NCBI RefSeq assembly: GCF_001458735.1
Contig: NZ_CZQA01000001.1
Coordinates: 496,001 to 560,000, forward strand
Direction: 5' to 3'
From: Candidatus Nitrospira nitrosa
Lineage (GTDB): Bacteria > Nitrospirota > Nitrospiria > Nitrospirales > Nitrospiraceae
DNA length: 64,000 bases
A program made the position numbers and the translations under genes. Position 1 is the stretch's first letter; each line of letters begins with the position of its first letter. Below, piece by piece: positions 1 to 64,000 of this stretch. The notes beneath the pieces were generated by a model. The model had not been told where the DNA came from, made no database searches, and saw nothing but the letters and a program-made list of their open reading frames with translations.

Positions 1-310
1 TGCGAGTATGGTCCCCAATCTGAGCAAGAACCTCTCCGCTTTGAAGGACCAACGCCAACGAACGGATCTCAGGATTCCGCTGAGCAAACCGCGCCATCGA
101 TAGTTTGATGGTCGCAATCTGCTGATGCTCCGCCAACGCAGAGTATTGAACTGCCAAGGCCTCGGCCACATCGCGACGATATTCAAAGTCTTGGCGATCG
201 TGGTTAGGCACTAGACCAACCAAGGCGTCACCCGCCAGCATGACGCTGAGCGTCAGACTCGTGAGACCAAAGCTGATCCAGACCAAGGGACTCACATTCA
301 TGATAGACAT
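1..310 (-). CDS. Membrane-anchored sensor-like protein, N-terminus only
   Basis: The minus strand is open from an ATG at 310 (or the in-frame ATG at 301) to the window edge, giving about 103 residues. An N-terminal hydrophobic stretch with LVWISFGLTSLTLSVMLAG is followed by a charged helical region (RQDFEYRRDVAEALAVQYSA) and then an extracytoplasmic-looking segment with ALVLQSGEVLAQIGDHTR. This layout, a membrane anchor then a periplasmic sensing segment, is common in histidine kinases, diguanylate cyclases and chemoreceptors. The output domain lies outside the window, so the class cannot be decided. It is divergent from lpxC. Confidence 0.6.
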   Translation of the reverse strand, partial: MSIMNVSPLVWISFGLTSLTLSVMLAGDALVGLVPNHDRQDFEYRRDVAEALAVQYSALAEHQQIATIKLSMARFAQRNPEIRSLALVLQSGEVLAQIGDHTR

Positions 311-870
311 ACCCTTATATGAGCGTTTCCGCTTCTTACTCGGTTTCTAGCCTGAAGAAGTTAAGCCCCGTCCCTATCTGCGGAATGGCTGTTGCCTCGG
401 TCTCTCGATGACCGGATCTCCTCTAGATCTCCCATCTGTCTTTGAGTTTCGGTGGTGCTAGAACCAATTAGCTTGGCATGAACCACGAACGCTTCGATGA
501 GGCAACACCAACGTCGATCTCGCGATAGGCGTAGCCACGCGAGCTACTCGTGGGATTATCGGGACATGAAAGCGGCCTCTGTTCCCCTCCAGAACCCCTT
601 CAGCTCAAGCAATACGCGCCTTGGCCGCTTGATCCCTTGGCAAAGTCTTGATAACCCTTTGTTCATCATGACAAAATTACTTTTTATCTACACTTCACGG
701 ATTGCGAAATACACAGTTGTGCCTTTTTTGATACAGAGTGACATTTTATTGATTTAATATTTTACATTTAAAATCATGCTGTTATATTAAATAAACCATG
801 GCACTTTAATTGCTTGTGTCTTTTTGGGAGAATGGTGCCTTCGGAACGAAGCTCTAACGAGGGAGGACTT
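311..870. other. Intergenic region, divergent promoters
   Basis: No convincing gene is seen here. The stretch from about 640 to 810 is strongly AT-rich and lies between the divergent sensor-like gene and lpxC, so it probably holds both promoters. The 86-codon frame at 497-757 has no ribosome binding site and an odd composition, and I do not accept it. Confidence 0.5.
761..788 (+). promoter_or_regulatory. Candidate sigma-70 promoter for lpxC
   Basis: A TTTACA box at 761-766 and a TATATT box at 783-788 are separated by 16 bp in very AT-rich DNA. This would give a leader of roughly 75 nt before the GTG start of lpxC. It was chosen by eye among several possible pairs in this AT-rich region. Confidence 0.35.
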
Positions 871-1800
871 GTGCGGAATCAACAAACCTTAGCATCAACG
901 GTCACCTGTTCCGGCGTCGGGCTACACTCAGGACAATCCGCGTCCATCACGCTGCGCCCCGCTCCTCCAAACACCGGCATCGTTTTCGTTAACCGTAGTT
1001 CAGACGTTGATGCGTATCTACCTGTCTCCATTGAGCATAAAATCCCAACCGAACTATGCACCGCTATCAAGGGAAATGGGTTTCAGGTCCAAACCATTGA
1101 GCATTTACTGGCGGCTCTGTCGGGCATGGATATCGATAACGCCTTTATTGAAGTGACGGCCACCGAAGTGCCGGTCATGGATGGAAGCGCTGCACCCTTT
1201 GTCAGACTCATTCAGTCTGCCGGCATAGTGCCCCAGGAGCGAAAACGGTCGTTTCTCAAAATCATGGCGCCGATTGAAATCACAGATGGATCAAAGCGGG
1301 TGCGGATCGAGCCATCTCCTACCCCCCGGATTACCTATTCGATTCACTATGATCACCCGCTGATCAAGACACAGACGTATGACTACGATTGCTCAGTCGG
1401 TACATTTGAGAATGAGATTGCAGAAGCCCGCACATTCGGCTTTCTCCAAGAAGTTCAAGCCTTGTGGGCTCGTGGGCTCGGAAAGGGGGGGACACTCGAC
1501 AATACGGTCGTCCTCTCCGGCGACGGTATCGTGAATCAATCCGGCCTTCGATTTGACGATGAATTTGTTCGTCACAAGATCCTGGATCTGATCGGTGATT
1601 TTTCGCTCTTAGGGATGCCCTTCATCGGACATATCGTCGCAGATCGTTCAGGGCATGCGCTCCACACCCGGCTTGTCCAGCAAATCCTGTCCCAGCCAGA
1701 CAAGTGGGTGCTCCTGAACGTTGAGACTTCAGAAGTGGCAGTGCATGCAAGTCCCTACAGCACCCCACGTCAACCAGCCGTGGCTCTTCAGGCTTCGTAG
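871..1800 (+). CDS. lpxC: UDP-3-O-acyl-N-acetylglucosamine deacetylase LpxC
   Basis: This is the zinc deacetylase that commits UDP-3-O-acyl-GlcNAc to lipid A synthesis in the cytoplasm. The 309 residues match the usual length of about 305. The signature residues are present: TIEHLLAAL with E77 and H78, VPVMDGSAAPFV, HKILDLIGD (H235 and D239, the other zinc ligands), and SGHALHTRL with the catalytic His near 262. The start is placed at GTG 871 because GAGGGAGG lies just upstream. An in-frame ATG at 814 would add 19 residues not expected in the family. It stands alone, with an AT-rich promoter region upstream, and implies a lipid A-bearing outer membrane. Confidence 0.95.
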   Translation: MRNQQTLASTVTCSGVGLHSGQSASITLRPAPPNTGIVFVNRSSDVDAYLPVSIEHKIPTELCTAIKGNGFQVQTIEHLLAALSGMDIDNAFIEVTATEVPVMDGSAAPFVRLIQSAGIVPQERKRSFLKIMAPIEITDGSKRVRIEPSPTPRITYSIHYDHPLIKTQTYDYDCSVGTFENEIAEARTFGFLQEVQALWARGLGKGGTLDNTVVLSGDGIVNQSGLRFDDEFVRHKILDLIGDFSLLGMPFIGHIVADRSGHALHTRLVQQILSQPDKWVLLNVETSEVAVHASPYSTPRQPAVALQAS

Positions 1801-1882
1801 CTCATAGGCACTTTTCTTACTGTCTAGTGAGTTGCGGTCTTTCGGTAGGACGTACGACACAATTCAGAACATCGTAGGATGG

Positions 1883-1916
1883 TACGCCGGGGGTGAGGAA
1901 CCTCACCCCCGGCGTA
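1883..1916. terminator. Strong perfect hairpin, bidirectional terminator candidate
   Basis: Arms ACGCCGGGGGTGAGG and CCTCACCCCCGGCGT are perfectly complementary around AA, with one further T-A pair outside. The hairpin lies between lpxC on the plus strand and the minus-strand HARE-HTH gene, so it can end transcripts from both sides. Neither flank has a classic T-run, so intrinsic termination is uncertain. Confidence 0.55.
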
Positions 1917-1932
1917 TCGCATCACATTGGGG

Positions 1933-1974
1933 TTACTTCTTCTTCTTCTTCGCTGCTGCCTTCTTCGTTGCCAA
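1933..1974 (-). CDS. Possible 13-aa lysine/alanine peptide
   Basis: Reading from TTG at 1974 gives MATKKAAAKKKKK followed by TAA. An AGGGGGGTG box lies about 6 nt upstream of the TTG. An in-frame ATG at 1995 would give 20 residues. The composition is that of lysine-rich tails on histone-H1-like or ribosomal proteins, so this may be a free-standing basic peptide or the remnant of a longer gene. It lies between the HARE-HTH gene and the hairpin. Whether it is translated is unknown. Confidence 0.3.
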   Translation of the reverse strand: MATKKAAAKKKKK

Positions 1975-2024
1975 GAGTCTCACCCCCCTTCGCATTATCA
2001 AGTTTGGCCCATGAACAGCAATTA

Positions 2025-2540
2025 CTAGACGGCTTGAATCAACATATCGTCTAACGCTTCGAACGTATTGGGACCCACTTTTCTGAATCGCTTGTCGCGC
2101 TTGAGCGAGGTGGCAATCGACGTTAGCGGAGTTTTCCCTTTGATCTGCAACCCGCCTTCGATCAACCGCTGAACAAGCTCCTTTGCATGCATGGCTCGAT
2201 TGGACTCCCGGAGTATTTCATAGGCGGCCTGGGGCACGCTCTTCCCTACATATTTACTCCGTCCAAGAAGAATTTCTCGAGACTGATCAGTCACATCCAT
2301 AAGGGGAACCGGTCGGATTCCCTTTGAATCGTCCGTGGTAATGATTTGATTAGAAAGACTGGCAAGCTTGGCCTTGTCGGCCTCGACACGATAGAGCGTT
2401 TCAGCAAGTTCGAGATACTTCTTGATGGTGGCAATCTCGTCATCGAGCCGGCGACGTTTCTTTTCGAGCTCCTGATACCGACTCTTATAGGCATTGATCC
2501 GCTGCTCCAGACCAACGAGAATGTCTGTTAACTCCTCCAC
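2025..2540 (-). CDS. Coiled-coil protein with C-terminal HARE-HTH domain
   Basis: The 171-residue protein has two parts. Residues about 1-65 are a heptad-rich coiled coil (LEQRINAYKSRYQELEKKRR). Residues about 100-165 form a winged-helix HARE-HTH domain (VPQAAYEILRESNRAMHAKE, then SIATSLKRDKRFRKVGPNTF). HARE-HTH domains occur in RNA polymerase delta, restriction enzymes and chromatin proteins and are thought to recognise DNA. A DNA-binding regulator or nucleoid-type protein is the likely role. The start is GTG at 2540 with GAGGAG three bases upstream, which is a tight spacing. A 20-bp palindrome just upstream could be an autoregulatory operator. Confidence 0.8.
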   Translation of the reverse strand: MEELTDILVGLEQRINAYKSRYQELEKKRRRLDDEIATIKKYLELAETLYRVEADKAKLASLSNQIITTDDSKGIRPVPLMDVTDQSREILLGRSKYVGKSVPQAAYEILRESNRAMHAKELVQRLIEGGLQIKGKTPLTSIATSLKRDKRFRKVGPNTFEALDDMLIQAV

Positions 2541-2551
2541 AAGCTCCTCAC

Positions 2552-2571
2552 ATAAAGCATGCTTGCTTTAT
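2552..2571. promoter_or_regulatory. 20-bp palindrome upstream of HARE-HTH gene
   Basis: ATAAAGCATGCTTGCTTTAT has 8-bp perfect arms (ATAAAGCA / TGCTTTAT) around TGCT. It ends 12 bp before the GTG start of the minus-strand DNA-binding protein gene. The position suits an operator overlapping a promoter or leader. That it is bound by this protein is an inference. Confidence 0.4.
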
Positions 2572-2726
2572 ATCATTGCTTAGAAACCTTGTCAAGTTTC
2601 ATTATTTGAATAATACATTGCCTATTCAGTTCTATCGCTTGCAAGCAAGTAATCCTTTGATAGTCGGTGATCATAAGGCTTGCCTTGACAAGAGTAGCAG
2701 GATTTTTGTTGGCCGCAAGTCCGGTC

Positions 2727-3557
2727 ATGTTACAATCGGGCGTGCCAAGTCCTCACGAATCACCCTCACATGATGTCCTGCTCCAAGCGGCAGTCGACGC
2801 CAGTCAAGCAGCAGGGGTTCTGTTGCTGCACTATGCCGCAACCGGCTTTCAGATCGAATACAAGAATCCCATCAATCTGGTCACCGATGCCGACCGAGCC
2901 GCCGAACAGTGCGTGATTGATCATCTAAAGGCTCGCTTTCCCGATCATCATTTTCTGGCCGAAGAGCGGGGTCGTGACAATGGCGGATCCTCCCCCTATC
3001 GATGGATTATTGATCCGCTTGATGGGACCACGAATTTTGCGCATGGTTATCCCACTTATTGCGTCTCCATTGGCCTCGAATACGAGAAGCGGTGTATCAT
3101 CGGGGTCGTCTTCGATCCATCCCGGAATGAATTGTTCACAGCCATCGAACATCGTGGGGCGCAGGTAAATGGTCGGCCCATCCATGCGTCCGACACAAAG
3201 ACGCTCGATAGCAGCCTTTTAGTCACCGGATTTGCGTACGACATCCGAGAAACTACACGGAACAACCTCGATCACTTTGCAAAATTTGCCCTGAAAGCTC
3301 AGGGGATCAGACGAACGGGATCGGCGGCTTTGGACCTGTGCTACGTGGCGGCAGGGCGGTTTGACGGATTCTGGGAGGTACGACTCAGCCCATGGGATAT
3401 GGCTGCCGGTTCAGTCATCGCTCGTGAAGCTGGTGGGCGCTTGACCGATTTCAGCGGAAAAGACCTCTCCATCTATGGACAAGAACTCGTGGCGAGCAAT
3501 GGACAGATCCACGAGGCGATGCTCGCCGTTTTGAATCACGCATCCCCCCAGCCATAA
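2727..3557 (+). CDS. Inositol monophosphatase family phosphatase
   Basis: This belongs to the Mg2+-dependent IMPase/SuhB/CysQ superfamily. The metal-binding motifs are intact: FLAEERG, DPLDGTTNFAHGYP at about residue 96, and SPWDMAAGSVIAREAGG at about residue 223. Length (276 aa) is normal. Substrate could be inositol-1-phosphate, PAP or fructose-1,6-bisphosphate; the sequence alone does not decide, though overall similarity is closest to SuhB. Start ATG 2727 is one of several possibilities (ATG 2667 upstream, GTG 2742 downstream). A putative -10 box TACAAT overlaps 2727, which would favour the GTG. It is followed 95 bp later by a small conserved gene. Confidence 0.88.
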   Translation: MLQSGVPSPHESPSHDVLLQAAVDASQAAGVLLLHYAATGFQIEYKNPINLVTDADRAAEQCVIDHLKARFPDHHFLAEERGRDNGGSSPYRWIIDPLDGTTNFAHGYPTYCVSIGLEYEKRCIIGVVFDPSRNELFTAIEHRGAQVNGRPIHASDTKTLDSSLLVTGFAYDIRETTRNNLDHFAKFALKAQGIRRTGSAALDLCYVAAGRFDGFWEVRLSPWDMAAGSVIAREAGGRLTDFSGKDLSIYGQELVASNGQIHEAMLAVLNHASPQP

Positions 3558-3652
3558 CACGACAAGGAATCCGCACCGCTGTCGGCCGCGCGAATATACA
3601 ATCCGATAGAGGATGCGGTATGCTGTCGGACGATTGACCAACAAAGGACCTC

Positions 3653-3934
3653 ATGGCACGCTCCATTCCTCCGTCCGAACAGCCGAATACGCCAGCTTCC
3701 AGTGACAACCCAGGCAACCAGGCCTGGGAAGTGGAGTTACTCCGCGTACTCGTCAGCCGTAAAGGCACACAGGTTGAAGCCCAATGGGCCATCCATCCTC
3801 AGCTGAAGCAAGACCTACTGCCCGCTGAATGGCAAGAAGTGATGGATCTTATGGCCAAGGCGACCGACATCGTCGGTGAACGATTCTCCAAAGCCCTCGC
3901 CGATGTCGACCCCATTCGTCCTGGCAATGCCTGA
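3653..3934 (+). CDS. Small conserved hypothetical protein
   Basis: The 93-residue protein has a good ribosome binding site (AAAGGACCTC before ATG). The N-terminal 25 residues are Pro/Ser/Asn-rich and probably disordered. The rest is a compact helical segment (AWEVELLRVLVSRKGTQVEA, then EWQEVMDLMAKATDIVGERF). There is no signal peptide and no recognised domain. It lies in line with the phosphatase upstream and the CMD-family gene downstream and may be co-transcribed. Function unknown. Confidence 0.65.
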   Translation: MARSIPPSEQPNTPASSDNPGNQAWEVELLRVLVSRKGTQVEAQWAIHPQLKQDLLPAEWQEVMDLMAKATDIVGERFSKALADVDPIRPGNA

Positions 3935-3987
3935 CCGTTCCGCCGCTTGTTTTTTCTCTTCACATCCGATCGACAGAGGAGGTCCCC

Positions 3988-4320
3988 ATGGACTCGTATT
4001 ACCATTCGCATGATTTAGGGAAGTTTGCTGAAATTGGGAAAGGCAATACTGCCTTGTGGGAAAAGTTCAAGAGCTACTACGATGCTGTATTTACTGAAGG
4101 CGCACTGACCGAACGAGAGAAGGCACTCATTGCCCTGGCCGTCGCCCACACCGTGCAATGTCCCTACTGCATTGATGCCTACACGCAAGCATCACTGGAG
4201 AAAGGATCCAATGTCGAAGAGATGACCGAGGCCGTCCACGTCGCCTGCGCCATCCGCGGCGGTGCCTCACTGGTCCATGGCGTACAGATGCGCAACGTGG
4301 CAGAGAAGTTGTCGATGTAG
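3988..4320 (+). CDS. Carboxymuconolactone decarboxylase (AhpD-like) family protein
   Basis: The 110-aa protein carries the CMD/AhpD core with the redox motif CPYC in VQCPYCIDAYTQAS, preceded by LTEREKALIALAVAHT. Members use the CxxC pair and a nearby His for alkylhydroperoxidase-type thiol chemistry. The length and pattern resemble the peroxidase-like proteins found beside arsenosugar genes, but no arsenic gene is visible here. AGAGGAGG precedes the ATG. It converges tail to tail (14 bp apart) with the radical-SAM gene, so a functional link is possible but is not shown by the sequence. Confidence 0.85.
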   Translation: MDSYYHSHDLGKFAEIGKGNTALWEKFKSYYDAVFTEGALTEREKALIALAVAHTVQCPYCIDAYTQASLEKGSNVEEMTEAVHVACAIRGGASLVHGVQMRNVAEKLSM

Positions 4321-4334
4321 GAGCACGCTTTAGA

Positions 4335-6185
4335 TCAGAGATACGGATTTTCCGGAATCGCCAGTGTGAAGTATTTGCCGCGCTCTTCGTACAGGATTCG
4401 CTGAGTCGTGAGATCATCAAGAATTGGCTTGAGGATCGTATCACTGCCATGGGTTCTGTCCGCTACCGCTATTCGGATCTGCTCCATGCTTTTGCCCGCC
4501 TCATTGCAGATCTCGATCACCAACGCCGCTAGCCCTTCATATCGTCGACGAGTCGGCTGTTTCGGATTACGCCCATCGTAGATCGTGACGTAGCTCGGCG
4601 CTTTGGAATAATACAGAAAGGGTTTGTCTCCGGACCGATGCATCCGCTGCCAGTTTTCAATCGCCGCAACCAGCTCTTGATCCAGATCTGGATCGACCGG
4701 CCAGTTGTCGAGTTCATACTCAAAGTCGTATGCGATCTTTTTCAAATCCACCTGTCGCGCGTCATACACATACTCGTAGGCCATCCCGGACCCAGTAATC
4801 CGGATACCATACTCATGTGGCCTGGTGAAATACGGACTGAAGCGTTGGAGCCAGAATTTCCCGGTCGCTTCTGGTGGCTGCAAATGGAGCAGTGACGGGA
4901 TCAGGTCGAGCTGCCGCTGGTAATCATCATTGGTCTCGCCTGGGAATCCCAGTAAGATATTCCAAGACACCATCACATGATAGTACTGGCTCCACTTGAG
5001 ACAGACGATGTTCTGCAGCGGCGTGACGCCCTTGTCCATCGCCTGCAGCTGATTGCGACTCAGACTCTCCAGACCAGGCTGCATGCACTTCACCCCGCCG
5101 GCTGCCAAGGTCTTGATCTGGCGCTTCTGCAGATTGCTTTTCGTTTCAATGAAGACATCCAGGTCGCAATGGTCGGCAGCCAGCTTGCCAAAGAGGTCGT
5201 CGATGTAGCCCATATCGATAATGTTATCGACCAGCCGAAACCGGACAGCGTCGTAGCGTTGTGAGAGGTCGGCGATCTCTCGCAGCACTTGGTCCGGCGC
5301 CTTCGCCCGAAACTTCATACTCTGTGCGTTGAGCCCACAGAACGTGCAGTGATGCTTCTCACCCCACCAACAACCGCGTGAGCCTTCATACAAGAGCACA
5401 CGATCCAACCCCTGCGCCGTTTGGCCAAGCTCTGCAAGCAGCTGATAGTAGTCGTCATAATCAGGCGGCCCGGTCTTCGCAAAATCTGAAAAGAGCGAGG
5501 GGTTGGGCGTGAACATGATCTTCTCGCCTTGGCGGTACGCCACGCCATTCGGATAGTCCTCGGTCTTGCCGGCGAGAACCTGCCGAACCAACGCAAGAAA
5601 GCTCTCTTCACCTTCACCGACGACGACATGATCGAGAAAGGGGAACGCTCGGAAGTACTCATGACCCATCTCGCCATCGTAGTTCGCTCCACCGAAAACG
5701 ATCGTGACATGAGGGTAGAGATCCTTGATCAACTTGGCCATGGTGAGGCTTGCGACATTTTGGTCAAAGGTCGAGGTAAAGCCGACCAGCTTGTATTGGC
5801 CCCAATCAATCGACCGTAGCGCCCAGGTTAAAAACTGAGGAGCAATACGCGTAGCGATTTCTTCGAAATAGCCAACCGGCTTACCACACTCTTTCGCCGC
5901 CTGCTCAAAAACCGGCTTAAAGACCTGTGGGTACTCTGCCCGCTTCGGGTTGTCTTTGAACAGAAGAGAGGAGAACAGCCACTCACCGAAGAGCGCCCGC
6001 TTCTCACAAATGGATTCATGCAACTCCACGCCGATCAGGTGGGCAAACCGGACGTTTAAGTGGTGACAGTCGACGGGAATTCCGTTGGACTTGAGCAACG
6101 CGGAGAGTGTACCGAGTTGAATGGAAGGATACTTGGCATAGCTGAACGGCATATTGACGAGCGCGATTTTGGTTTGGTCGCTCAT
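4335..6185 (-). CDS. B12-binding radical SAM protein, RiPP C-methyltransferase type
   Basis: The 616-aa protein opens with a B12-binding-type Rossmann domain (KIALVNMPFSYAKYPSIQLG, then VFGGANYDGEMGHEY). A radical-SAM barrel follows with the cluster motif CX7CX2C in GCWWGEKHHCTFCGLN, ligands C272, C280 and C283. This spacing and the VNMPF start are typical of the family annotated as ribosomal-peptide-maturation radical SAM C-methyltransferases, which methylate unactivated carbons on precursor peptides. The C-terminal 150 residues contain a winged-helix-like segment (DLTTQRILYEERGKYFTLAI). ATG 6185 is preferred over 6224 because the conserved fold starts there. No precursor peptide is recognisable nearby, so the substrate is unknown. 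Confidence 0.85.
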   Translation of the reverse strand: MSDQTKIALVNMPFSYAKYPSIQLGTLSALLKSNGIPVDCHHLNVRFAHLIGVELHESICEKRALFGEWLFSSLLFKDNPKRAEYPQVFKPVFEQAAKECGKPVGYFEEIATRIAPQFLTWALRSIDWGQYKLVGFTSTFDQNVASLTMAKLIKDLYPHVTIVFGGANYDGEMGHEYFRAFPFLDHVVVGEGEESFLALVRQVLAGKTEDYPNGVAYRQGEKIMFTPNPSLFSDFAKTGPPDYDDYYQLLAELGQTAQGLDRVLLYEGSRGCWWGEKHHCTFCGLNAQSMKFRAKAPDQVLREIADLSQRYDAVRFRLVDNIIDMGYIDDLFGKLAADHCDLDVFIETKSNLQKRQIKTLAAGGVKCMQPGLESLSRNQLQAMDKGVTPLQNIVCLKWSQYYHVMVSWNILLGFPGETNDDYQRQLDLIPSLLHLQPPEATGKFWLQRFSPYFTRPHEYGIRITGSGMAYEYVYDARQVDLKKIAYDFEYELDNWPVDPDLDQELVAAIENWQRMHRSGDKPFLYYSKAPSYVTIYDGRNPKQPTRRRYEGLAALVIEICNEAGKSMEQIRIAVADRTHGSDTILKPILDDLTTQRILYEERGKYFTLAIPENPYL

Positions 6186-6225
6186 CCCATGCCTTGTACG
6201 ATTACGCCGCTCAAATCTTGTCAAA

Positions 6226-6344
6226 AAACCGTTCGCCCTGAGCCTGTCGAAGGGCGTGTGAATTCAAGACACTCCGCTCCTGGTTCGATAAGCCTGTCCT
6301 GAGTTCACCGAACGGGCTCACCACGAACGGGAGTTTTTCCGATC
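6226..6344. repeat. REP-like dispersed repeat
   Basis: The spacer contains CGTTCGCCCTGAGCCTGTCG followed by AAGGGCG, and about 50 bp on, a related unit with GTCCTGAGTTCACCGAACGG. The core GCCCTGAGCCTGTCGAAGGGC is an imperfect palindrome of the REP type seen between genes in many proteobacterial and Nitrospira genomes. It lies between phhB and the radical-SAM gene, both on the minus strand. Confidence 0.65.
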
Positions 6345-6348
6345 ACGC

Positions 6349-6699
6349 CTAACTTGCGGTAGCTCTAAACGGCTCAAACTCTCGATCGGCTTTTGCCGCC
6401 AGATAAAAATCGCTCTCAGTCAAGCCATTGATCTTGTGCGTCCAAATCTCAACCTTCACCTTCCCCCAGGCAAGATAGAGATCGGGGTGGTGCCCTTCGG
6501 CCTCAGCGATCGCCCCAACCTTGTTCACAAAGGCTAATGCTTGCGCAAAATCTGGGAAAGTAAATAGCCGTTCTAGATGCCCTTGAGCATTCAATGACCA
6601 GCCTCGTCCCAGTTCTTTCAGTAGAGCCTGCGCACGATCATTCGGCACCGGCGGGACACCCCCACGACAGGGGATACATTTATTGTCGGCGAGACTCAT
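6349..6699 (-). CDS. phhB: Pterin-4a-carbinolamine dehydratase
   Basis: This enzyme dehydrates 4a-hydroxytetrahydrobiopterin, usually to regenerate pterin cofactor after aromatic amino acid hydroxylation, and in bacteria without a hydroxylase it may act in molybdopterin or folate salvage. The 116 residues show the family signature EAEGHHPDLYLAWGKVKVEI and THKINGLTESDF. An N-terminal CIPC motif is common in this family. AAGGAGG precedes the ATG. No phenylalanine hydroxylase gene is in the window. Confidence 0.9.
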   Translation of the reverse strand: MSLADNKCIPCRGGVPPVPNDRAQALLKELGRGWSLNAQGHLERLFTFPDFAQALAFVNKVGAIAEAEGHHPDLYLAWGKVKVEIWTHKINGLTESDFYLAAKADREFEPFRATAS

Positions 6700-6785
6700 A
6701 GCGTCCTCCTTACCACACGATCAATGCGGCATTGTAAAGGGGATTTCAGGAGATAAACAAGATTGAGAGACGAAGAGGCAACTAG

Positions 6786-7784
6786 CTACTCAGTCTCATC
6801 CGGTGCCCCGCCTGACTTGGCCAGATCGTCGAGTTTGACCTTGTCAGGATTGAACTTCTGTGCCGCCTGCGTCATCCGGTCAAGGGCCTCATCGAACGAC
6901 AAGGGCGGAGCCTCTTTGGGACGGAACCGAATGGGATTCACGCGGGCGACGACAAAACTCTTGAGATAGGGACTAGTCAACCCCTTGGCCTTGAGGGCTT
7001 CGACTTGCTTGACGATGAGATCATCCAACTCGAGAACCACTTTCGCTCTTTGTTGTCGAACAGGCAGCGAAGCCTGCAGCGGTTCCTCTAGAAATTGATC
7101 CACTCGCTTCAGGACGGGATGGTAGGCACCCCCGCTGAATCGAGGTCGCTCTTCATAACAGAGCCCCAGTGTAATCAGCGCTGGCTCCTCGAACTCCAGG
7201 GCATAAGTCTCTTCGGTAGCCTCATCGAGTTGTGCAAGTTCCTTGTACATTCGAATCACTTCGAGCGCCTTTTCACGAAGATTATGAGCTTTCTCCGTAT
7301 TCAACGCGAGAATCTGATAGGCAGCAGCCGGTTCCGGCACCACGATGGCGATGATGCTCTTGGCCCCCAGCGTTCGCATGGCGGAGAGGCGATGGTTGCC
7401 GTTTGGAGTCCAATATTTCGCCACATGGTCAGGCTTGGCAATTCGCACGGTGATGATGGGATCGAGAAAACGACCGATCTTCCCAATCACCCCTTCCAGC
7501 TTTCGGACATGGGTATCGGAAATATTCCGTTGATAGGGCGTCGGCTCCACAAGATCGATCGGCAGTGCCGCGAGGGCCAGCCAGTGGCCACCATAGGGTT
7601 CCCGATAGACCGCGAGGGCTTTCCCTCCATCCATTTCGATCTGCCGATGAAGCTCAGCCACAGCTCCGGGTGGTGCCGCAGCCTGTAATTCACCAGCAGC
7701 CAAACCCGTGGAGACTCTGACGAGTTTCCGGCGACGCTTGGCCCCGTTGGCCGACTGTGGTTTCTTAAGTTTCTTTTCAGTCAT
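6786..7784 (-). CDS. ParB/sulfiredoxin-fold domain protein
   Basis: The 332-aa protein has a basic N-terminus (KKPQSANGAKRRRKLVRV) and a ParB-like nucleotide-binding domain at about residues 70-170. Its key box is NGNHRLSAMRTLG, where classical ParB has GERR or GxHR. No parA gene is adjacent and no clear ParB helix-turn-helix is seen, so this is probably not the chromosome segregation ParB. The C-terminal half is helical. The start is ATG 7784 or the overlapping GTG 7787, and no strong ribosome binding site separates them. Function unknown beyond the fold. Confidence 0.72.
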   Translation of the reverse strand: MTEKKLKKPQSANGAKRRRKLVRVSTGLAAGELQAAAPPGAVAELHRQIEMDGGKALAVYREPYGGHWLALAALPIDLVEPTPYQRNISDTHVRKLEGVIGKIGRFLDPIITVRIAKPDHVAKYWTPNGNHRLSAMRTLGAKSIIAIVVPEPAAAYQILALNTEKAHNLREKALEVIRMYKELAQLDEATEETYALEFEEPALITLGLCYEERPRFSGGAYHPVLKRVDQFLEEPLQASLPVRQQRAKVVLELDDLIVKQVEALKAKGLTSPYLKSFVVARVNPIRFRPKEAPPLSFDEALDRMTQAAQKFNPDKVKLDDLAKSGGAPDETE

Positions 7785-7872
7785 CACACTATGGTAGGAC
7801 AGCTCCTCGAGAAAAGAAACGCCGACCCGGGGTTATCGTGTGCGTCGATCAGCGGTGTGACTGGTGAGAATT

Positions 7873-7919
7873 GAAAAAAGTTGCGGGCGACCTTGCACTG
7901 AGGTGGGAGGTCGCCCGTC
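7873..7919 (-). terminator. Rho-independent terminator, minus strand
   Basis: On the minus strand a GGCGACCT ... AGGTCGCC stem is followed by GCAACTTTTTTC. This is a standard intrinsic terminator and ends transcription from the mauE remnant region before the ParB-like gene. Confidence 0.75.
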
Positions 7920-8377
7920 ACTTGGCGCTTAGGACGCCGACAGTATCTTGTGTTGTCGCGGCCCACAAGACCCACGCGATAGTTGGGATCCTCGGTTTCC
8001 AACCTGGGGAGACCTCGTCATTCCCAGGCGATTGTGTACTTCCTGTCGCCGAAGTTTTCTCCGCTCAATGGCTGTTGGCCTTCTTTATGGAAGGACACCT
8101 TGTGCCTTGATGGCACGGCCAGCGAAGAAGTCGGTCAACAGAACCGATGAGAAACCCACCCAGGTATCGATGGGCCTGATGGGCCAGGTGGCGTTGTGTC
8201 GTCCATATCCACCCTCCTCTCATACTGAAGTCATCGAGAGACCTGGATGGCAGCCGCGCGGTCTACCCGATCTCTCGAACTTCGATTGATAGATGAGCCG
8301 CATTTTTTCAATACGCCCATTAGGAAACCTTGTCAAGAGTCGTATGACTCGCTTGAGCACCGACACGTAATGCAGAG
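7920..8377. other. Degenerate minus-strand coding remnants
   Basis: No intact gene is seen. A 23-codon frame on the minus strand (8206 to 8135, starting MDDTTPPGPSGPSIPG) has a very good GGAGGGTGG ribosome binding site. A shifted frame then continues as TWVGFSSVLLTDFFAGRAIK, which looks like real protein. With the broken mauE directly upstream and an intact terminator downstream, this suggests a short decayed operon or local sequence errors. Confidence 0.4.
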
Positions 8378-8733
8378 CTAAGACCAACCAGCGCGAAGCC
8401 TGCGAGTGGAGAATACGCCGTCGCATCCACAGTTTGGAAGATCGAGACCGCGCATGAGCGTGACGATAATCCCCATGGCGTAGAAACCGTTCAACACCAT
8501 CGCCAGGAGGGCTCCCGTCGGTAATTGCCATCTAACAAGAATCCATGTTGCCAGCTCCACTCGATCCCCGTGATCCCAAACGCCAGCCCCCAGAGAGACC
8601 AGTCTGGGAACAGGCGATAGGTGACCAACACGTCGACAAACCCCTGAAGATCAAGTGACTTTCCCAAGGCCGAGGCCAGCAGCACACCACCGATCAGGAA
8701 CCGACAGCACCAGGTCAGCACAATCCAGTTCAT
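8378..8733 (-). pseudogene. MauE/DoxX-type membrane protein, frameshifted
   Basis: From ATG 8733, with GAGGA upstream, the frame reads MNWIVLTWCCRFLIGGVLLA and SALGKSLDLQGFVDVLV, then GLAFGITGIE. Here the reading passes to a second frame giving VELATWILVRWQLPTGALLA and RGLDLPNCGCDGVF. Together these make a MauE-like protein: hydrophobic helices ending in the CGC motif. MauE proteins are quinone-linked membrane partners in disulfide handling. A further shift near 8395 would extend it with SRWLVLALHYVSVLK. Two shifts indicate decay unless they are sequence errors. Confidence 0.7.
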
Positions 8734-8862
8734 GACACAGTCCTCACAAACACGAAGGAGGAGCGCAGCACCCCTGCCACACTCCTCCTTACGTCGCACC
8801 TTTCCCAATGACCGAGCGTCTATCACGGCACGTGACCCGTCACCCGCTGCCTCGGCCGCCCG

Positions 8863-9681
8863 CTACACAATCCTGAGTTTCGTGAAATCCACACCGTCCG
8901 GCGCTGGAGGTGTCTTAAGTTTCATGTCCTCCAATACATTCACGATGCGTTCCGCGACCACAAGATTGCGGTACCATTTCCGATTAGCCGGCACGATATA
9001 CCAGGGAGCGCAGTCGGTACTGGTCGCTGAAATGACATCTTCAAACGCCTTGAGATAATCCTCCCACAACTTCCGTTCCTCCAGATCTCCTGAATTCCAC
9101 TTCCAGCGCTTCTCGGGATCAGCAATGCGGGCTTCTAACCGTTCCTTTTGCTCGTCTTTTGAGATATGCAGAAACAACTTGAGAATAGCCGTTCCGCTTT
9201 CAGTCAGTAGCTCTTCGAATTCCTTGATTTGGTCGAAGCGCCGCTTGACCACTTTGTCAGAAACCCAACCATGCACTCGTGTAATCAAAACGTCTTCGTA
9301 ATGGGAACGATTAAAGATTCCGATGTAGCCCTTGGGAGGAACCTCCCTGTGCACGCGCCAGAGAAAATCATGCGCCAATTCATCCTTGGACGGAGCCTTG
9401 AACGCCACCACCTTGCAGCCCTGCGGATTGACACCGGACATCACACTTTTGATCGTCCCATCCTTTCCGCTCGTATCCATCCCCTGCAGCACAATGAGGA
9501 GGGATCGAGTGGCGTTGGCATACAACCGTTCTTGTAGTCCATCGAGCCTGGCGATGAGCTTGGCCGTTTCGGCTTTCGCCTTGGCTTTCCCCTGATCGTT
9601 CTTTTTATAGTCTCCGGTGTCATCGGGATCGTAGCCCCTCAATGACAGTTTGCAACCTGCTTTTACACCATATCGCTTCAA
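8863..9681 (-). CDS. ppk2: Polyphosphate kinase 2 family phosphotransferase
   Basis: PPK2 enzymes transfer phosphate between polyphosphate and nucleotides. This 272-aa single-domain protein has the Walker A box LQGMDTSGKDG (about residue 65), the lid motif FNRSHYEDVLITRVHG, and the conserved WKWNSGDLEERKLWEDY. The pattern fits the class that makes NDP or NTP from AMP or ADP, but the exact preference cannot be read. The start is placed at TTG 9681 because AAAGGAGGGG lies 2 bases before it. GTG 9708 would add nine residues and have no site. It probably helps convert polyphosphate stores to ATP or GTP. Confidence 0.92.
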   Translation of the reverse strand: MKRYGVKAGCKLSLRGYDPDDTGDYKKNDQGKAKAKAETAKLIARLDGLQERLYANATRSLLIVLQGMDTSGKDGTIKSVMSGVNPQGCKVVAFKAPSKDELAHDFLWRVHREVPPKGYIGIFNRSHYEDVLITRVHGWVSDKVVKRRFDQIKEFEELLTESGTAILKLFLHISKDEQKERLEARIADPEKRWKWNSGDLEERKLWEDYLKAFEDVISATSTDCAPWYIVPANRKWYRNLVVAERIVNVLEDMKLKTPPAPDGVDFTKLRIV

Positions 9682-9772
9682 AGGCCCCTCCTTTGTGGTG
9701 GTGATCACAAAGCCTTAGCCTGAGCGTCGAATACGATACGCTGATACCAAGCAAGGCCGTGCAAGGCTTGGT

Positions 9773-10702
9773 CTACTTGGGAACATCCTGCGCGCAACGG
9801 AAACCGACGTTCGGATCCTGTTCAGTCGGATTGCCTTTGGTGCGAAATGATGAGCGAAGCCGATAAGGGGTGTTAATGTACGACCCGCCCCGCTGGACTT
9901 TTGCCGTCCCTTCGCTGGGACCTCGAGGATTGGTGGCAGGATTATTGAGAAAGCTGGAATAAAAATCTTCCTCGTACCAGTCCATCACCCATTCGTAGAG
10001 ATTACCGGCCAGGTCCTGGACCCCGTATGGGCTCTGCCCCATGTGGTGATCTCCGATAACAGATACCGTCTCGGCGCCACCTTCCTTGAGCCCATAGACA
10101 GCATGGACCGGAGTCGGTGGATCGTTTCCCCATGGATACAGCCGCTCATCAGTCCCTCGCGCAGCCTTTTCCCACTCCGCTTCGGTGGGAAGCCGTTTCC
10201 CGACCCAGAGGCAGTACCCCATAGCATCCATCCAGCTCACCCAGCGCACCGGACGATCCGCATGAACCACCGGAGTCTCTTTATCAGAAAATCCCCATGG
10301 CGGCTCACTCTGGATCGCCTCGACATATTTGGCGAATCGTGCATTCGTGACTTCAAACTTATCGATATAGAACGTATTCAAATACACCCGATGCACAGGG
10401 GCTTCATCTTCATCCCCCCTCTCGCTTCCCATGATAAATTCTCCGGCGGGCACCAACATCATCGGTGCGCCATCTTTTCCATGGAGTTCAGGGAAGGAGA
10501 CAGCGGGTCTGGTTGTGGAAGGCTTCCCCTTGTCTCCAGGTTTGGGTTCACCATTGGTCCCAGTGAGGTCCTGTGGTTTCCCTTGGACGAGAAGCATGTC
10601 GGGTTTCACTGCCCGGCCATCAGCCACCGTCGCGAACCCATCGGGCAGAAAGAAAGAACCCCAACCAGCCAGAAACACGGTAAGAATTCGTAGTGCGCCC
10701 AT
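9773..10702 (-). CDS. Exported formylglycine-generating enzyme (SUMF1) family protein
   Basis: The 309-aa protein starts with a signal peptide (MGALRILTVFLAGWGSFFLP). After a low-complexity linker comes a complete SUMF1/FGE-sulfatase domain: MMLVPAGEFIMGSERGDEDE, FYIDKFEVTNARFAKYVE, WVSWMDAMGYCLWVGKRLPT, EAEWEKAARGTDERLYPWGN, GNLYEWVMDWY and a VGFRCAQ end. True FGEs oxidise sulfatase cysteines. Most exported bacterial homologues have other or unknown roles and no sulfatase is seen here. ATG 10702 is preceded by GGGGGGAGGA, which decides the start over ATG 10732. Confidence 0.88.
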   Translation of the reverse strand: MGALRILTVFLAGWGSFFLPDGFATVADGRAVKPDMLLVQGKPQDLTGTNGEPKPGDKGKPSTTRPAVSFPELHGKDGAPMMLVPAGEFIMGSERGDEDEAPVHRVYLNTFYIDKFEVTNARFAKYVEAIQSEPPWGFSDKETPVVHADRPVRWVSWMDAMGYCLWVGKRLPTEAEWEKAARGTDERLYPWGNDPPTPVHAVYGLKEGGAETVSVIGDHHMGQSPYGVQDLAGNLYEWVMDWYEEDFYSSFLNNPATNPRGPSEGTAKVQRGGSYINTPYRLRSSFRTKGNPTEQDPNVGFRCAQDVPK

Positions 10703-10846
10703 TCCTCCCCCCTTGCGGAGTAAGGTACCCAAAAGTCACCTAGAAATCCAGTCGCCCAGTGATCTGTAGCCATGGGACTGATCCCACCACAGAAGATTCC
10801 AAGAGAGTTGCACTTGGCCATCGTCCAGTGTAGCGTAGGCTCCAGC

Positions 10847-11293
10847 ATGCCTGGTTCGATATTTTCCGCCCACAACAGCTGTTCCCATCTCCTCCTGTGG
10901 TCCCTGCTCATCACACTCGTGATGAGCCTCTCTGGATGTGGTGGCCCCTGGCGCGACGCCTATCTCAAGAAAGGGGTTGGCCGACTGACGCAGGAAGACA
11001 TCCGTGAACGACTGGGTCCCCCACATACTGCAAAAACGCCTGCGCTCGGCGGAGACAGCCTCTGGACCTACCGCTTCCCACTCAGCGAACAGGACCTGAC
11101 GTCGTGGAGGTCCTCCATGCTCGGTGATGCCTCCAATTCACTCACGAGTATGATGGGCAAAGGGACGGAAACCACCAAGCCGACACTCTATTGTTACCGC
11201 TATGCGTTGACCTTCTCAGAAGATAAGACTCTCAAGACCTGGAGCCGAGAAGAATGTGTTCCTGGTACCCGCGAGACACTGACTGCCAAATAG
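10847..11293 (+). CDS. Small lipoprotein of SmpA/OmlA-like layout
   Basis: An N-terminal hydrophobic segment ends in the lipobox LSGC (LLLWSLLITLVMSLSGC). The mature part begins GGPWRDAYLKKGVG and contains RLTQEDIRERLGPPH, the turn-helix pattern seen in small outer-membrane lipoproteins of the SmpA/BamE type. Cys pairs occur later (CYRY, EECVPG). The start may be ATG 10847 or ATG 10772; only the shorter form gives a normal signal-peptide length. The stop is 9 bp before the MscS gene, so the two are probably co-transcribed. Role unknown. Confidence 0.65.
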   Translation: MPGSIFSAHNSCSHLLLWSLLITLVMSLSGCGGPWRDAYLKKGVGRLTQEDIRERLGPPHTAKTPALGGDSLWTYRFPLSEQDLTSWRSSMLGDASNSLTSMMGKGTETTKPTLYCYRYALTFSEDKTLKTWSREECVPGTRETLTAK

Positions 11294-11302
11294 AGGATAC
11301 CC

Positions 11303-12151
11303 GTGCCCCAGAACGAATGGTTCTCCATCGACAGTGTGGTGGCGCTCGACAGCTTGAAATCGCTGGTTCTGCTGCTGACCTTGGTCGTCGCCCGAACGCT
11401 CATTGTGCGGTGGATCTCTGGGAACCCGACACTTTCGATGGAATCGAAACGTCGATGGGTGGTCACGACGAGAAACACCGTCGTCTTCGCCTTCCTCATT
11501 GGCCTGGTCATAATCTGGGCGCATGAACTGCAAGCGTTTGCGGTGTCACTGGTCGCGTTGGCAGCCGCAATGGTTCTGGCGACCAAAGAGCTGCTTCTCT
11601 GTTGGAGCGGCGCGGCACTTCGGATGGGGGGCAAGGTCTATGCTGTCGGCGATCGAATTCAGATCGCAGGCTATCGCGGAGTCGTGCTGGACCACGATAT
11701 GTTCGCCACAAAGCTTTTGGAGATCGGCCCAGGGCAGTCCGCCCACCTCTACACCGGACGCGTAACCGTGTTCCCCAACAGCTTGCTCTTCACGAATCCC
11801 TTGATCAAAGAAAATCCCGAACAGGAGTATGGGCTGTATACAGTGGTCGTACCAATCAAGAATGATGACGAGTGGCAGCGATCGGAGCGCGTACTCCTGG
11901 AAGCGGCAAAAATCGAATGTGCGTCGTTCATGGAAGAAGCTGTACGGCAAATGAAGCTCTTAGAACAGGCACATCTGCTCGAAGCCCCTTCCCCGGAACC
12001 CCGCATCACTATTCAACTGCCGGAGTCCGGGAAGATCCATCTGGTGCTCCGATTTCCGGCCCCGGATCGAGGTCGCTCCCGCATCGAGCAAGCCATCCTC
12101 CGTCGTTATCTTCTCCGCATGAACGATCGCGGATCCATGCCTTTGGCCTAA
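11303..12151 (+). CDS. MscS-type mechanosensitive channel
   Basis: The 282-aa protein has about three membrane helices (SLKSLVLLLTLVVARTLIV, NTVVFAFLIGLVIIWAHEL, AFAVSLVALAAAMVLATKEL). The last runs into the beta domain with VYAVGDRIQIAGYRGVVLD. This is the MscS pore-lining helix and beta-domain arrangement. It is expected in the inner membrane, releasing solutes under hypo-osmotic stress. It starts at GTG 11303 with GAGGA upstream. The C-terminus is short and charged. The stop codon TAA abuts a dispersed repeat at 12152. Confidence 0.87.
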   Translation: MPQNEWFSIDSVVALDSLKSLVLLLTLVVARTLIVRWISGNPTLSMESKRRWVVTTRNTVVFAFLIGLVIIWAHELQAFAVSLVALAAAMVLATKELLLCWSGAALRMGGKVYAVGDRIQIAGYRGVVLDHDMFATKLLEIGPGQSAHLYTGRVTVFPNSLLFTNPLIKENPEQEYGLYTVVVPIKNDDEWQRSERVLLEAAKIECASFMEEAVRQMKLLEQAHLLEAPSPEPRITIQLPESGKIHLVLRFPAPDRGRSRIEQAILRRYLLRMNDRGSMPLA

Positions 12152-12356
12152 CAGGCTACGGAAAAACCAAATTCGACATCTGTAGCCGTCGCAGAGATCG
12201 AGGTATTCACCGACTGTGAGCAGCCATGCAGAGTGCGCAAAAAGGCCGTCAAGCAAGGCCGCAGCGAGCTCAGAGGTGAATATCGTACTCTGCGCCGTAC
12301 GGTGAGCCTCTGAGCGAGGCGAGAACGCCGCTGGCAGTCTTTTCCCGCATCCTGCT
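12152..12356. repeat. Nitrospira-type dispersed repeat with imperfect terminal inverted repeats
   Basis: The element begins CAGGCTACGGAAAAA and ends in TTTTCCCGCATCCTG, the reverse complement of CAGGATGCGGGAAAA, giving imperfect 15-bp inverted ends. It is flanked by CTAA on both sides, a possible 4-bp target duplication. The interior (GGCGTTCTCGCCTCGCTCAG on the minus strand) resembles a repeat family I know from Nitrospira genomes. It codes for nothing and is probably a miniature mobile element. Confidence 0.55.
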
Positions 12357-12386
12357 AAAAGAAAAGGGCCATCTTGCGATGGCCCT
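12357..12386 (-). terminator. Rho-independent terminator of the peroxidase gene
   Basis: On the minus strand GGGCCATC, a GCAA loop and GATGGCCC are followed by TTTTCTTTT. It lies 34 bp beyond the peroxidase stop codon. Confidence 0.85.
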
Positions 12387-12419
12387 CCCCTCCGCTTCAT
12401 CTATCGTGAACGGTTCGCG

Positions 12420-13502
12420 TTATTTTGGATACGACTTCGGCGGGGCAACATGCTGCCATCCCTCGCCGTTGAGCGACTTGAGCATGGCCACCAAATCCTG
12501 TTGCTCATCCTCCGTCATTTCCAAAGGGATAATGGTATTGTCCTGATGTGGATTCTTCACACCGCCCTGGTTATAGAATTTCACGACCTCTTCCAAGGTT
12601 TTAAACCGCCCGTCATGCATATAGGGAGCGGTTCGCGAGATCTCGCGTAAGGTGGGAGTCTTAAAGGCCCCGATATCCTCAGGATTCTTCGTCTCCATGT
12701 ATCGGCCCAGATCGACCTTATTGTCGTCCCAGCCAATTCCCAAATTGTGGAACTTCTCGTCCGTAAAGTTGAATCCGGAATGGCAACGCGTACAACGGGC
12801 TTTCCCGCGGAACAGTTCAAGCCCCCGCTTCGCAGCATCGCTCAAGGCATTTTGATCTCCGCCAATGTCGTACTTGTCCACCGCGCTGTTCCCAGACAAC
12901 ACCGTCCGCTGAAAGCTGGCCACCGCTCGCCCAACATCCTGAATCGTAATCTCCCCGCCGAAGACTTCTTGAAAGAGCTTGCGATAGCCAGGCATCTTCT
13001 TCATCTTGGCAACCATTTCGTCATGATTGGCAAACCCATGCTCGATGGGGTTCGCAAATGGCCCGATGGACTGATCTTCCAACGTTGCCGCTCGACCATC
13101 CCAGAACTGTGCCTTGCTGTACACCCGATTGAATGACACCGGCGCACTTCGCCCGCCCTTCTGGCCCTTGATTCCGGTCGACACCGGCATGCCGTCCGCG
13201 AAGCCCTTCTTCGCCATATGACAACTGGCGCACGCGATCGTGTTGTCCTTTGACATGCGCTTATCGAAGAAGATCGCCCGTCCTAATTCAATCTTTTCCT
13301 TCGTGAGCGGATTATCAGCCGGCACATACGTATTTGGATCCTCTAACCCTGCGATCGTCGGCAGGGTTACCGGTTCTCCCGCAAACGCCCTGTGCCCCTG
13401 TCCATCTTCACCAATCACAGGGACAAGCGGCATGGCCATCACCAGTCCAAATGCCAATGCCCCTGCCCATAGTCCTCTCCCTGCTATCGCCCTCCGTACC
13501 AT
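12420..13502 (-). CDS. Di-haem cytochrome c peroxidase (CcpA/MauG family)
   Basis: This periplasmic enzyme reduces hydrogen peroxide with electrons from c-type cytochromes. The 360-aa precursor has a signal peptide (LWAGALAFGLVMAMP) and two CXXCH haem sites, CASCH at 91-95 and CTRCH at 237-241. Typical family boxes surround them (ELGRAIFFDKRMSKD, FWDGRAATLEDQ, RTAPYMHDGRFKTLEEVV with a possible axial Met). AGAGGAGG before ATG 13502 decides the start. The gene has its own terminator and is divergent from the broken oxyR-like gene. Some MauG-like proteins oxidise other substrates, which cannot be excluded. Confidence 0.92.
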   Translation of the reverse strand: MVRRAIAGRGLWAGALAFGLVMAMPLVPVIGEDGQGHRAFAGEPVTLPTIAGLEDPNTYVPADNPLTKEKIELGRAIFFDKRMSKDNTIACASCHMAKKGFADGMPVSTGIKGQKGGRSAPVSFNRVYSKAQFWDGRAATLEDQSIGPFANPIEHGFANHDEMVAKMKKMPGYRKLFQEVFGGEITIQDVGRAVASFQRTVLSGNSAVDKYDIGGDQNALSDAAKRGLELFRGKARCTRCHSGFNFTDEKFHNLGIGWDDNKVDLGRYMETKNPEDIGAFKTPTLREISRTAPYMHDGRFKTLEEVVKFYNQGGVKNPHQDNTIIPLEMTEDEQQDLVAMLKSLNGEGWQHVAPPKSYPK

Positions 13503-13883
13503 TACATCCTCCTCTCTGCACACGTTGATGTGTGTGTTGATGCCCATCCCTGGCTCACTCACTCATCGCGCTTATTGCAGTTCACCCTTCACGACGGTCA
13601 TCGAGACCGCCGTGAGTGCTTAACCGAATTGCGGCTGGGGCTTGTCATACCATGACTTGTCCTATCGACTCAATCGGTTGATCGCGAACAGAACTTTCTC
13701 TCCGTATCCATCCCTCCTCACAGCTATTGATAATCCCATATGTACAGCATGGCCTACGAACCAGAAAATTCAGAAATCCATCCACATGCGTGAGTGCACG
13801 ATACCTGGCCCGCCGTACTTAGTCTAAGTGATAATGTATTGTGAGGACATAAGTCCTATTCATGAACTGAGACCTGGGAACAG
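13503..13883. other. Intergenic region between peroxidase and oxyR remnant
   Basis: No gene is seen in these 380 bp. The region must hold the peroxidase promoter and the former oxyR promoter. I see no clear OxyR operator, which would be four spaced ATAG half-sites. Confidence 0.45.
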
Positions 13884-14501
13884 ATGACACTTGCTGAGCT
13901 GCAATATGTTGGGGCCGGCGTGCGAGTCTTCGTCACACAGCCAACCCTAAGTCTCGCGATCAAAAAACTGGAACACGACTTAGGCACAACCATTTTTGAG
14001 CGTCGACAGAACAAGGTGGAGCTGACGCCGCTTGGCGAACAAATCGTCCATCAGACTCAACGAGTATTAGGGAAGGTCTGTTGCCGTATGCCGATCATTG
14101 TTTTCGGCAACAGATCCTGGAGGCATGTCCTGAACTCGGTCGGTCAGACGCAGAAGGTCGGCAAGGGAACTCCCTCGAAACCATCCGACAGATGGTCGTC
14201 TCTGGGTTTGGGATCACCGTGATGCCCTACAGCGCCCTCACATCACAAGTACCAACACAAACGACTGATTGGGATCAAGCTGGCGCAACCCGTACCTGGC
14301 CGACGGACCGGTCTCGCCTGGCGTCGAGGTTACACTCGCCCACAAGTTGCCGAAGTTCTACGGGAAGCCGTCAGGGCCTTAAAGATCCCCGGCCTCAGCA
14401 TGGTGGCCGGATCACCACCTTCAACCGGCGCTTTGTTCTGCTTGTTGCCCCGGAGTGCATTTGTTAGGATGCGGCAAGTCGACTGGAGCACCTTCCGATG
14501 A
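13884..14501 (+). pseudogene. oxyR: oxyR-like LysR regulator, decayed
   Basis: Pieces of an OxyR-type regulator lie in order in different frames. The N-terminal helix-turn-helix reads MTLAELQYVGAGVRVFVTQP then TLSLAIKKLEHDLGTTIFER, but about 15 residues are missing between Y and the TQPTLS helix. Most of the sensing domain is deleted. The next frame gives CFRQQILEACPEL and GNSLETIRQMVVSGFGITVM. A third frame gives RLIGIKLAQPVPGRRTGLAW and RRGYTRPQVAEVLREAVRAL. The last frame stops at 14501 in ATGA, overlapping the exonuclease start. At least two frameshifts and two deletions make function impossible. Confidence 0.85.
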
Positions 14502-15271
14502 AAATCGCCACGTTCAATGCAAATTCCTTACGCAAACGCCTGCCGATCGTGCTTGCCTGGCTTGAACAGCACAAGCCGGACGTCCTTTGTATCCAAGAAA
14601 CCAAAGTTCAAGATAGTGAGTTCCCGTTACTGGCATTAGCACCCAGTGGATATACCATTACCTTTCGCGGCATGAAGTCCTACAACGGCGTCGCAATTCT
14701 CAGCCGTCGTAAGCCAGAGGCGGTCTTTTACGGATTCGATGATGGCGGGGAGCCGGACGACTCCCGTTTACTGAGAGTCATCATTGATGGGATTCCCATT
14801 GTGAACACCTACGTCCCGCAAGGATTTGAAATTGATTCCCCCAAATACACCTATAAGCTAGGTTGGTATGAGCGCCTACGGAACTACTTTACCAAACATC
14901 TTTCACCACAGGCCCCGGCCATCTGGTGTGGCGATATGAATGTGGCTCCTCGACCCATGGACGTCCACAGCCCGGAAAAACATCTCAATCATGTGTGCTA
15001 TCACGAGGCAGCCCGCACGGCGTATGAGCAGACCGTCGCTTGGGGATTCGAGGATGTTTTTGTGAAACTCTACCCGACTCGTCAACAATACACATTTTGG
15101 GACTACCGTGCGCCCAGCTCACTGGCAGCCAACAAGGGCTGGCGCATCGATCATATGATGGCAACAGCACCATTGGCGGAGAAATGCGTGAAGGCGGATG
15201 TGGATGTCGAGCCGCGACGAGCGAAAGAACCTTCCGACCATACATTTTTGTGGGCAGAGTTTTCGATCTGA
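14498..15271 (+). CDS. xth: Exodeoxyribonuclease III
   Basis: This is the Mg2+-dependent AP endonuclease and 3' exonuclease of base excision repair. All family motifs are present in 257 residues: FNANSLRKR, CIQETKVQD (catalytic Glu), SYNGVAILSR, WCGDMNVAP (catalytic Asp and Asn), KGWRIDHMMAT and PSDHTFLWAEF (catalytic Asp-His). GGAG lies ahead of the ATG, which overlaps the stop of the former oxyR frame as ATGA. That overlap suggests the two were once translationally coupled in an oxidative-stress operon. Confidence 0.95.
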   Translation: MKIATFNANSLRKRLPIVLAWLEQHKPDVLCIQETKVQDSEFPLLALAPSGYTITFRGMKSYNGVAILSRRKPEAVFYGFDDGGEPDDSRLLRVIIDGIPIVNTYVPQGFEIDSPKYTYKLGWYERLRNYFTKHLSPQAPAIWCGDMNVAPRPMDVHSPEKHLNHVCYHEAARTAYEQTVAWGFEDVFVKLYPTRQQYTFWDYRAPSSLAANKGWRIDHMMATAPLAEKCVKADVDVEPRRAKEPSDHTFLWAEFSI

Positions 15272-15347
15272 CCACGCACGCGACACCCACTCCATCCGAA
15301 CTCTCCATCCCCCCTGTTACGCGGCAAGACGGAATGGAGAGTCCCCT

Positions 15348-15503
15348 CTACGCGGCCTTTGCTCGCAGGTGGTTGTTGCGATTCACCTCGATCAATGGGT
15401 CAATGATCAAGCCGCAATTCAGACAACGAAGAATGACGGTACTGGAAGACACCGCTGGTTGGCGCTCTTGAATCATCAAGCCTTTGCATTTTTGACAGGT
15501 CAT
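15348..15503 (-). CDS. 51-aa zinc-ribbon-like protein
   Basis: From ATG 15503, preceded by the strong site AGGAGGAGG, the frame encodes 51 residues starting MTCQKCKGLMIQE. It has two CxxC knuckles, C3/C6 and C27/C30 (RCLNCGLIID), separated by about 20 residues, the spacing of a small zinc ribbon. The tail is basic (EVNRNNHLRAKAA). Such tiny zinc ribbons often bind nucleic acid or partner proteins. The gene stands alone, converging with the exonuclease gene. Function unknown. Confidence 0.75.
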   Translation of the reverse strand: MTCQKCKGLMIQERQPAVSSSTVILRCLNCGLIIDPLIEVNRNNHLRAKAA

Positions 15504-15812
15504 GGAGTTCCTCCTCCTGATAATGATGACCGGTCTCTTCTAACACCTAAACATTAACGTCGTGTTAACGGTCAGTTAAAACTATCTAATGTACTTTTCG
15601 GTCTCTTTCGCTGAAACGGAAGTTCCTTCTCTGTTTTCAAAATCTTGCACAGAATCATGAGCGGTTTATCCACAGATATCTTGAGAAGACTTGTCATGCT
15701 TCCTCACCCAGCTCACCCTGAATGTCCTGACGGAATACAACACGCGCCCCCCTTGCAGAAGCGATATAAATGGGCCTACACCAATACCTAGCTATGAAAC
15801 AGCAATGACAAA
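15504..15812. other. Intergenic region
   Basis: No gene is seen. It is the divergent promoter region of the zinc-ribbon gene and the flavoprotein gene, with an AT-rich stretch around 15545-15600. Confidence 0.4.
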
Positions 15813-17111
15813 ATGACAGATCGCCCTACCACTATCGTCATTGTAGGTGCAGGCGCCGCTGGCTTGACCGGCGCGATCGCTGCAGCACAAACTCTCACAC
15901 GAGCACAAATCGACGGAGACGTCCTCCTACTGGATGGCGCGAGACACATTGGAGCGAAGATTCTCGTCTCGGGCGGGGGACGGTGTAACGTGACTCACGA
16001 CGTCGTGACACCAAAGGATTTCTTCGGGAATCGCAACATCATCCGGAATGTGCTGGCAGCTTTTCCGGTTGAGCGAACGATCGCCTGGTTCACTTCCCTA
16101 GGCGTTGAGTTGAAGCATGAACCGACGGGTAAACTCTTCCCCATGACTGACAAGGCACGCACCGTGCTTCAGGCATTGATCGATAGCGCTCGACGCGCCG
16201 GCGTGACGATCTGTCCTGGTCACCGCGTAGCTGCCATTTCTCAGACCGACAGAGGGTTTCTCATACAACACAACCATGGCACCACACATGCTTCCCACGT
16301 CATGCTTGCCACCGGCGGGCAATCGTTACCAAGAAGTGGGAGTGACGGATTCGGATTTCAGTTGGCGCGCAAGCTTGGGCATCAGATCACTCCGACCGCA
16401 CCAGCCTTAGTTCCACTGGTACTTGACCGCTCCATGTTTCAGGCTACCCTCTCAGGCCTCTCCCATGATGTGGAACTCACGACACTGGTCGATAAGCGAG
16501 AAGTGGACCGTCGCACGGGAAGTCTCCTCTGGACCCATGTCGGAATTAGTGGTCCCGTGGTCCTAGACGCCAGCCGCTTCTGGACCTTGGCAACGAAACG
16601 AGGCGCCGTCGTCGAAATGTACGGCAACTTTGTTCCCGGACAGTCGGCTGATGCACTTCGATCATGGTTCGTTGCCCAAGCGGCTCAGCATCCCAGACGC
16701 TCATTGGTTCGAACACTATCATCGCTGGTCCCGGATCGCTTTGCCGAATCCCTCTGTCGCCATCAGGCATGTGAGTCGCAAACGACGGTGGCCCAGGTCC
16801 CACGCCCCCATCGAGATCGGGTATTGAATGCACTCACTCACTTTCACTTTCCGATTATCGGTGATCGTGGATGGAACGTGGCAGAAGTTACCGCCGGAGG
16901 GGTTCCACTTGAGGAAATTAACTACCGAACAATGGAGTCGAAACTGGTCCCAGGGCTTTACCTTCTCGGGGAAATGCTCGATTGTGACGGCAGAATCGGT
17001 GGGTTCAATTTTCAATGGGCCTGGACAACCGGGTGGCTGGCTGGAGAATCCGTGGTAAGGAGCCTTCTCAAGGACACGCCTCTACCTCATCCAGCTTCAT
17101 CACTTGCATGA
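15813..17111 (+). CDS. HI0933/YhiN-family FAD-dependent oxidoreductase
   Basis: The 432-aa flavoprotein starts with a dinucleotide-binding fold (IVIVGAGAAGLTGAIAAAQT). The family signatures follow: GAKILVSGGGRCNVTH, ATGGQSLPRSGSDGFG, LLWTHVGISGPVVLDASR, and a C-terminal FAD loop with GLYLLGEMLDCDGRIGGFNF. These enzymes are annotated as aminoacetone oxidase-like or as HI0933 flavoproteins, and their true substrate is unclear. The protein is cytosolic. No strong ribosome binding site precedes the ATG at 15813. Confidence 0.88.
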   Translation: MTDRPTTIVIVGAGAAGLTGAIAAAQTLTRAQIDGDVLLLDGARHIGAKILVSGGGRCNVTHDVVTPKDFFGNRNIIRNVLAAFPVERTIAWFTSLGVELKHEPTGKLFPMTDKARTVLQALIDSARRAGVTICPGHRVAAISQTDRGFLIQHNHGTTHASHVMLATGGQSLPRSGSDGFGFQLARKLGHQITPTAPALVPLVLDRSMFQATLSGLSHDVELTTLVDKREVDRRTGSLLWTHVGISGPVVLDASRFWTLATKRGAVVEMYGNFVPGQSADALRSWFVAQAAQHPRRSLVRTLSSLVPDRFAESLCRHQACESQTTVAQVPRPHRDRVLNALTHFHFPIIGDRGWNVAEVTAGGVPLEEINYRTMESKLVPGLYLLGEMLDCDGRIGGFNFQWAWTTGWLAGESVVRSLLKDTPLPHPASSLA

Positions 17112-17152
17112 CATCTCTACTTTTGTGAGCCCTCAATACTTCGAGACCACAA

Positions 17153-17977
17153 TCACCACGTGCCCGCTTCCGCCTCCGAACACACCTTAGCTCTCGGGAG
17201 AGGGTGATACGAAATCTCTCCGTCCCCCCGGGGAGATTCATTCGAAGGCAACATCGTGACTTGAAGCGTTTCGTCGGAGAAGCCGTCATTGCGGCTCCGC
17301 AAGACCCCTTCCCGATTCAACATTTTGACCGCATTCGTGCGTGAAACAATCGGTGGATACTCTCTGAATTGCTCTGCGGCGACGTAGGGGACCTGGATGG
17401 TGACAGGACGACGTTTAGCATAAATAAAGTCCCGTAGATTGTCATCAATGGGAGTCTTGAGGGTCACAACCACGGAGCTCTCCGCCGACAAGGTTGCAAT
17501 TGAGATCACATACAAGGGCTTCACATCGGGAGGTGCTTCCTTGTTACCCGAAACCATCACGGTGGGAGCAGCCGTCAACTGCGTCGTCTGATTGATGGCC
17601 GGAGACCGCACGCCGACACGGAGGCTCGTCAGGTCACGATTGGACACATTTTCAAGAAGAAGCTTGATGAGCACCCAGCCCTGTGGATCAAGCGCCTTCG
17701 CCCGTCCATTCGGAATGGACTGCTCCTCCCGTCGGATGCTGCAGTCTGAAACGAGATTACGTCGTTCAAAGAAATACAGTGTATTCATACCCTGCGGCTG
17801 AACCCCCCGTTCATAGGTGTAGAACGATACCCCAACATGGATCATCGTCGGCCTAAACCAGGCTACGACCGTCGGAAGCACAAAGGGGACAAAGGCAGCA
17901 ATGAGGCCGAGGATGGCGACCTTGCTGAGAACACTTTGCCGCCAGAACCACGCCCAACCCTTTTTTAAACTATCCAT
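17153..17977 (-). CDS. Single-pass membrane protein, hypothetical
   Basis: The 274 residues begin with a short cytoplasmic basic segment and one membrane helix (KVAILGLIAAFVPFVLPTVV). A mostly beta-looking domain of about 220 residues follows (WVLIKLLLENVSNRDLTSLR, SSVVVTLKTPIDDNLRDFIY). No catalytic motif or known domain is recognised. It converges with the flavoprotein gene, with a 41-bp gap. Function unknown. Confidence 0.6.
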   Translation of the reverse strand: MDSLKKGWAWFWRQSVLSKVAILGLIAAFVPFVLPTVVAWFRPTMIHVGVSFYTYERGVQPQGMNTLYFFERRNLVSDCSIRREEQSIPNGRAKALDPQGWVLIKLLLENVSNRDLTSLRVGVRSPAINQTTQLTAAPTVMVSGNKEAPPDVKPLYVISIATLSAESSVVVTLKTPIDDNLRDFIYAKRRPVTIQVPYVAAEQFREYPPIVSRTNAVKMLNREGVLRSRNDGFSDETLQVTMLPSNESPRGDGEISYHPLPRAKVCSEAEAGTW

Positions 17978-18116
17978 GCAAAGCCCATTTGATTGCTTCA
18001 GCCTGACCCATCGTAAAGATACGCTCTTGGAGGAGTTCCCGACAAGGGCAGGACTTCGCCTTGACCGTCGACAGTCCCATTTGCCATGCTAGTGGTTCGT
18101 ACGCCTGGGGAAGCAA

Positions 18117-18335
18117 ATGCCGGATGGAATTCAGGAAGGTATCGTCGAGACTAATCGCCGCTTCACGTTGCGCTGGAAGGTGATGCTGGCCTTGAGTGTC
18201 GTCTTCATCGCACTCGGCATGTGCGTCGACTGGTCGCCATCTCAGGATGCCAGTCTGCCGGACACGTCCTCTTTCTTGGTCATCCTAGGGGTACTTCTCG
18301 GCTGTGCAGGACTTCTGACTGCAACTCGGCGGTGA
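18117..18335 (+). CDS. Small two-helix membrane protein
   Basis: The 72-residue protein has two hydrophobic helices (VMLALSVVFIALGMCV and FLVILGVLLGCAGLLTA) joined by an acidic loop. A GGGGAAG sequence precedes the ATG. It is divergent from the membrane protein at 17153-17977. No family is recognised. Confidence 0.5.
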   Translation: MPDGIQEGIVETNRRFTLRWKVMLALSVVFIALGMCVDWSPSQDASLPDTSSFLVILGVLLGCAGLLTATRR

Positions 18336-18397
18336 TGGATGCACACGTAGGAGAACGAGCGTGGCCCGATCTATCAGCCCTGTTCACATGAGCCCCG

Positions 18398-18688
18398 TTA
18401 TCGATTTCCTCCCTGAAGTTGAACTGCACTGACGCCATAGGGACTGAAGAAGGCTAACACCTTGTCACCCACCTTGAACTGAGCCCCGAGTTGAGTCTGC
18501 TGAGTAAGATTGAGGATGTGAAGCTGCCCTTTGTCGTCCCGAATCACCATGGTTCCGGGAATCCCTGTTGTCAGGGAAATCACCTCCCCTTCGACCGGGG
18601 GAAGAGAAAAAACGGAACCAGGCCAACTACCCATCATCACAGCCATGAGCACCAAACTGCCCACTACTCGGAATACTAGCGTCTCCAT
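18398..18688 (-). CDS. Small exported protein with a beta-barrel-like fold
   Basis: The 96-aa precursor has a signal peptide (LVLMAVMMGSWPGSVFS). The mature 65 residues look like an OB or SH3-like beta domain (VEGEVISLTTGIPGTMVIRD, then VGDKVLAFFSPYGVSAVQL). Such small periplasmic beta proteins are frequent and mostly uncharacterised. AGGAG precedes the ATG. Confidence 0.6.
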   Translation of the reverse strand: METLVFRVVGSLVLMAVMMGSWPGSVFSLPPVEGEVISLTTGIPGTMVIRDDKGQLHILNLTQQTQLGAQFKVGDKVLAFFSPYGVSAVQLQGGNR

Positions 18689-18976
18689 GGCGACAGCTCC
18701 TTTCGACTCGTGTGCTTGCGATTCGTCATCACGCGAAGATCATGACCATTGATAGGTTCACTTACCGCTGGATATGGCTCTCATTCTACCAAGATACAGA
18801 GCTTCCTCTAGGCCCATCTCGCCTATTCGGAGAAGACAGATCAATTTATCGGCTTGCTGCACAGCGTATCGGCCGGAGCCCATCTCAGAGAGCCATTCCT
18901 GATCTATACGTCTCTCTTTCCCTCTCTCCGTCAATTCGGATAGCGAATAAGGCGTCTTTCATTACATGGGACCGCA

Positions 18977-19876
18977 CTATTCTCCGTAAATATCCGACAG
19001 TCCGTCAGGTCCTTCACGGCTTGGCGATAACGGCGGTCGCATCGGGGTGAATCCAAGATGCGGCCGATGATAGTGATACCGGTCCAGAAATGCACGCACC
19101 TCGCCCTGGAGTGTGGGCAGTTCTTCTACTCGATAGGAGATCCACCCCAAGCATTCCTTGCGCAGGGTTCGATTGAAGCTCTCAATATACGCCTGCTCGT
19201 TCTTCTTATAGGGACGGGCGATGCGATGTCGTGTACAATACTGGAGCACCTGTTGGGCAAACACGCCTTTGAACTCTGAGCCCCCATCGGTCTGGATGAT
19301 CTGCACAGGCCCGGTAAAGCGGCGAGTCATGGCTGTGCGCAAAAACATGGCCCCATCCTCGCTTGTTAGTCCGGTCCGCAGAACGACATCCGCTTCCTTC
19401 GTATAGATGTCCACCCCGGTAAAGGCGAAGACCTCGCCAAAAACCACGGTATCCATCTGAATGACCGCGCGGGGAGCCGTGGCAATCGGCACAACGCCGC
19501 GTGGCTGATTGGTCCGGCCCCGAGGCCGTAAGACGTATCGTTCAGCCAAGATTTCATAGATCTTGGGAACAGAGAGATGGATATGCTGTTCATGAGCCAG
19601 AAAGTACTGAATCTTCTGCCCACAGCAGTCGTATTCACGGGCGCGAATCGCCCAGACAAGGCGTTTGACCGCTCCCGGGACCTGTCGTGCCGGACGTGGC
19701 CCCGTCTTGGCCGCAGCATAGCGATCCAGAAAGACAGAGAGTCCTTCGATTCGAACCGCCTTCAGCCAGAGTCCTATGGTTTCTCGATGGCGCTCAAGTT
19801 GGCCCGCGATCGCGGAAACGGAGAGCCCTTGAGTCGCCAGTTCCGCTGCAAGAATGATCCGAGTTCTTGTGTCCAT
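18977..19876 (-). CDS. IS481-like DDE transposase
   Basis: The 299-aa protein has an N-terminal helix-turn-helix (GLSVSAIAGQLERHRETIGL). An rve-type DDE integrase core follows, with catalytic residues in VIQMDTVVF (D), IIQTDGGSEF (D) and NEQAYIESFNRTLRKECLGW (E). It ends with RPHLGFTPMRPP, as in IS481-type enzymes. The coding frame runs through the left inverted repeat and stops 5 bp outside it at 18977, so the last two codons come from flanking DNA or the element end is slightly misplaced. The gene looks intact. Confidence 0.85.
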   Translation of the reverse strand: MDTRTRIILAAELATQGLSVSAIAGQLERHRETIGLWLKAVRIEGLSVFLDRYAAAKTGPRPARQVPGAVKRLVWAIRAREYDCCGQKIQYFLAHEQHIHLSVPKIYEILAERYVLRPRGRTNQPRGVVPIATAPRAVIQMDTVVFGEVFAFTGVDIYTKEADVVLRTGLTSEDGAMFLRTAMTRRFTGPVQIIQTDGGSEFKGVFAQQVLQYCTRHRIARPYKKNEQAYIESFNRTLRKECLGWISYRVEELPTLQGEVRAFLDRYHYHRPHLGFTPMRPPLSPSREGPDGLSDIYGE

Positions 19877-19912
19877 GTCCAGAGTCTACTCTGGACTGTC
19901 GGATATTTACGG
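18984..19912 (-). mobile_element. IS481-like insertion sequence
   Basis: Perfect 20-bp terminal inverted repeats, CCGTAAATATCCGACAGTCC at 18984-19003 and its complement at 19893-19912, bound a 929-bp element with one transposase gene on the minus strand. No target duplication is evident in the flanks. The outermost bases may have been lost at one end. Confidence 0.8.
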
Positions 19913-20131
19913 CAACAATGCGGGGACTTGCCATCGATCACCGAAACAGTGCACTATCCACTCTCTTGTGCTTCAAAATTCGGTGAAGCAGAGGGCCTTG
20001 TAGAGGAGAGCTGTTTGCTCAAATCCACATCCCCCCTCTTTTGAGGTAAATATTTCGAGGAAGGTGCTCAGCTACTCTCCCAGCTACCATTGTATTACCA
20101 ATCCGATGGACATAGATGATAGGGAGCGTCC

Positions 20132-20782
20132 ATGAGCCATAGAACAGATCCCATGCGGCGACATAGTCGGTTTCCCGTGAGCTGGCCGGTGCTATATGGA
20201 AATGGTGCCTTTCTCGCAGAAGGAACGGTCCTTGATCTGACTACTCGCGGTTGGCGAGTCACAGGATCAATGCCCGTCGTAGCGGGCATGCAACTGACTT
20301 TAAAGGTGTCAGTCCCAGACAGGTCCACCCCATTGTGCATTCATCGTGCAATTGTGCTGTGGGTAAAGGAACATGAGTTTGCTGTTGAAGCGAATGAGAT
20401 CGCTCCGGATGATCAAGCGTGGGTTGCCGAGTTCCTTCGACACAAACTCGGACTCATGTGGATGTCGCAAACCACCGACCAAGAGCCTTCACGACAGATC
20501 GGAATGACACAGTCCCGCGGTGAAGACCTTTCACCACAGCCTTCCCTTCCATCCCTGGAAGACATCCTCCGCCGCGTCGCTGCTGCAGATCTCGCTTCGA
20601 CCATGATGACGGCGAAAACCCATCGGAATAGCAATTCAGACCGCTCCGAGGTTGAGATCACTGGGCCCATCGATGACGTGCCTGAGAAAATCTGGGGTGA
20701 AGCGCGCTCCATTGTTCGGCGCATGCTCGCAATCAAGGCTACTCGAGGCCGAACCGGTTGCAATCCGGTTCCGGATAATTAG
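20132..20782 (+). CDS. PilZ domain protein
   Basis: The first 110 of 216 residues match a PilZ domain: RRHSRFPVSWPVLYG with the RxxxR-type c-di-GMP loop, then VLDLTTRGWRVTG where family members have D/NxSxxG. The match is imperfect at the second motif (TTRGW), so c-di-GMP binding is probable but not certain. The C-terminal part is low-complexity followed by a helical segment (EKIWGEARSIVRRMLAIKA). GGGAG precedes the ATG. Likely a second-messenger effector for surface or motility functions. Confidence 0.75.
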   Translation: MSHRTDPMRRHSRFPVSWPVLYGNGAFLAEGTVLDLTTRGWRVTGSMPVVAGMQLTLKVSVPDRSTPLCIHRAIVLWVKEHEFAVEANEIAPDDQAWVAEFLRHKLGLMWMSQTTDQEPSRQIGMTQSRGEDLSPQPSLPSLEDILRRVAAADLASTMMTAKTHRNSNSDRSEVEITGPIDDVPEKIWGEARSIVRRMLAIKATRGRTGCNPVPDN

Positions 20783-20930
20783 CCCTTCCCGCGCTAAAGC
20801 CTGGGTCCCCTGACAACGCCCTCCCAGGGGAAAAATCAGAACATTTTTAGGAGCTGACCATTTCTGCAAGAAGAAAGCTGATCTTTTACAGCAGTCCCAC
20901 CATTAAGGCGCCACCTAGCCATGGTGGCTA

Positions 20931-21287
20931 TTAGAAATCTTCAAATAAACGAAGCTGATTCGGTCGTCCGATTCCTCTCATCCAAGCTGGTACCCGTGGC
21001 GGTTTCTTTGGCTTCTGAGGAGCTGGGCCGCTTGCCAACAAGGCCTGCGCCGTGATCCATGCTCCAATTAGTTCAAAGTGGGCCAGATCTTTCTGTCGGA
21101 GATTTGAGCTCCACTCGGAACTGGCTCGCTTGCTCACTCCCACCGGCCGACTCAAGTAGCGCAACTGAAAAAACCATTCGCCGGACCAGCTGGTACCAAC
21201 TTGATGTACAACGGCAATAACGCCGAGGCGTTCACCGGTTGTCTGCCTAAGATAGACACCGAGAGCAATGTCCTCACGAGTCACCAT
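20931..21287 (-). CDS. Hypothetical protein
   Basis: The 118-residue frame starts at ATG 21287 (MVTREDIALGVYLRQTTGER). Its first 60 residues look like a small beta-barrel (GVIAVVHQVGTSWSGEWFFQ) and it ends in a proline/lysine-rich linker and NQLRLFEDF. The pattern is reminiscent of small nucleic-acid-binding domains, but no family is recognised. An inverted repeat at 21289-21303 touches the start codon. Confidence 0.5.
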   Translation of the reverse strand: MVTREDIALGVYLRQTTGERLGVIAVVHQVGTSWSGEWFFQLRYLSRPVGVSKRASSEWSSNLRQKDLAHFELIGAWITAQALLASGPAPQKPKKPPRVPAWMRGIGRPNQLRLFEDF

Positions 21288-21288
21288 A

Positions 21289-21303
21289 GTAACCAATGGT
21301 TAC
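21289..21303. promoter_or_regulatory. Inverted repeat at the start of the 118-aa gene
   Basis: GTAACCAATGGTTAC has 6-bp perfect arms and lies just before ATG 21287 of the minus-strand gene. It could be an operator or a structure occluding the start. Confidence 0.3.
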
Positions 21304-21980
21304 ACTTTTATCACGCCACAGTCAATCAATTTAAATGCATGGCAATAATCACCTAATAATTGTGACGCGATATCAGACGGGCCAGCATGGCTACACCTTT
21401 CTGTTTCATACCCACACTTGTCGAACCGAGCATCATAATCTCCAATAGGATCACAGGTATCCAGCCTTAAGACCTTCATGAGGAGCCGTTGTCTCCTGAA
21501 ATCCTTTTTGTTCGATCACCTACTGAAACCCGCGTGGGGGAAAGATGCAATGGAAGCTGGATTTCGGATTGTGCTGCTCCCATCCCCGCATAAGTAGGTG
21601 CCAGTGTTTAGTTGCGAGTAACGCGTCTTCGTAGCAAGATTTCCGCTGTCTATGCATCTTCCTGACCTGCCTTTCATTGTCTTCAGGGCCATACATATCT
21701 GCATTCTGATCCATACATATCTTACCCAAGAACACGCATAGGTTAGCGCACCTTCTGTCCATCTTCCGGAGAGACTAAGTGATACAACGATATTGAAATC
21801 ATGGATTTATAGGGATTAGAAGCATAGGCGAGCCAGCGAACGGAATCGGGGGCACCATCTTTGCCTTTAATCAGGGGACAACCAATCTGATGGGCAAACA
21901 AAGGCTTGGCTTCAGTTCAAAACTGCTGCCCGTGAAAGCAGACGACCTACAGCTGTATGTTTCAGGAAGGGACTAAGGAA
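21304..21980. other. Intergenic region
   Basis: I see no supportable gene in this 680-bp region. Minus-strand frames at 21520-21762 lack ribosome binding sites and recognisable folds. Confidence 0.4.
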
Positions 21981-22937
21981 ATGAACCATTCTATCCCCAT
22001 AACACGGAACGCCAACTTTCAAGACCGGCTGCGAGGTACATGGGTCCACAAATTCTATACCGGTGCCCGAAAGGCGAAACGTCGTCTACTCCGCCAATCC
22101 GAAGGGGAAGCCATGCTCCTAGCACGATATCATCGAGTGCATGGCAAACCTCTCAACATGAATGCCCCGAAGACATTTACGGAAAAACTCTTCTGGAGAA
22201 TGATTTCCTGGAACCGAGGCGTCCATCCTATCTTTACACAGCTGACCGATAAGTATTCAGTGAGAACTCACGTGGCAGATACGATAGGAGATCAGTACCT
22301 GATCAAGCTCTTATGGTCTGGCGAAACGACTCAGAACATCCCATTTGAACGACTTCCAGCAAGCTACGTCATGAAGCCGAGCCACTCAAGCCAACAGGTG
22401 ATTGTGGTCAAAGGGCAGTCTGAACGGGCTGACTACATCGACCGTGCATCAGGCTGGCTGGGCAGTAATTACTATTGGATCGCACGAGAGTACCAATACT
22501 ATCACATCAAACCACGGGTCATGATTGAGGAGTGTCTTGAAAATCCAGACGGGAGCCTTCCCCTTGACTATAAGATCTGGTGTTTCAACGGAGTGCCGGA
22601 GCTTATTCAAGTGATCACCCATACGCGGGACATGAGCTCATTCTTTGACAAGACATGGACCCTCTTGGACCTCACCAACAAAGAAGGACGTTCACAACGG
22701 TCAATCCCAAAGCCCACGAACCTGGAAGAGATGCTCGCCATTGCATCGAAGCTGTCGCTTGGTTTCGGGTTTGTCCGTGTCGATTTATACAATGTCAACG
22801 GAAGAGTCTATTTTGGGGAATTGACCTTTACCCCTACGTCCGGACACATGAAACTGCAACCGGACAGCTGGGATACCGTGCTAGGGGAAAAGTGGGACTT
22901 ATCACTGGAACATCGACCACCAGCTGTCAGAGAGTGA
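21981..22937 (+). CDS. TupA-like ATP-grasp protein
   Basis: The 318-aa protein matches the TupA-like ATP-grasp family of surface polysaccharide and teichuronopeptide loci. Recognisable blocks are NAPKTFTEKLFWRMI, QLTDKYSVRTHVADTIGDQY, SYVMKPSHSSQQVIVVKG, MIEECLENPDGSLPLDYKIW and VRVDLYNVNGRVYFGELTFT, including the basic nucleotide-binding and acidic metal-binding residues of the fold. ATP-grasp enzymes form carboxylate-amine or related bonds, here probably decorating an envelope polymer. ATG 21981 is preferred to 21957 because the family start fits. It lies just outside the tRNA-His island. Confidence 0.8.
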   Translation: MNHSIPITRNANFQDRLRGTWVHKFYTGARKAKRRLLRQSEGEAMLLARYHRVHGKPLNMNAPKTFTEKLFWRMISWNRGVHPIFTQLTDKYSVRTHVADTIGDQYLIKLLWSGETTQNIPFERLPASYVMKPSHSSQQVIVVKGQSERADYIDRASGWLGSNYYWIAREYQYYHIKPRVMIEECLENPDGSLPLDYKIWCFNGVPELIQVITHTRDMSSFFDKTWTLLDLTNKEGRSQRSIPKPTNLEEMLAIASKLSLGFGFVRVDLYNVNGRVYFGELTFTPTSGHMKLQPDSWDTVLGEKWDLSLEHRPPAVRE

Positions 22938-23029
22938 GTGCCAGCTACCTCTTACTCGACTAATTTCTGATGAAACTCCATCGATAGGCGCCGACAAAAC
23001 TCTGAGATGGGAGGAACGAGGGCATATCC

Positions 23030-23049
23030 GTATGGGGTGGATGACGGGT
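23030..23049. repeat. attL: direct repeat of the tRNA-His 3' end
   Basis: GTATGGGGTGGATGACGGGT at 23030-23049 is identical to 32876-32895, which covers the last 17 nt of tRNA-His. Here it continues with TATAGACC and no tRNA follows, so it is the displaced half of the integration site. Confidence 0.85.
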
Positions 23050-23117
23050 ATAGACCTATGACCACCCGCAAATCCTTACCAAGAGCCATTTCGCCAGGTT
23101 ACGTGTAACCCTTCCGT

Positions 23118-23139
23118 CCGAGACCGTAGCAAAACTGTA
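23118..23139. repeat. Left arm-type integrase site candidate
   Basis: A 22-bp direct repeat shared exactly with 32789-32810; its core is GAGACCGTAGCAAAACTGTA. A partial further copy of GTAGCA follows at about 23150. Confidence 0.65.
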
Positions 23140-23249
23140 GCAGGAAGACGTAGCAGATTTTCCGGGTGAAAGGGAAGCCCATGGGTGCCGGTTCCACTCA
23201 AGGTAAATCAGGGCGGTTGTGCTGTGGGGCTAACACGTAAGGCTTGTAT

Positions 23250-23954
23250 CTATGATCGGCTTTCTTTTGATTCAGGCTTTGTGCCAACTGCCAGAATGGC
23301 TTGATTGGGGGTCGGAACGTCTAAGACCTGTATAAAGATTGATGGGAGTCCGTCCGCGTTAAAATCCCGGAGGAGGTTCTGAAATTTCCCTGGCTGTAAG
23401 ATTATAGAGACGTGGTTTCCTCTCAGAACGAGTTCACCTACTTTACCCCCAACTGTGAATGTTAACCTCTTACTGTTCTGGTCATATCGCAGATCTGAGA
23501 AGCTCAAAGCGTACTGTACGTTAGGTGTACCGCTGGTGGTTACTTTCGGTGCATCGCTAGTGGCATGGATCGGGGCATTTGAGGTTAAATTTACTGGAAT
23601 TATCTTGGCATCGTTTGTGAAACCGGCGGCTTTTGCCTGAGCCCTGTATTCTCCGCTATTGAGCTTTTCTAATACGAGTATTTTTGACTCAACTGACTTA
23701 ATCCTTTCTCCCCAATCTTTAGTTCTCTCGTCGATTCGTTCTACTGCTTCACTCTTCTGTGTGAGTTTGTCCTGTAGCTTCGTGAATTGGCTTGAATGAT
23801 CTTGCCAGATATAAACCAACAGGGCTGCTACACCTGCTGCGCTCCCATACTTACTGATGAATGATTCCTTTATCCTCTCTCGATCAGAGGGGACCAGTGG
23901 TGACGTAGTACTAGGATTGTGCTTCTTGTTCTTGTTTCCCACACCAGGCCCCAC
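23250..23954 (-). CDS. Membrane-anchored coiled-coil protein, hypothetical
   Basis: The 234-aa protein has a basic N-terminus, one membrane helix (YGSAAGVAALLVYIWQ) and a coiled coil (FTKLQDKLTQKSEAVERIDE to KSVESKILVLEKL). A Thr/Ser-rich linker and a C-terminal beta-like domain of about 80 residues follow (ALSFSDLRYDQNSKRLTFTV). It starts at a GTG with no clear ribosome binding site. It is the first cargo gene next to attL. Function unknown. Confidence 0.55.
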   Translation of the reverse strand: MGPGVGNKNKKHNPSTTSPLVPSDRERIKESFISKYGSAAGVAALLVYIWQDHSSQFTKLQDKLTQKSEAVERIDERTKDWGERIKSVESKILVLEKLNSGEYRAQAKAAGFTNDAKIIPVNLTSNAPIHATSDAPKVTTSGTPNVQYALSFSDLRYDQNSKRLTFTVGGKVGELVLRGNHVSIILQPGKFQNLLRDFNADGLPSIFIQVLDVPTPNQAILAVGTKPESKESRS

Positions 23955-24141
23955 AAATCAGCAGGGACATTTAACACGCCCTCTCTCATGTGAGCAATCC
24001 CCAAGACGTGGTAGCGGTAGCTCTCTGCCCTTCTTCAGCAGTACCCTCTACCGCGTAGGGTGCTACGCCCCCGCTCGCGTTGAATTGTCTCACGGCAACC
24101 GCATTCGATAACCTGTAAGGACGACAGGGGGAGGGATCAGC

Positions 24142-24480
24142 ATGTACCACTTGCTTGTTCAGATCTTCTGTAATGCCCTTGCTACTCTGGTGTTTGGAGC
24201 ACTCCTGTTCTTTGCAGCGCGAGAGGCCAATGCTACCCACTGTCCGGGCTGTGACACGACCGAACCATCCTACGGAAGCTCCAGCTTTGAAAACCGCCGG
24301 GAAGCCGGGAAGTATCAGCCGGGTGATGGGCGGACACCCTATGAGCCAAGGGAGAGTAGCGCCCAGAGGTACGAGAGGGAACGCCAAGAGCAGGAGCGTT
24401 CAGCGACGCAGGAACGACAGGAACGGGATAGGCAAGAGCAACAGAGACAACAACGTTCCTCCGGGAACTACGGTTACTGA
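24142..24480 (+). CDS. Exported R/E/Q-rich small protein
   Basis: The 112-aa precursor begins with a hydrophobic segment (LATLVFGALLFFAAREANA) that looks like a signal peptide. The mature part has a CPGC motif (ATHCPGCDTTEPSYG). The C-terminal half is almost only R, E and Q (AQRYERERQEQERSATQERQ), so it is probably an extended charged helix. GGGGGAGGG lies ahead of the ATG. No family recognised. Confidence 0.6.
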   Translation: MYHLLVQIFCNALATLVFGALLFFAAREANATHCPGCDTTEPSYGSSSFENRREAGKYQPGDGRTPYEPRESSAQRYERERQEQERSATQERQERDRQEQQRQQRSSGNYGY

Positions 24481-24637
24481 AGGGGGGAAATAATTCAGGT
24501 GCAAAAATCTGTTTGCCTAATACGATAGAGCATCCGCCCAATGCTCCCCCGTAGGGTACTCGGTTCGGTACACAATCGGGTACCTTAGGGAGTCTCCAGA
24601 GAGTTGCCGAGTAGGATCAACTAGATCGGCTCAGGTA

Positions 24638-25237
24638 TTAGGATTTGTTGTCATTGCAGCTTGATAACACTCGCTGAACCGTGCAGTTCCCCACATGCAA
24701 TGTCCTCGCAATCGCTCGCATACCAAGCCGCTGGCTATCCCGCAGGTGAACGATCTGCGCTTCAACAGCGGGGTCAATGCGGGGTCTCCCGAGGGTCTTT
24801 CCTTGTGCCTTCGCTCGCTTCAATCCAGCCTTGACCCGCTCAACGATCATCGACCGTTCAAACTCAGCGAACACACCCAGCATTTGAAACAGCATCTTAC
24901 CCGCAGGCGTTGAGGTATCGAGGCCCTGTTTGTGGAGGTAGAGGTTGACTCGTTTGCTCTGGAGTTCGTTCAGGAAGCTCACCAAGTCCTGAAGACTACG
25001 ACCTAGCCGATCTACCGACCACGAAGCCACCAAGTCAAACTCACCACGAACCACACCCTTGCACAACCTATCGAACGCTGGCCGACCATCCCGACCCTTG
25101 GCACCCGAGATGCCCTTGTCGATGAACCGCTCGACCACTTCCCAGCCTTCCCGTTTGGCGACGGCCTCCAGGTCTTGAAGCTGGTTCTCGACCGTTTGGC
25201 CGTCCGTTGAGACTCTGGCATACAGTGCAACCTTCAT
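24638..25237 (-). CDS. Serine recombinase (resolvase/invertase)
   Basis: The 199-aa protein is a small serine recombinase with a complete catalytic domain. The nucleophile Ser is in ALYARVSTDGQTVENQ, with FIDKGISGAKGRDGRPAFDR, SWSVDRLGRSLQDLVSFL and GVFAEFERSMIVERVKAGL. A C-terminal Hin-like helix-turn-helix follows (LRDSQRLGMRAIARTLHVGN). GGAGGG precedes the ATG. The candidate recombination sites in the promoter region fit a resolvase that acts on its own res DNA, for example to resolve element dimers. An invertase role is possible. Confidence 0.93.
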   Translation of the reverse strand: MKVALYARVSTDGQTVENQLQDLEAVAKREGWEVVERFIDKGISGAKGRDGRPAFDRLCKGVVRGEFDLVASWSVDRLGRSLQDLVSFLNELQSKRVNLYLHKQGLDTSTPAGKMLFQMLGVFAEFERSMIVERVKAGLKRAKAQGKTLGRPRIDPAVEAQIVHLRDSQRLGMRAIARTLHVGNCTVQRVLSSCNDNKS

Positions 25238-25277
25238 GGCCTACCCTCCAAGTGATGACCAGACTATACCTTTGATC

Positions 25278-25380
25278 TGTCCTATAATCACGTATATTTA
25301 GGTCACTCAAAAGAGGGGTACAGACTGCGCGTGTTTGTTGGGTATTTGAGAGGTCAGTTCTGACGGGTTTATAGGACAGG
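25278..25380. repeat. Candidate res sites upstream of the serine recombinase
   Basis: CTGTCCTATAA at 25278-25288 recurs inverted as TTATAGGACAG at 25369-25379. The left copy is the first half of a dyad: TGTCCTATAATC then, 4 bp on, ATATTTAGGTCA, whose complement TGACCTAAATAT matches at 10 of 12 positions. This is the shape of a resolvase crossover site. AGGTCA at 25351-25356 gives a further half-site. Confidence 0.55.
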
Positions 25381-25552
25381 CTTACCAGTGCTTGCGGTCT
25401 CAGCGATGCTACGCCGCGTAGCGATGCCTAGAGGAGATACGCCCACATGTGGGATGAATGCAGTAGTGTGCTAAATTAGGTACTTTACCCTAGTCTTGGA
25501 GAGTGATAGAAAGACCGTCAGGCGTGGTCAATAATCAAACTGAGGAGGCGTT

Positions 25553-25681
25553 ATGCGGATCATCACCAAGCACTTTGAATTGGAACTGGCGCATTATCTG
25601 TTCATCAGCGTCTTTGGCTTGGAACTATATCTAGGACCGGATCAAGGCTTAGGCCGCTTGGTGTGGAGCAGGAAGGTGTAG
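25553..25681 (+). CDS. 42-aa small protein
   Basis: ATG 25553 follows a near-ideal TGAGGAGGCG site and encodes 42 residues (MRIITKHFELELAHYLFISV, then FGLELYLGPDQGLG). The pattern is amphipathic with a hydrophobic middle and a basic end. Its stop is 5 bp before the start of the next gene, whose ribosome binding site (AGGAAGG) lies inside this frame, so the two are co-translated. Function unknown. Confidence 0.65.
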   Translation: MRIITKHFELELAHYLFISVFGLELYLGPDQGLGRLVWSRKV

Positions 25682-25686
25682 CCCCC

Positions 25687-26280
25687 ATGAACCTGGATAA
25701 ATACCCTGAACACGTCAGGAGCGAACTGGAGGCGTACTACGCGAAGGAGAGCCCAGAGGCTAAGAAGCACCGTCTGGAGATCGAGAAGGTCAAGGCTGAT
25801 GCTGTCAAATCTCAACGGGCTTGGGAAGCCGAGAAACGGGAATTTCGTGAGAAGTACGGGCGTAGCGGTATGCTTGAACGGGATGATTTCTGCGCCCCAA
25901 ATAATTGGACACCCTACCGCCCAAGCTACTGGACCATCAAGGAGTTGAAGAACCGCCTGAAGTGGTTGAAGGATCAGCGGGGAACACTGCTAGGGAAGCC
26001 TGAGAAGGTGAAGGAGCTGGCCGAGAACACCAGGAAGATACGGAAGTACACCTTGGAGCTGTTCAGGAGGTATGGAGCCAAGAGGCTTGCTAGGGAACTG
26101 AAGGAGAAGAACCGCCTTCGCCGCTATTGGAGAGCCATGGACAAACGGAAAGCGAGAAAGGTACTCACAGATAAGTGGTTTGAGGCACGGAAACAGAAGC
26201 GGCTTGCACGTAAGGCATTGGAACAACAGGGACCACAAGAAACCACGAAAACCTCAGAAGCCCACGGAACTTCAGCATAA
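25687..26280 (+). CDS. Basic helical protein, hypothetical
   Basis: The 197-aa protein is lysine/arginine-rich and helical (AKKHRLEIEKVKADAVKSQR, KRLARELKEKNRLRRYWRAM, KRKARKVLTDKWFEARKQKR). A short ordered middle (NWTPYRPSYWTIKELKNRLK) may be a small domain. High charge suggests nucleic-acid contact or a structural role. ATG 25687 is chosen because AGGAAGG precedes it; 25663 would begin inside the upstream gene. Forms a two-gene unit with the 42-aa protein. Confidence 0.6.
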   Translation: MNLDKYPEHVRSELEAYYAKESPEAKKHRLEIEKVKADAVKSQRAWEAEKREFREKYGRSGMLERDDFCAPNNWTPYRPSYWTIKELKNRLKWLKDQRGTLLGKPEKVKELAENTRKIRKYTLELFRRYGAKRLARELKEKNRLRRYWRAMDKRKARKVLTDKWFEARKQKRLARKALEQQGPQETTKTSEAHGTSA

Positions 26281-26478
26281 ACGAACACCGGCGATCTGTA
26301 TGAATAACAGAAACAGTTTCTCTCCCTCCCCACAAGCTACCTAAACATCGAGCGTTCGCTTACCCGTTAGTGTCCGTTCTTTTTTTCCTACGAAATGTCC
26401 TCACTCATCCAGTAATAGTCAGCCGTTTGTCTCATATCTATCGTTTCTCCGCGAAACATCTTCATTGAAAGGAGCATC

Positions 26479-26889
26479 ATGCCCTATACCGAAAACCACA
26501 ACCCCGAGGTAGCCGGGAAAGGTCGCCGCTATGCTGTTGGTTCAGCAGCTTGTCTTGCAGTTCGCCTTGATCCTGAATCATACGGTGTCCTGAAGTGGGC
26601 GGCCAAGGAGCTGTCATACCTCAAGGGACCAAAGGAGAGGTTGTCTCAGTCAACCGTGGTGAGACGTGCCTTGAAGGTCTACAAGACGCACCTCCTACAC
26701 GTCCTCAATGACCCAGCCCTTGTCAGTAGCGAGAAAGAAGAAGCACGGCAAGGCACCAAACTTCCAGACCCGCCAAGACCCCGCGACATTGACCGGCGGG
26801 ATAAACGCCGCGCAGCAATCGCGTACAACCGGGCGAATCCAAGTAAGCCTACATTCCCAACTATTGATCTTGGCAAAGGTAAGCGTTGA
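26479..26889 (+). CDS. Ribbon-helix-helix-like DNA-binding protein
   Basis: Residues about 25-75 of 136 fit a ribbon-helix-helix or related MetJ/Arc fold: a beta strand AACLAVRLDPESYGVLKW followed by helix, and SQSTVVRRALKVYKTHLLHV as second helix. The C-terminal 60 residues are charged and proline-rich. A GAAAGGAG site precedes the ATG. It lies 230 bp ahead of the helicase gene and may regulate or assist replication of the island. Confidence 0.6.
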   Translation: MPYTENHNPEVAGKGRRYAVGSAACLAVRLDPESYGVLKWAAKELSYLKGPKERLSQSTVVRRALKVYKTHLLHVLNDPALVSSEKEEARQGTKLPDPPRPRDIDRRDKRRAAIAYNRANPSKPTFPTIDLGKGKR

Positions 26890-27120
26890 GCCTCGCGTTG
26901 TGGCAACGCCTCTCACCTTCCCTGTCCCTGTTTTCCGTCGCAAGAGCCTCGGTTTGATGTGCGAGTCACCTTCTCCCGTAGTTCATTCCAAACAGAAGCA
27001 AGTAACCAGGCAGACGCCACCTATCGTGAGACGGTGGGCCAGCTAATCCCTGGTGTTCAACGTCTGCCTTCCTCTTGAACAGGAGCCGTCAGCGGCGACG
27101 GCCAGGAAAGGATTATTTAC

Positions 27121-29067
27121 ATGAAACTCACAAAAGAAGAAGTAGCTCTCTTAACCAAGACCGCGTTTGCCATTACCACCAAATTTCTTTGTGACAAAGG
27201 CAACCGACCCCACCCCAAGCACCTCCAAGCCCTGGAAGCCATCCTCGATTCAATGGCGAACATGGCCCAGGGGACGTTACAGGGACGGTGGGCCTTCGGG
27301 CTTCAGACTGGACTAGGCAAAACAACCTGTGCCACTGCCTTCTGTGCAGCCTTGGCCCGGTTGAACCTGTTAGATCGAGTGTCGGTTGTGATTGCAGCCC
27401 AGGACGTAGAAGCTCTCTGCGAGACCTGGGACACCATGACCCAAGACTTAGGCATCAGTGAGAAGCATATCGGTCTCCTTCACAGGAAGCCTGATGCCCG
27501 ACACCAAGCCACGGAGAACGCCATACAGAGACCCTTACTCCTCCTCTGTCATGCCAGGGTAAAGGAACGGTTTCTCGATCAGTTCAAGTATCGGGGTGAG
27601 ATGCGGGACCTATTGATCTATGACGAATCTCTCATGACGACCCGCTCAAGTACCTGTTCCTCCAAAGACCTCTCAGCAATCGCAGGAGCTTTCCACGCTC
27701 AATGTGAAGACAGCATCTCCTACCGCAAGAAGTACGGAGAGCTGAGTATCTGGCTGGACGAAGTACGGGAAGCCGTCAAGACGGAGATCGAACGGTTAAA
27801 GACCATTGCTTCAACACAGAGCGTCATGCTGCTCCCTCAACGATCTGAGGAAACCCTGACCGCCTTTGAGGAACTGGTGTCATCAAAGGGCAATCATGGG
27901 GGACACGATACAATCCTCTCCCTCCTGGCTATGTGTCCAACGCCGGTCAAAGTAGCCAACTTCAAGGATAAGGGCATCATGTCCTTTCAAGTCGCCGTAC
28001 CGATGGAGTTACACAACATCATCGTGCTTGACGCCAGTAACCCTATCAGAGACCTTGTGAAATACGACAGGACCATCCTGAATGCCGAGGAGCATCTTCC
28101 CAAGTTCAAGGCCCTCGGTTGTCGCTTGACTGACCTGAAGACCTACCCTGGAACGATCATCTACCGCATGAAGGCGGGAGGTGGAAAGAGTTCTATTGCC
28201 AGGTCCTTGGGCCATGCCATGCAACACAACAGCCGACTCTGCAAGGAAGCCGTCGAAGTCTTGAGGACGATCCCCCAGGACCAAGCTACCTTGATTATTG
28301 CCTTCAGACCGATCTACCAAATCACGGGAACGGTCAACTGTGTGAAGGCCCTTGAGGATGCTATTAACCTGTCTGGGATTGCCACGATGGAGCATCAGCA
28401 ATCGAAAGAGACTATCTCGGTGATTGAGAACGGGAAGACTGTCGAGAAACCCCGAATCTCGATCATCACCTGGGGTCTACATAAGGGGACCAATCGGTAC
28501 AAGTATTGTCAGAACGAAATCCAGATGGGCATCATTCACAGACACCCCTTAGACCTCCTGGGAGAGATCGGAGGCCGAGAAGGTCTTGAGACTGACCAAA
28601 CAGAGCGACGGGTACGAGATATCCAGATGTCTGAGGTTGCCCACGATTGCTTCCAGGCGATAGGCCGCATTCGGTGCCGAAGTGTGGTGGATGGTCACGC
28701 CTTACCCGTCAAGGTCTGGTTGATTGAGTATTCCAATAGTCTTCAGGAGAGGCTTGAGCCGGTGATGGCCGGTGCTATCTGGAAGACCTGGGAGACCAAG
28801 TACGATGAGATCCCCGAAGGGAAGGAAGGTGGGGTCATTGAGACGGCTGCTAGGGCTATCAGTGCCCACCTCGACACTCTCGCTTCCCAAGGGGTCGGTA
28901 AGGTATCGAGTAAGGTTCTAAGGCAGTTGCCCTGTTGTCAGAGGCTTAACCCGCGAACCTTCCAGGAAGCTTTGGTTAAGGTCTTGGAAACAAACAAGAC
29001 TTGGATCAGATCCGGTAAGAGCTTCTGCTACGGGGTGAGTCTCTTTGAGGAAAAAATAAACACATGA
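27121..29067 (+). CDS. SF2-type helicase/ATPase of the island
   Basis: The 648-aa protein has a Walker A motif (FGLQTGLGKTTCATAFCAAL, about residue 60), a Walker B DE box (RDLLIYDESLMTT, about 160) and, far downstream, a motif VI-like box (CFQAIGRIRCRSVVDGHALP, about 510). The spacing is that of superfamily 2 helicases. A second glycine-rich GGGKSSIARS (about 355) is not in a normal Walker position. The C-terminus looks like a winged helix. As the only replication-type protein in the island it may start or assist element replication. The leader holds an imperfect inverted repeat (AGGCAGACG at 27009, CGTCTGCCT at 27061). Confidence 0.72.
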   Translation: MKLTKEEVALLTKTAFAITTKFLCDKGNRPHPKHLQALEAILDSMANMAQGTLQGRWAFGLQTGLGKTTCATAFCAALARLNLLDRVSVVIAAQDVEALCETWDTMTQDLGISEKHIGLLHRKPDARHQATENAIQRPLLLLCHARVKERFLDQFKYRGEMRDLLIYDESLMTTRSSTCSSKDLSAIAGAFHAQCEDSISYRKKYGELSIWLDEVREAVKTEIERLKTIASTQSVMLLPQRSEETLTAFEELVSSKGNHGGHDTILSLLAMCPTPVKVANFKDKGIMSFQVAVPMELHNIIVLDASNPIRDLVKYDRTILNAEEHLPKFKALGCRLTDLKTYPGTIIYRMKAGGGKSSIARSLGHAMQHNSRLCKEAVEVLRTIPQDQATLIIAFRPIYQITGTVNCVKALEDAINLSGIATMEHQQSKETISVIENGKTVEKPRISIITWGLHKGTNRYKYCQNEIQMGIIHRHPLDLLGEIGGREGLETDQTERRVRDIQMSEVAHDCFQAIGRIRCRSVVDGHALPVKVWLIEYSNSLQERLEPVMAGAIWKTWETKYDEIPEGKEGGVIETAARAISAHLDTLASQGVGKVSSKVLRQLPCCQRLNPRTFQEALVKVLETNKTWIRSGKSFCYGVSLFEEKINT

Positions 29068-29166
29068 CTTCTGTATGTTCTATACAGAAAGTATGTGCTT
29101 ATCTTCTCAACTTTGGCTGAAGTAGACATGTTTCCGTATAAGACCTCTTCTATACGGAAGTATGTC
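29061..29166. repeat. Two related long hairpins after the helicase gene
   Basis: The first dyad (29061-29097) reads CACAT ... CTGTAT-GTTCT-ATACAG ... ATGTG and overlaps the helicase stop codon. The second (29125-29166) reads GACAT ... TTCCGTATA ... TATACGGAA ... ATGTC. They share an ACAT outer arm and TTC(T/C)GTAT inner arm. Two similar palindromes in tandem could be a replication or partition site, or a double terminator. Confidence 0.5.
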
Positions 29167-29231
29167 CACTTGGGCAATACTCACAAGCGATTGTATTTAA
29201 ACCACTTTATTTAAATAAAGGAACGGACACC

Positions 29232-29690
29232 ATGTCCCAACAAGACCATATCACTGACTTAGGGAAGCTCTGATTAATTCGAAGTTTTAAGGAGAAGGCA
29301 GTTGAATCTCCAATGGTTTGAGAGACAATTGACCAAAAATCTGAATTAATCAGACATTCCTTAGAAACCCAACTTGAGCAGGCCTGCCGGGATGCCATGC
29401 CGTCCATTGTTGTCGAGGTAGACCACTCTACAACGGAACACACAACCAAGAACCTGAAGACGGGAACGGTACGGGTAGACCTCATCCTGGACAAGCCCCA
29501 AGCACAACCAATCACAACCCCGCCGAGTTCTCCCCAGGCAATCCCTGGGATGGTATCGGCGGTGTCTCCGATTGGAGAAGTTCTAGAGAGAACCGAAGAC
29601 CACATTGTGCAGAAGCTCTCCTCGGGGACGATCCGCACGGACATCACCAAGGTCGAACCACCCACCCCAATCAACTATTGGTCTTTCTAG
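29232..29690 (+). pseudogene. Small island gene interrupted by a miniature element
   Basis: ATG 29232 (AAAGGA upstream) starts MSQQDHITDL, then the 98-bp insertion at 29263-29360 brings in a TGA after GKL. Removing the insertion and one TTAG copy restores an open frame: DLETQLEQACRDAMPSIVVE, then DHSTTEHTTKNLKTGTVRVD and so on to PTPINYWSF. The restored protein is 118 residues. It contains two similar segments (KTGTVRVDL and SSGTIRTDI). The 3' part could still be translated from ATG 29397. No family recognised. Confidence 0.8.
29263..29360. mobile_element. 98-bp IS5-type miniature element (MITE)
   Basis: Inverted ends GGAAGCTCTGATTAATTC and (reverse) GGAATGTCTGATTAATTC match at 16 of 18 positions. 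The element is flanked by a TTAG direct repeat (29259-29262, 29361-29364), which fits the YTAR target duplication of the IS5 subgroup. It has no coding capacity and must have been moved by a transposase elsewhere. Confidence 0.85.
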
Positions 29691-29693
29691 GAG

Positions 29694-29807
29694 ATGAACC
29701 TACATAGCCTGTTCGCGCCCAGAGAGATCGAGACCAAACTCAACCAACATGTAGACAGCCTGGCTAAGATAGTCCCCACCAAGGGGACTTGTCGGAACGA
29801 TCATTAA
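29694..29807 (+). CDS. Possible 37-aa protein
   Basis: ATG 29694 follows TAGGAG directly and encodes 37 residues (MNLHSLFAPREIETKLNQHV, then DSLAKIVPTKGTC). It fills the gap between the interrupted gene and the next gene on the same strand. The ribosome binding site is unusually close to the ATG. Translation is uncertain and no family is recognised. Confidence 0.4.
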   Translation: MNLHSLFAPREIETKLNQHVDSLAKIVPTKGTCRNDH

Positions 29808-29839
29808 CCTACCTAAGCCATAGTAAAGGAACCCTCAGC

Positions 29840-30307
29840 ATGTCAGTCAACACCACCATCCACCACTACAAGAACGTCCCCGTGAACTCTGTGAGATATA
29901 GTGTCTATCTGGAAATGTCCGATGCAGCCGAACCATTTCAACCCAAAGCAGGGCTAGCCTACAACTCCCCTGGTCTGTCTCTGTACTACACTAAAAACAG
30001 GACGGCACCAGTACCAGTGGCCTTGGTAGATCTCACGTCTGCCCAGGATGTCTGGACCAGTGGCGGTGTGAAGGAAGTGGATAGTGTCAATCTCCCTGGT
30101 CTCGTAAGGTTCGACCTACCCAACGACGTGTTCAAGGGAGATCAGAAGAGCAGTGAAGTCTTGGTCACGATCAAGGCCACGGGGTTTAGGACACTCACTG
30201 TACGTATTCCGTTGGTAGACAATGTGCAGGATGCTTCGCCTAAGGGTGTTGTCTCAGCAGTGCCCTATGCAGGGTGGAAGAACCAGACCGTGAGGACTGA
30301 CAACTAA
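29840..30307 (+). CDS. Beta-rich protein resembling phage structural domains
   Basis: The 155-aa protein starts at ATG 29840 with AAAGGA 9 nt upstream. It has the pattern YSVYLEMSDAAEPFQPKAGL, then AYNSPGLSLYYTKN, VALVDLTSAQDVWTSGGVKE and LPGLVRFDLPNDVF. I associate this arrangement with beta-sandwich domains in tailed-phage and metagenomic virion proteins. That is pattern recall, not a search result. It is the only island gene with a virion-like look, so a satellite or decayed prophage origin is possible. Confidence 0.5.
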   Translation: MSVNTTIHHYKNVPVNSVRYSVYLEMSDAAEPFQPKAGLAYNSPGLSLYYTKNRTAPVPVALVDLTSAQDVWTSGGVKEVDSVNLPGLVRFDLPNDVFKGDQKSSEVLVTIKATGFRTLTVRIPLVDNVQDASPKGVVSAVPYAGWKNQTVRTDN

Positions 30308-30445
30308 ACCAAGATGATCCCAAAAATTGCTTCGGGATGATATTACTTAGAGTAGGTAGGGTGGTCTGTCTTCTCGTTATTGGAGCGCAGGCCGCCTGTT
30401 CTTAAAAGAAGGGTGAGTTCAAGGGCAACAAATGGTCAAAAGATC

Positions 30446-30500
30446 TTTTTTGTAACATTTTGAATCCTTTTGCACCTTTTTGGAACTTTATGGTACCTTA
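30446..30500. repeat. Phased T-tracts, degenerate 10-bp repeats
   Basis: Five consecutive units of about 10 bp (TTTTGTAACA, TTTTGAATCC, TTTTGCACCT, TTTTGGAACT, TTATGGTACC) put a T-tract on the same face of each helical turn. Such DNA is expected to be intrinsically curved. It lies 30-85 bp upstream of the two-gene unit starting at 30532. Confidence 0.6.
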
Positions 30501-30531
30501 GTCCCACAGTAGGCCTGAAGTAATAGAGTAG

Positions 30532-30735
30532 ATGACAATGACAAAGAGTAAAAACGTACAAGTAAAGAAGCTCACCACCGATCAGGCTCGCAAAATGTTT
30601 GATCGTCAGGCGAAGACCTACCTTAAAATGAGCGGCAGTGAGTTCATCAAGCGCTGGGACAGCGGGAAGTTCAACGGTTCCGCTGATACTCCTAACGTCA
30701 TGCGCGTAGCAATGCTACTCCCCTTTGGCCGGTAA
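30532..30735 (+). CDS. Small conserved protein, first of a two-gene unit
   Basis: The 67-aa protein (VKKLTTDQARKMFDRQAKTY, then LKMSGSEFIKRWDSGKF and VMRVAMLLPFGR) has a well-conserved look; I recall similar small proteins in other bacteria next to a partner like the one here. The start may be ATG 30532 or 30538. Its last bases overlap the start of the next gene by 11 bp, so the two are translationally coupled, an arrangement common in toxin-antitoxin and sensor pairs. No function known. Confidence 0.6.
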   Translation: MTMTKSKNVQVKKLTTDQARKMFDRQAKTYLKMSGSEFIKRWDSGKFNGSADTPNVMRVAMLLPFGR

Positions 30736-31276
30736 GACCCCCAAAGAAGCTGTCGATAATTTCCTTCGTCCTATCCAGTTAGTTCTTTCTTGCTTCACAA
30801 AATCGGTCATCTATCACGCGGGTTCTTACCAATTGGACGGTGGGCCTTATGCTGCTACCGTGGCAAAGGGCAGCAGGTTTTCGCTACCTGGTGTTTCCCT
30901 CTGGCTTTCAGTTTCCATGCAATACAAGATTGTGGAAGCCGATGGAGACCGGGGACCGTACAAGGTGAAGATGACTTCGTATCGTTACGGAATTGAAGAT
31001 AGGCGCGGTAAGGAGATTCTATCCTACGATTGGCACCCAAACACAGGCATGTTATCTCCACATCTTCACCTTCATGTTCCAACCTCGATCCCTCCAATTG
31101 TCGACTTCCATAAGAAGCATCTACCTACCGGGCGCGTATCCATTGAACAGATTCTACGTCTAACCGTGGAGGAGTTTGGAGTAAGGCCAATCAGGAAGGA
31201 TTGGGGAAAGATCCTATCCGATGCTCAGGGACAGTTTGAAAAATGGCGGACATGGCACTATTGTCCAAAGCCCTGA
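30725..31276 (+). CDS. Partner protein of the two-gene unit
   Basis: Translation from TTG 30725 (inside the upstream gene) gives 183 residues. Recognisable conserved-looking blocks are RPIQLVLSCFTKSVIYHAG, YKIVEADGDRGPYKVKM, GKEILSYDWHP, SPHLHLHV and HLPTGRVSIEQILRLTVEEF. The His-rich HLHLH box could bind metal. No catalytic family is recognised. Gene order and overlap suggest it works with the 67-aa protein. It ends 26 bp before the convergent integrase. Confidence 0.6.
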   Translation: MAGKTPKEAVDNFLRPIQLVLSCFTKSVIYHAGSYQLDGGPYAATVAKGSRFSLPGVSLWLSVSMQYKIVEADGDRGPYKVKMTSYRYGIEDRRGKEILSYDWHPNTGMLSPHLHLHVPTSIPPIVDFHKKHLPTGRVSIEQILRLTVEEFGVRPIRKDWGKILSDAQGQFEKWRTWHYCPKP

Positions 31277-31302
31277 CTCCTCGATCGAGGCTGAAGGGAC
31301 TA

Positions 31303-32780
31303 TTAAGCTTCCGTGAGAACCTTCACCACTTCCGGGTACTGTAACTTCTCCAACCCCTCCTTTAGTGTCTCCATAGCCAACAGCTCCTTGTGCACATACT
31401 GTTCATGAACATTCCCCGCTGAGTGTCCTACGAGGGTTTCCACGATATTGACTGGTACACCAGCACTATGGAGTTTGGTAATTCCCCCATGTCTCAGTGA
31501 ATGGATCACCAACCGAGGATCGGTCAGACCAAGTTCGGTAAGTGCTCGACCAAACCACTTCCCCGCCGGATCAGCATAACCATTCTTCCCCTTCCGCTTG
31601 AGCTGGGGGAATATGCGAGGATGCCCCGTCTTCTGTATTTGTGAGACGTACTCCATAAATCCAAGCTGGATCAGGCTGGAGTGAGTAGGTACCCGTCGCC
31701 TACTTTGCTCATTCTTCAAGGTCTGGTCCGGCTCCTCATCGGTGATCTTGATACAGGGAATCCCCTCCACGTGGATCAGATCCTTGTGGTAGAGCTGTGC
31801 AGCCTCCTCCCTTCTACAGGCTTGGAAGAGACACAAGAGGATAACCCAGTACCGCTCAGGTCTCTCCGTTCGTTGTCGTAGGAACTCCTGGGAAGAGAAC
31901 ACGGCCAAGAGCTCCTCAGCGCTAAACGGACGCCGCTTCAACGCCGCCTTCTTGGATTGCCGCTTACTGATGCCGAGGCCCTTCATGGGGTTCTTCCCCT
32001 CTGGGATATATCCATGCACTTCGGCCCAGCGGAAGAAAGCGTCAGCATTGGACAGATGCTTCATAGCGGTAGTCGGGTGACTTTTCCGCGTGAGTTGTAG
32101 ACCCTCCTTGTAGCGTACTCCATCGGCCTTGGTGATGGTCGCTATGGGATTGTCCCCTCCTATGGCTTGCAGGAACCTCATGAACTCTGCTTTCATTGGA
32201 TCGGCTGTTCTGGCAGGACGGGAATTGGTAGCAAGATACTTCTCTAGGACAACGGAGAAGGGCAGGCTTGGCTCTTGGGTCTCCTTGCTTGGAATAGGTT
32301 CAGCCGCCGTCTTGTGGTTCTCCTGATACTTGCCTCCCCATCGATCCGCTTCAACACGGGCATACTCTATCTTAGCCCTCAGGAGACGGCGGCACAGACG
32401 GGCAAACTCTGAACTGGCATGATCGAGGGCGGGAAGGTTGGCGGCCTGTAGCAGTTCATCGGCTTCGGTGGCAACCGTGCGGTAGTCTCCTGAGGTTAAG
32501 TCTTCACTGGCCCCATCTTGAGACGAGTGCTTCTATCTGGCCTTTGGTCATGTGTCTGCCACGTTTCCGCGAGGCTTCGCCGAGTCTACGCAGGGTGAAG
32601 AAGAGACGTGTCCCTGAGGCGATCCACTGCGATGCACGGCAGGATGCCTCCTCCTTATCCGTGGTCTTGAGAGACTTCCAGACCTCTACCCTTCCTCGGA
32701 AATAAACCCGAAGGGCTTTGGGGAATGGTGAGACGAGCGTATAGGAACTTCCGCTTTTTGTGAACGAAGAACGTAGACAC
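31303..32780 (-). pseudogene. int: Tyrosine site-specific integrase, frameshifted
   Basis: The catalytic half is open at 31303-32512, with the tyrosine recombinase residues R in ACRREEAAQL, HxxR in VIHSLRHGG, H in LVGHSAGNVH and the Tyr in HEQYVHKEL. The N-terminal part lies in other frames: GTG 32780 gives MSTFFVHKKRKFLYARLTIP, then a second frame gives KALRVYFRGRVEVWKSLKTT to IEALVSRW, before the third frame resumes with GASEDLTSGDYRTVATEAD. The joins fall at CCCC and GGGG runs. The full protein would be about 490 residues, typical for integrases with this N-terminus. It is either recently dead or an effect of homopolymer errors. Confidence 0.85.
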
Positions 32781-32788
32781 AACCGCCC

Positions 32789-32810
32789 CCGAGACCGTAG
32801 CAAAACTGTA
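32789..32810. repeat. Right arm-type integrase site candidate
   Basis: An exact 22-bp copy of 23118-23139 in the same orientation, 65 bp from the right core repeat and just upstream of the integrase start, so integrase binding here could also control its own gene. Confidence 0.65.
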
Positions 32811-32875
32811 ACAGTGCTACATTCTCAGGAACGGAAAAGACTGGAACGTCGCTCTAGGATAGGCTTCTATGATTT

Positions 32876-32895
32876 GTATGGGGTGGATGACGGGT
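32876..32895. repeat. attR core within tRNA-His
   Basis: GTATGGGGTGGATGACGGGT is identical to 23030-23049. Seventeen of its bases are the 3' end of the intact tRNA-His gene including the encoded CCA. Confidence 0.85.
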
Positions 32896-32956
32896 TTCGA
32901 ACCCGCGACCTCCGGATCCACAATCCGGCGCTCTAACCAACTGAGCTACACCCACC
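32879..32956 (-). tRNA. tRNA-His (anticodon GTG)
   Basis: The minus strand folds as a complete tRNA: the extra G at position -1 opposite C73, acceptor GTGGGTG, D-arm GCTCAGTTGGTTAGAGC, anticodon arm CCGGATTGTGGATCCGG with GTG, T-arm GCGGGTTCGAAACCCGT, and an encoded CCA. The 3' end is the integration site of the island. Confidence 0.97.
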
Positions 32957-33018
32957 ATACGGGTTTGAAGAATCGAGATATTAACAAAGGGCCGACTGCT
33001 ATCGCAACTCAACTCCAG

Positions 33019-33732
33019 CTACCCACGTGCATCAAATGCCGCTTGCATCTCCGACAGGATAGCGCCGACGGTCGCAGCAGGATCTGCCGCATCACGAATC
33101 GGTCGACCGATCACCAGATAGTCCGCTCCAGCGGCAATGGCTTGCGTAGGCGTCGTCGCGCGAGCATGGTCATCAACCCCTTTACCGGCTGGCCGGACAC
33201 CCGGCGTCACGATCGTGAAATGCGGCCCGACGGTCCGGCGGAGTGCCGTGGCTTCTTCACCGGACGCGACCACACCGTCGCAACCGACTTCTGAGGCCAG
33301 TACCGCCCTAGCGGTCACAAGGTCTTGGACCGTCCGCTGAATCCCCATCTCTCGCAGGTCGTTGCCGTCGAAATTCGTCAACACGGTCACAGCCAGCAAC
33401 TTGAGCGATGAGCCTTCACGCCCCTGCACGGCGGCGGTCAGTGCCTTGCGATTGGCATGAACGGTCAAGAACTCGACCCCCATCGCGGCCACCCGACTCG
33501 TCGCACGACGAACTGTTTCCTCGATATCGAGAAATTTTAGGTCAAGAAACACCCGCATGCCTCGCTCCACGATCCGCTTCACCATCTCCGGTCCCGCTGC
33601 CGTGTAGAGTTCAAGTCCGACCTTCACGAATGTCAGATGCCCCTGGAGTCGATCCAAAAGCTGATCGGCATCCCCTGTCGAGGGAACATCCAATGCAAAC
33701 ATAAGCCGATCGCGTGCCACGATCTTCATCAT
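33019..33732 (-). CDS. pyrF: Orotidine 5'-phosphate decarboxylase
   Basis: This makes UMP in the last step of pyrimidine synthesis. The 237 residues contain the catalytic signature FLDLKFLDIEETVRRA (Lys and Asp of the DxKxxD motif), KVGLELYTAAGP, and the phosphate-binding end TPGVRPAG with DYLVIGRPI. ATG 33732, or the next ATG in tandem, follows GAGGAG. It lies 62 bp from tRNA-His on the same strand. Confidence 0.95.
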   Translation of the reverse strand: MMKIVARDRLMFALDVPSTGDADQLLDRLQGHLTFVKVGLELYTAAGPEMVKRIVERGMRVFLDLKFLDIEETVRRATSRVAAMGVEFLTVHANRKALTAAVQGREGSSLKLLAVTVLTNFDGNDLREMGIQRTVQDLVTARAVLASEVGCDGVVASGEEATALRRTVGPHFTIVTPGVRPAGKGVDDHARATTPTQAIAAGADYLVIGRPIRDAADPAATVGAILSEMQAAFDARG

Positions 33733-33819
33733 CTTCCTTGCTCCTCTCCAAAAACTGATCCTTGACGGTCAGCAAGACCCTATGATACAAAATTATTTCT
33801 TTACTTACAGGAGTAATCG

Positions 33820-34098
33820 ATGCCCCGAATTCACAAATCAACGATTCGACGAGCACGCCAATCCGAGCGACGCCATGAGCGGAATCGAGCCACCGTCAAC
33901 ACCGTAAGAACGCTCATCAAGAAGGTCCAATCCGCAGTGGCCGGAAAAAAAGTTGACGAGGCGAAGACCAGCTTGCTGGAAGCCACCTCGGCGATTGGAA
34001 AAGCTGTTTCCAAAGGCGTGCTTCATAGCAATACCGCCTCCCGGCGTATTTCACGGTTGGCCCATCGCGTCAACGCACTGTCCGGTTCCGGCTCTTAA
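33820..34098 (+). CDS. rpsT: 30S ribosomal protein S20
   Basis: The 92-aa basic helical protein has the S20 pattern (RIHKSTIRRARQSERRHERN, TLIKKVQSAV, SNTASRRISRLAHRVNAL) and binds 16S rRNA. AGGAG precedes the ATG. The last 29 bp overlap the 3' end of holA on the other strand. Confidence 0.95.
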   Translation: MPRIHKSTIRRARQSERRHERNRATVNTVRTLIKKVQSAVAGKKVDEAKTSLLEATSAIGKAVSKGVLHSNTASRRISRLAHRVNALSGSGS

Positions 34099-35182
34099 TC
34101 GTCCGCACGTTCGAGACAGTCCGTGTCCCGCTTCGCTTCGGTGAAGCCTGTGTCGGAGGCGTTGGCTGAATTCCTTTACCTGCTGACTCCCCACAGAGCG
34201 TCAAAAGTAGTCGTTCTAAGATCATCTTCGGACGACTACTGCTTCCCCCCTTGAGCCGTCCGTCAGCGTCCAAGAAGAGCCGGATTGCCAGGGCGAGGTG
34301 AGACTCGGAAAATTGATTCAAAAATGCCCTGACCCTGCCCGGGTCCATTCGCAGGTTTCGTGCGGCTTCCCCTTCACGCCCTCCTTGGACCAGGGTGTCT
34401 TTCGCCTTCCAAATCCGGCGATATTGCCACGCGAGTGACCCGAGGATCCGAAGTGGTGCTTCCCCAGCCTCCAGATTCCTCGCCAGAATTGATAGCGCCC
34501 GCCCTTGACGACCTTCAGCAATAGCCAGCGCCAGGTCAAACACCGACGCACCTGGCTCCATACCACGGAGCTGGTAAACATCTGCAGCAGTGACCATGCG
34601 ATCAGGCGGCACATACGAAGCTAATTTCTCCAACTCTCGCCGCACACTATACAGCGAGGCACTGCAGACCTCCTGGAGTAATTGAGCGGCGGCGTCCTCC
34701 AAGCGAAGACCAACACGTTCGGCCTCGCGGCTAATCCAGGCCGGTAATTGGGCATCACGAAGTGGGGAGCAATCGACCACAATCGCCGATCGGGCAAGGG
34801 CTTGGGAGAATTTCAGGCGACCGTCCATCTTTGAGCTGACAAAGACCACGGTTGTGGATTCAATAGGATGGTTCACGCACTCGAGCAGAGGCTCGCTTTC
34901 TCGCGCATTCAGTTTCTCCGCGGCTTTCACCACGACCAAGCGGCGTGCTGAGAAAACCGGGACAGCGGCCATACTGTTCCGAATATCGGCCCCACTCGCT
35001 TCATCACCATAGAACTGTTCACAATTGAATGCATCCCCTTCTGCGCCAAGAACCGCTTGCGTGAGGGCGTTCACGGCAGAATCTCTCAATAAATCTTCTT
35101 CCCCCACCACGAGATACAGACATCCGGGTCCCTGCTGTTTCAGAGACGACTCGAGCTGCAGATGATTCAGAGTTGAGGCCAT
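34070..35182 (-). CDS. holA: DNA polymerase III delta subunit
   Basis: Delta opens the sliding clamp in the clamp-loader complex. The 370-aa protein has the expected domains: an N-terminal AAA-like fold without a working Walker A (CLYLVVGEEDLLRDSAVNAL), VFSARRLVVVKAAEKL, a lid (VFDLALAIAEGRQGRALSIL), and a C-terminal collar (LRILGSLAWQYRRIWKAKD). It follows lptE by 20 bp in the leuS-lptE-holA order common in Gram-negative bacteria. Confidence 0.9.
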   Translation of the reverse strand: MASTLNHLQLESSLKQQGPGCLYLVVGEEDLLRDSAVNALTQAVLGAEGDAFNCEQFYGDEASGADIRNSMAAVPVFSARRLVVVKAAEKLNARESEPLLECVNHPIESTTVVFVSSKMDGRLKFSQALARSAIVVDCSPLRDAQLPAWISREAERVGLRLEDAAAQLLQEVCSASLYSVRRELEKLASYVPPDRMVTAADVYQLRGMEPGASVFDLALAIAEGRQGRALSILARNLEAGEAPLRILGSLAWQYRRIWKAKDTLVQGGREGEAARNLRMDPGRVRAFLNQFSESHLALAIRLFLDADGRLKGGSSSRPKMILERLLLTLCGESAGKGIQPTPPTQASPKRSGTRTVSNVRTIKSRNRTVR

Positions 35183-35202
35183 CGGTATTTACCGTATCGA
35201 GG

Positions 35203-35796
35203 CTATTGCGGCAAAGAGACTGACGCGGGAACCTGCTTCCTCAATGCCCCGGTCTCCACCTGTAACAGAAACCGTGATGCCAAGTCAGCAGCCAGGATGC
35301 GACCTGCCTGCTCCACTGCTCGATTCTGAAGGACACGGTTGAATTGAAGGTCCGGCGTAACGAAGAACTCTGACCCGCCCTTGGCGAGTTGCGTCCAGAC
35401 AATCTTGCCCGAACGGACCTCTTCCACCCGAATCAGCACGACAACCTCGGCCCGGCTTTCCAACGTCGTCGTCTGTGAAAAACTGAGGGTCGGCAGGGAC
35501 ACTGACAGAATTTGCCCGCTCAACACGAGATCCGCCGCTTCAGACTCAGAAACAACTTGCGCCCCACTGCCGCTGGAAAATTCGTCACGGAAGTAATTGG
35601 TATAACGCGCTTCTAGATTCGGTTCAAAACTATTGTTGATCAACGTCTTGATAGCAAGCCGGGGAGGAGGCTCCGTGGACGTGGTAACGGGAGCCCCACC
35701 GATGGTTGGGCCAGCCCCGCCCACCCGAAACTGATAGCCGCATCCGGTAAGCATCGCGGCAACGAGTGCTGAGATGAGAGTGCCGAGAAGAAACAT
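35203..35796 (-). CDS. lptE: LPS-assembly lipoprotein LptE
   Basis: LptE is the lipoprotein plug of the LptD translocon that inserts LPS into the outer membrane. The 197-aa precursor has a lipobox (ISALVAAMLTGCGYQF), then RLAIKTLINNSFEPNLEARY and a beta-rich domain (EAADLVLSGQILSVSLPTLS) typical of the family. The start is ATG 35796 with GCAGGAGG upstream; the longer reading from 35850 would precede the signal peptide by 18 residues. It sits between leuS and holA and complements lpxC in envelope synthesis. Confidence 0.88.
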   Translation of the reverse strand: MFLLGTLISALVAAMLTGCGYQFRVGGAGPTIGGAPVTTSTEPPPRLAIKTLINNSFEPNLEARYTNYFRDEFSSGSGAQVVSESEAADLVLSGQILSVSLPTLSFSQTTTLESRAEVVVLIRVEEVRSGKIVWTQLAKGGSEFFVTPDLQFNRVLQNRAVEQAGRILAADLASRFLLQVETGALRKQVPASVSLPQ

Positions 35797-35854
35797 GAAC
35801 GGCCTCCTGCTCTCTTGATTCCTAATTATTTTGCATTCAGTACTCAGCACTTCT

Positions 35855-38290
35855 CTAGACCACGAAGTTCAGTAACTTCTTCTCGACGTAGATCACCTTC
35901 TTCGGCTCTTTTCCTTGGAGCCATTCCGCCGCTTCCGCACGAGCGAGTCGTTCAACCTCTTCGCGCGAGACCTCAAGCGCCACCTCCAGCTTCGCCCTGA
36001 GCTTTCCGTTAACCTGGATCGGAATTGTCACGCGTTCGCTGACCGTCAGGGCCGGATCAAACGTCGGCCAGGGCTGTTGGGAAACACTGGGTTGATGCTC
36101 GAGGAGTCTCCAGAGTTCCTCTGCGACATGCGGAGCAAATGGAGTGAGCAGAAGGATGAAGGGCTCAATCACTGCCCTTGGTCGCTGCGACGCTTTGGTC
36201 ATCTCATTCGTGAAGATCATCATCTGTGAAATCGCTGTATTGAACCGGAGCGCCTCAATGTCCTCCGTCACTTTCTTGATCGTCTGGTGGAGGAGTCGCT
36301 GATGCTCGAGGCTCGCAGCGGTTGAAACTACGGTGCTGGACAAGTGGCCTTCGTCATCGACGATGAGACGCCAGACTCGTTCCAAGAACCGGGTGACGCC
36401 TTCGACGCCTCTGGTGCTCCAGGGCTTCATCGCCTCCAGCGGTCCCATGAACATTTCGTAGAGCCGCACCGCATCCGCACCGAACTGGTCGATCATCTCA
36501 TCGGGATTGACCACATTGCCGCGTGATTTGGACATCTTCTGATTGTCTTCACCCAAGACGATGCCCTGATGCACGAGCTTCATGAACGGTTCAGGAGTAC
36601 TCACCACACCGATATCGAACAACACTTTGTGCCAAAACCGCGAGTACAGGAGATGCAGCACAGCATGCTCGCTCCCCCCAATATATAAGTCCACCGGCAT
36701 CCAATAGCGTTCTTTTGCCTGGTCGACGAGCTGAGCGGAATTCTTGGGGTCGATGAATCTCAAGTAGTACCAGCAGGAACCCGCCCATTGCGGCATCGTG
36801 TTCGTTTCGCGTCGAGCCGGCTTACCGGTGGCGAGGTCGGTTGTTGCCAACCAGGTCTCTAAGTTCGCGAGCGGGCTTTCACCGGTGCCTGACGGCTTAA
36901 AGTTGCTCGTCTCCGGCAGGATCAAAGGAAGCTGCTCCTCCGGAAGTGGACGGGCCTCGCCATCGACCCACACGATCGGAAATGGCTCACCCCAATACCG
37001 CTGCCGGGCAAAAAGCCAATCTCGAAGCTTGTAGTTGACGGCCCTGGTGCCCTTCCCTTGCTTCGCAAGCCACTCGGTGACTTTGGGAATCGCCTCGGAC
37101 GGGATCAGCCCGTTGATCGAAAAGCTGCCGTCGCTGGTCGATGAATTGACGACCGTCCCACGGTTCGTGTCGGTAAAGGCCGCTTCCTGCACATTCCCGC
37201 CGGTAATGACCTCGCGAACCGGGAGCTGATATTGACGCGCGAACGCCCAGTCACGCTCATCATGCGCCGGCACGGCCATAATGGCGCCGGTCCCGTAACT
37301 CATCAGTACGTAGTCTGCAATCCAGATCGGCAATCGCTCCTGGTTCAGGGGATTCACCGCATAGCCACCGGTGAAGACCCCCGTCTTCTCCTTCTCAAGT
37401 TCTTGCCGTTGCAGATCGCTCTTCCTGGCGGCACCCTCACGGTAATTCTGGACAGCGTCTGCTTGCGCCTTGCCCGTGATGACATCAACGAGGGGATGTT
37501 CCGGCGCAAGCACCATATAGGTTGCGCCGAACAACGTGTCGGGTCTGGTGGTGAACACGCGAATGGCGCCCTTCCCATCGGCCAGCGCAAAATCGACCTC
37601 GGCCCCGATCGACCGCCCGATCCAATTCTTCTGCATCTCCAACGTGCTGGCAGGCCAATCAACCAGCTTCAAGTCTTCAAGCAATCGATCGGCGTAGGCG
37701 GTGATTTTCAGCACCCACTGCCGCATCGGCTTGCGGATCACATCGAACCCGCCGACTTCGCTCTTGCCGTCGATGATTTCTTCGTTCGCCAATACCGTCC
37801 CAAGCTGTGGGCACCAATTCACCGGCACTTCCGCCACGTAGGCCAATCCCCGCTCAAAGAGCTTGAGGAAAATCCACTGCGTCCAGCGATAGTACCCGGG
37901 ATCCGTCGTACTGAGCTCGCGTTCCCAGTCATACGAGAGCCCCACGCGCTTCATCTGGCGCTTGAAGGTGGCAATGTTGTCCGCTGTCGTCTTGGCCGGA
38001 TGGATGCCGGTTTTCACGGCATATTGCTCTGCCGGCAACCCGAACGCATCCCAGCCCATGGGATGGAGCACATTGAACCCCTTCATCCGTTTATAGCGCG
38101 AGACGATATCTGTGGCGGTATACCCCTCAAGATGGCCGACATGGAGACCGGATCCGGAGGGATAGGGAAACATATCGAGACAGTAGAACTTGGGCTTCTC
38201 GCGATCGTCCGCAACGCGGAACGTCCGATGATCCTCCCAGTACTGCTGCCATTTCGTCTCAATGGCGCGGTGATCGTATCCTTTGCCCAT
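35855..38290 (-). CDS. leuS: Leucyl-tRNA synthetase
   Basis: The 811-aa class I synthetase charges tRNA-Leu. The HIGH motif is HVGH in [19 protein letters not shown] (residues 50-53), and the KMSKS motif is in [19 protein letters not shown]. The CP1 editing domain ([20 protein letters not shown], with [16 protein letters not shown]) is intact. GGGAG precedes the ATG. It leads an apparent leuS-lptE-holA operon. Confidence 0.97.
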
Positions 38291-38583
38291 TAATTGCTAC
38301 TCACTCCCTCTGTCAAAAATGACGAAGGACTCTAACATAGACCCTCGGGGGTCACAAGATTTCTGCCAGGTAGAGGAGCCTGTCCGATATGGCCTTCGTA
38401 GCGAGACGAAGGAGATGCGGCGAGCCGCAAGGCCACAGGCACTGAAAAGCCGGAGGTCTATTCGCTGGAATACCGTGAGGATTGTTCGGAGCCGAGAACG
38501 ATGCAGATGGCCGTAGATCGTTTATTCCAGTAGAAAAGGTCACTGTCGGAGAGGCTCCTAAAGTTTGCTATACTGCCCCTCGG

Positions 38584-39204
38584 ATGGGACTCTATTGCAA
38601 TCACGTCTTCCCTCGCCTGATGGAACATGTCATGCGTGGGGAGGAGTTCCAGCAATTACGGACCGAGGTGCTCCAATCGGTGGCCGGCGAGGTGCTGGAG
38701 ATTGGGATTGGGACCGGACTCAATCTTTCTCACTATGGCCCTAACGTGTCGCGGGTGCGGGCCGTTGACCCCACCCCTATGCTTCCCACGCGGATGGCGA
38801 AGCGTCGTGCAGGCGTGCCCTTTCCGGTTGAGATCACCCATCACAGCGCCGAGCGACTACCCTATGAAGACCGGACATTCGACTGCGTAGTCAGTACCTG
38901 GACCCTCTGCACCATTCCCGATGCGGTGCGTGCGCTGCGGGAAGTGCGCCGTGCACTCAAACCAGACGGCAGGTTTCTCTTTTTGGAACATGGCAGGAGC
39001 GACGACCACAAGATTGCCCGATGGCAGGACAGACTCAATCCTGTCCAGAACATCATCGGCTGCGGATGCAATCTGAATCGCCGGATTGATGATCTGATCG
39101 CTCAAGCCGGGCTGAACATCACTCAGCTCGATCGATTTGCCATGCAGGGGGTACCAAGACTAGGCGGAGAAATGTATCGAGGCACGGCGGTGAGACAGAA
39201 CTAG
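38584..39204 (+). CDS. Class I SAM-dependent methyltransferase
   Basis: The 206-aa protein has motif I EVLEIGIGTGLNLSHY, the acidic AVDPTPM, motif IV YEDRTFDCVVSTWTLCTIPD and LKPDGRFLFLEHGRSDD. The overall pattern is that of METTL7/UbiE-like small-molecule methyltransferases. ATG 38584 sits 12 bp after a good extended -10 box (TGCTATACT), which suggests a leaderless or nearly leaderless mRNA; an in-frame ATG at 38482 would put that box inside the gene. Substrate unknown. Its stop overlaps the next gene by 4 bp tail to tail. Confidence 0.85.
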   Translation: MGLYCNHVFPRLMEHVMRGEEFQQLRTEVLQSVAGEVLEIGIGTGLNLSHYGPNVSRVRAVDPTPMLPTRMAKRRAGVPFPVEITHHSAERLPYEDRTFDCVVSTWTLCTIPDAVRALREVRRALKPDGRFLFLEHGRSDDHKIARWQDRLNPVQNIIGCGCNLNRRIDDLIAQAGLNITQLDRFAMQGVPRLGGEMYRGTAVRQN

Positions 39205-39899
39205 CCCATCGACCTGCCGTTCAAGAGCGACGTAAATCCCGTGACCGAGAAAAACTGTGGAAGCGGGGCCGGCGGCAATTCCGAACTCGACTTCGCACTA
39301 TGCACCAAATGAGCAACTCCGAATGCTTTTGCCGCCGTTAGACAGCCTTCATCGTCATCCATAAAGAGGGATCGCGAGGGATCAAAACCCAACAAGCGCT
39401 GACAATTCGGCCAATACTCCGGCCGCATCTTCAGATACCCCACCTCAAAAGCATCCACAATTCGGTCCACATACCGATCCAAACCGGTCTTCGAGATTTT
39501 GACCGACACTCCGGTCGAATGGGCATTCGTGATGATGGTCACGCGTTTCCCCAGCTGTTGAAGATGGCGCAAGAATTCCTCAGCGCCTGGTAGAAATCCG
39601 ATCATGTGATCGAGTTCCTTGTGCATCGCCACCACATCAATGCCGACCCGCCTGGTCCAATAGTTCAGGTCCGTCCACGCGAGTTCTCCTTCGACCGATC
39701 GGTACATCGCCATGAGACGATCGCGAGACTCCTGAAATGAGAGCCTGTGCAACGCGGCATACCGCCGCGGCAATTCTTCGTCAAAGAAGAAGTTATCGAA
39801 GTGGCGGTCCAGCAATGTGCCGTCCATATCCAGGAGCACATCATCGATCTGGGACCAATCGAAGTAGGGCTGAGGACTGCGGGCTGAGGACTGCGTCAT
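39201..39899 (-). CDS. HAD hydrolase, GMP/IMP nucleotidase-like (YrfG)
   Basis: The 232-aa HAD-superfamily phosphatase has motif I DDVLLDMDGTLLDRHFDNFF, motif II TIITNAH, the motif III lysine in VGYLKMRPEYW and motif IV LFMDDDEGCLTAAKAFG. DMDGTLLD followed by HFDN is the hallmark of YrfG-type GMP/IMP 5'-nucleotidases. ATG 39899 is chosen, since upstream codons to 39962 are not conserved in the family. It runs divergently from der. Confidence 0.85.
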   Translation of the reverse strand: MTQSSARSPQPYFDWSQIDDVLLDMDGTLLDRHFDNFFFDEELPRRYAALHRLSFQESRDRLMAMYRSVEGELAWTDLNYWTRRVGIDVVAMHKELDHMIGFLPGAEEFLRHLQQLGKRVTIITNAHSTGVSVKISKTGLDRYVDRIVDAFEVGYLKMRPEYWPNCQRLLGFDPSRSLFMDDDEGCLTAAKAFGVAHLVHSAKSSSELPPAPLPQFFSVTGFTSLLNGRSMG

Positions 39900-39982
39900 T
39901 GACCAGATTATACCCGAGTGAGTGAAGAGAAGACGAGGCAGGTTGTGTTTATGAAAAACCATGTGTTACCGTCCGAATCATC

Positions 39983-41365
39983 ATGCCTCGTGCAAAATCA
40001 GGTCAGAAACAAGAACCGACCCTTCCGTTGCTCCCAACCGAGGGCGGACCTCCCCCACTCATTGCCATCATCGGTCGCCCCAACGTGGGAAAGTCGACGT
40101 TGTTCAACAAGATCCTTGGCCAGAAGATCGCGATCGTAGACGACGTCCCTGGTGTGACGCGCGACCGCAACTATGCTGATGCCACCTACCGCACCCGAAA
40201 GTTCAGACTGGTCGACACGGGGGGATTGGATCTGTCTTCGTCGGACAGCATGCTGACCTTGATCCGACGTCAATCGGAACTCGCGATCGCCGAGGCAGAC
40301 ATCCTCATTTTCCTCCTGGACGGCCGGTCAGGATTGACTCCCCCGGACCATGAGGTGGTGAAACTCCTACGCGGCGTGACGAAACCTTTGTTCTACGCAG
40401 TCAATAAGATCGATACGCCAAAATCCGAGCCCTTACTCGCCGACTTCTATAAATTGGGCACGGATGAGCTCTATCCCATCTCCGCCGAACATGGGCTCGG
40501 GGTCTCTGAACTCTTAGACGCCCTTTACCCCCTACTTCCCTCAACGGAGGAATCTGACGAGCTGCAACAACTCCCCCGTGTGGCCATCGTCGGCCGTCCG
40601 AACGTCGGCAAATCCACGCTCGTGAACGCGCTGCTCGGAGAGGAGCGTGTCGTGGTCAGCAATGTGCCGGGAACCACGCGCGATCCGGTGGATTCACTGG
40701 TCACCCACCAAGATCAGTCCTACGTCTTCACCGATACGGCGGGGATCAGACGACGAGGCAAGATTGACCGAGGAATAGAAGGCTACAGCGTTCTCCGATC
40801 GCTCCGTGCCATCGGACGATCCGACATTGCCGTGTTGCTCTTGGACGGAGTGGAAGGCGTCACAGAGCAAGATACCAAGATCGCCGGCGCGATTCTCAAG
40901 CAGGGCCGTGCCTGTATTCTCTTGATCAACAAGTGGGATCTGCGGGCCGGAGACCAGAACGCGCGACAAGCGTACGAACTCGAGTTCAACCGCCGGTTTC
41001 CCTTTCTGGCCTGGGCCCCCGTCCTCTATGGTTCAGCCCTCAAACCGGAATCTATTCGCCGCCTCTTCCCGCTCCTCAAAGATGTGCACGGGATGTTTAC
41101 CAAGCGCGTCTCCACCGGCGCGTTGAATATCTGGCTGCAGAAAATTCTGGAGACCCATCCATTACCGGCTCGGAAGCACAAACCCACAGCCGGGACGAAG
41201 TCGGCCTTTATGACTCAAGTCGCCACCAAACCGCCGGTCTTTGTCCTCTTCGTCGGTCATCCTGAAGACATCACCCCCGCATACCTAAAATACTTAGAGA
41301 ACCAACTCCGCGAGACGTACCTCTTCACCGGCACCCCGCTCCGCATCATGGTGAGAAAGAAGTAA
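39983..41365 (+). CDS. der: Ribosome-associated GTPase Der (EngA)
   Basis: Der has two GTPase domains and a KH-like end, and acts in 50S assembly. Both G1 boxes are present (IIGRPNVGKSTLFNK and IVGRPNVGKSTLVNA), with G3 DTGGLD and DTAGIRR, and G4 NKID and NKWD. Length is 460 residues. The C-terminal KH domain includes PPVFVLFVGHPEDITPAYLK. Confidence 0.96.
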   Translation: MPRAKSGQKQEPTLPLLPTEGGPPPLIAIIGRPNVGKSTLFNKILGQKIAIVDDVPGVTRDRNYADATYRTRKFRLVDTGGLDLSSSDSMLTLIRRQSELAIAEADILIFLLDGRSGLTPPDHEVVKLLRGVTKPLFYAVNKIDTPKSEPLLADFYKLGTDELYPISAEHGLGVSELLDALYPLLPSTEESDELQQLPRVAIVGRPNVGKSTLVNALLGEERVVVSNVPGTTRDPVDSLVTHQDQSYVFTDTAGIRRRGKIDRGIEGYSVLRSLRAIGRSDIAVLLLDGVEGVTEQDTKIAGAILKQGRACILLINKWDLRAGDQNARQAYELEFNRRFPFLAWAPVLYGSALKPESIRRLFPLLKDVHGMFTKRVSTGALNIWLQKILETHPLPARKHKPTAGTKSAFMTQVATKPPVFVLFVGHPEDITPAYLKYLENQLRETYLFTGTPLRIMVRKK

Positions 41366-41513
41366 GCAGCCCCTTCGAAGATCCTCGTTCACTGTTGATA
41401 CATAAACTTTAGCTGGTCCGTTGAGAATACACAACAATCCCGCAGATGCCCCAAAAAGGAAGAGGCACAATGGTTTCCTATCTTCTCGTTTGTCGTTTTT
41501 ACACCTTCACACA

Positions 41514-41530
41514 TGTAAAGAATCTTTACA
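41514..41530. promoter_or_regulatory. Palindrome, candidate upstream activator site
   Basis: TGTAAAGAATCTTTACA has perfect 8-bp arms. It lies about 210 bp upstream of a sigma-54 promoter, a usual distance for binding of an enhancer-binding protein. Confidence 0.5.
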
Positions 41531-41719
41531 GATGTTGCACGTCGGGGCTCAGCTCCTAAATAAATACAAATGATCAATGCTTTGTAATCAAGTGTCGCGA
41601 CGACGTGGGCGCTTTTCAGGGATTCTCTACCATACAATGCTGTAAGATTTACTTACACTCATCTCTGTCAGCGCCGTTGGGACGTATCCAACTAAGTTGA
41701 TTTTCAATGACCGAGAATC

Positions 41720-41736
41720 TCGGCACGGCAATTGCT
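41720..41736 (+). promoter_or_regulatory. Sigma-54 (RpoN) promoter
   Basis: TCGGCACGGCAATTGCT matches the -24/-12 consensus TGGCAC-N5-TTGC with GG at 41722-41723 and GC at 41734-41735, exactly 10 bases between them. Transcription would start near 41747, 47 bp before the PEP-CTERM start codon. Confidence 0.75.
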
Positions 41737-41793
41737 GCAAATTTGTTGCAGATTCATTCTTGTACAAATACCTAATTGGAGGAATAAAGTAAA

Positions 41794-42369
41794 ATGATCC
41801 GATTGATTGGGTGTTTTAGCGTCGCGATTCTGTGCTGCATCATATCCGTTCCCGTGGTGGGTGCCGTCCCGATAACGTACAATGTCTCCTTTAGTGCCAG
41901 TTCATTTGGCATCTCCACAGGAACTGATCCAGCACCAGTAGACCCTGTTACCGGCAGCTTCACTATCACGCTTGATCCCACAGTGACAGTGGTTGACGAA
42001 ACTGCCGGTATTGCATTGAGCACCTTAAATATTTCCTTAGGGTCTGCACTCGCCTACAACTTCGATGCCAGCACTCAACTCCTAATCGTTGGCGGGATTG
42101 AGACCGGCGCCGAGAGTATACAGATCCTTCCATCAACGGATGATTTCTACCTCCATATTAGTAATTTTGTTGGGGCTCCGGTCTTTAGCTTTTTTGAGTA
42201 CACCCAAACGGCTGTCAGTGGAAATAACTCTTTCCTCGCTGCCGGGGGTTCTGTCAATTCTGTCAATACTTCCTCACCGGTCCCAGAGCCTGCCACGGTC
42301 CTCCTGTTGGCAGCAGGCCTCGTAGGGGTAGGAGTGTGGAGGTCCCGAGTCGGTAAAGACAAAGCATGA
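41794..42369 (+). CDS. PEP-CTERM exported protein
   Basis: The 191-aa protein has a signal peptide (CFSVAILCCIISVPVVGAVP), a beta-rich Ser/Thr body (NVSFSASSFGISTGTDPAPV), and a C-terminal sorting signal: VPEPATVLLLAAGLVGVGVW followed by RSR. This is the PEP motif, membrane helix and arginine cluster recognised by exosortase, which removes the tail during export of envelope or biofilm proteins. No exosortase is in the window. TTGGAGGA lies upstream of the ATG. A sigma-54 promoter precedes it, consistent with the PrsK/PrsR control known for PEP-CTERM systems. Confidence 0.9.
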   Translation: MIRLIGCFSVAILCCIISVPVVGAVPITYNVSFSASSFGISTGTDPAPVDPVTGSFTITLDPTVTVVDETAGIALSTLNISLGSALAYNFDASTQLLIVGGIETGAESIQILPSTDDFYLHISNFVGAPVFSFFEYTQTAVSGNNSFLAAGGSVNSVNTSSPVPEPATVLLLAAGLVGVGVWRSRVGKDKA

Positions 42370-42913
42370 GTTGAAAAGCTCTCGCGCCTTCCGCTCAACC
42401 AGCAGCGTGCATTGTATAAAGCATGGCCTCAGCAGTCGTTGCTGGGGCCCATCGCTTCACCCCTGAAAAGCCTGTGCTTCTATAGGAAGATCTGACTTTC
42501 GGCTCACCACGAAGGCTTAACCTGGAGAAAAAGATCGCGCTTCCTCGATCGCGGAGAGGAAACCAGAGGAAGATAGGTGCCTTGAGGAATCGGCGAGAGA
42601 GCGAAGGTCGGAGTCAGAAGGCAATTTTTGAAAAGCCGCCCCTGCCAGTTGAGATGCCACTAACACAAGGCCGCTCTGACCTCATTTCTCTGCGCGGCTT
42701 GCGGAATCATCCCAGATCGATAGTCTGCCAGGAGCGCACCTTTCCTCAAAATTATTTCGTGGAGTCTGTCGAGATGGGAGTCAGGAGGACTAAACACGGG
42801 GACCGACTGACTTTAGGATAATCATGGTAGTCGAGCGGGGGCAGAGAACAGTCCAGGCGATTTCAACCTATTCCCTGATACTGACACGATCCGATTAACG
42901 AACTATCCATCAC
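42370..42913. other. Intergenic region
   Basis: I see no gene or strong structure. The frame at 42582-42821 has no ribosome binding site and no family resemblance. Confidence 0.4.
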
Positions 42914-43093
42914 TCACTCTGCATTCAAATTCTTCAGGATTTTCTTCGCTAATGGTTCTTTGATCTCGGCATGCCGTGGGACCGCCTCGATAACCCCGGT
43001 CTTCGGGTTCACCCAAAGGGAGTGGGAAGCACCCTCCCGTTTCATATAGCAACCAGCGATCCGCAGCTTGCGCTCTAGATCTCGCCGTTTCAC
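42914..43093 (-). CDS. hicA: HicA-family mRNA interferase toxin
   Basis: From GTG 43093 the minus strand encodes 59 residues (KRRDLERKLRIAGCYMKREG, then ASHSLWVNPKTGVIEAVPRH). This has the catalytic His in GASHSLW and the dsRNA-binding-like HicA fold. HicA cleaves mRNA until neutralised by HicB. The GTG overlaps the hicB stop codon as GTGA, so translation is coupled to the antitoxin. The GTG start makes it easy to miss. Confidence 0.9.
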   Translation of the reverse strand: MKRRDLERKLRIAGCYMKREGASHSLWVNPKTGVIEAVPRHAEIKEPLAKKILKNLNAE

Positions 43094-43308
43094 TCAATCA
43101 GTACCTTGTCTTGAATCGCATCTTCGGGCAGTCCGCGAAGAATATCCGCCTTGCGGTCTTCGAGAATCAATTCAATCGCCTGCCGCAGACTATCCTTCGC
43201 CTCCTCCAGTGTTTCCCCTTGCCCGTTGGCGCCGGAAATCTCCGGGCACATAGCCCAGTAGCCCCCCTCGGGTGCCGGTTCGATAATTGCCGTGAACTCA
43301 GCTTTCAT
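43090..43308 (-). CDS. hicB: HicB-family antitoxin
   Basis: The 72-aa protein matches HicB (FTAIIEPAPEGGYWAMCPEI, then GETLEEAKDSLRQAIELILE). It has the partial RNase H-like fold that binds HicA and lacks a long C-terminal DNA-binding domain. AAAGGAG precedes the ATG. The antitoxin-first order is the reverse of the E. coli hicAB but is common elsewhere. Confidence 0.9.
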   Translation of the reverse strand: MKAEFTAIIEPAPEGGYWAMCPEISGANGQGETLEEAKDSLRQAIELILEDRKADILRGLPEDAIQDKVLIE

Positions 43309-43512
43309 TCAAGCTCCTTTCTGCTATTGATCGGAGAACGGACTCCCTGGCCCCGTATGAGAATCCGAGGCACCCAAAGCAGTATAATTCCTGTCTGCCT
43401 CCTCGCAATAGAACTGATCTGATCAAACACGAGACCGAGCAGGAAAATAGGGACAAGCTGGGTTTCCAATGATCGCCACGACCTAATCTTGGAAGTGCAG
43501 ATCGAGGCTTTC

Positions 43513-43704
43513 CTATCGGGAAGAGGAAATCACAGGAAGAAACGTGCCCTGCCACCTTCCAGCACTGTGCCGAAACGCTTCTCGGTCCGCTGTCGATGGT
43601 GGGATGAGGATCGTGATCATCATATCCTGACCTTCCGGCAAATCGACGCGGTCCAGTGGTTCGATGATCCCGCCTTTCATTCGAGCCCGTATCGTAGTCG
43701 TCAT
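43513..43704 (-). CDS. DUF104/AF2212-type antitoxin-like protein, no toxin seen
   Basis: The 63-aa frame starts MTTTIRARMKGGIIEPLDRV then DLPEGQDMMITILIP, the strand pattern of the AF2212-like family paired with PIN toxins. After AFRHSAGRWQGTF the usual C-terminal toxin-wrapping segment is replaced by LPVISSSR and a stop, so it may be truncated. AAGGAG precedes the ATG. No PIN-domain gene follows. Confidence 0.6.
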   Translation of the reverse strand: MTTTIRARMKGGIIEPLDRVDLPEGQDMMITILIPPSTADREAFRHSAGRWQGTFLPVISSSR

Positions 43705-44151
43705 ATCGCGGCTCCTTCAGTCAGATGAGCCTAATCGTTCGTTGACAGCATCCGGCTATGCAGCCGTGTCATCTAGAAAAGAAGTGTAGCAGAGAGCCTT
43801 CGGGAATCCAACATGAACCAGGCTCAACCACTGTGGCAACATGGACACACGCGCCCACTATGAGTCATGAACTTGCTGGCAAATGACAAACCGTTTGGCT
43901 GTCTGAATTTCTCATCGCATCCATTGCGCTGTTGTATTTTGATTCATATTGAGAGCCGATTCAGCTTTCGCTTCTCTCCCCACGAACAAATCCGATTTCA
44001 AGTTGACTCCCATTCTGACCTCATGTTATTCGCATAGGTGAATCCTTGGTTCTTGGAGGTTGATCCCCTCATCACTCTTTTCACACGAGAGGGAGTCTCT
44101 ATTTAGACAGAATCCAACGTCCACCTCTTATCCGGACCACGCGTTCTTGCC
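43705..44151. other. Intergenic region
   Basis: No gene or clear regulatory motif is seen in this 447-bp stretch. Confidence 0.4.
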
Positions 44152-45378
44152 ATGGATCAATTTGGACAGGCTCGACAATTAGCATTGGCTGTGTTTCTGA
44201 TGGGAGTCGTCAATGCCGGCTGTGCCACAGCCAGCCTCGCAGACGGCGACAAACCCCAGGAGCATCTCTCAAACTCCGTCCCCTTCGAAACGCAACTCGA
44301 TACCACCTCAACAATGGCCCAAGCCCAAACTGACGAGCCCCCACCCACCCAACCAGCAACCGAAGAGGTCATCCCAGCACAGCCACAGAGCGATCTCCCG
44401 CCAGCCGTTCAGCCACAAGAGCCTGAAGCACCACCTGCTCAGGCCACAGATACGGCCCCGGCGGTTCAGCCACCGGTGGACAGTCCGCCGATAGACAGCC
44501 AGCCGACCGCTCAACCAGCAATTGCAGAACCGGCGCCCGTTCGCGTTGACGTCAACCCATCCATCGAGATCACAGGCCGAGTCTGGCGAGCCAAACCGGG
44601 AATCGTCTTTTTGAAAACGCCGATCGGGCTCATGTCGCTCAGTTCAAAGACCACGCTCAAAACGCTCCCCGCTTCCCAAGAAGTGTCCTTCCTGGTCCAC
44701 GACGAGTATATCGTCATTGATATTGTACGGCGGACTGATGGGACCTTCGTTCACCGCTACCTCACCGGACCGTTTAGGCGAGACAGCGGAGACAATACAA
44801 AGTTACTCCTGTGGACGCCGAATAGTGGGCTGAAAGCGTTCCACATGGGAACCTACGAGTCTGCGCTCACGGCCCCCAAAAACAGCGATTCTGTGACGGT
44901 GGAAGTGGACGGAACCGGTAACGTCATCGGTGTGCATGACCTCCAGTTCGATCTTCAGATCGGGCAGATCGCCCCCCCGGGAAGTAAGGCGCAGCTGTTA
45001 CTGACCGGAACGATCGCTAAAATGAAGTCGAATTTTATCTTCTTCAAGACGCCCATCGGCATCGTCAACGTCAACACCAAGATCGGCATCAAGAACGCCA
45101 AGATCGGGCAGACCATGACCTTGCATATGCATAACGACTCCGTCGTGGCGGATCTTGCAGCCGCCAACGATACGGCTCTGATCCGCCGTTTCGTGACAGG
45201 ACCATTGGACTTCACGGCTCCGGATCATGCCCAGGTTCGACTCTGGACGCCTGAAGGAGAACAGACCTACTCCGTCGGAGTCAGCAAATCCGACCTGAAC
45301 GGGGCGCGAGAAGGAATCCCCATTACCGTGGAGCTCAACGGCCAAGGCGAGGTCGTTGAACTGTATCGCGTGAAGTAG
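44152..45378 (+). CDS. Lipoprotein with proline-rich linker and duplicated domain
   Basis: The 408-aa precursor has a lipobox-like end to its signal sequence (ALAVFLMGVVNAGCAT). Residues about 55-130 are a Pro/Gln/Ala-rich linker (PPPTQPATEEVIPAQPQSDL) likely to span periplasm or peptidoglycan. The rest is two copies of one domain: one starts GRVWRAKPGIVFLKTPIGLM near 141, the other GTIAKMKSNFIFFKTPIGIV near 286. Each ends in a GPFRR or GPLDF and LWTP segment. No known family. It precedes the sigma/anti-sigma genes by 75 bp on the same strand. Confidence 0.65.
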   Translation: MDQFGQARQLALAVFLMGVVNAGCATASLADGDKPQEHLSNSVPFETQLDTTSTMAQAQTDEPPPTQPATEEVIPAQPQSDLPPAVQPQEPEAPPAQATDTAPAVQPPVDSPPIDSQPTAQPAIAEPAPVRVDVNPSIEITGRVWRAKPGIVFLKTPIGLMSLSSKTTLKTLPASQEVSFLVHDEYIVIDIVRRTDGTFVHRYLTGPFRRDSGDNTKLLLWTPNSGLKAFHMGTYESALTAPKNSDSVTVEVDGTGNVIGVHDLQFDLQIGQIAPPGSKAQLLLTGTIAKMKSNFIFFKTPIGIVNVNTKIGIKNAKIGQTMTLHMHNDSVVADLAAANDTALIRRFVTGPLDFTAPDHAQVRLWTPEGEQTYSVGVSKSDLNGAREGIPITVELNGQGEVVELYRVK

Positions 45379-45452
45379 GCCGACTCCTCTCCTGTCCATC
45401 CCCACCCTTCGTCTTGACTCTCTTTTCAATCCACCCGTAGACTGCGCGACAT

Positions 45453-46082
45453 ATGAATACATCTCTCATGACCCGTCGCCGGCCAGAAAAATCCTCAGCT
45501 CGGACCCAATCGGCGAAGGATTTTGATACGCTATACAGAGATCATGTGGATCTTATGCATCGTTTCGCTCACCGCTTGTGTGGTGAGGCGGAAGCGGCCA
45601 AGGATTTGGTTCAGGAGACCTTTTTGAATGCCTATCGAGGCCTCGACCGGTTCCGTGGCGATGCGCAGATTTCGACGTGGCTGTACACGATCGCCTCGCG
45701 CGTCTGCCTCCGCATGCGGCGAAAACGGAAGGGCGCTCCTGAGCGAGAGTTGTCCCTTGAGGAATTCATCCCCACATCCGACGGTGAGTTTCGGTTACAG
45801 ATTCCGATCGATGGCCTGAGCCCCGAAGCCGCACTCCACAATAAGCAGTTACGAGAGGCGCTCGACCGCGCGATCAATCAGCTGCCGAAAAAGTATAAGA
45901 TGGTCTTGGTGCTTCGCGATATGGAAGGCCTCAGCGCCAAGGAGGTTGGAACCATCATGGGATTGAATGAACGAGCCGTGAAATCACGTCTCCATCGAGC
46001 GCGGTTGTTTGTACGCCGTCAGCTCAGTGCACGAGGACTTGGGGAACCGCTCAGTGACCATGAGCACCACGAGATGAGGTAG
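45453..46082 (+). CDS. ECF RNA polymerase sigma factor
   Basis: The 209-aa protein has sigma region 2 (FDTLYRDHVDLMHRFAHRLC, DLVQETFLNAYRGLDRFRGD, STWLYTIASRVCLRMRRKRK) and region 4 (INQLPKKYKMVLVLRDMEGL, SAKEVGTIMGLNERAVKSRL). It directs transcription of an envelope- or stress-related regulon. No ribosome binding site precedes the ATG. It is followed by its zinc-finger anti-sigma factor 16 bp later. Confidence 0.95.
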   Translation: MNTSLMTRRRPEKSSARTQSAKDFDTLYRDHVDLMHRFAHRLCGEAEAAKDLVQETFLNAYRGLDRFRGDAQISTWLYTIASRVCLRMRRKRKGAPERELSLEEFIPTSDGEFRLQIPIDGLSPEAALHNKQLREALDRAINQLPKKYKMVLVLRDMEGLSAKEVGTIMGLNERAVKSRLHRARLFVRRQLSARGLGEPLSDHEHHEMR

Positions 46083-46098
46083 CGGAAGGACTGTTCAG

Positions 46099-46404
46099 AT
46101 GGCACCACGTCGAACTTCGACACGACCACGACGATCGGCATCCACGCAACGAAAACAGGCTCATGGGAAAGCCCACTGCCTGCGTATCCTGCGCCAGTTG
46201 TCCGCCTATATCGACGACGAGCTCTCCGGAGATATTTGCGAGGAAATTCGCCGACATCTGGGCGCATGTCCGAATTGCGAAACCTTTGTGACATCGCTGC
46301 GCCAAACCGTGTCACTCTGTCGCCATAGTCCTCCGCCGACATTATCGGCAGCAAGCCGAGCGATGATACGGAAAAAGATCCTGGGGACCACACACACTCG
46401 CTAA
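46099..46404 (+). CDS. Zinc-finger (ZAS/zf-HC2) anti-sigma factor
   Basis: The 101-aa protein has the ZAS motif: CLRILRQLSAYIDDELSGDI followed by HLGACPNC, the H-x3-C-x2-C zinc site. Such proteins bind sigma factors and can release them on thiol oxidation. It has no membrane helix, so it is soluble. It lies 16 bp after the ECF sigma gene with AAGGA upstream and presumably inhibits it. Confidence 0.9.
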   Translation: MAPRRTSTRPRRSASTQRKQAHGKAHCLRILRQLSAYIDDELSGDICEEIRRHLGACPNCETFVTSLRQTVSLCRHSPPPTLSAASRAMIRKKILGTTHTR

Positions 46405-46431
46405 CCTCCAACAGCCTGAGCAATACTGATC

Positions 46432-48138
46432 ATGACCAAGACCTATTTTCGTGGATTACTCCTCCTCTCCGGACTCTTGACGGCTGTTGAATTGAACGTA
46501 CCGGAGACGGCAAGCGCCGCGTCGAAAGCGCCCCGCACCACGGCAAAACACAAGGCCGTCCAGACCACCGCCATCGACACCGCCTTGCGCTATGCCACAG
46601 CACTTGCCAACGGCGACAAGATCGGGGCTGGGCAACTCGACTTTGCCTGCCAGTACAATTTGGTCACCGCTCCGGCAACAACAGCAAAATCCGCCGTTGC
46701 AAAGGAGCCTTCCTACGACGAATGCTGGAGAGTGATGACGGCAGGACATGGTCCTTTCCTGAATCGGTCGGATATCGGAATGGATGTCCTCTGGCCCAGT
46801 TCAGGTCCTCTCGTGTTTTATGGGGATACACTAGCCGGCGCACAAGCCTCGGCCTTTGTCATGGATGTGCTTGGAACCTCCCCTCCAGGCACCGGCCTTG
46901 ATCTGTCCGTCACCGGAAGCCGCGCTATTCCAAGCGGATCCTTCCGGCTGAAACCGAATGGGACGGTGTTTGGAGTACCCGCGACACTGGTCGACCTAAC
47001 CGTTCACTACCACGACCCGCTCACATCTCCGATTGCGTACGGGCCGGGCACCGTTCACTGGACCAGCACCATCAAGCGCGAACGCCGCGCCATCAAATCC
47101 ATTACCACGCAATGGGTCGTGCTCAGCGGACTCCGGTCACATGGGTTTCCACGCGACACAGCCGTGGTGCATCTTCTCGTAGACACAAAGGCTGAGCCTC
47201 CAAGCACGGTCCCCGAACGCATCCCGTTCATCACCGAGCGAAGCCGCGCCCTTGCCGACTCCATCATCTGGTGGAGCCCGAACGATCAACCGGGCACATT
47301 GACTGCGGCGGCGGCCCGCGCTGCCTCGTTCCCCGAGCTGCGTGACCGCGTCGCCCTCCTCAATCGCATTCTCCTCATTGACCCACAACAGACGGAAGCC
47401 CTCACCGTCTTAGCCAAGAATCTCTATGCGGCTCTGCTGCAGGACGCGACCCGAAGCCACAAGCTCCTCGTCAAGGATCCCGCACTCGCCCAAATGCTCA
47501 ACGAGTTTTATTGGACGATCGCCGCCGCGTCGGACCGCCTTGATCTCTCGTTGGGGATGGAAGTCGGTGGGTTTTCGCAACCGACTTCTGCAGATCTGCT
47601 GTACCGGCTATTGCCGGCACTGCAAACTCTCGCACGCACCCATCCTGAGCAGTTGGAGAACCGATTTCGGCTTGGGATGGCCTATCGTTGGAACAACGAT
47701 CAGGTGCCGATGATTGAAACATTCGAAGCCTTGGCCAATGAGATTCCGTCCGACCGACAGACTCCCAAGGCTGAAGCCCTGCTACAACTGGCCTGGTCCC
47801 GCATCAACAAAGTGGCCTGGAATCGGATCTTGCATGACCAGGACAGTATCCGCGCCTATGACGCTGCGAAGGCGTCGCTGGAACTCGCGGAACGGCCGCT
47901 CGACAAGTTTCTCGCCGAATACGCCATGGCCTACAGCATGATCTTCCTGCCGAACTATGGAGATAAAGAACAGATGCTCCACCATCTGACCGAGGCCAAA
48001 CGCTGGTTCGATGAGATCCCCGGAAAGGACGACGAAGTCTGGCAGTATTTTCTCCACAGAGAATTGCTGAAGGCCGTACTCGACGCCGATCCGATGTTTC
48101 AATCCATCCTGGCAGCCACTGAAAAGCCCTCGCATTAA
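46432..48138 (+). CDS. Exported 568-aa protein with helical repeat C-terminus
   Basis: An N-terminal signal peptide (LLLLSGLLTAVELNVPETAS) is followed by a region of about 250 residues with CQYN and ECW cysteines (SYDECWRVMTAGHGPFLNRS) and a beta-like part. The C-terminal 270 residues are helical and TPR-like (ENRFRLGMAYRWNNDQVPMI, LLQLAWSRINKVAW, AEYAMAYSMIFLPNYG). It follows the anti-sigma gene by 27 bp and is probably part of that operon. Two decayed copies of its 3' end lie at 56371-56460 and 57813-58034. Function unknown; likely periplasmic. Confidence 0.6.
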   Translation: MTKTYFRGLLLLSGLLTAVELNVPETASAASKAPRTTAKHKAVQTTAIDTALRYATALANGDKIGAGQLDFACQYNLVTAPATTAKSAVAKEPSYDECWRVMTAGHGPFLNRSDIGMDVLWPSSGPLVFYGDTLAGAQASAFVMDVLGTSPPGTGLDLSVTGSRAIPSGSFRLKPNGTVFGVPATLVDLTVHYHDPLTSPIAYGPGTVHWTSTIKRERRAIKSITTQWVVLSGLRSHGFPRDTAVVHLLVDTKAEPPSTVPERIPFITERSRALADSIIWWSPNDQPGTLTAAAARAASFPELRDRVALLNRILLIDPQQTEALTVLAKNLYAALLQDATRSHKLLVKDPALAQMLNEFYWTIAAASDRLDLSLGMEVGGFSQPTSADLLYRLLPALQTLARTHPEQLENRFRLGMAYRWNNDQVPMIETFEALANEIPSDRQTPKAEALLQLAWSRINKVAWNRILHDQDSIRAYDAAKASLELAERPLDKFLAEYAMAYSMIFLPNYGDKEQMLHHLTEAKRWFDEIPGKDDEVWQYFLHRELLKAVLDADPMFQSILAATEKPSH

Positions 48139-48453
48139 TCTCTTCATCGCCGCTGAATGATATGCACAGCGGTCGGTCAGATCTCTCCACGCTGAACGCC
48201 TCTCGTTTGGAGAGAATAGCCCCGATAGTGGGTTCTCGTGCAAGGAGCGGTCATCCATCATTCCGCTCCTCTATTCCGTTGACGTGAGAGCCTAATCGCG
48301 TATTGACCGAACAAGGGACATAGATGAATTGGTTGACCTCACCAGGTATAGTAGCCAGAAATTTCGAGACTGAAAAATTCAACGGCGGCTGGCGACTGAT
48401 TGTAGCGGCTCGCTGCTAACTCGACCTATTGGAGAACACAGCATTCCAGAGCC
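48139..48453. other. Intergenic region
   Basis: No gene is seen. It should hold the promoter of the double-HTH regulator. Confidence 0.4.
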
Positions 48454-49704
48454 ATGAACGCCAAGGATTGGGTGGGGCTCATTGAAGAAGTGTATCGGCT
48501 TGAAGAGGACGACGACAGCTGGCTGAACCGTCTACTGGAACACGCCGCTCCTCTATCGAAGCGAGGATTCTGGCCCACCATCGGCACCTATCGCTATACC
48601 CCAAGCAACCTAGAGCTTGAACGGTCGGCCGCACTGGGGCCGACGCACGCACGCGACATTCTTGCAGCCAGTATGCAGGTGCACACTCCGGCGGTCAGCC
48701 ACTTTTTCCGCAGCGGGCCGGCCGTGACATCACTCAGCGAAGCGCTGTACACACGTGAGCCAGATCTTGCGGCGGTTGTTCAGCAGATTACGAACGGTGT
48801 GGTCCTCGATAAGATCGCAATCAAGGGGCTGACAGGCCAAGGCAGCGCGCTCATCCTGTGTTGGTTGTTTTCAGAACGAATCGTACCGACCGTGCAGGAG
48901 CGCCACCGTTGGCAATGTGTGGCGAGCCATCTGGGTGCCGGACTCCGGCTGCGCGAGTTCGCACAGACGTTGGATCTCGACTCTCCGTCCGTGGAGGCCA
49001 TTTTCGATGGATCCGGAAAACTCCACGAAGCCCGTAAGGGCGCGGAACGTCCGTCCGCACGTGTATCATTGCGTAAGTCTGTCCGCCGCCTTGAACAGCT
49101 CAGAACCCATCACGGCCGGCGTGACCCGGATCAGGCGTTAGCGGCCTGGGAGGGACTCGTCCATGGTCGCTGGTCGCTCGTTGATCACTTTGATTCCGAT
49201 GGACGCCGCTTTGTCCTTGCAATCAAGAATGATCCCCGGTTTCCCGATCCGCGTGGCCTTACCCCGCGCGAACGCCAAGTTGCCGAATTCATCGGTCAAG
49301 GGCACAGCTGCAAGGAGATCAGTTATATGCTGGGGATCTCAGCGTCCGCCGTGACGAACTGCACGACGCGCGCAGTTCGCAAACTGGGTTTATCATCGCT
49401 CACAGAGCTCGCGGCATTTTTTTCACCGAACGGACCACGAGCCACGCTGGCGGAATATGGAGTGCATGAGAATACATTGCTGATCGGCACCTATCCGTTC
49501 CTTCCTGCCGGTCAGGTTGCGAACCTTACTGACGCCGAACGAGAAGTACTTGCCGCGTTGTTGATGGGCTCCACGAACCGTCACATTGCACAGCGCCGTA
49601 ACTGCAGCGAACATACCGTGGCGAATCAGGTGCAGTCCATTTTTCGCAAAGTCGGTGTGCATTCGCGGAGCGAGCTGCCTGTACGATTGCAACGCGACGC
49701 GTGA
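48454..49704 (+). CDS. Transcriptional regulator with two LuxR-type HTH domains
   Basis: The 416-aa protein has an N-terminal region of about 260 residues with no recognised domain. Two LuxR-type helix-turn-helix domains follow. The first, at about 268-325, reads LTPRERQVAEFIGQGHSCKE and ISYMLGISASAVTNCTTRAV. The second, at about 357-414, reads LTDAEREVLAALLMGSTNRH and IAQRRNCSEHTVANQVQSIF. Two such domains in one chain are rare, since LuxR proteins normally bind DNA as dimers. It faces the DsbA/peptidase operon from 550 bp upstream and is the obvious candidate regulator, by position only. Confidence 0.8.
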   Translation: MNAKDWVGLIEEVYRLEEDDDSWLNRLLEHAAPLSKRGFWPTIGTYRYTPSNLELERSAALGPTHARDILAASMQVHTPAVSHFFRSGPAVTSLSEALYTREPDLAAVVQQITNGVVLDKIAIKGLTGQGSALILCWLFSERIVPTVQERHRWQCVASHLGAGLRLREFAQTLDLDSPSVEAIFDGSGKLHEARKGAERPSARVSLRKSVRRLEQLRTHHGRRDPDQALAAWEGLVHGRWSLVDHFDSDGRRFVLAIKNDPRFPDPRGLTPRERQVAEFIGQGHSCKEISYMLGISASAVTNCTTRAVRKLGLSSLTELAAFFSPNGPRATLAEYGVHENTLLIGTYPFLPAGQVANLTDAEREVLAALLMGSTNRHIAQRRNCSEHTVANQVQSIFRKVGVHSRSELPVRLQRDA

Positions 49705-50255
49705 GACCAGCCCAGCACCTTGAATCTGCTTATAGGCTGTACGTGTAAAATTAACTATAGCGTCTCCTCACGTCTCCTTCTATTCTCGCCACCATGACAG
49801 CCGCGACAGATCCCGTGGCCTTTCCTGTTACATCTAGGGAAGAACTGATTACTGCATGGAAGGAGAGATCTACTCCTGAACCGACTATGGGAAACCATGG
49901 TATTCAGACGGCGCAATAGAAACTACGAGCCTGTGCCACACGCTCCAGCCACGGAAGCGAGCTTCATTGGGCTAATTCTGATCATGACGGAGCCTGACCT
50001 ATCGGAAGTGTATTCTTCATTCTTCGACAGCCTATCGCGTATCTAAATAGATACACGACTGTATCTCATAGGACGGGCATCATCGTGATCGCATGTTCCA
50101 ACTCAAGGAGACATGGGCCGTTTTCATAGTGCAACTTGAGGAATACTTTTTGCTGATTCGGCCTACAGCGGAGCGATTCCTGAATTGATCGCTTTGAAAA
50201 CACGTGAGACAAAGCATGTGGTCAATGATCACCCACTATCGAGGAGGTGCTTGTG
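49705..50255. other. Intergenic region ahead of the DsbA/peptidase operon
   Basis: No gene is seen in 551 bp. It contains the palindrome at 50039-50054. The AGGAGG site at 50242-50247 belongs to the DsbA-like gene. Confidence 0.5.
50039..50054. promoter_or_regulatory. Palindrome upstream of the DsbA/peptidase operon
   Basis: GTATCTAAATAGATAC has perfect 7-bp arms, and GTATCT recurs at 50061-50066. It lies about 200 bp before the DsbA start and could bind a dimeric regulator. Confidence 0.4.
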
Positions 50256-51089
50256 ATGACACCAATCCGGAGAACATTCTCATTCTTGTCTTTCAGTCTA
50301 GTCATATCACTCGGAAGTCTCGTCGGTAATACCGAAGAGATGTGGGCTCAGCCCTCTGATCTGCAGTCAGCGTCTACCACTATCAAAGCTCAGGTTGAAG
50401 AGACGTTACGGGAACATCCTGACCTGATCCTTCGTGCATTGGAACATGATCCTGTAGTTCTCGCTGATCTCGTGGAACGTGGAACCGAGATTCGAAAAAC
50501 GAAGGTTGAAGAATCCCGATGGCGGGCCGAGCTGGCAAATCCCAAAGTTCCTCACGTGGCGACTGATCGGCCGATGCGAGGGACCCGCCAAGCGCCCGTG
50601 ACGATCGTTGAATATAGCGATTTCGAATGCCCGTACTGCAGAGCGGTGTCGCCCGCCATACAGGACGTGCTTTCTACATATGCGGACCAGGTTCGTTTCG
50701 TCTACAAGCACAACCCGTTGAGCTTTCACGCCACGGCTGAACCAGCCGCACGATATTTTGAGGCGATCTCGCTACAGAACGAAGAGGAGGCTTGGCGATT
50801 CCATGACCTCATGTTCCAGCAGCAACGGAACTTGTCTCGCGGCGTCGAAGCCGTGCAGGAAATTGCCGCAACACTGGATGTCGACCATGCGCAGCTCGAA
50901 CGCGATTTACAGAGCGACGCAGTGGCGCAACGTATCGCAGCTGATCGAGCGGAAGCTGAACGGTTCGGCTTCGACGGCACACCCGCGTTTCTCATTAACG
51001 GCATCTCATTGATCGGCAACCATCCGAAACGAGATTTCGACCGTATTATCGGCAACCTGCTGCAGAAACCACAGGCAATGGCACACTGA
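50256..51089 (+). CDS. DsbA-family thiol oxidoreductase
   Basis: The 277-aa precursor has a signal peptide (TFSFLSFSLVISLGSLVG) and a helical N-terminal extension (QVEETLREHPDLILRALEHD). Its thioredoxin-fold domain has the active site ECPYCRAVSP (C125, C128) and the cis-proline box FDGTPAFLINGISL. The long helical prefix and CPYC resemble the Com1/ScsC-like subgroup of DsbA proteins. ATG 50256 is preceded by AGGAGG. It is 57 bp upstream of the first cysteine-rich peptidase and is well placed to form or correct its disulfides. Confidence 0.88.
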   Translation: MTPIRRTFSFLSFSLVISLGSLVGNTEEMWAQPSDLQSASTTIKAQVEETLREHPDLILRALEHDPVVLADLVERGTEIRKTKVEESRWRAELANPKVPHVATDRPMRGTRQAPVTIVEYSDFECPYCRAVSPAIQDVLSTYADQVRFVYKHNPLSFHATAEPAARYFEAISLQNEEEAWRFHDLMFQQQRNLSRGVEAVQEIAATLDVDHAQLERDLQSDAVAQRIAADRAEAERFGFDGTPAFLINGISLIGNHPKRDFDRIIGNLLQKPQAMAH

Positions 51090-51146
51090 GGAGTGAAGGT
51101 GACGCGGATTGGCTATAAGGCAAGCTGCGATGGAAAGGAACTCGCA

Positions 51147-52625
51147 ATGAAGATCATATCCATTGTTCTCTTGCTCGCATTAACTTCAGGCTTCGCATCG
51201 GCAGCGGACAATTTTGACGAGTTTCGCCTCAACCTACATTTCGTGAACGGGACGAAAGACACAAGCAATGAAGACTTGGAAGTTCGTCGTATCCGATCGT
51301 GGATTGAAGAAGCGGAGAGGCAATATGCGACGAAACCGCGGCTAACAATCACCTATACCATTGAGCGGAAGACCACCGTGGCCGGCCGAAACCTCTCCAG
51401 TCTTGCCTTTAACGGAATGGCAGAGTTCAACAAATTCATGGATGAACACTTTGACAATCAAGCCAGGACGGAAACGGAGGGACATCTCACCTTGCTTGTG
51501 GGTAACACATTGTGCTGGAACGACCTACTCGGCAAACAGAAGTGTTGGGGTGGCTGGGCAAACTTTCCACATGACGTCAACCCCTTCAACCGCAAGAAGG
51601 GGATTTGGCTGAGCGAGGGTAGCGATAAATATCTCTTAACGCATGAACTGGGACACTTCTTCAGCCTCAAACATACTTTCGAGCCCTATATTGGCTTCAA
51701 CAAGCAATGCAACAAGGATTTTGCCAACAAGAATGTCTTCAATCCCGACTTAGGCCATTGCAATTCGTGTAATGGAAGGATCGCCGTACGTGATCGTAGC
51801 AACGGTAATCAGTACTACGCCTGTGAGGGTGGAGTGTCGAACATCATGGACTATTGCTCAAGTCTGATCTCGGATGAGACGGGAGAGTTTACTGTAACAG
51901 GCACCGAAACCTTGAACACCTGTCAGCAAGAACGTGCGGCCAACCAACGACAACAGTTCATGACTAAAGACGGCAAGGTTGACTATGTAAAACTCGCCGG
52001 CTTACGCGGTGAAGGGCAGTGCGAAGCTGACACCGACTGCGAGGATGGAGAGTTCTGCACCGCAGGGATCCTGAATCTCAGCAGAAATGTCTGCAAGCCT
52101 AAGTTGGACCGCGGGACGCTGTGCACCACCAAGCGGCAATGTGCGTCTGACCGTTGTAGCTGGGGTGTATGTGCCGATCCGGACGAATGCCGAGCCGACG
52201 CCGACTGCGGATCGGGCAATTACTGCGGCGACCCGATTTCTGGTAAACGCACCTGCAAAGACAAGTTGAGCGACGGTTCTGTCTGCACCAAGGATCAACA
52301 ATGCCAGGCAGGCCGATGCAAGACAGGATTCTGTTCTGCATCAGCTTCCGCATCAATGGGCGAATCCTGTCGCTTTGACGACGAATGCCGAGAGGGGAAG
52401 TGCACCGCACCGGTCGGTGGACTCACCAAGGGCACCTGCGTCTGTAAGAAAGACTCAGACTGTGGCTCGGGGAAATGGTGTGATGGCGGAGTTGATGCCA
52501 AAGCGAATGTCTGCAGGGCAAAACTTGATAAAGGAGAGAAATGTGGAGCACTCGGCACCTTCGGCAATGATCATAAATGCAAGTCTGGCGAATGTTCCGG
52601 CGCACCGAAGTACGAATGCAAGTAG
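51147..52625 (+). CDS. Exported M43-like metallopeptidase with Cys-rich repeats
   Basis: The 492-aa precursor starts MKIISIVLLLALTSGFASA (signal peptide; AAAGGAA before ATG 51147). The catalytic domain has LLTHELGHFFSLKHTF (HExxHxxxxxH, H166) and a Met-turn-like SNIMDYCSS near 232, as in pappalysin-type M43 zinc peptidases, though the usual Gly after the second His is Ser. Residues about 290-492 are cysteine-rich repeats of the form CxxDxDCxxGxxC (CEADTDCEDGEFC, CRADADCGSGNYC, CKKDSDCGSGKWC). The protein ends in GNDHKCKSGECSGAPKYECK, a tail shared with the next two proteins. Confidence 0.8.
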   Translation: MKIISIVLLLALTSGFASAADNFDEFRLNLHFVNGTKDTSNEDLEVRRIRSWIEEAERQYATKPRLTITYTIERKTTVAGRNLSSLAFNGMAEFNKFMDEHFDNQARTETEGHLTLLVGNTLCWNDLLGKQKCWGGWANFPHDVNPFNRKKGIWLSEGSDKYLLTHELGHFFSLKHTFEPYIGFNKQCNKDFANKNVFNPDLGHCNSCNGRIAVRDRSNGNQYYACEGGVSNIMDYCSSLISDETGEFTVTGTETLNTCQQERAANQRQQFMTKDGKVDYVKLAGLRGEGQCEADTDCEDGEFCTAGILNLSRNVCKPKLDRGTLCTTKRQCASDRCSWGVCADPDECRADADCGSGNYCGDPISGKRTCKDKLSDGSVCTKDQQCQAGRCKTGFCSASASASMGESCRFDDECREGKCTAPVGGLTKGTCVCKKDSDCGSGKWCDGGVDAKANVCRAKLDKGEKCGALGTFGNDHKCKSGECSGAPKYECK

Positions 52626-52663
52626 TGCTTGCTTGAACGAGGAACACGAATAGGGGGTGGCTC

Positions 52664-54046
52664 ATGAATGTAATCGTACAACAGTCGACTGGTTGGACCA
52701 GGCTGTCACGCGCAGCCGTTGGCATGTGGTGTCTCATTGCGATTCTCGAGCTAGGACTTGCTCTTCGATCTCACGCTGAATCTGAGAGCGCGTCGGCACA
52801 TTCCTTGATGGCCAAGGCATCCAAGGCGCCGGAGGAAAAACAAAAGGGTCAAACTGTGCCAGCAGAGTCCAATGGGGCTGCGGTGTGCGAGCCCTCTGCT
52901 CAAAAGGCGTATGCAACCTGCATGGACGGGCCGACGCCGGATCAGGACCTCTGCCTGCGTAAGGCGGACGAGACTGAACGGCAATGCCTGACTATGCAGG
53001 GCTTACTCCCGCAGTTAGGGGTAACTGAGGTCAAAGTCTCCGAGGGGTTGTATCGGATACCTTATGTGGATGGGACCAAGGTACACGTCAATCGGAATTT
53101 TCAAGATCACAATCCTCCTGGAAAAATCGACATGGTCGGACGCGGTGGGGGACCCTATAGGATCGTGGCGGCAGCCGATGGTGAGATCATGTACATCGAG
53201 GACAGTCGAGATAAGCAACAACATCCCAAGCGATGGCTTCGAAATGCAAAATGCTTTAACAACTTCGTCTGGATCAAACATGACAATGGGGAATGGACCA
53301 AATATTCGCATATGCAACTGGGCACGACCACGGCCAAAGCTAAGCGGAAGGTTGGCGATCACGTCCAACAGGGCGATTATCTGGGGGACGAAGGACATGT
53401 CGGATGTGCGTGGCCAGCCCACCTCCATTTTGAAGTTGTGCAGCCCTCCATCTCAAATCCTACAGTCGACCCGGCGAGTGGAGAGTTGGAGTTGGAGGGC
53501 GACTACTATCAGTACGTACGAAATCCGCGTTTCCTGGGGCCACAGGGTACTTTTACATTTGCGGATGGGGCTGATTATGTAGTCGGCGGAAAATCCGGCT
53601 GCAAAAAGGACGACGATTGTAACGATGGGCAGTACTGCAATGCCGGGATCGACTTGACCAAAAACGCCTGTCTGCCGCTCAAAAGCGACAACGAGGCTTG
53701 CGAAGCGGTTGGCGGTGGACATCAGTGCAAGAGTGGGAAGTGCCAGTACGGACGATGCTATACCCCACAGTCTGTGGACCCAGGCAACACGTGCTACGTC
53801 AATGACGCCTGCAAAGCAGGACAATGCAGTGACCTTCAAGGTGTTAAAGGAGTGTGTGTCTGTCAGAACGATGCGGACTGCGGTGATACAGACAAATACT
53901 GCGATAGGGGAATGGACTTCAAACTCAATGCCTGCCGAACCAAGCTGAACAAGGGTGAAAAGTGTGGGAAGGCTGGTTCCGTTGGAAATGACCATAAATG
54001 CAAATCAGGGGAATGTTCGGGCTTCCCTAAGTACGAATGTAAATAG
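52664..54046 (+). CDS. Exported M23-like endopeptidase with Cys-rich repeats
   Basis: The 460-aa precursor has a hydrophobic leader (MWCLIAILELGLALRSHA). A short segment with CATC-type cysteines (EPSAQKAYATCMDGPTPDQD) follows, then an M23/LytM-type domain: FQDHNPPGKIDMVG (H149, D156), VAAADGEIMYIEDS, and PAHLHFEVVQP (H253, H255), the usual zinc ligands. M23 enzymes cut peptidoglycan or Gly-rich peptides. Residues about 310-460 carry the cysteine-rich repeats (CKKDDDCNDGQYC, CQNDADCGDTDKYC) and the shared end GNDHKCKSGECSGFPKYECK. The first-to-third ligand spacing is long, so activity needs proof. Confidence 0.8.
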   Translation: MNVIVQQSTGWTRLSRAAVGMWCLIAILELGLALRSHAESESASAHSLMAKASKAPEEKQKGQTVPAESNGAAVCEPSAQKAYATCMDGPTPDQDLCLRKADETERQCLTMQGLLPQLGVTEVKVSEGLYRIPYVDGTKVHVNRNFQDHNPPGKIDMVGRGGGPYRIVAAADGEIMYIEDSRDKQQHPKRWLRNAKCFNNFVWIKHDNGEWTKYSHMQLGTTTAKAKRKVGDHVQQGDYLGDEGHVGCAWPAHLHFEVVQPSISNPTVDPASGELELEGDYYQYVRNPRFLGPQGTFTFADGADYVVGGKSGCKKDDDCNDGQYCNAGIDLTKNACLPLKSDNEACEAVGGGHQCKSGKCQYGRCYTPQSVDPGNTCYVNDACKAGQCSDLQGVKGVCVCQNDADCGDTDKYCDRGMDFKLNACRTKLNKGEKCGKAGSVGNDHKCKSGECSGFPKYECK

Positions 54047-54196
54047 CTCGGGCCAACGCCTAGCCTAAGGGGATGAACATCTGCTGTCCGTCATGTCACG
54101 CTCAGGAAGGTTCGTCTCGCCAGGCTTGAGACGGTTGTGCCTGCAACGATGTACAAGACCCACTGGGAGGAGTCTCGGGGGTCGGGAGGAGATGTG

Positions 54197-56155
54197 ATGA
54201 AATCGATATGGGGATTGATGTCGCTCGGCCTAGTACTGCTCACGACGCCTGCTTATGCCGACTTATGTGACAGCGTGAAGGACAAGACCACAACGAGCGA
54301 AACAAAGAAGGATGTGGATTTCTATGAAGAACTCTTTCCTAGTGCGGTAGAGCGTGGCCATCGGATGTGGAATGAGATTATCCTGCAGTGTAACCGTCAA
54401 CGCGACACGAAGGGGAATGATGTCGCCAAGATCACGGCCAACGCCGGAACCAGTGCCGACAAGCAGATACTCAAGGCGCGCGACGTTGAACCGAAAGTCA
54501 TCCGCGGACACTACAATTTCTTCGGCACGTTCGTGACACAGCTCAAGTATGTCTATGTCTTGAGCAAACAAGATGGCATTTGGACCATGATCATTCCGTA
54601 CCGACCGATTATCAACGATGTGGTCCCTGATCGTGTGGATTTCAACTTTACACATGCCGGCCAATTGTACGATGCCTCACAGCTGGAGTCTCCGGCCGGT
54701 GGAGGAAAGGCGCAGAGTTTCATCCTGAAACCTGGGGCGGTGTCGATCGCAACGACCTTGTGCTCCACCACAACATACTTCCCAGGAGACGCGGGCAAGT
54801 ATGACAAGAAAGAAATCCATCAGCGGGATCCCGAGAACAAGTTCATCAGCTTGGGGAGAATTGACTATCAGTACGGGAAGGACGGCTCTGCTTTCTCAGG
54901 GTGCCGTGTGGACAAGACCCGAGATCTGTATTGGCGTCCTGACCCGGCGGAAAATCAGGCCGCGAAAGTAAAGCCTGAGGATTGGATCCTCGATAATTTT
55001 GTGCGGACCGCCGAAAACTATTGGTCGATCAAGGATCTGTTTCAGCTCAAACTGCTCATGAAGGGGCGAAACGAGTCTCAGTTCCCCAAGTCGACGTTGA
55101 ACCTCCTGGAGGATGACGACCATCTGACAATACGGTTTGCGACAAAATTCTTACCCTATGATTTCAATCAGATGTATAAGTCCAACCTGATTCAGTTCAA
55201 CAATTTCTCCACGATGACCACCGATGGCACCTATTGGCACGAAGTCGGTCATGCATTCGGCTTAGACGACGAATACGGGAAGGTGAAGGACAAGAAAGAC
55301 GGTATCGAATACAAGGACAATGGGTGCGACAACGAGCAGTACGCGAATTGGTCGCCCAAAACATACCAGATGTGTGATGCCGGAGTTTCAGAAAAGCGGA
55401 CGATTTACCACTATCTGGCCGTCTCTCGATATATTACGAAGCAGAAAGAGTGTAACGCCGACAATGATTGTGGCAACGGCGAATATTGCAACGCGGGCGT
55501 CGATCTCAAAAAGAACCAGTGCATGGCAAAAAAGCCCGATAACGAGACGTGTGATATTGCCGGCGGTGATCATCAATGCAAAAGCGGTTATTGCAAGCTC
55601 TCTCGCTGTTATACCCCCAATTCAGTGCCGATGGGCGAAACTTGCTATCTCAATGATGCCTGCAGGGAGGGTAAGTGTAGTAGCCTTGATGGAACAAAGG
55701 GCACCTGCGTCTGTCAGGCTGATACCGATTGTGGGACGGGCAAGTACTGCAATGCCGGGTTGGATGCCACCAAGAATAGTTGCCTGATGCTGAAAAATGA
55801 CAATGAGACCTGTGACATCGCCGGCGGTGATCATCAATGCAAAAGTGGCTATTGCAAGTTGTCTCGGTGCTACACCCCCAATTCGGTGCCGATGGGTGGG
55901 ACCTGCTATCTCAATGATGCCTGCAAGGAGGGTAAGTGTAGTAGCCTTGATGGAACCAAGGGCACCTGTGTGTGCAAAGCAGATGCGGACTGCGGACCTG
56001 GAAAGTGGTGTGATGCAGGAATCGACACAACAGTGAATGCCTGTCGACCGAAGCTCAACAAAGGCGAAAAGTGCGGCAAGCTCGGTTCCTTCGGCAATGA
56101 TCACAAATGCAAATCCGGGGAGTGTTCTGGAGCGCCAAAATACGAGTGCAAATAG
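54197..56155 (+). CDS. Exported HExxH metallopeptidase-like protein with Cys-rich repeats
   Basis: The 652-aa precursor starts at ATG 54197 (GGGAGGAG upstream) with signal peptide MKSIWGLMSLGLVLLTTPAY. The large N-terminal domain is unlike known families until TYWHEVGHAFGLDDEYGK (H348). This HExxHxxGxxD motif has Asp as third ligand, as in snapalysin (M7) and related to M64 peptidases. Residues about 418-652 are cysteine-rich repeats, including a near-perfect 87-residue duplication (NETCDIAGGDHQCKSGYCKL and on). It ends in GNDHKCKSGECSGAPKYECK. Third in line after the DsbA-like gene, with a 150-bp spacer. Confidence 0.78.
   Translation: MKSIWGLMSLGLVLLTTPAYADLCDSVKDKTTTSETKKDVDFYEELFPSAVERGHRMWNEIILQCNRQRDTKGNDVAKITANAGTSADKQILKARDVEPKVIRGHYNFFGTFVTQLKYVYVLSKQDGIWTMIIPYRPIINDVVPDRVDFNFTHAGQLYDASQLESPAGGGKAQSFILKPGAVSIATTLCSTTTYFPGDAGKYDKKEIHQRDPENKFISLGRIDYQYGKDGSAFSGCRVDKTRDLYWRPDPAENQAAKVKPEDWILDNFVRTAENYWSIKDLFQLKLLMKGRNESQFPKSTLNLLEDDDHLTIRFATKFLPYDFNQMYKSNLIQFNNFSTMTTDGTYWHEVGHAFGLDDEYGKVKDKKDGIEYKDNGCDNEQYANWSPKTYQMCDAGVSEKRTIYHYLAVSRYITKQKECNADNDCGNGEYCNAGVDLKKNQCMAKKPDNETCDIAGGDHQCKSGYCKLSRCYTPNSVPMGETCYLNDACREGKCSSLDGTKGTCVCQADTDCGTGKYCNAGLDATKNSCLMLKNDNETCDIAGGDHQCKSGYCKLSRCYTPNSVPMGGTCYLNDACKEGKCSSLDGTKGTCVCKADADCGPGKWCDAGIDTTVNACRPKLNKGEKCGKLGSFGNDHKCKSGECSGAPKYECK
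55541..56062 (+). repeat. Two tandem 261-bp units within the third peptidase gene
   Basis: Units 55541-55801 and 55802-56062 each encode 87 residues beginning NETCDIAGGDHQC. Their first 60 codons are almost identical in DNA, and both contain GCCGGCGGTGATCATCAATG, so the duplication is recent or is being homogenised. Confidence 0.8.
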
Positions 56156-56370
56156 TGACGTGGGGTAAAAGCTGATTCCAGCGGCGATACCCAGCATAGG
56201 GAATAAAAGGTCGTAGGACGGATGAGGGCAGGAGGCAAGAGCCCTGCTCTCATCCGACTTGGAACCAGGTATTGCACCAATTCAATGATTGCAGGAGGGG
56301 CAACGATCATTCTGAAAGCGACGGAATCATTTTACGTCGCCCAACCTGCCGCTGGTCAGGTTTGGCATTA

Positions 56371-56460
56371 TTCCTTCGTAGCCCGTTGCTGAAGGTCGTG
56401 CTCGACGCCGCTCCGATGTTTGAGCCGATCCTAGCGACGGCGGAAAAATCCAAGGAGTAG
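56371..56460 (+). pseudogene. 3'-end remnant of a 568-aa-gene paralogue (copy 1)
   Basis: The frame FLRSPLLKVVLDAAPMFEPI then LATAEKSKE and TAG aligns, stop to stop, with the end of the 46432-48138 protein (FLHRELLKAVLDADPMFQSI, LAATEKPSH). Only about 29 codons remain. Confidence 0.75.
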
Positions 56461-56577
56461 TCCTCTCAGTTCTATTGCTCGTTCACGTATTGGGCAGACA
56501 TGGTCAAAGGAACAGATGTCCCCAGCGGCTGTTTCTAGACATACACTGTGCGAACCAGGTGGTGCGGGGCAAGTAAC

Positions 56578-56621
56578 ACCATGAAATTCCATCACTCGAA
56601 GCAGGATTTTCATGGTATAGT
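56578..56621 (+). promoter_or_regulatory. Inverted repeat and -10 box of the AAA/DUF4143 gene
   Basis: ACCATGAAA (56578-56586) and TTTCATGGT (56608-56616) are perfect inverted arms spaced two helical turns apart. The right arm abuts a TATAGT -10 box, 9 bp before ATG 56630. This suggests a leaderless mRNA repressed by a protein bound to the repeat. Confidence 0.5.
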
Positions 56622-56629
56622 TATGTGTC

Positions 56630-57766
56630 ATGATTGACCGCGCTCGCGACATCCATGCCATACGGACAGCGCTCCGCCACAACCCGGTCGTCGCACTCAT
56701 CGGTCCACGTCAAAGCGGCAAAACGACATTAGCTCGCCAGTTTGTCGCGACCGACTCCCCCAACTATTTTGACCTGGAAGATCCGGCAAGTCTCGCCAGA
56801 TTAGCAGAACCGGCCACGGCTTTGCGTCCGCTCAAAGGGCTGGTGGTGATCGATGAAATCCAACGCCGGCCGGAGTTGTTTCCGCTCTTGCGGGTATTGG
56901 CCGACCGTCAGCCGGTGACGGCACGATTCCTTATTTTGGGCAGTGCCTCACCGGAATTACTCCGGCAATCGTCGGAGTCACTCGCTGGCCGAGTGGCAAC
57001 CGTTCCATTGGAAGGGTTCCGCTTGGCCGACCTGGGGGCCGAACTGCAGCCCCGCCACTGGTTGCGCGGAGGATTTCCGCGAGCCTTCACGGCACGCGGC
57101 GAGATCCAGTCTGTGGCCTGGCGCCAACAATTTCTGCAGACCTTTCTCGAACGGGACCTACCGCAATTCGGCGTCACCATCCCAGCTGTCGCGCTCCGCC
57201 GGTTCTGGCACATGGTGGCGCATTACCATGGACAAACATGGAATGCCGCAGAACTCGCCCGCGCCCTAGCCATCAGCGAGTCCACCGTGCGGCGATATCT
57301 GGATCTGATGACCGGCGTACTGATGATTCGGCAATTGCCACCCTGGTTTGAGAATCTTGGCAAGCGACAGGTCAAAGCTCCGAAAGTCTATGTACGGGAC
57401 AGCGGCCTCCTGCATACGCTCTTAGGTGTCACCGACCAGCGTGCCCTGGAGCATCACCCGAAAGTCGGTGCGTCTTGGGAAGGTTACGCGATTGAGGAAG
57501 TGTTGAAGGCGTACCGGTCTGACGAAGCCTATTACTGGGCGACGCACACTGGCGCTGAATTGGATCTACTCTTGTTTCATAGAGGCCGCCGGATCGGGGT
57601 GGAGTGTAAACGGATGGATGCGCCACAACTCACACCCTCAATGCGGACTGCGCTGGCCGACCTCAAGCTTGATCACCTCACGGTCGTGTATCCAGGCGAG
57701 CAGCCATACTCGTTGGCAAACAATGTTGAGGTGGTACCGCTCGCGCACATGGTGCGCGCCACATAA
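56630..57766 (+). CDS. AAA ATPase with DUF4143 domain
   Basis: The 378-aa protein has Walker A VALIGPRQSGKTTLARQF, Walker B LKGLVVIDEIQRRPELF and sensor ARFLILGSASPELLRQS. A winged helix (LARALAISESTVRRYLDLM) and the DUF4143 nuclease-like end follow (YYWATHTGAELDLLLFHRGR, then RIGVECKRMD, the D-ExK pattern). This large family is widespread, mobile and of unclear function; the ExK core suggests a decayed or active restriction-like fold. It lies between two remnants of the 568-aa gene and was probably inserted there by transfer. Confidence 0.9.
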   Translation: MIDRARDIHAIRTALRHNPVVALIGPRQSGKTTLARQFVATDSPNYFDLEDPASLARLAEPATALRPLKGLVVIDEIQRRPELFPLLRVLADRQPVTARFLILGSASPELLRQSSESLAGRVATVPLEGFRLADLGAELQPRHWLRGGFPRAFTARGEIQSVAWRQQFLQTFLERDLPQFGVTIPAVALRRFWHMVAHYHGQTWNAAELARALAISESTVRRYLDLMTGVLMIRQLPPWFENLGKRQVKAPKVYVRDSGLLHTLLGVTDQRALEHHPKVGASWEGYAIEEVLKAYRSDEAYYWATHTGAELDLLLFHRGRRIGVECKRMDAPQLTPSMRTALADLKLDHLTVVYPGEQPYSLANNVEVVPLAHMVRAT

Positions 57767-57812
57767 GGCTCTGCCGCCTGATTCATAGCGCTTATCTTGC
57801 CCCTAGGTTGAG

Positions 57813-58034
57813 ATGGACTCCCGTTCCCTATACCAGAGCATGATCTTTATGCCAAACCATGAAGACAAAGGTCGGATGCTTCACCGCCTCACCGAGGTCA
57901 AACGCTGGTTCGATGAGATACCCGGCAAAGACGACGAAGTCTGGCGCTACTTCCTCCAGCGCGAATTATTGAACTCGATGCCGATTCGATGTTTCAGCCT
58001 TATCCTAGCCTCAGCGGAGAAACCTACAGAGTAG
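57813..58034 (+). pseudogene. 3'-end remnant of a 568-aa-gene paralogue (copy 2)
   Basis: YQSMIFMPNHEDKGRMLHRL and KRWFDEIPGKDDEVWRYFLQ align with the C-terminus of the 46432-48138 protein. After RELL a small deletion shifts the frame; LDADSMFQ is readable in another frame and the original frame returns at ILASAEKPTE, ending at the homologous stop. About 70 codons survive and no signal peptide or start remains. Confidence 0.8.
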
Positions 58035-58262
58035 TCCACTCGTTTCGTCTGGGCGTTGCTTCATAGGGGAACAACTCCGGATGAATTCAGACATCAAACG
58101 TCTATTCCCAGCCAATCGCGAAAGTCGGCACGGAGATCACACCGCGTCATAAAGTCGTCCTTGGCTCTGTTGCATTGATACAGGCTGTAACCGGATGAGA
58201 TGGAAGCGTAACGACGAAACGTATCGTACGCATGCCTTGCGGACGTTCGGTCGACAGCACGG

Positions 58263-58784
58263 TTAGACATCGGCTTTCAGATGAAATTGCCCTGAGGCCT
58301 TGATCTCCTTGAATATCTCATTCCAACTTCTTCTGTATCCTGGCCCGAGCCACACCACTTGTGAAATAACGCCGTCACATACATATCGCCCGCAGTAATG
58401 AACCAACCCTGCCTCTATGACGAGTCCGGTACCGCCGACAATATCGCGGATTCCCTGCGTAAGCCCGAGCACCCCGAATGCCCGATCAGCGGTTGAATCA
58501 ATCATCATGGAATGACGTATCGTGTCGCAAAGATAGACCCACTGCCGCACTTCAAGCCCTTCGATGGCCATTATGACCTCGCGATCGAGTCTGACATTTC
58601 GTTCTTCAAGCCGCGCAATCGACTTATGCAACAAGGCCCGCTTACCGACGAGTTTTGCACGCGCCTTCGCAAGCAACGGAACGACGCTGCCGGTGATGCG
58701 ATCTTCCTGTTCACCTAATATCTCAAGCATCAAAAGCTTGTAACCTTGAATGAACCGCTGTGCGTCGATAGGAGCAAGGTGCAT
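58263..58784 (-). CDS. Hypothetical protein
   Basis: The 173-aa protein begins MHLAPIDAQRFIQGYKLLML and is mostly helical (RAKLVGKRALLHKSIARLEE), with a middle segment REVIMAIEGLEVRQWVYLCD. The GLVHYCGRYVCDGVISQVVW stretch has a Cys pair. No signal peptide, membrane segment or known domain is seen. The composition looks like a real protein. Function unknown. Confidence 0.55.
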   Translation of the reverse strand: MHLAPIDAQRFIQGYKLLMLEILGEQEDRITGSVVPLLAKARAKLVGKRALLHKSIARLEERNVRLDREVIMAIEGLEVRQWVYLCDTIRHSMMIDSTADRAFGVLGLTQGIRDIVGGTGLVIEAGLVHYCGRYVCDGVISQVVWLGPGYRRSWNEIFKEIKASGQFHLKADV

Positions 58785-59134
58785 TTCGATGCCAAACGAC
58801 GCCGCGCTCTTGCAGCGTCCCTTTCGAACGATAGGCTACGGCTATAGCACGCCACGTTCTATCTCCTGCAGATAAATGAACTCGGGCGCTTTGACACCAG
58901 CTTTTGGGTCTTCAATCTGCATGATCAGCCACCTGTGTTCAGCTCAATTCGCTATGCAATGCGTAGCCTGTTCCCACATCGGGGAAGGGAAGGTGAGATA
59001 GAACTACCGGAAGTTCCTGAGGCTAGCAATAAACATCCCCCGGCCGAATTCCTCACCTAGAGCATGGGCAAGGTGGCGGATGAGCCGGCTACCGTATCCT
59101 GCGTGGGCGGCTCCATACTGTTCCCCCTCGACAA
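58785..59134. other. Intergenic region
   Basis: No gene is seen in this 350-bp region. Confidence 0.4.
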
Positions 59135-59404
59135 TTAGGCAGATCGATTATCATTCCGGTGGCCCATCATGTACCGAACGAACGAGAAGAGTCCAGAGAA
59201 TCGGCAGGTCGAGTCCACATAGTGCTCGATCACGTAGAATGCGAAGTAATAGGCGCGACAAAAACACCAGATGCTGATGGCGAATAGCAGCACTGTTTTG
59301 AGATCGAAGCGATTAAGTAACAACAGAGTGGAGGACAAGAGGCCGACAACCAGAAACAGTATCCCCTTGAATTTGATCCAACGTGGGTCGGTGATGTCTT
59401 TCAT
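59135..59404 (-). CDS. Small membrane protein
   Basis: From ATG 59404 the 89-aa protein reads MKDITDPRWIKFKGILFLVV. It has two or three helices (FLVVGLLSSTLLLL, LFAISIWCFCRAYYFAFYVI) and a soluble end (FSGLFSFVRYMMGHRND). The pattern seems conserved across bacteria as a small hypothetical inner-membrane protein. The upstream in-frame ATG 59431 is less likely. Function unknown. Confidence 0.65.
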   Translation of the reverse strand: MKDITDPRWIKFKGILFLVVGLLSSTLLLLNRFDLKTVLLFAISIWCFCRAYYFAFYVIEHYVDSTCRFSGLFSFVRYMMGHRNDNRSA

Positions 59405-59872
59405 AAACAGCGAGGTGCAAGATATGCCCAACTCTGTTTAGGCGGATCCGCATAAGAACCGGATCTGTCAGTTTCCATCCGCCTAATACACCGTTCCTGT
59501 TCGCGAACCATACGCCATAAGTCTTATCGTTTCAATGAATGCGATTACAGGACCAATTCTCACCGGGATCCGCATAAGCCTTTTCCATTTTGAGAAGGCT
59601 CACATCCTTAGTCCACCGTACACACCGACGTTGGGCTGCTTTTCAATTCGTTGATCGACCGTTTTGAGTCGTGCAGAGGCTATCCGACATACCTCACGTC
59701 CTATTGATCCTTCCTCTGCTTACCAGTTCCCTCACCCATTCGGTGTAGCCGCAAATTCACTCTTCTGGGCGATAGCAGAGAAATGTTCTGCTGATTAGTA
59801 TGGAGCAAACATAGAGGGCGGTCCAAACACTCTTCTGAGGAACAAAGGAAGGTTCACACAAGGAGGTGCTCT
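59405..59872. other. Intergenic region with a short direct repeat
   Basis: No gene is seen. GGATCCGCATAAG occurs at 59444-59456 and again at 59566-59578. Confidence 0.45.
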
Positions 59873-60001
59873 ATGAGTGATCTACATCTAAAAGACGTAA
59901 AAGACGACCTCATTCACGAACCAGGATGGGTGTATTTGTATGGCGCGCTTCTTATCGGGATCGTCGGATTTGCATTCTATTTCGGCGGTTTCATGAGATG
60001 A
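59873..60001 (+). CDS. 42-aa single-helix membrane protein
   Basis: ATG 59873 follows a consensus AAGGAGG at ideal distance. The 42 residues have an acidic cytoplasmic start (MSDLHLKDVKDDLIHEPGW), one membrane helix (VYLYGALLIGIVGFAFYFGG) and a short end. Such miniproteins often tune a membrane complex. A strong hairpin follows 70 bp downstream. No family recognised. Confidence 0.75.
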   Translation: MSDLHLKDVKDDLIHEPGWVYLYGALLIGIVGFAFYFGGFMR

Positions 60002-60071
60002 GTCGTGTGTTGCTGAGTGCCGCAACTGGAGCGTGAAGAAGCGAATGCCTACCGACGGAACGGGAGTACGG

Positions 60072-60099
60072 GTCGGAGCCGTGGTCACACGGCTCCGAC
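60072..60099 (+). terminator. Hairpin after the 42-aa protein gene
   Basis: GTCGGAGCCGTG and CACGGCTCCGAC are perfect 12-bp arms around GTCA. The sequence after it has only a weak T-run, so it may be a terminator or an RNA-stabilising end. Confidence 0.6.
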
Positions 60100-60205
60100 A
60101 TCCGTACAGTTCTTGTCAACTCAGTGAGTTCCACGTGCTTCCAACCCTTCCTGGCTGGTGTCCTTCAATGTCAGAAGTTTAGAGCTGTTCTGATCGTTGA
60201 TATAT

Positions 60206-60385
60206 TCACTGTCGTTCGTAAATTCCCCACGCTCGACCTGAAGTCTTGAGCCATTGATCCTGCTGTTTTGTGCCGACGATCACCCTGCGTGCCGTTCCCA
60301 TCGTGAGACCTCCGATATAATCATACGATTGAAGCCGATTGGCGCTTTCTTGAGCATGTAAGAAACCGTTGCCCCCGGCCGGCAT
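60206..60385 (-). CDS. Doubtful small ORF
   Basis: A 59-codon frame (MPAGGNGFLHAQESANRLQS, then YDYIGGLTMGTARRVIVGTK) has a protein-like composition and a GGGGTG box upstream. It lies divergent from aat in its promoter region. No family recognised. It could be chance. Confidence 0.3.
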   Translation of the reverse strand: MPAGGNGFLHAQESANRLQSYDYIGGLTMGTARRVIVGTKQQDQWLKTSGRAWGIYERQ

Positions 60386-60421
60386 GGTCTTTTCACCCCA
60401 CTTCACGTATCGTACGTAGCG

Positions 60422-61123
60422 ATGGTTCGTTTACACCGACACGACCTTCGTTTCCCTTCAGTAGATCGAGCCTCCCCAGAAGGTCTGCTTGCTGTCGGAG
60501 GAGACCTCCGTCCCGAACGATTACTCGAAGCGTACCGGCACGGCATTTTCCCTTGGTACAACGAAGACGATCCCATTCTCTGGTGGTCACCGGATCCTCG
60601 GGCTGTGTTGTTTCCCGAGAAACTTCACGTGCCGCGAAGCCTGAAGAAACGACTTCGCTCAAATGCATTCATGGTCACGCTCGACACCTGCTTTCGGCAG
60701 GTCATGGAGCAATGTGCAGGGCCACGTCCTCAATATCCAGAAGGAGGAACCTGGATCACCGGAGACATGTTGAACGCGTATACCCGCTTACACGAACTCG
60801 GTTACGCCCATTCTGTTGAGACGTGGCAAGACGGCCGCCTGGTCGGTGGCGTCTACGGTGTGGCCCTCGGTGGCGCCTTCTTTGCCGAATCCATGTTCAC
60901 CAGAGTGGATGATGCATCAAAGGTTGCCCTCGTGCGGCTTGTCCAGCAACTCCAGACCTGGAACTTCCGCCTGATCGATTGCCAACAATCTTCTCCCCAT
61001 GTCATGCGGTTCGGTGCAGAAGAGATTCCACGGTCGGATTTTATCGATCAGCTCACCGCAGCACTCACACTTCCAGACCGCCGGGGACGCTGGGTGTTCG
61101 ACGAGGCATCAGACACGGAATGA
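60422..61123 (+). CDS. aat: Leucyl/phenylalanyl-tRNA-protein transferase
   Basis: Aat adds Leu or Phe to N-terminal Lys or Arg, marking proteins for ClpAP by the N-end rule. The 233-aa protein has all family blocks: GLLAVGGDLRPERLLEAYRH, GIFPWYNEDDPILWWSPDPR, GTWITGDMLNAYTRLHELGY, AHSVETWQDGRLVGGVYGVA, ESMFTRVDDASKVALVRL and LIDCQQSSPHVMRFGAEEIP. No strong ribosome binding site precedes ATG 60422. Confidence 0.96.
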   Translation: MVRLHRHDLRFPSVDRASPEGLLAVGGDLRPERLLEAYRHGIFPWYNEDDPILWWSPDPRAVLFPEKLHVPRSLKKRLRSNAFMVTLDTCFRQVMEQCAGPRPQYPEGGTWITGDMLNAYTRLHELGYAHSVETWQDGRLVGGVYGVALGGAFFAESMFTRVDDASKVALVRLVQQLQTWNFRLIDCQQSSPHVMRFGAEEIPRSDFIDQLTAALTLPDRRGRWVFDEASDTE

Positions 61124-61217
61124 GCAGAGGAGTTCGGTTAACCAGGCTAGCCGACCACATTTGACAGCCTTTTCTTCACTCGCTTATGATTTGTTTTAAT
61201 ACAAAGGAGGCGGTCAC

Positions 61218-61538
61218 ATGAGTTTTACGATTACACCAAAAGAGCTGAAGGCTCGGATCGATAAAGGGGATCAGTTGGTACTCTTGGACGTCCGCGAGCC
61301 CTGGGAGAACCAGTTGGCCAGACTGGATAACTCGGTGCTGATTCCACTCGGCACGTTACCCCAGTCACTGTCCAAATTGGATAGGGACACCGAGATTATC
61401 GCGTACTGCCATCATGGTATGCGCAGCGGCGATGCGACCGGATTCCTGCTTCAACAGGGATTTTCCAACGTGAAGAATTTGATCGGTGGGATCGATGCCT
61501 GGTCGATCCAAGTGGATGGGACTGTCCCCCGGTACTGA
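61218..61538 (+). CDS. Rhodanese-like domain protein
   Basis: The 106-aa single-domain rhodanese has LLDVREPWENQLARL and the active-site loop AYCHHGMRSGDATGFLLQQG, with the sulfur-carrying Cys intact. It ends GGIDAWSIQVDGTVPRY. These GlpE/SseA-like proteins transfer sulfane sulfur in the cytoplasm. AAAGGAGG precedes the ATG. Confidence 0.92.
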   Translation: MSFTITPKELKARIDKGDQLVLLDVREPWENQLARLDNSVLIPLGTLPQSLSKLDRDTEIIAYCHHGMRSGDATGFLLQQGFSNVKNLIGGIDAWSIQVDGTVPRY

Positions 61539-61627
61539 TCACAATAGGAACGCCCGCCACTGGCCCCCCTCGCTCAACGCGGCAAGGGCTTCGAGTGACC
61601 GACGTTCCGTGTACATGGGATGACTGG

Positions 61628-62551
61628 TTATTGAACTTTTCCTTGGAAGAATTCCACCGTCTGCTTGAGCCCCTCTGCGAGGTCCATCTTGGCCTCCCAC
61701 CCGAGCTCTTGTTTGATTCTCGCCGCGTCCACGACGCTCCGGATCTGCTCGCCGGCTTTGGCCGGCCCATGAACTTCCTTGGCACTTGACCCGGTTAATC
61801 CAGCCAGCATGCGGAATAACTCGTTCACGGATGTTTCAGCGCCGGTGCCGACGTTATAGACTCCATGCGCATCCTGACCCATGGCGGCCAGATTGGCCTC
61901 GGCCACATCTTCAACGAACACAAAATCTCTGGTTTGACGGCCATTGCCGTTGATGATGGGCTGTTCCCCGTTCAACATCTTTTGAATGAAGATCGCCACC
62001 ACACCCGCCTCGCCTTCTGGATCTTGTCTCGGTCCATAGACATTGGCGTAGCGAAGGCTGACCACTGGGATCCCGCCGACTCGCTGGAAGTACGATAAGT
62101 AATGTTCGCCGCACAGTTTGCTGATCCCATAGGGCGACAAGGGGTTGGTGACGTGCGATTCAGGGGCCGGAAAGGCCTCTTGTTCTCCGTAAATCGCCCC
62201 GCCGGATGAGGAGAACACCACTTTTCGGCACCCGTATCGGACCGCTTGTTGCAATACGTTCATGGTACCCAGCACATTCACCTGCGCATCAAAGACCGGA
62301 TCGGCCACAGAATTGCGCACACTGACTTGCGCCGCAAGATGCAGCACGATATTGGGCCGTTCATTGCGAAAGATCCGTTCGAGGCGCCAGCTGGTAATGT
62401 CGGTTTTATAGAGACTGGCGGCGCGATTGACATTCTTGCGCTTTCCGGTCACCAGATTGTCGACGATGACAACTTGATGCCCCTCCTCGATCAGTCGATC
62501 CACCACATGAGATCCGATAAATCCTGCACCACCCGTGACGAGTACTTTCAT
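61628..62551 (-). CDS. NAD-dependent nucleotide-sugar epimerase (GalE-like)
   Basis: The 307-aa extended short-chain dehydrogenase has the NAD-binding start MKVLVTGGAGFIGSHVVDRL, LHLAAQVSVRNSVADP, the Ser box VVFSSSGGAIYGEQEA and the catalytic YxxxK in LSPYGISKLCGEHYLSYF. SLRYANVYGPRQDPEGEAGV follows. Length and motifs fit UDP-glucose 4-epimerase or a related UDP-sugar epimerase feeding polysaccharide synthesis. CAGGAGGGCC precedes the ATG. Confidence 0.9.
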   Translation of the reverse strand: MKVLVTGGAGFIGSHVVDRLIEEGHQVVIVDNLVTGKRKNVNRAASLYKTDITSWRLERIFRNERPNIVLHLAAQVSVRNSVADPVFDAQVNVLGTMNVLQQAVRYGCRKVVFSSSGGAIYGEQEAFPAPESHVTNPLSPYGISKLCGEHYLSYFQRVGGIPVVSLRYANVYGPRQDPEGEAGVVAIFIQKMLNGEQPIINGNGRQTRDFVFVEDVAEANLAAMGQDAHGVYNVGTGAETSVNELFRMLAGLTGSSAKEVHGPAKAGEQIRSVVDAARIKQELGWEAKMDLAEGLKQTVEFFQGKVQ

Positions 62552-62590
62552 TGGCCCTCCTGAATCAATACTCTCCGTTACCGATGCTCC

Positions 62591-63361
62591 TTACATATCA
62601 TGAATCGGCGCATTGTACTCAAAGATTGCGAATATCTCCTGATTCCCCTTCTTTCCTTTGACGGCGGAGAGAACGGTAGTCAGAGTCCGTAACCCCAGCT
62701 CCTCAGCAAATCGTATCACTCGCTGAACAACCTCCGTTCGCTGTCCCTCATCCCGTACGATCCCCCCCCGACCAACCTGACCTTTGCCGACTTCAAACTG
62801 CGGCTTGATCAAGGCGACGACCTGACCCTGTGGTCGGAGAAACTGCGTGATGGCCGGCAGGACCTTCGTCAATGAGATAAAGGAGACATCGATGACGACC
62901 AGCTGAATCGGGTCTGGAACGGCGGAGCGCTCCATATAGCGGATATTGGTCCGCTCAAGCAGCACAACCCTCGGGTCATGACGGAGCCGCCAGTCAAATT
63001 GCCCATAGCCCACATCGACGGCGTAGACCTTCATCGCTCCCCGTTGGAGCAGACAGTCTGTGAACCCGCCCGTCGAACAACCGACGTCGAGACACACCCA
63101 CCCCTGTGGATTGATCGTCCCTGCGTCCAGCGCCGCGTCGAGTTTCTCCCCACCGCGGCCGACAAACGGCTGGTCCTCTCCGGCAATCTCGATGGAGGCA
63201 TCGATAGGGATCAGCCTGGAGGGTTTATCGACAAGCACTCCGTCGCTCTTGACCTTTCCCGCCAGAATCATCCGCACGGCGGCATCACGACTCTGGACGA
63301 GGCCCTGAGCCGTCAACACCTGGTCACATCTATGTTTCTCGCGTCGCGCTCGTGTCGCCAT
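62591..63361 (-). CDS. tlyA: TlyA-family rRNA 2'-O-methyltransferase
   Basis: An N-terminal S4 RNA-binding domain (RCDQVLTAQGLVQSRDAAVR, KVKSDGVLVDKPSRLI) is followed by an FtsJ-type methyltransferase domain (GWVCLDVGCSTGGFTDCLLQ, LVVIDVSFISLTKVLPAITQ, VALIKPQFEVGKGQVGRGGI). TlyA methylates 2'-OH of rRNA cytidines; the old name haemolysin A is misleading. It has the usual 256-aa length and lies next to xseBA. Confidence 0.93.
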   Translation of the reverse strand: MATRARREKHRCDQVLTAQGLVQSRDAAVRMILAGKVKSDGVLVDKPSRLIPIDASIEIAGEDQPFVGRGGEKLDAALDAGTINPQGWVCLDVGCSTGGFTDCLLQRGAMKVYAVDVGYGQFDWRLRHDPRVVLLERTNIRYMERSAVPDPIQLVVIDVSFISLTKVLPAITQFLRPQGQVVALIKPQFEVGKGQVGRGGIVRDEGQRTEVVQRVIRFAEELGLRTLTTVLSAVKGKKGNQEIFAIFEYNAPIHDM

Positions 63362-63413
63362 GCGGTCGAGAGGGGAAGATCAAAAAGGAATCGCGGATCA
63401 GCGGAACAACTGA

Positions 63414-63671
63414 CTAGGACTCTTCGGCAGAGCCGACGACATCAATGTCATCCGAGGTGAACGCCCGCAGCTGCTTCTTCCCATTCTTATCCTGGACGAG
63501 CACTTCGACCTTTCGTTCGGCCTCTTCCAATACTTTGAGGCAACTCTTCGACAGTCGAATACCCTCCTCAAAAATCTTCAACGATTCATCGAGGGGCAGA
63601 TCGCCTTTTTCCAACTCCCCCACGATGACTTCCAATCGAGCCATCGCCTGTTCAAATTTCACCCCAGCCAC
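63414..63671 (-). CDS. xseB: Exodeoxyribonuclease VII small subunit
   Basis: The 85-aa helical protein has the family motif FEQAMARLEVIVGELEKGDL then PLDESLKIFEEGIRLSKSCL. It binds XseA to form the single-strand exonuclease VII. It starts at GTG 63671 with GGGAGAAGG upstream and follows xseA by 49 bp. Confidence 0.94.
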   Translation of the reverse strand: MAGVKFEQAMARLEVIVGELEKGDLPLDESLKIFEEGIRLSKSCLKVLEEAERKVEVLVQDKNGKKQLRAFTSDDIDVVGSAEES

Positions 63672-63720
63672 AACCTTCTCCCTTCAAGAGCGTTCATTAT
63701 AGCGAAGCCCCGGTACGATT

Positions 63721-64000
63721 TTAAACCGATGGATTCGACGTGACGTCATTCACCGTACAACGAACCTGCCCATTGGTCAGACGGGCCACCACCTCATCTC
63801 CAACAGCCACCTGCTCAACACCTCGTATGACCTGACGGCTCGGCACCATTTCAAGAATGGCATATCCACGTTCCAGAATCGCAAGCGGACTCAGCCCATT
63901 CAATCTCCAGAGGGTGCCGCGTGTCAGTTGCATTTTCTGCGTCACGACATGATCCATCGCCGCAGCTAAACGCGACCGCAACTGTGGAATAATCCCCAAA
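63721..64000 (-). CDS. xseA: Exodeoxyribonuclease VII large subunit, C-terminus
   Basis: The last 92 or so residues are in the window, containing LSPLAILERGYAILEMVP, the conserved C-terminal beta segment of XseA, then VAVGDEVVARLTNGQVRCTV. The 5' end lies beyond the window. It is the first gene of an xseA-xseB-tlyA-epimerase series on the minus strand. Confidence 0.92.
   Translation of the reverse strand, partial: LGIIPQLRSRLAAAMDHVVTQKMQLTRGTLWRLNGLSPLAILERGYAILEMVPSRQVIRGVEQVAVGDEVVARLTNGQVRCTVNDVTSNPSV

What the first reader, a model, noticed from the sequence alone, without database searches (positions are those of the whole stretch)
50256..56155. DsbA plus three secreted peptidase-like proteins sharing one cysteine-rich C-terminus
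Three adjacent exported proteins have unrelated N-terminal zinc-site domains (M43-like HELGHFFSLKH, M23-like HNPPGKID/HLHFE, HEVGHAFGLDD) but the same C-terminal module of CxxDxDCxxGxxC repeats. All end in GNDHKCKSGECSG(A/F)PKYECK. A DsbA-like oxidoreductase gene leads them. A shared tail on different catalytic heads suggests a common targeting or assembly signal, such as surface attachment or a shared carrier, with a dedicated disulfide catalyst. I know no described system of this form.
Basis: partly seen in the sequence, partly recalled or inferred. Interest (0 to 1): 0.88.

Follow-up and report, generated by a model that had tools for sequence, protein, structure and literature searches.

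The report
Shared cysteine tail on secreted peptidases
A Nitrospira genome carries a gene cluster in which three different exported zinc peptidases end in the same cysteine-rich tail beside their own disulfide-forming enzyme, and the same tail turns up on further peptidases in other bacteria, so it looks like a portable module that several enzymes share.

Summary
A DsbA-like gene (50256-51089) leads three zinc-peptidase-like proteins with signal-like N-termini and a shared C-terminal array of Dickkopf_N-like (PF04706) cysteine-rich units: 4-cysteine subdomains, (AB)n-A', ending at a Cys-Lys C-terminus. The tail is not confined to this genome. I found it on 16 proteins: 3 here, 10 on other Nitrospira contigs, and one each on contigs labelled Nitrosospira, Burkholderiaceae and Nitrospina, the last two with a fourth head type, M19 dipeptidase. 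In Nitrospira the DsbA link is exact: of 79 genus genomes, its orthologue (69% identity or more) occurs in precisely the 5 with the tail, one of them with the cluster in a different context. Outside Nitrospira, 5 of 5 inspected loci show no DsbA nearby. No transmembrane or Arg-rich CTERM tag is present, so a classical sorting tag is unlikely. One head type occurs without the tail and another with a related tail, so the tail is a swappable accessory. Best reading: secreted zinc hydrolases on a disulfide-locked stalk or attachment module, oxidised by a co-inherited DsbA. Ligand and exit route are unknown; both structure predictions failed. The domain family is known; the combination was not found in the literature searched.

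The parts
50256..51089 (+). DsbA-like thiol oxidoreductase (CPYC motif, TP cis-Pro motif, signal-like N-terminus); co-inherited with the tail in Nitrospira
   Evidence: PF13462 85.0 bits, PF01323 66.9 bits, both over cut-off; GAGGAGG before ATG 50256; orthologue in exactly the 5 tail genomes of 79
51147..52625 (+). Metzincin/M43-like protein with signal-like N-terminus (HELGHFFSLKH ... NIMDY) and 7-subdomain (28-Cys) tail; alternative start GTG 51093
   Evidence: PF05572 19.8 bits is below its cut-off of 23
52020..52358 (+). Tail units 1-2 of the M43-like protein, Dickkopf-type (D class), 55% identical over 108 residues to the tail of the M19 protein of G739
   Evidence: (PF04706 53.5 bits)
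52359..52622 (+). Terminal B-A' module of the M43-like protein
   Evidence: 548359-548622 of contig C1
52664..54046 (+). M23-family peptidase with signal-like N-terminus and 5-subdomain (20-Cys) tail; the relatives in L040, L041, L043 and L045 have one more AB unit
   Evidence: PF01551 43.6 bits
53600..54043 (+). Cys tail of the M23 protein (AB-A')
54197..56155 (+). Metzincin-like protein with signal-like N-terminus (HEVGHAFGLDDEY ... QMC) and 8-subdomain (32-Cys) tail; alternative start GTG 54137
   Evidence: tailless homologues in other genera
55451..56152 (+). Cys tail of the HEVGH protein (AB-AB-A')
48454..49704 (+). LuxR-type regulator with two GerE stretches upstream of the cluster; possible regulator (inferred)
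   Evidence: PF00196 91.1 bits, 2 stretches; present in 4 of 5 tail genomes and in 3 genomes without the tail; a 45% identical homologue lies next to an M19-plus-Dickkopf-tail gene in G739

Best explanation
The locus is an accessory module for making extracellular zinc hydrolases on a common disulfide-locked tail. Each peptidase is exported by Sec (inferred from the signal-like N-termini). In the periplasm its catalytic head and its tail, a string of 4-cysteine subdomains of the Dickkopf/colipase kind (8 subdomains, 32 Cys, in 10 of 16 proteins), are oxidised by the DsbA encoded at the head of the cluster (inferred from exact co-inheritance in Nitrospira). The folded protein is then released or displayed outside. 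The tail acts as a protease-resistant stalk and attachment module giving different heads the same destination or binding partner; the combined M23/metzincin (elsewhere M19) activities digest peptide or peptidoglycan material there. Shown: shared tail, different heads under it, unit architecture, DsbA co-inheritance in Nitrospira, patchy distribution over several bacterial groups. Inferred: disulfide pairing, DsbA-client relation, extracellular location, common partner, catalytic activity.
For: Tail on 4 head types in 16 proteins. Of 7 tail pairs on different heads that I compared, 5 keep 64-65% identity with Cys columns dropped, including Nitrospira or Nitrosospira HEVGH against Burkholderiaceae M19, so more than the Cys scaffold is kept; the two with L047 are at 48-50%. 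Cys counts 32 (10 of 16), 28 (4), 24 (1), 20 (1), all multiples of 4, with C-x5-C-x5-C-x9/11-C spacing in most of the nine units checked (exceptions are the B unit and two terminal units with another second gap), match the C1-C3/C2-C4 subdomain of Dkk4 CRD1 (PMC6078440, passages). DsbA orthologue in exactly 5 of 79 genus genomes, the same 5 as the tail; 439-620 bits against 101 for the next best. In L043 DsbA and two tail peptidases are together in another genomic context. Tailless HEFGHVLGLDDEY relatives end just before the tail position, with no DsbA in the 12 kb held around one of them, L116. IS-type genes flank the Nitrosospira-labelled copy; G096 has the LuxR-aat interval without the cluster.
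Against: No DsbA hit in the held flanks of 5 of 5 loci outside Nitrospira (L044, L046, L047, L114, L115; the last two carry the related D-type tail), so DsbA is not an obligate neighbour; and the window's genome has two other, more distant DsbA-family genes. No binding partner, sorting enzyme or secretion gene was seen linked to the tail in all loci. The tail is not always better kept than the head: against L044, heads are 57-67% and tails 63-65%; for M43 orthologues heads 90-93%, tails 86-93%. The co-inheritance count is inflated by shared ancestry: 4 of the 5 Nitrospira clusters share one upstream context. Only 3 of the 5 (window, L040, L041) show all three heads; L043 shows two and W63 (L042, L045) two, on separate contigs. 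AlphaFold models failed (mean pLDDT 34.3 and 37.8), so the tail fold rests on sequence only, and no solved structure matches the tail profile.
Confidence: 0.55

Rival explanations
1. The tail is a C-terminal secretion or sorting signal, read by a dedicated outer-membrane or surface-anchoring machine, in the manner of T9SS CTDs or CTERM tags.
For: At the extreme C-terminus in 16 of 16, ending in Cys-Lys (15) or Cys-Gln (1); the terminal module is strongly conserved in the 12 sequences aligned; different heads share it.
Against: No hydrophobic helix or Arg-rich end (highest 19-residue hydropathy after residue 40 is 1.55, in the head of L047). No sorting-tag hit among NCBIfam results. Only one tail gene in each of the three non-Nitrospira MAGs with the terminal module, and no common processing gene noticed in the held flanks. 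Tailless relatives of one head keep a signal-like N-terminus (by eye).
Confidence: 0.15
2. The tail is only a stabilising, protease-resistant spacer of a bacterial Dickkopf-like repeat type, repeatedly duplicated within a locus; the shared sequence reflects tandem duplication and gene conversion rather than a shared partner.
For: DNA-level similarity between tails in the cluster; the last 25 nt of W_M43 match its paralogues (19 of 25) better than its orthologues (14 and 16 of 25); copy number varies (W_M23 lacks one AB unit); related M19 heads (66-67% identical) carry another Dickkopf-type tail in G426 and G739.
Against: About 64% non-Cys identity between tails on unrelated heads in contigs labelled as different phyla seems high for a passive spacer (judgement); the gene-conversion signal is short and weak.
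Confidence: 0.25
3. The cluster is an antibacterial or predatory weapon: M23 and metzincin enzymes aimed at other cells by the tail as a cell-wall or receptor-binding domain, as in secreted bacteriolysins.
For: The M23 profile's best solved-structure matches include ShyA, DipM, lysostaphin and zoocin A; patchy distribution and IS-type neighbours of one copy.
Against: No immunity gene was recognised, but only the neighbours at 44152, 46432 and 48454 were scanned (Pfam) and the defence library was not used. M23 similarity to solved structures covers only the core (best E 3.4e-4). M19 and metzincin heads are not typical of bacteriolysins (recalled).
Confidence: 0.12

Closest known systems
Dickkopf_N domain (Pfam PF04706), colipase-like CRD1 of animal Dkk proteins
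   Same: P0002 and P0004 score over Pfam's gathering cut-off (53.5 and 27.2 against 25 bits); the four-Cys subdomain spacing agrees with the disulfide map of Dkk4 CRD1 (PMC6078440, passages).
   Different: 8 rather than 10 cysteines per two-subdomain unit, an extra single B subdomain, tandem arrays at the C-terminus of bacterial peptidases; P0003 is below the cut-off (19.3).
TraA of Myxococcus xanthus (PA14 + TIGR04201 Cys-rich repeats + MYXO-CTERM)
   Same: Exported bacterial protein whose head sits on Cys-rich tandem repeats, suggested there to be a rigid stalk (PMC3325183, passages).
   Different: TIGR04201 cut-off not reached (17.1 and 16.7 against 25 bits); no C-terminal hydrophobic helix; heads are peptidase-like, not PA14.
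C-terminal sorting tags (MYXO-CTERM, GlyGly-CTERM, PEP-CTERM) and T9SS CTD
   Same: One C-terminal module shared by otherwise unrelated secreted proteins.
   Different: Cys-rich, 148-236 residues; no transmembrane helix or Arg-rich end. T9SS genes were not searched.
M23 LytM-type endopeptidases (ShyA, DipM, lysostaphin)
   Same: P0003 head: PF01551 43.6 bits with H...D and HLH motifs.
   Different: Wider H-to-D spacing, HNPPGKID (comparison recalled), and the C-terminal Cys tail.
DsbA / BdbD / ScsC-type thioredoxin-fold oxidoreductases
   Same: PF13462, PF01323, CPYC; PDB matches from 3gyk (E 5.6e-17) to 4gxz, a suppression-of-copper-sensitivity protein (E 8.6e-7).
   Different: Distinct orthologous group linked to the tail peptidases in Nitrospira; N-terminal ScsC_N only 15.2 bits against a cut-off of 25.8.

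Membership tests
Pfam Dickkopf_N (PF04706), P0002 and P0004 tails | whole-protein score over gathering cut-off 25 | tested here: met
   53.5 and 27.2 bits
Pfam Dickkopf_N (PF04706), P0003 tail | whole-protein score over gathering cut-off 25 | tested here: not met
   19.3 bits; M23 relatives: L040 28.9, L045 28.7 over, L043 23.9 under. The HEVGH protein L044 is also just under (24.5), and no Dickkopf_N hit was listed for L046 and L047
Animal Dkk CRD1 | ten cysteines, five disulfides | tested here: not met
   8 Cys per A, A' or D unit; five disulfides in Dkk4 CRD1
Dickkopf/colipase fold | solved or confidently predicted fold | tested here: inconclusive
   two AlphaFold models with mean pLDDT 34.3 and 37.8; no PDB sequence match to the tail profile
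TIGR04201 Myxo_Cys_RPT | score over cut-off 25 | tested here: not met
   17.1 (P0002), 16.7 (P0004), none listed for P0003; 16.6 for L044, 15.0 for L105, none for L046 and L047
CTERM sorting tags (MYXO/PEP/GlyGly) | C-terminal transmembrane helix followed by Arg-rich end | tested here: not met
   no such NCBIfam hit
T9SS cargo | T9SS CTD family hit | tested here: not met
   no such hit in Pfam or NCBIfam
T9SS cargo | T9SS machinery in the genome | not tested
   no search made
Peptidase M23 (P0003) | PF01551 over cut-off and H...D, HxH motifs | tested here: met
   43.6 bits against 28.7; HNPPGKID and HLHFE
Peptidase M43 (P0002) | PF05572 over cut-off | tested here: not met
   19.8 bits against 23; L040 relative 18.7
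Metzincin (P0002) | HExxHxxxxxH plus Met-turn | tested here: met
   HELGHFFSLKH and NIMDY in the sequence; motif definition recalled
Peptidase M66 or M6 (P0004) | family score over cut-off | tested here: not met
   PF10462 15.8 against 20.6; TIGR03296 15.5 against 110.8
Peptidase M19 (L046, L047 heads) | PF01244 over cut-off 26 | tested here: met
   57.5 and 38.4 bits
DsbA-like thioredoxin fold (P0001) | PF01323/PF13462 over cut-off with CxxC | tested here: met
   66.9 and 85.0 bits; CPYC
NCBIfam DsbA equivalogs | score over equivalog cut-off | tested here: not met
   NF047695 21.4 against 290; NF041057 79.6 against 190
Type II secretion substrate | T2SS present in host (GspD TIGR02517 over cut-off) | tested here: inconclusive
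   over cut-off in 3 of 8 hosts (G395, G396, G397); in the 5 Nitrospira the best is 287.8-292.7 bits against 351 (controls: hits in 6 of 14, over cut-off in 2)
Type II secretion substrate | secretion lost in a gsp mutant | not testable with these tools
   needs experiment

The most novel reading that the evidence does not exclude
A horizontally mobile 'tail plus dedicated disulfide catalyst' display kit: a portable Cys-stalk that docks chemically different hydrolases onto one common extracellular partner, with its own DsbA in Nitrospira and a double-HTH LuxR regulator beside tail genes in Nitrospira and in one Burkholderiales genome.
Probability: 0.2. Interest if true: 0.8.

Novelty: new variant of a known kind. 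Interest (0 to 1): 0.57.

Why it matters
Modular C-terminal tails shared by unrelated exported enzymes often mark an export, anchoring or targeting route. This one has no membrane helix, is built of 4-cysteine Dickkopf-like subdomains, is found under four peptidase types in contigs labelled as three phyla, and in Nitrospira is inherited together with one particular DsbA. That makes a specific, testable case of a client-dedicated disulfide catalyst. It also bears on how nitrifiers may act on surrounding protein or peptidoglycan: 4 of the 5 Nitrospira hosts carry an ammonia monooxygenase gene, although most AMO-bearing genomes of the family (54 of 58) have no tail.

Tried and rejected
Structure: AlphaFold on A4 (5 rows) and A5 (4 rows) gave mean pLDDT 34.3 and 37.8; no fold search was made because matches would be meaningless. 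Solved-structure searches with the tail alignment and the M43-like alignment gave no match, and with the HEVGH alignment three hits at E 0.34-0.68.

Wider tail searches: viral contigs, 15 pattern matches and none confirmed; plasmids, none for the L046 tail, for a stretch of the G739 protein, or for the whole window HEVGH protein. The genome-contig scan used only two peptide patterns, so distant tails may be missed.

Literature: PF04706/Dickkopf_N terms gave 0 papers, Dickkopf with bacterial repeat terms 0, Nitrospira with Dickkopf 2, off-topic by their listings, comammox+peptidase+DsbA 0, Nitrospira nitrosa+peptidase+secreted 0. Of the other listings I read only two papers, in passages. The library is open-licence papers only, so absence there is weak evidence.

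Promoter/terminator scan: 5 and 6 sites against 5.1 and 6.6 expected, so it says nothing on operon structure. Considered and dropped: T9SS CTD and CTERM tags (no motif), a TIGR04201 family member (below cut-off), tail confined to this locus (false). Within-locus gene conversion of tails: only a short, weak signal.

Errors of mine: the tail of L105 was cut by wrong coordinates (113 of 214 residues); one search repeats it correctly. The 55% figure over 108 residues is, the 43.5% over 177. The query was chosen with similarly wrong coordinates and covers only about half of that tail plus part of the head, so its negative result counts for little. The non-overlap filter of my script hid the L047 tail frame; one search found it.
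Full report
OBSERVATION. The four genes exist as described. The DsbA-like protein carries CPYC and scores over cut-off in PF13462 and PF01323. The three following proteins begin with hydrophobic signal-like N-termini (no signal-peptide predictor was available) and end in a Cys-rich tail. Over the last 86-88 residues the second and third are 62% and 72% identical to the first, with 52 invariant columns, and a blind repeat search recovers the copies at DNA level. Within the 4.42 Mb genome 8 of 9 matches to the terminal module lie in these three genes; the ninth is E 0.42 with a stop codon inside. Gaps between the genes are 57, 38 and 150 nt with the ATG starts; DsbA, the M43-like gene and the HEVGH gene have plausible ribosome sites. 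In L040 the longest frames of the three peptidase genes follow one another almost without gaps. This suits one transcription unit but does not show it (one search finds nothing beyond chance).

HEADS. P0003 is an M23 peptidase by score (43.6 bits; cut-off 28.7). P0002 has a metzincin zinc site and Met-turn (HELGHFFSLKH, NIMDY) but stays below the M43 cut-off (19.8 against 23). P0004 has HEVGHAFGLDDEY with a later QMC and no peptidase family over cut-off (M66 15.8 against 20.6). Relatives of the P0004 head without any tail occur in three genomes of two other genera of the family (G156, G157, G169; frames of 358-370 residues; HEFGHVLGLDDEY; about 24% identity), ending where the tail would begin. 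The tail is therefore an added module.

TAIL. In its regular form the array consists of units of 86-88 residues with 12 Cys (A+B), ending in a unit of 59-68 residues with 8 Cys (A') whose last residue, after the last Cys, is Lys in 15 of 16 and Gln in L047. Cys counts over the 16 proteins are 32 (10), 28 (4, the M43-like ones), 24 (1) and 20 (1), all multiples of four. Spacing C-x5-C-x5-C-x9/11-C in most of the nine units checked resembles the four-Cys subdomain of human Dkk4 CRD1, where C1-C3 and C2-C4 pair and two similar subdomains make a colipase-like domain (PMC6078440, passages read). P0002 and P0004 score over the Dickkopf_N cut-off (53.5, 27.2 against 25); P0003 does not (19.3), nor does L044 (24.5), and L046 and L047 show no Dickkopf_N hit. 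P0002's first two units belong to a more Dickkopf-like subtype shared with M19 proteins of two genomes of the order of the Burkholderiaceae MAG, G426 and G739 (Dickkopf_N 70.1 and 73.2 bits; 39.5% and 43.5% identity over 177 residues). Those two tails hold 32 Cys each in 216 and 214 residues. The disulfide pattern and the stacked-subdomain picture are inferred; both structure predictions failed.

DISTRIBUTION. Tail profile: 5 of 175 family genomes, all in the genus; 2 of 295 in a phylum sample; 3 of 399 in the order of the Burkholderiaceae MAG, two of them the already known Nitrosospira- and Burkholderiaceae-labelled MAGs and the third (G426, E 4.9e-5) the Dickkopf-type tail; 1 of 77 in the phylum of the Nitrospina MAG, that MAG itself. 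A scan of genome contigs (84,980 species by its description) with two peptide patterns gave 8 loci: five contigs of four Nitrospira MAGs and one contig each labelled Nitrosospira, Burkholderiaceae and Nitrospina. The last two carry an M19 dipeptidase head (57.5 and 38.4 bits; cut-off 26). These are MAG contigs, so host labels may be wrong. The Nitrosospira-labelled copy is an HEVGH protein between IS-type transposase/integrase genes. In 5 of 7 pairs compared, tails on different heads are 64-65% identical with Cys columns dropped, also between Nitrospira and the Burkholderiaceae contig; the two pairs with the Nitrospina one are 48-50%. Within HEVGH proteins of Nitrospira the tail is better kept than the head in the more distant pairs (80-83% against 59-67%), but against the Nitrosospira copy it is not consistently so (tails 63-65%, heads 57-67%); for M23, W against the others is head 48-51%, tail 61-63%; for M43 heads 90-93%, tails 86-93%. 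All three heads together were seen in 3 of the 5 Nitrospira clusters (window, L040, L041); L043 has HEVGH and M23, and W63 (L042, L045) M43 and M23 on separate contigs, with no HEVGH head listed for its genome (G089).

DsbA. In 79 genus genomes, hits at 439-620 bits (69-100% identity) occur in exactly the five tail genomes; the next best of all is 101 bits at 33%. More distant DsbA-family genes are general in the genus (76 of 79 genomes have a hit at 1e-10), and the window's genome has two besides this one, so it does not lack other candidates for the task. Taken at face value the 5/5 against 0/74 split has p = 4e-8, but four of the five share the same upstream context, so the independent evidence is smaller. 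The fifth (L043/L101, G085) has DsbA-HEVGH-M23 in another context, without the LuxR, TPR and ECF genes, so DsbA and tail peptidases moved or were kept together. Outside Nitrospira no DsbA hit lies in the held sequence of L044, L046, L047, L114 or L115 (6-19 kb each).

SITE AND REGULATOR. The upstream double-HTH LuxR gene is present in 4 of 5 tail genomes and in three genomes without the tail (G096, G100, G127; 76 searched). In G096 LuxR is followed by the aat gene at about 2.2 kb, with other ORFs between and no cluster, against 10.7 kb in the window: a relative of the site without the cluster. The fetched stretch of G127 also has LuxR and no cluster gene, but aat was not found in it. In G739 a 45% identical, full-length LuxR homologue lies directly beside the M19-plus-Dickkopf-tail gene. 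L115 (G426), L043, L044, L046 and L047 show none. This is one case and may be chance.

MECHANISM. The most likely reading is Sec export, periplasmic oxidation by the linked DsbA, then release or display of zinc hydrolases on a common Cys-stalk that sets their place or partner. Type II secretion would be the natural exit for folded, disulfide-bonded proteins (recalled), but GspD reaches its cut-off in only 3 of 8 hosts and in none of the 5 Nitrospira (287.8-292.7 bits against 351). Sorting-tag models are disfavoured by the lack of any hydrophobic or Arg-rich end. A passive-spacer model remains open.

KNOWN AND NEW. The nearest described bacterial parallel I read is TraA of Myxococcus, whose Cys-rich repeats (TIGR04201) are suggested to be a rigid stalk before a MYXO-CTERM tag (PMC3325183, passages); the proteins scanned here stay below the TIGR04201 cut-off and show no MYXO-CTERM hit. 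The domain kind is thus known. The tail subtype, its four heads and its exact pairing with one DsbA were not found in print in searches of an open-licence library. Verdict: a real, uncommon, modular system; a new variant of a known kind; function unproven.

Noticed in passing
window 47935-48101, 57837-57996, 48064-48113 and 56386-56435: The 3' end of the 568-aa TPR-like gene (46432-48138) recurs as two diverged fragments downstream of the peptidase cluster (79% over 167 nt at 57837-57996, 84% over 50 nt at 56386-56435), suggesting an insertion or duplication history. A similar short stretch lies downstream of LuxR in L098, which shows no cluster.
   Followed up: partly
L046 3191-6103: The Burkholderiaceae-labelled M19-tail gene is followed by a WD40-repeat-like frame with a caspase-like DTCHSG stretch near the contig end (assignment by eye, not searched).
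   Followed up: no
L044 5008-5988 and 10748-11260: DDE_Tnp_IS240 and rve_3 integrase-type genes flank the Nitrosospira-labelled HEVGH-tail gene.
   Followed up: partly
G000:C1:66037-66744 and G000:C11:106121-106828: The window's genome carries two AMO (PF02461) genes, so it looks like a comammox-type Nitrospira; 4 of 5 tail genomes have one, G085 shows none at 88% completeness.
   Followed up: partly
L114 7138-8400: A LuxR regulator with two GerE stretches, 45% identical to window 48454-49704, lies next to an M19-plus-Dickkopf-tail gene in genome G739.
   Followed up: partly
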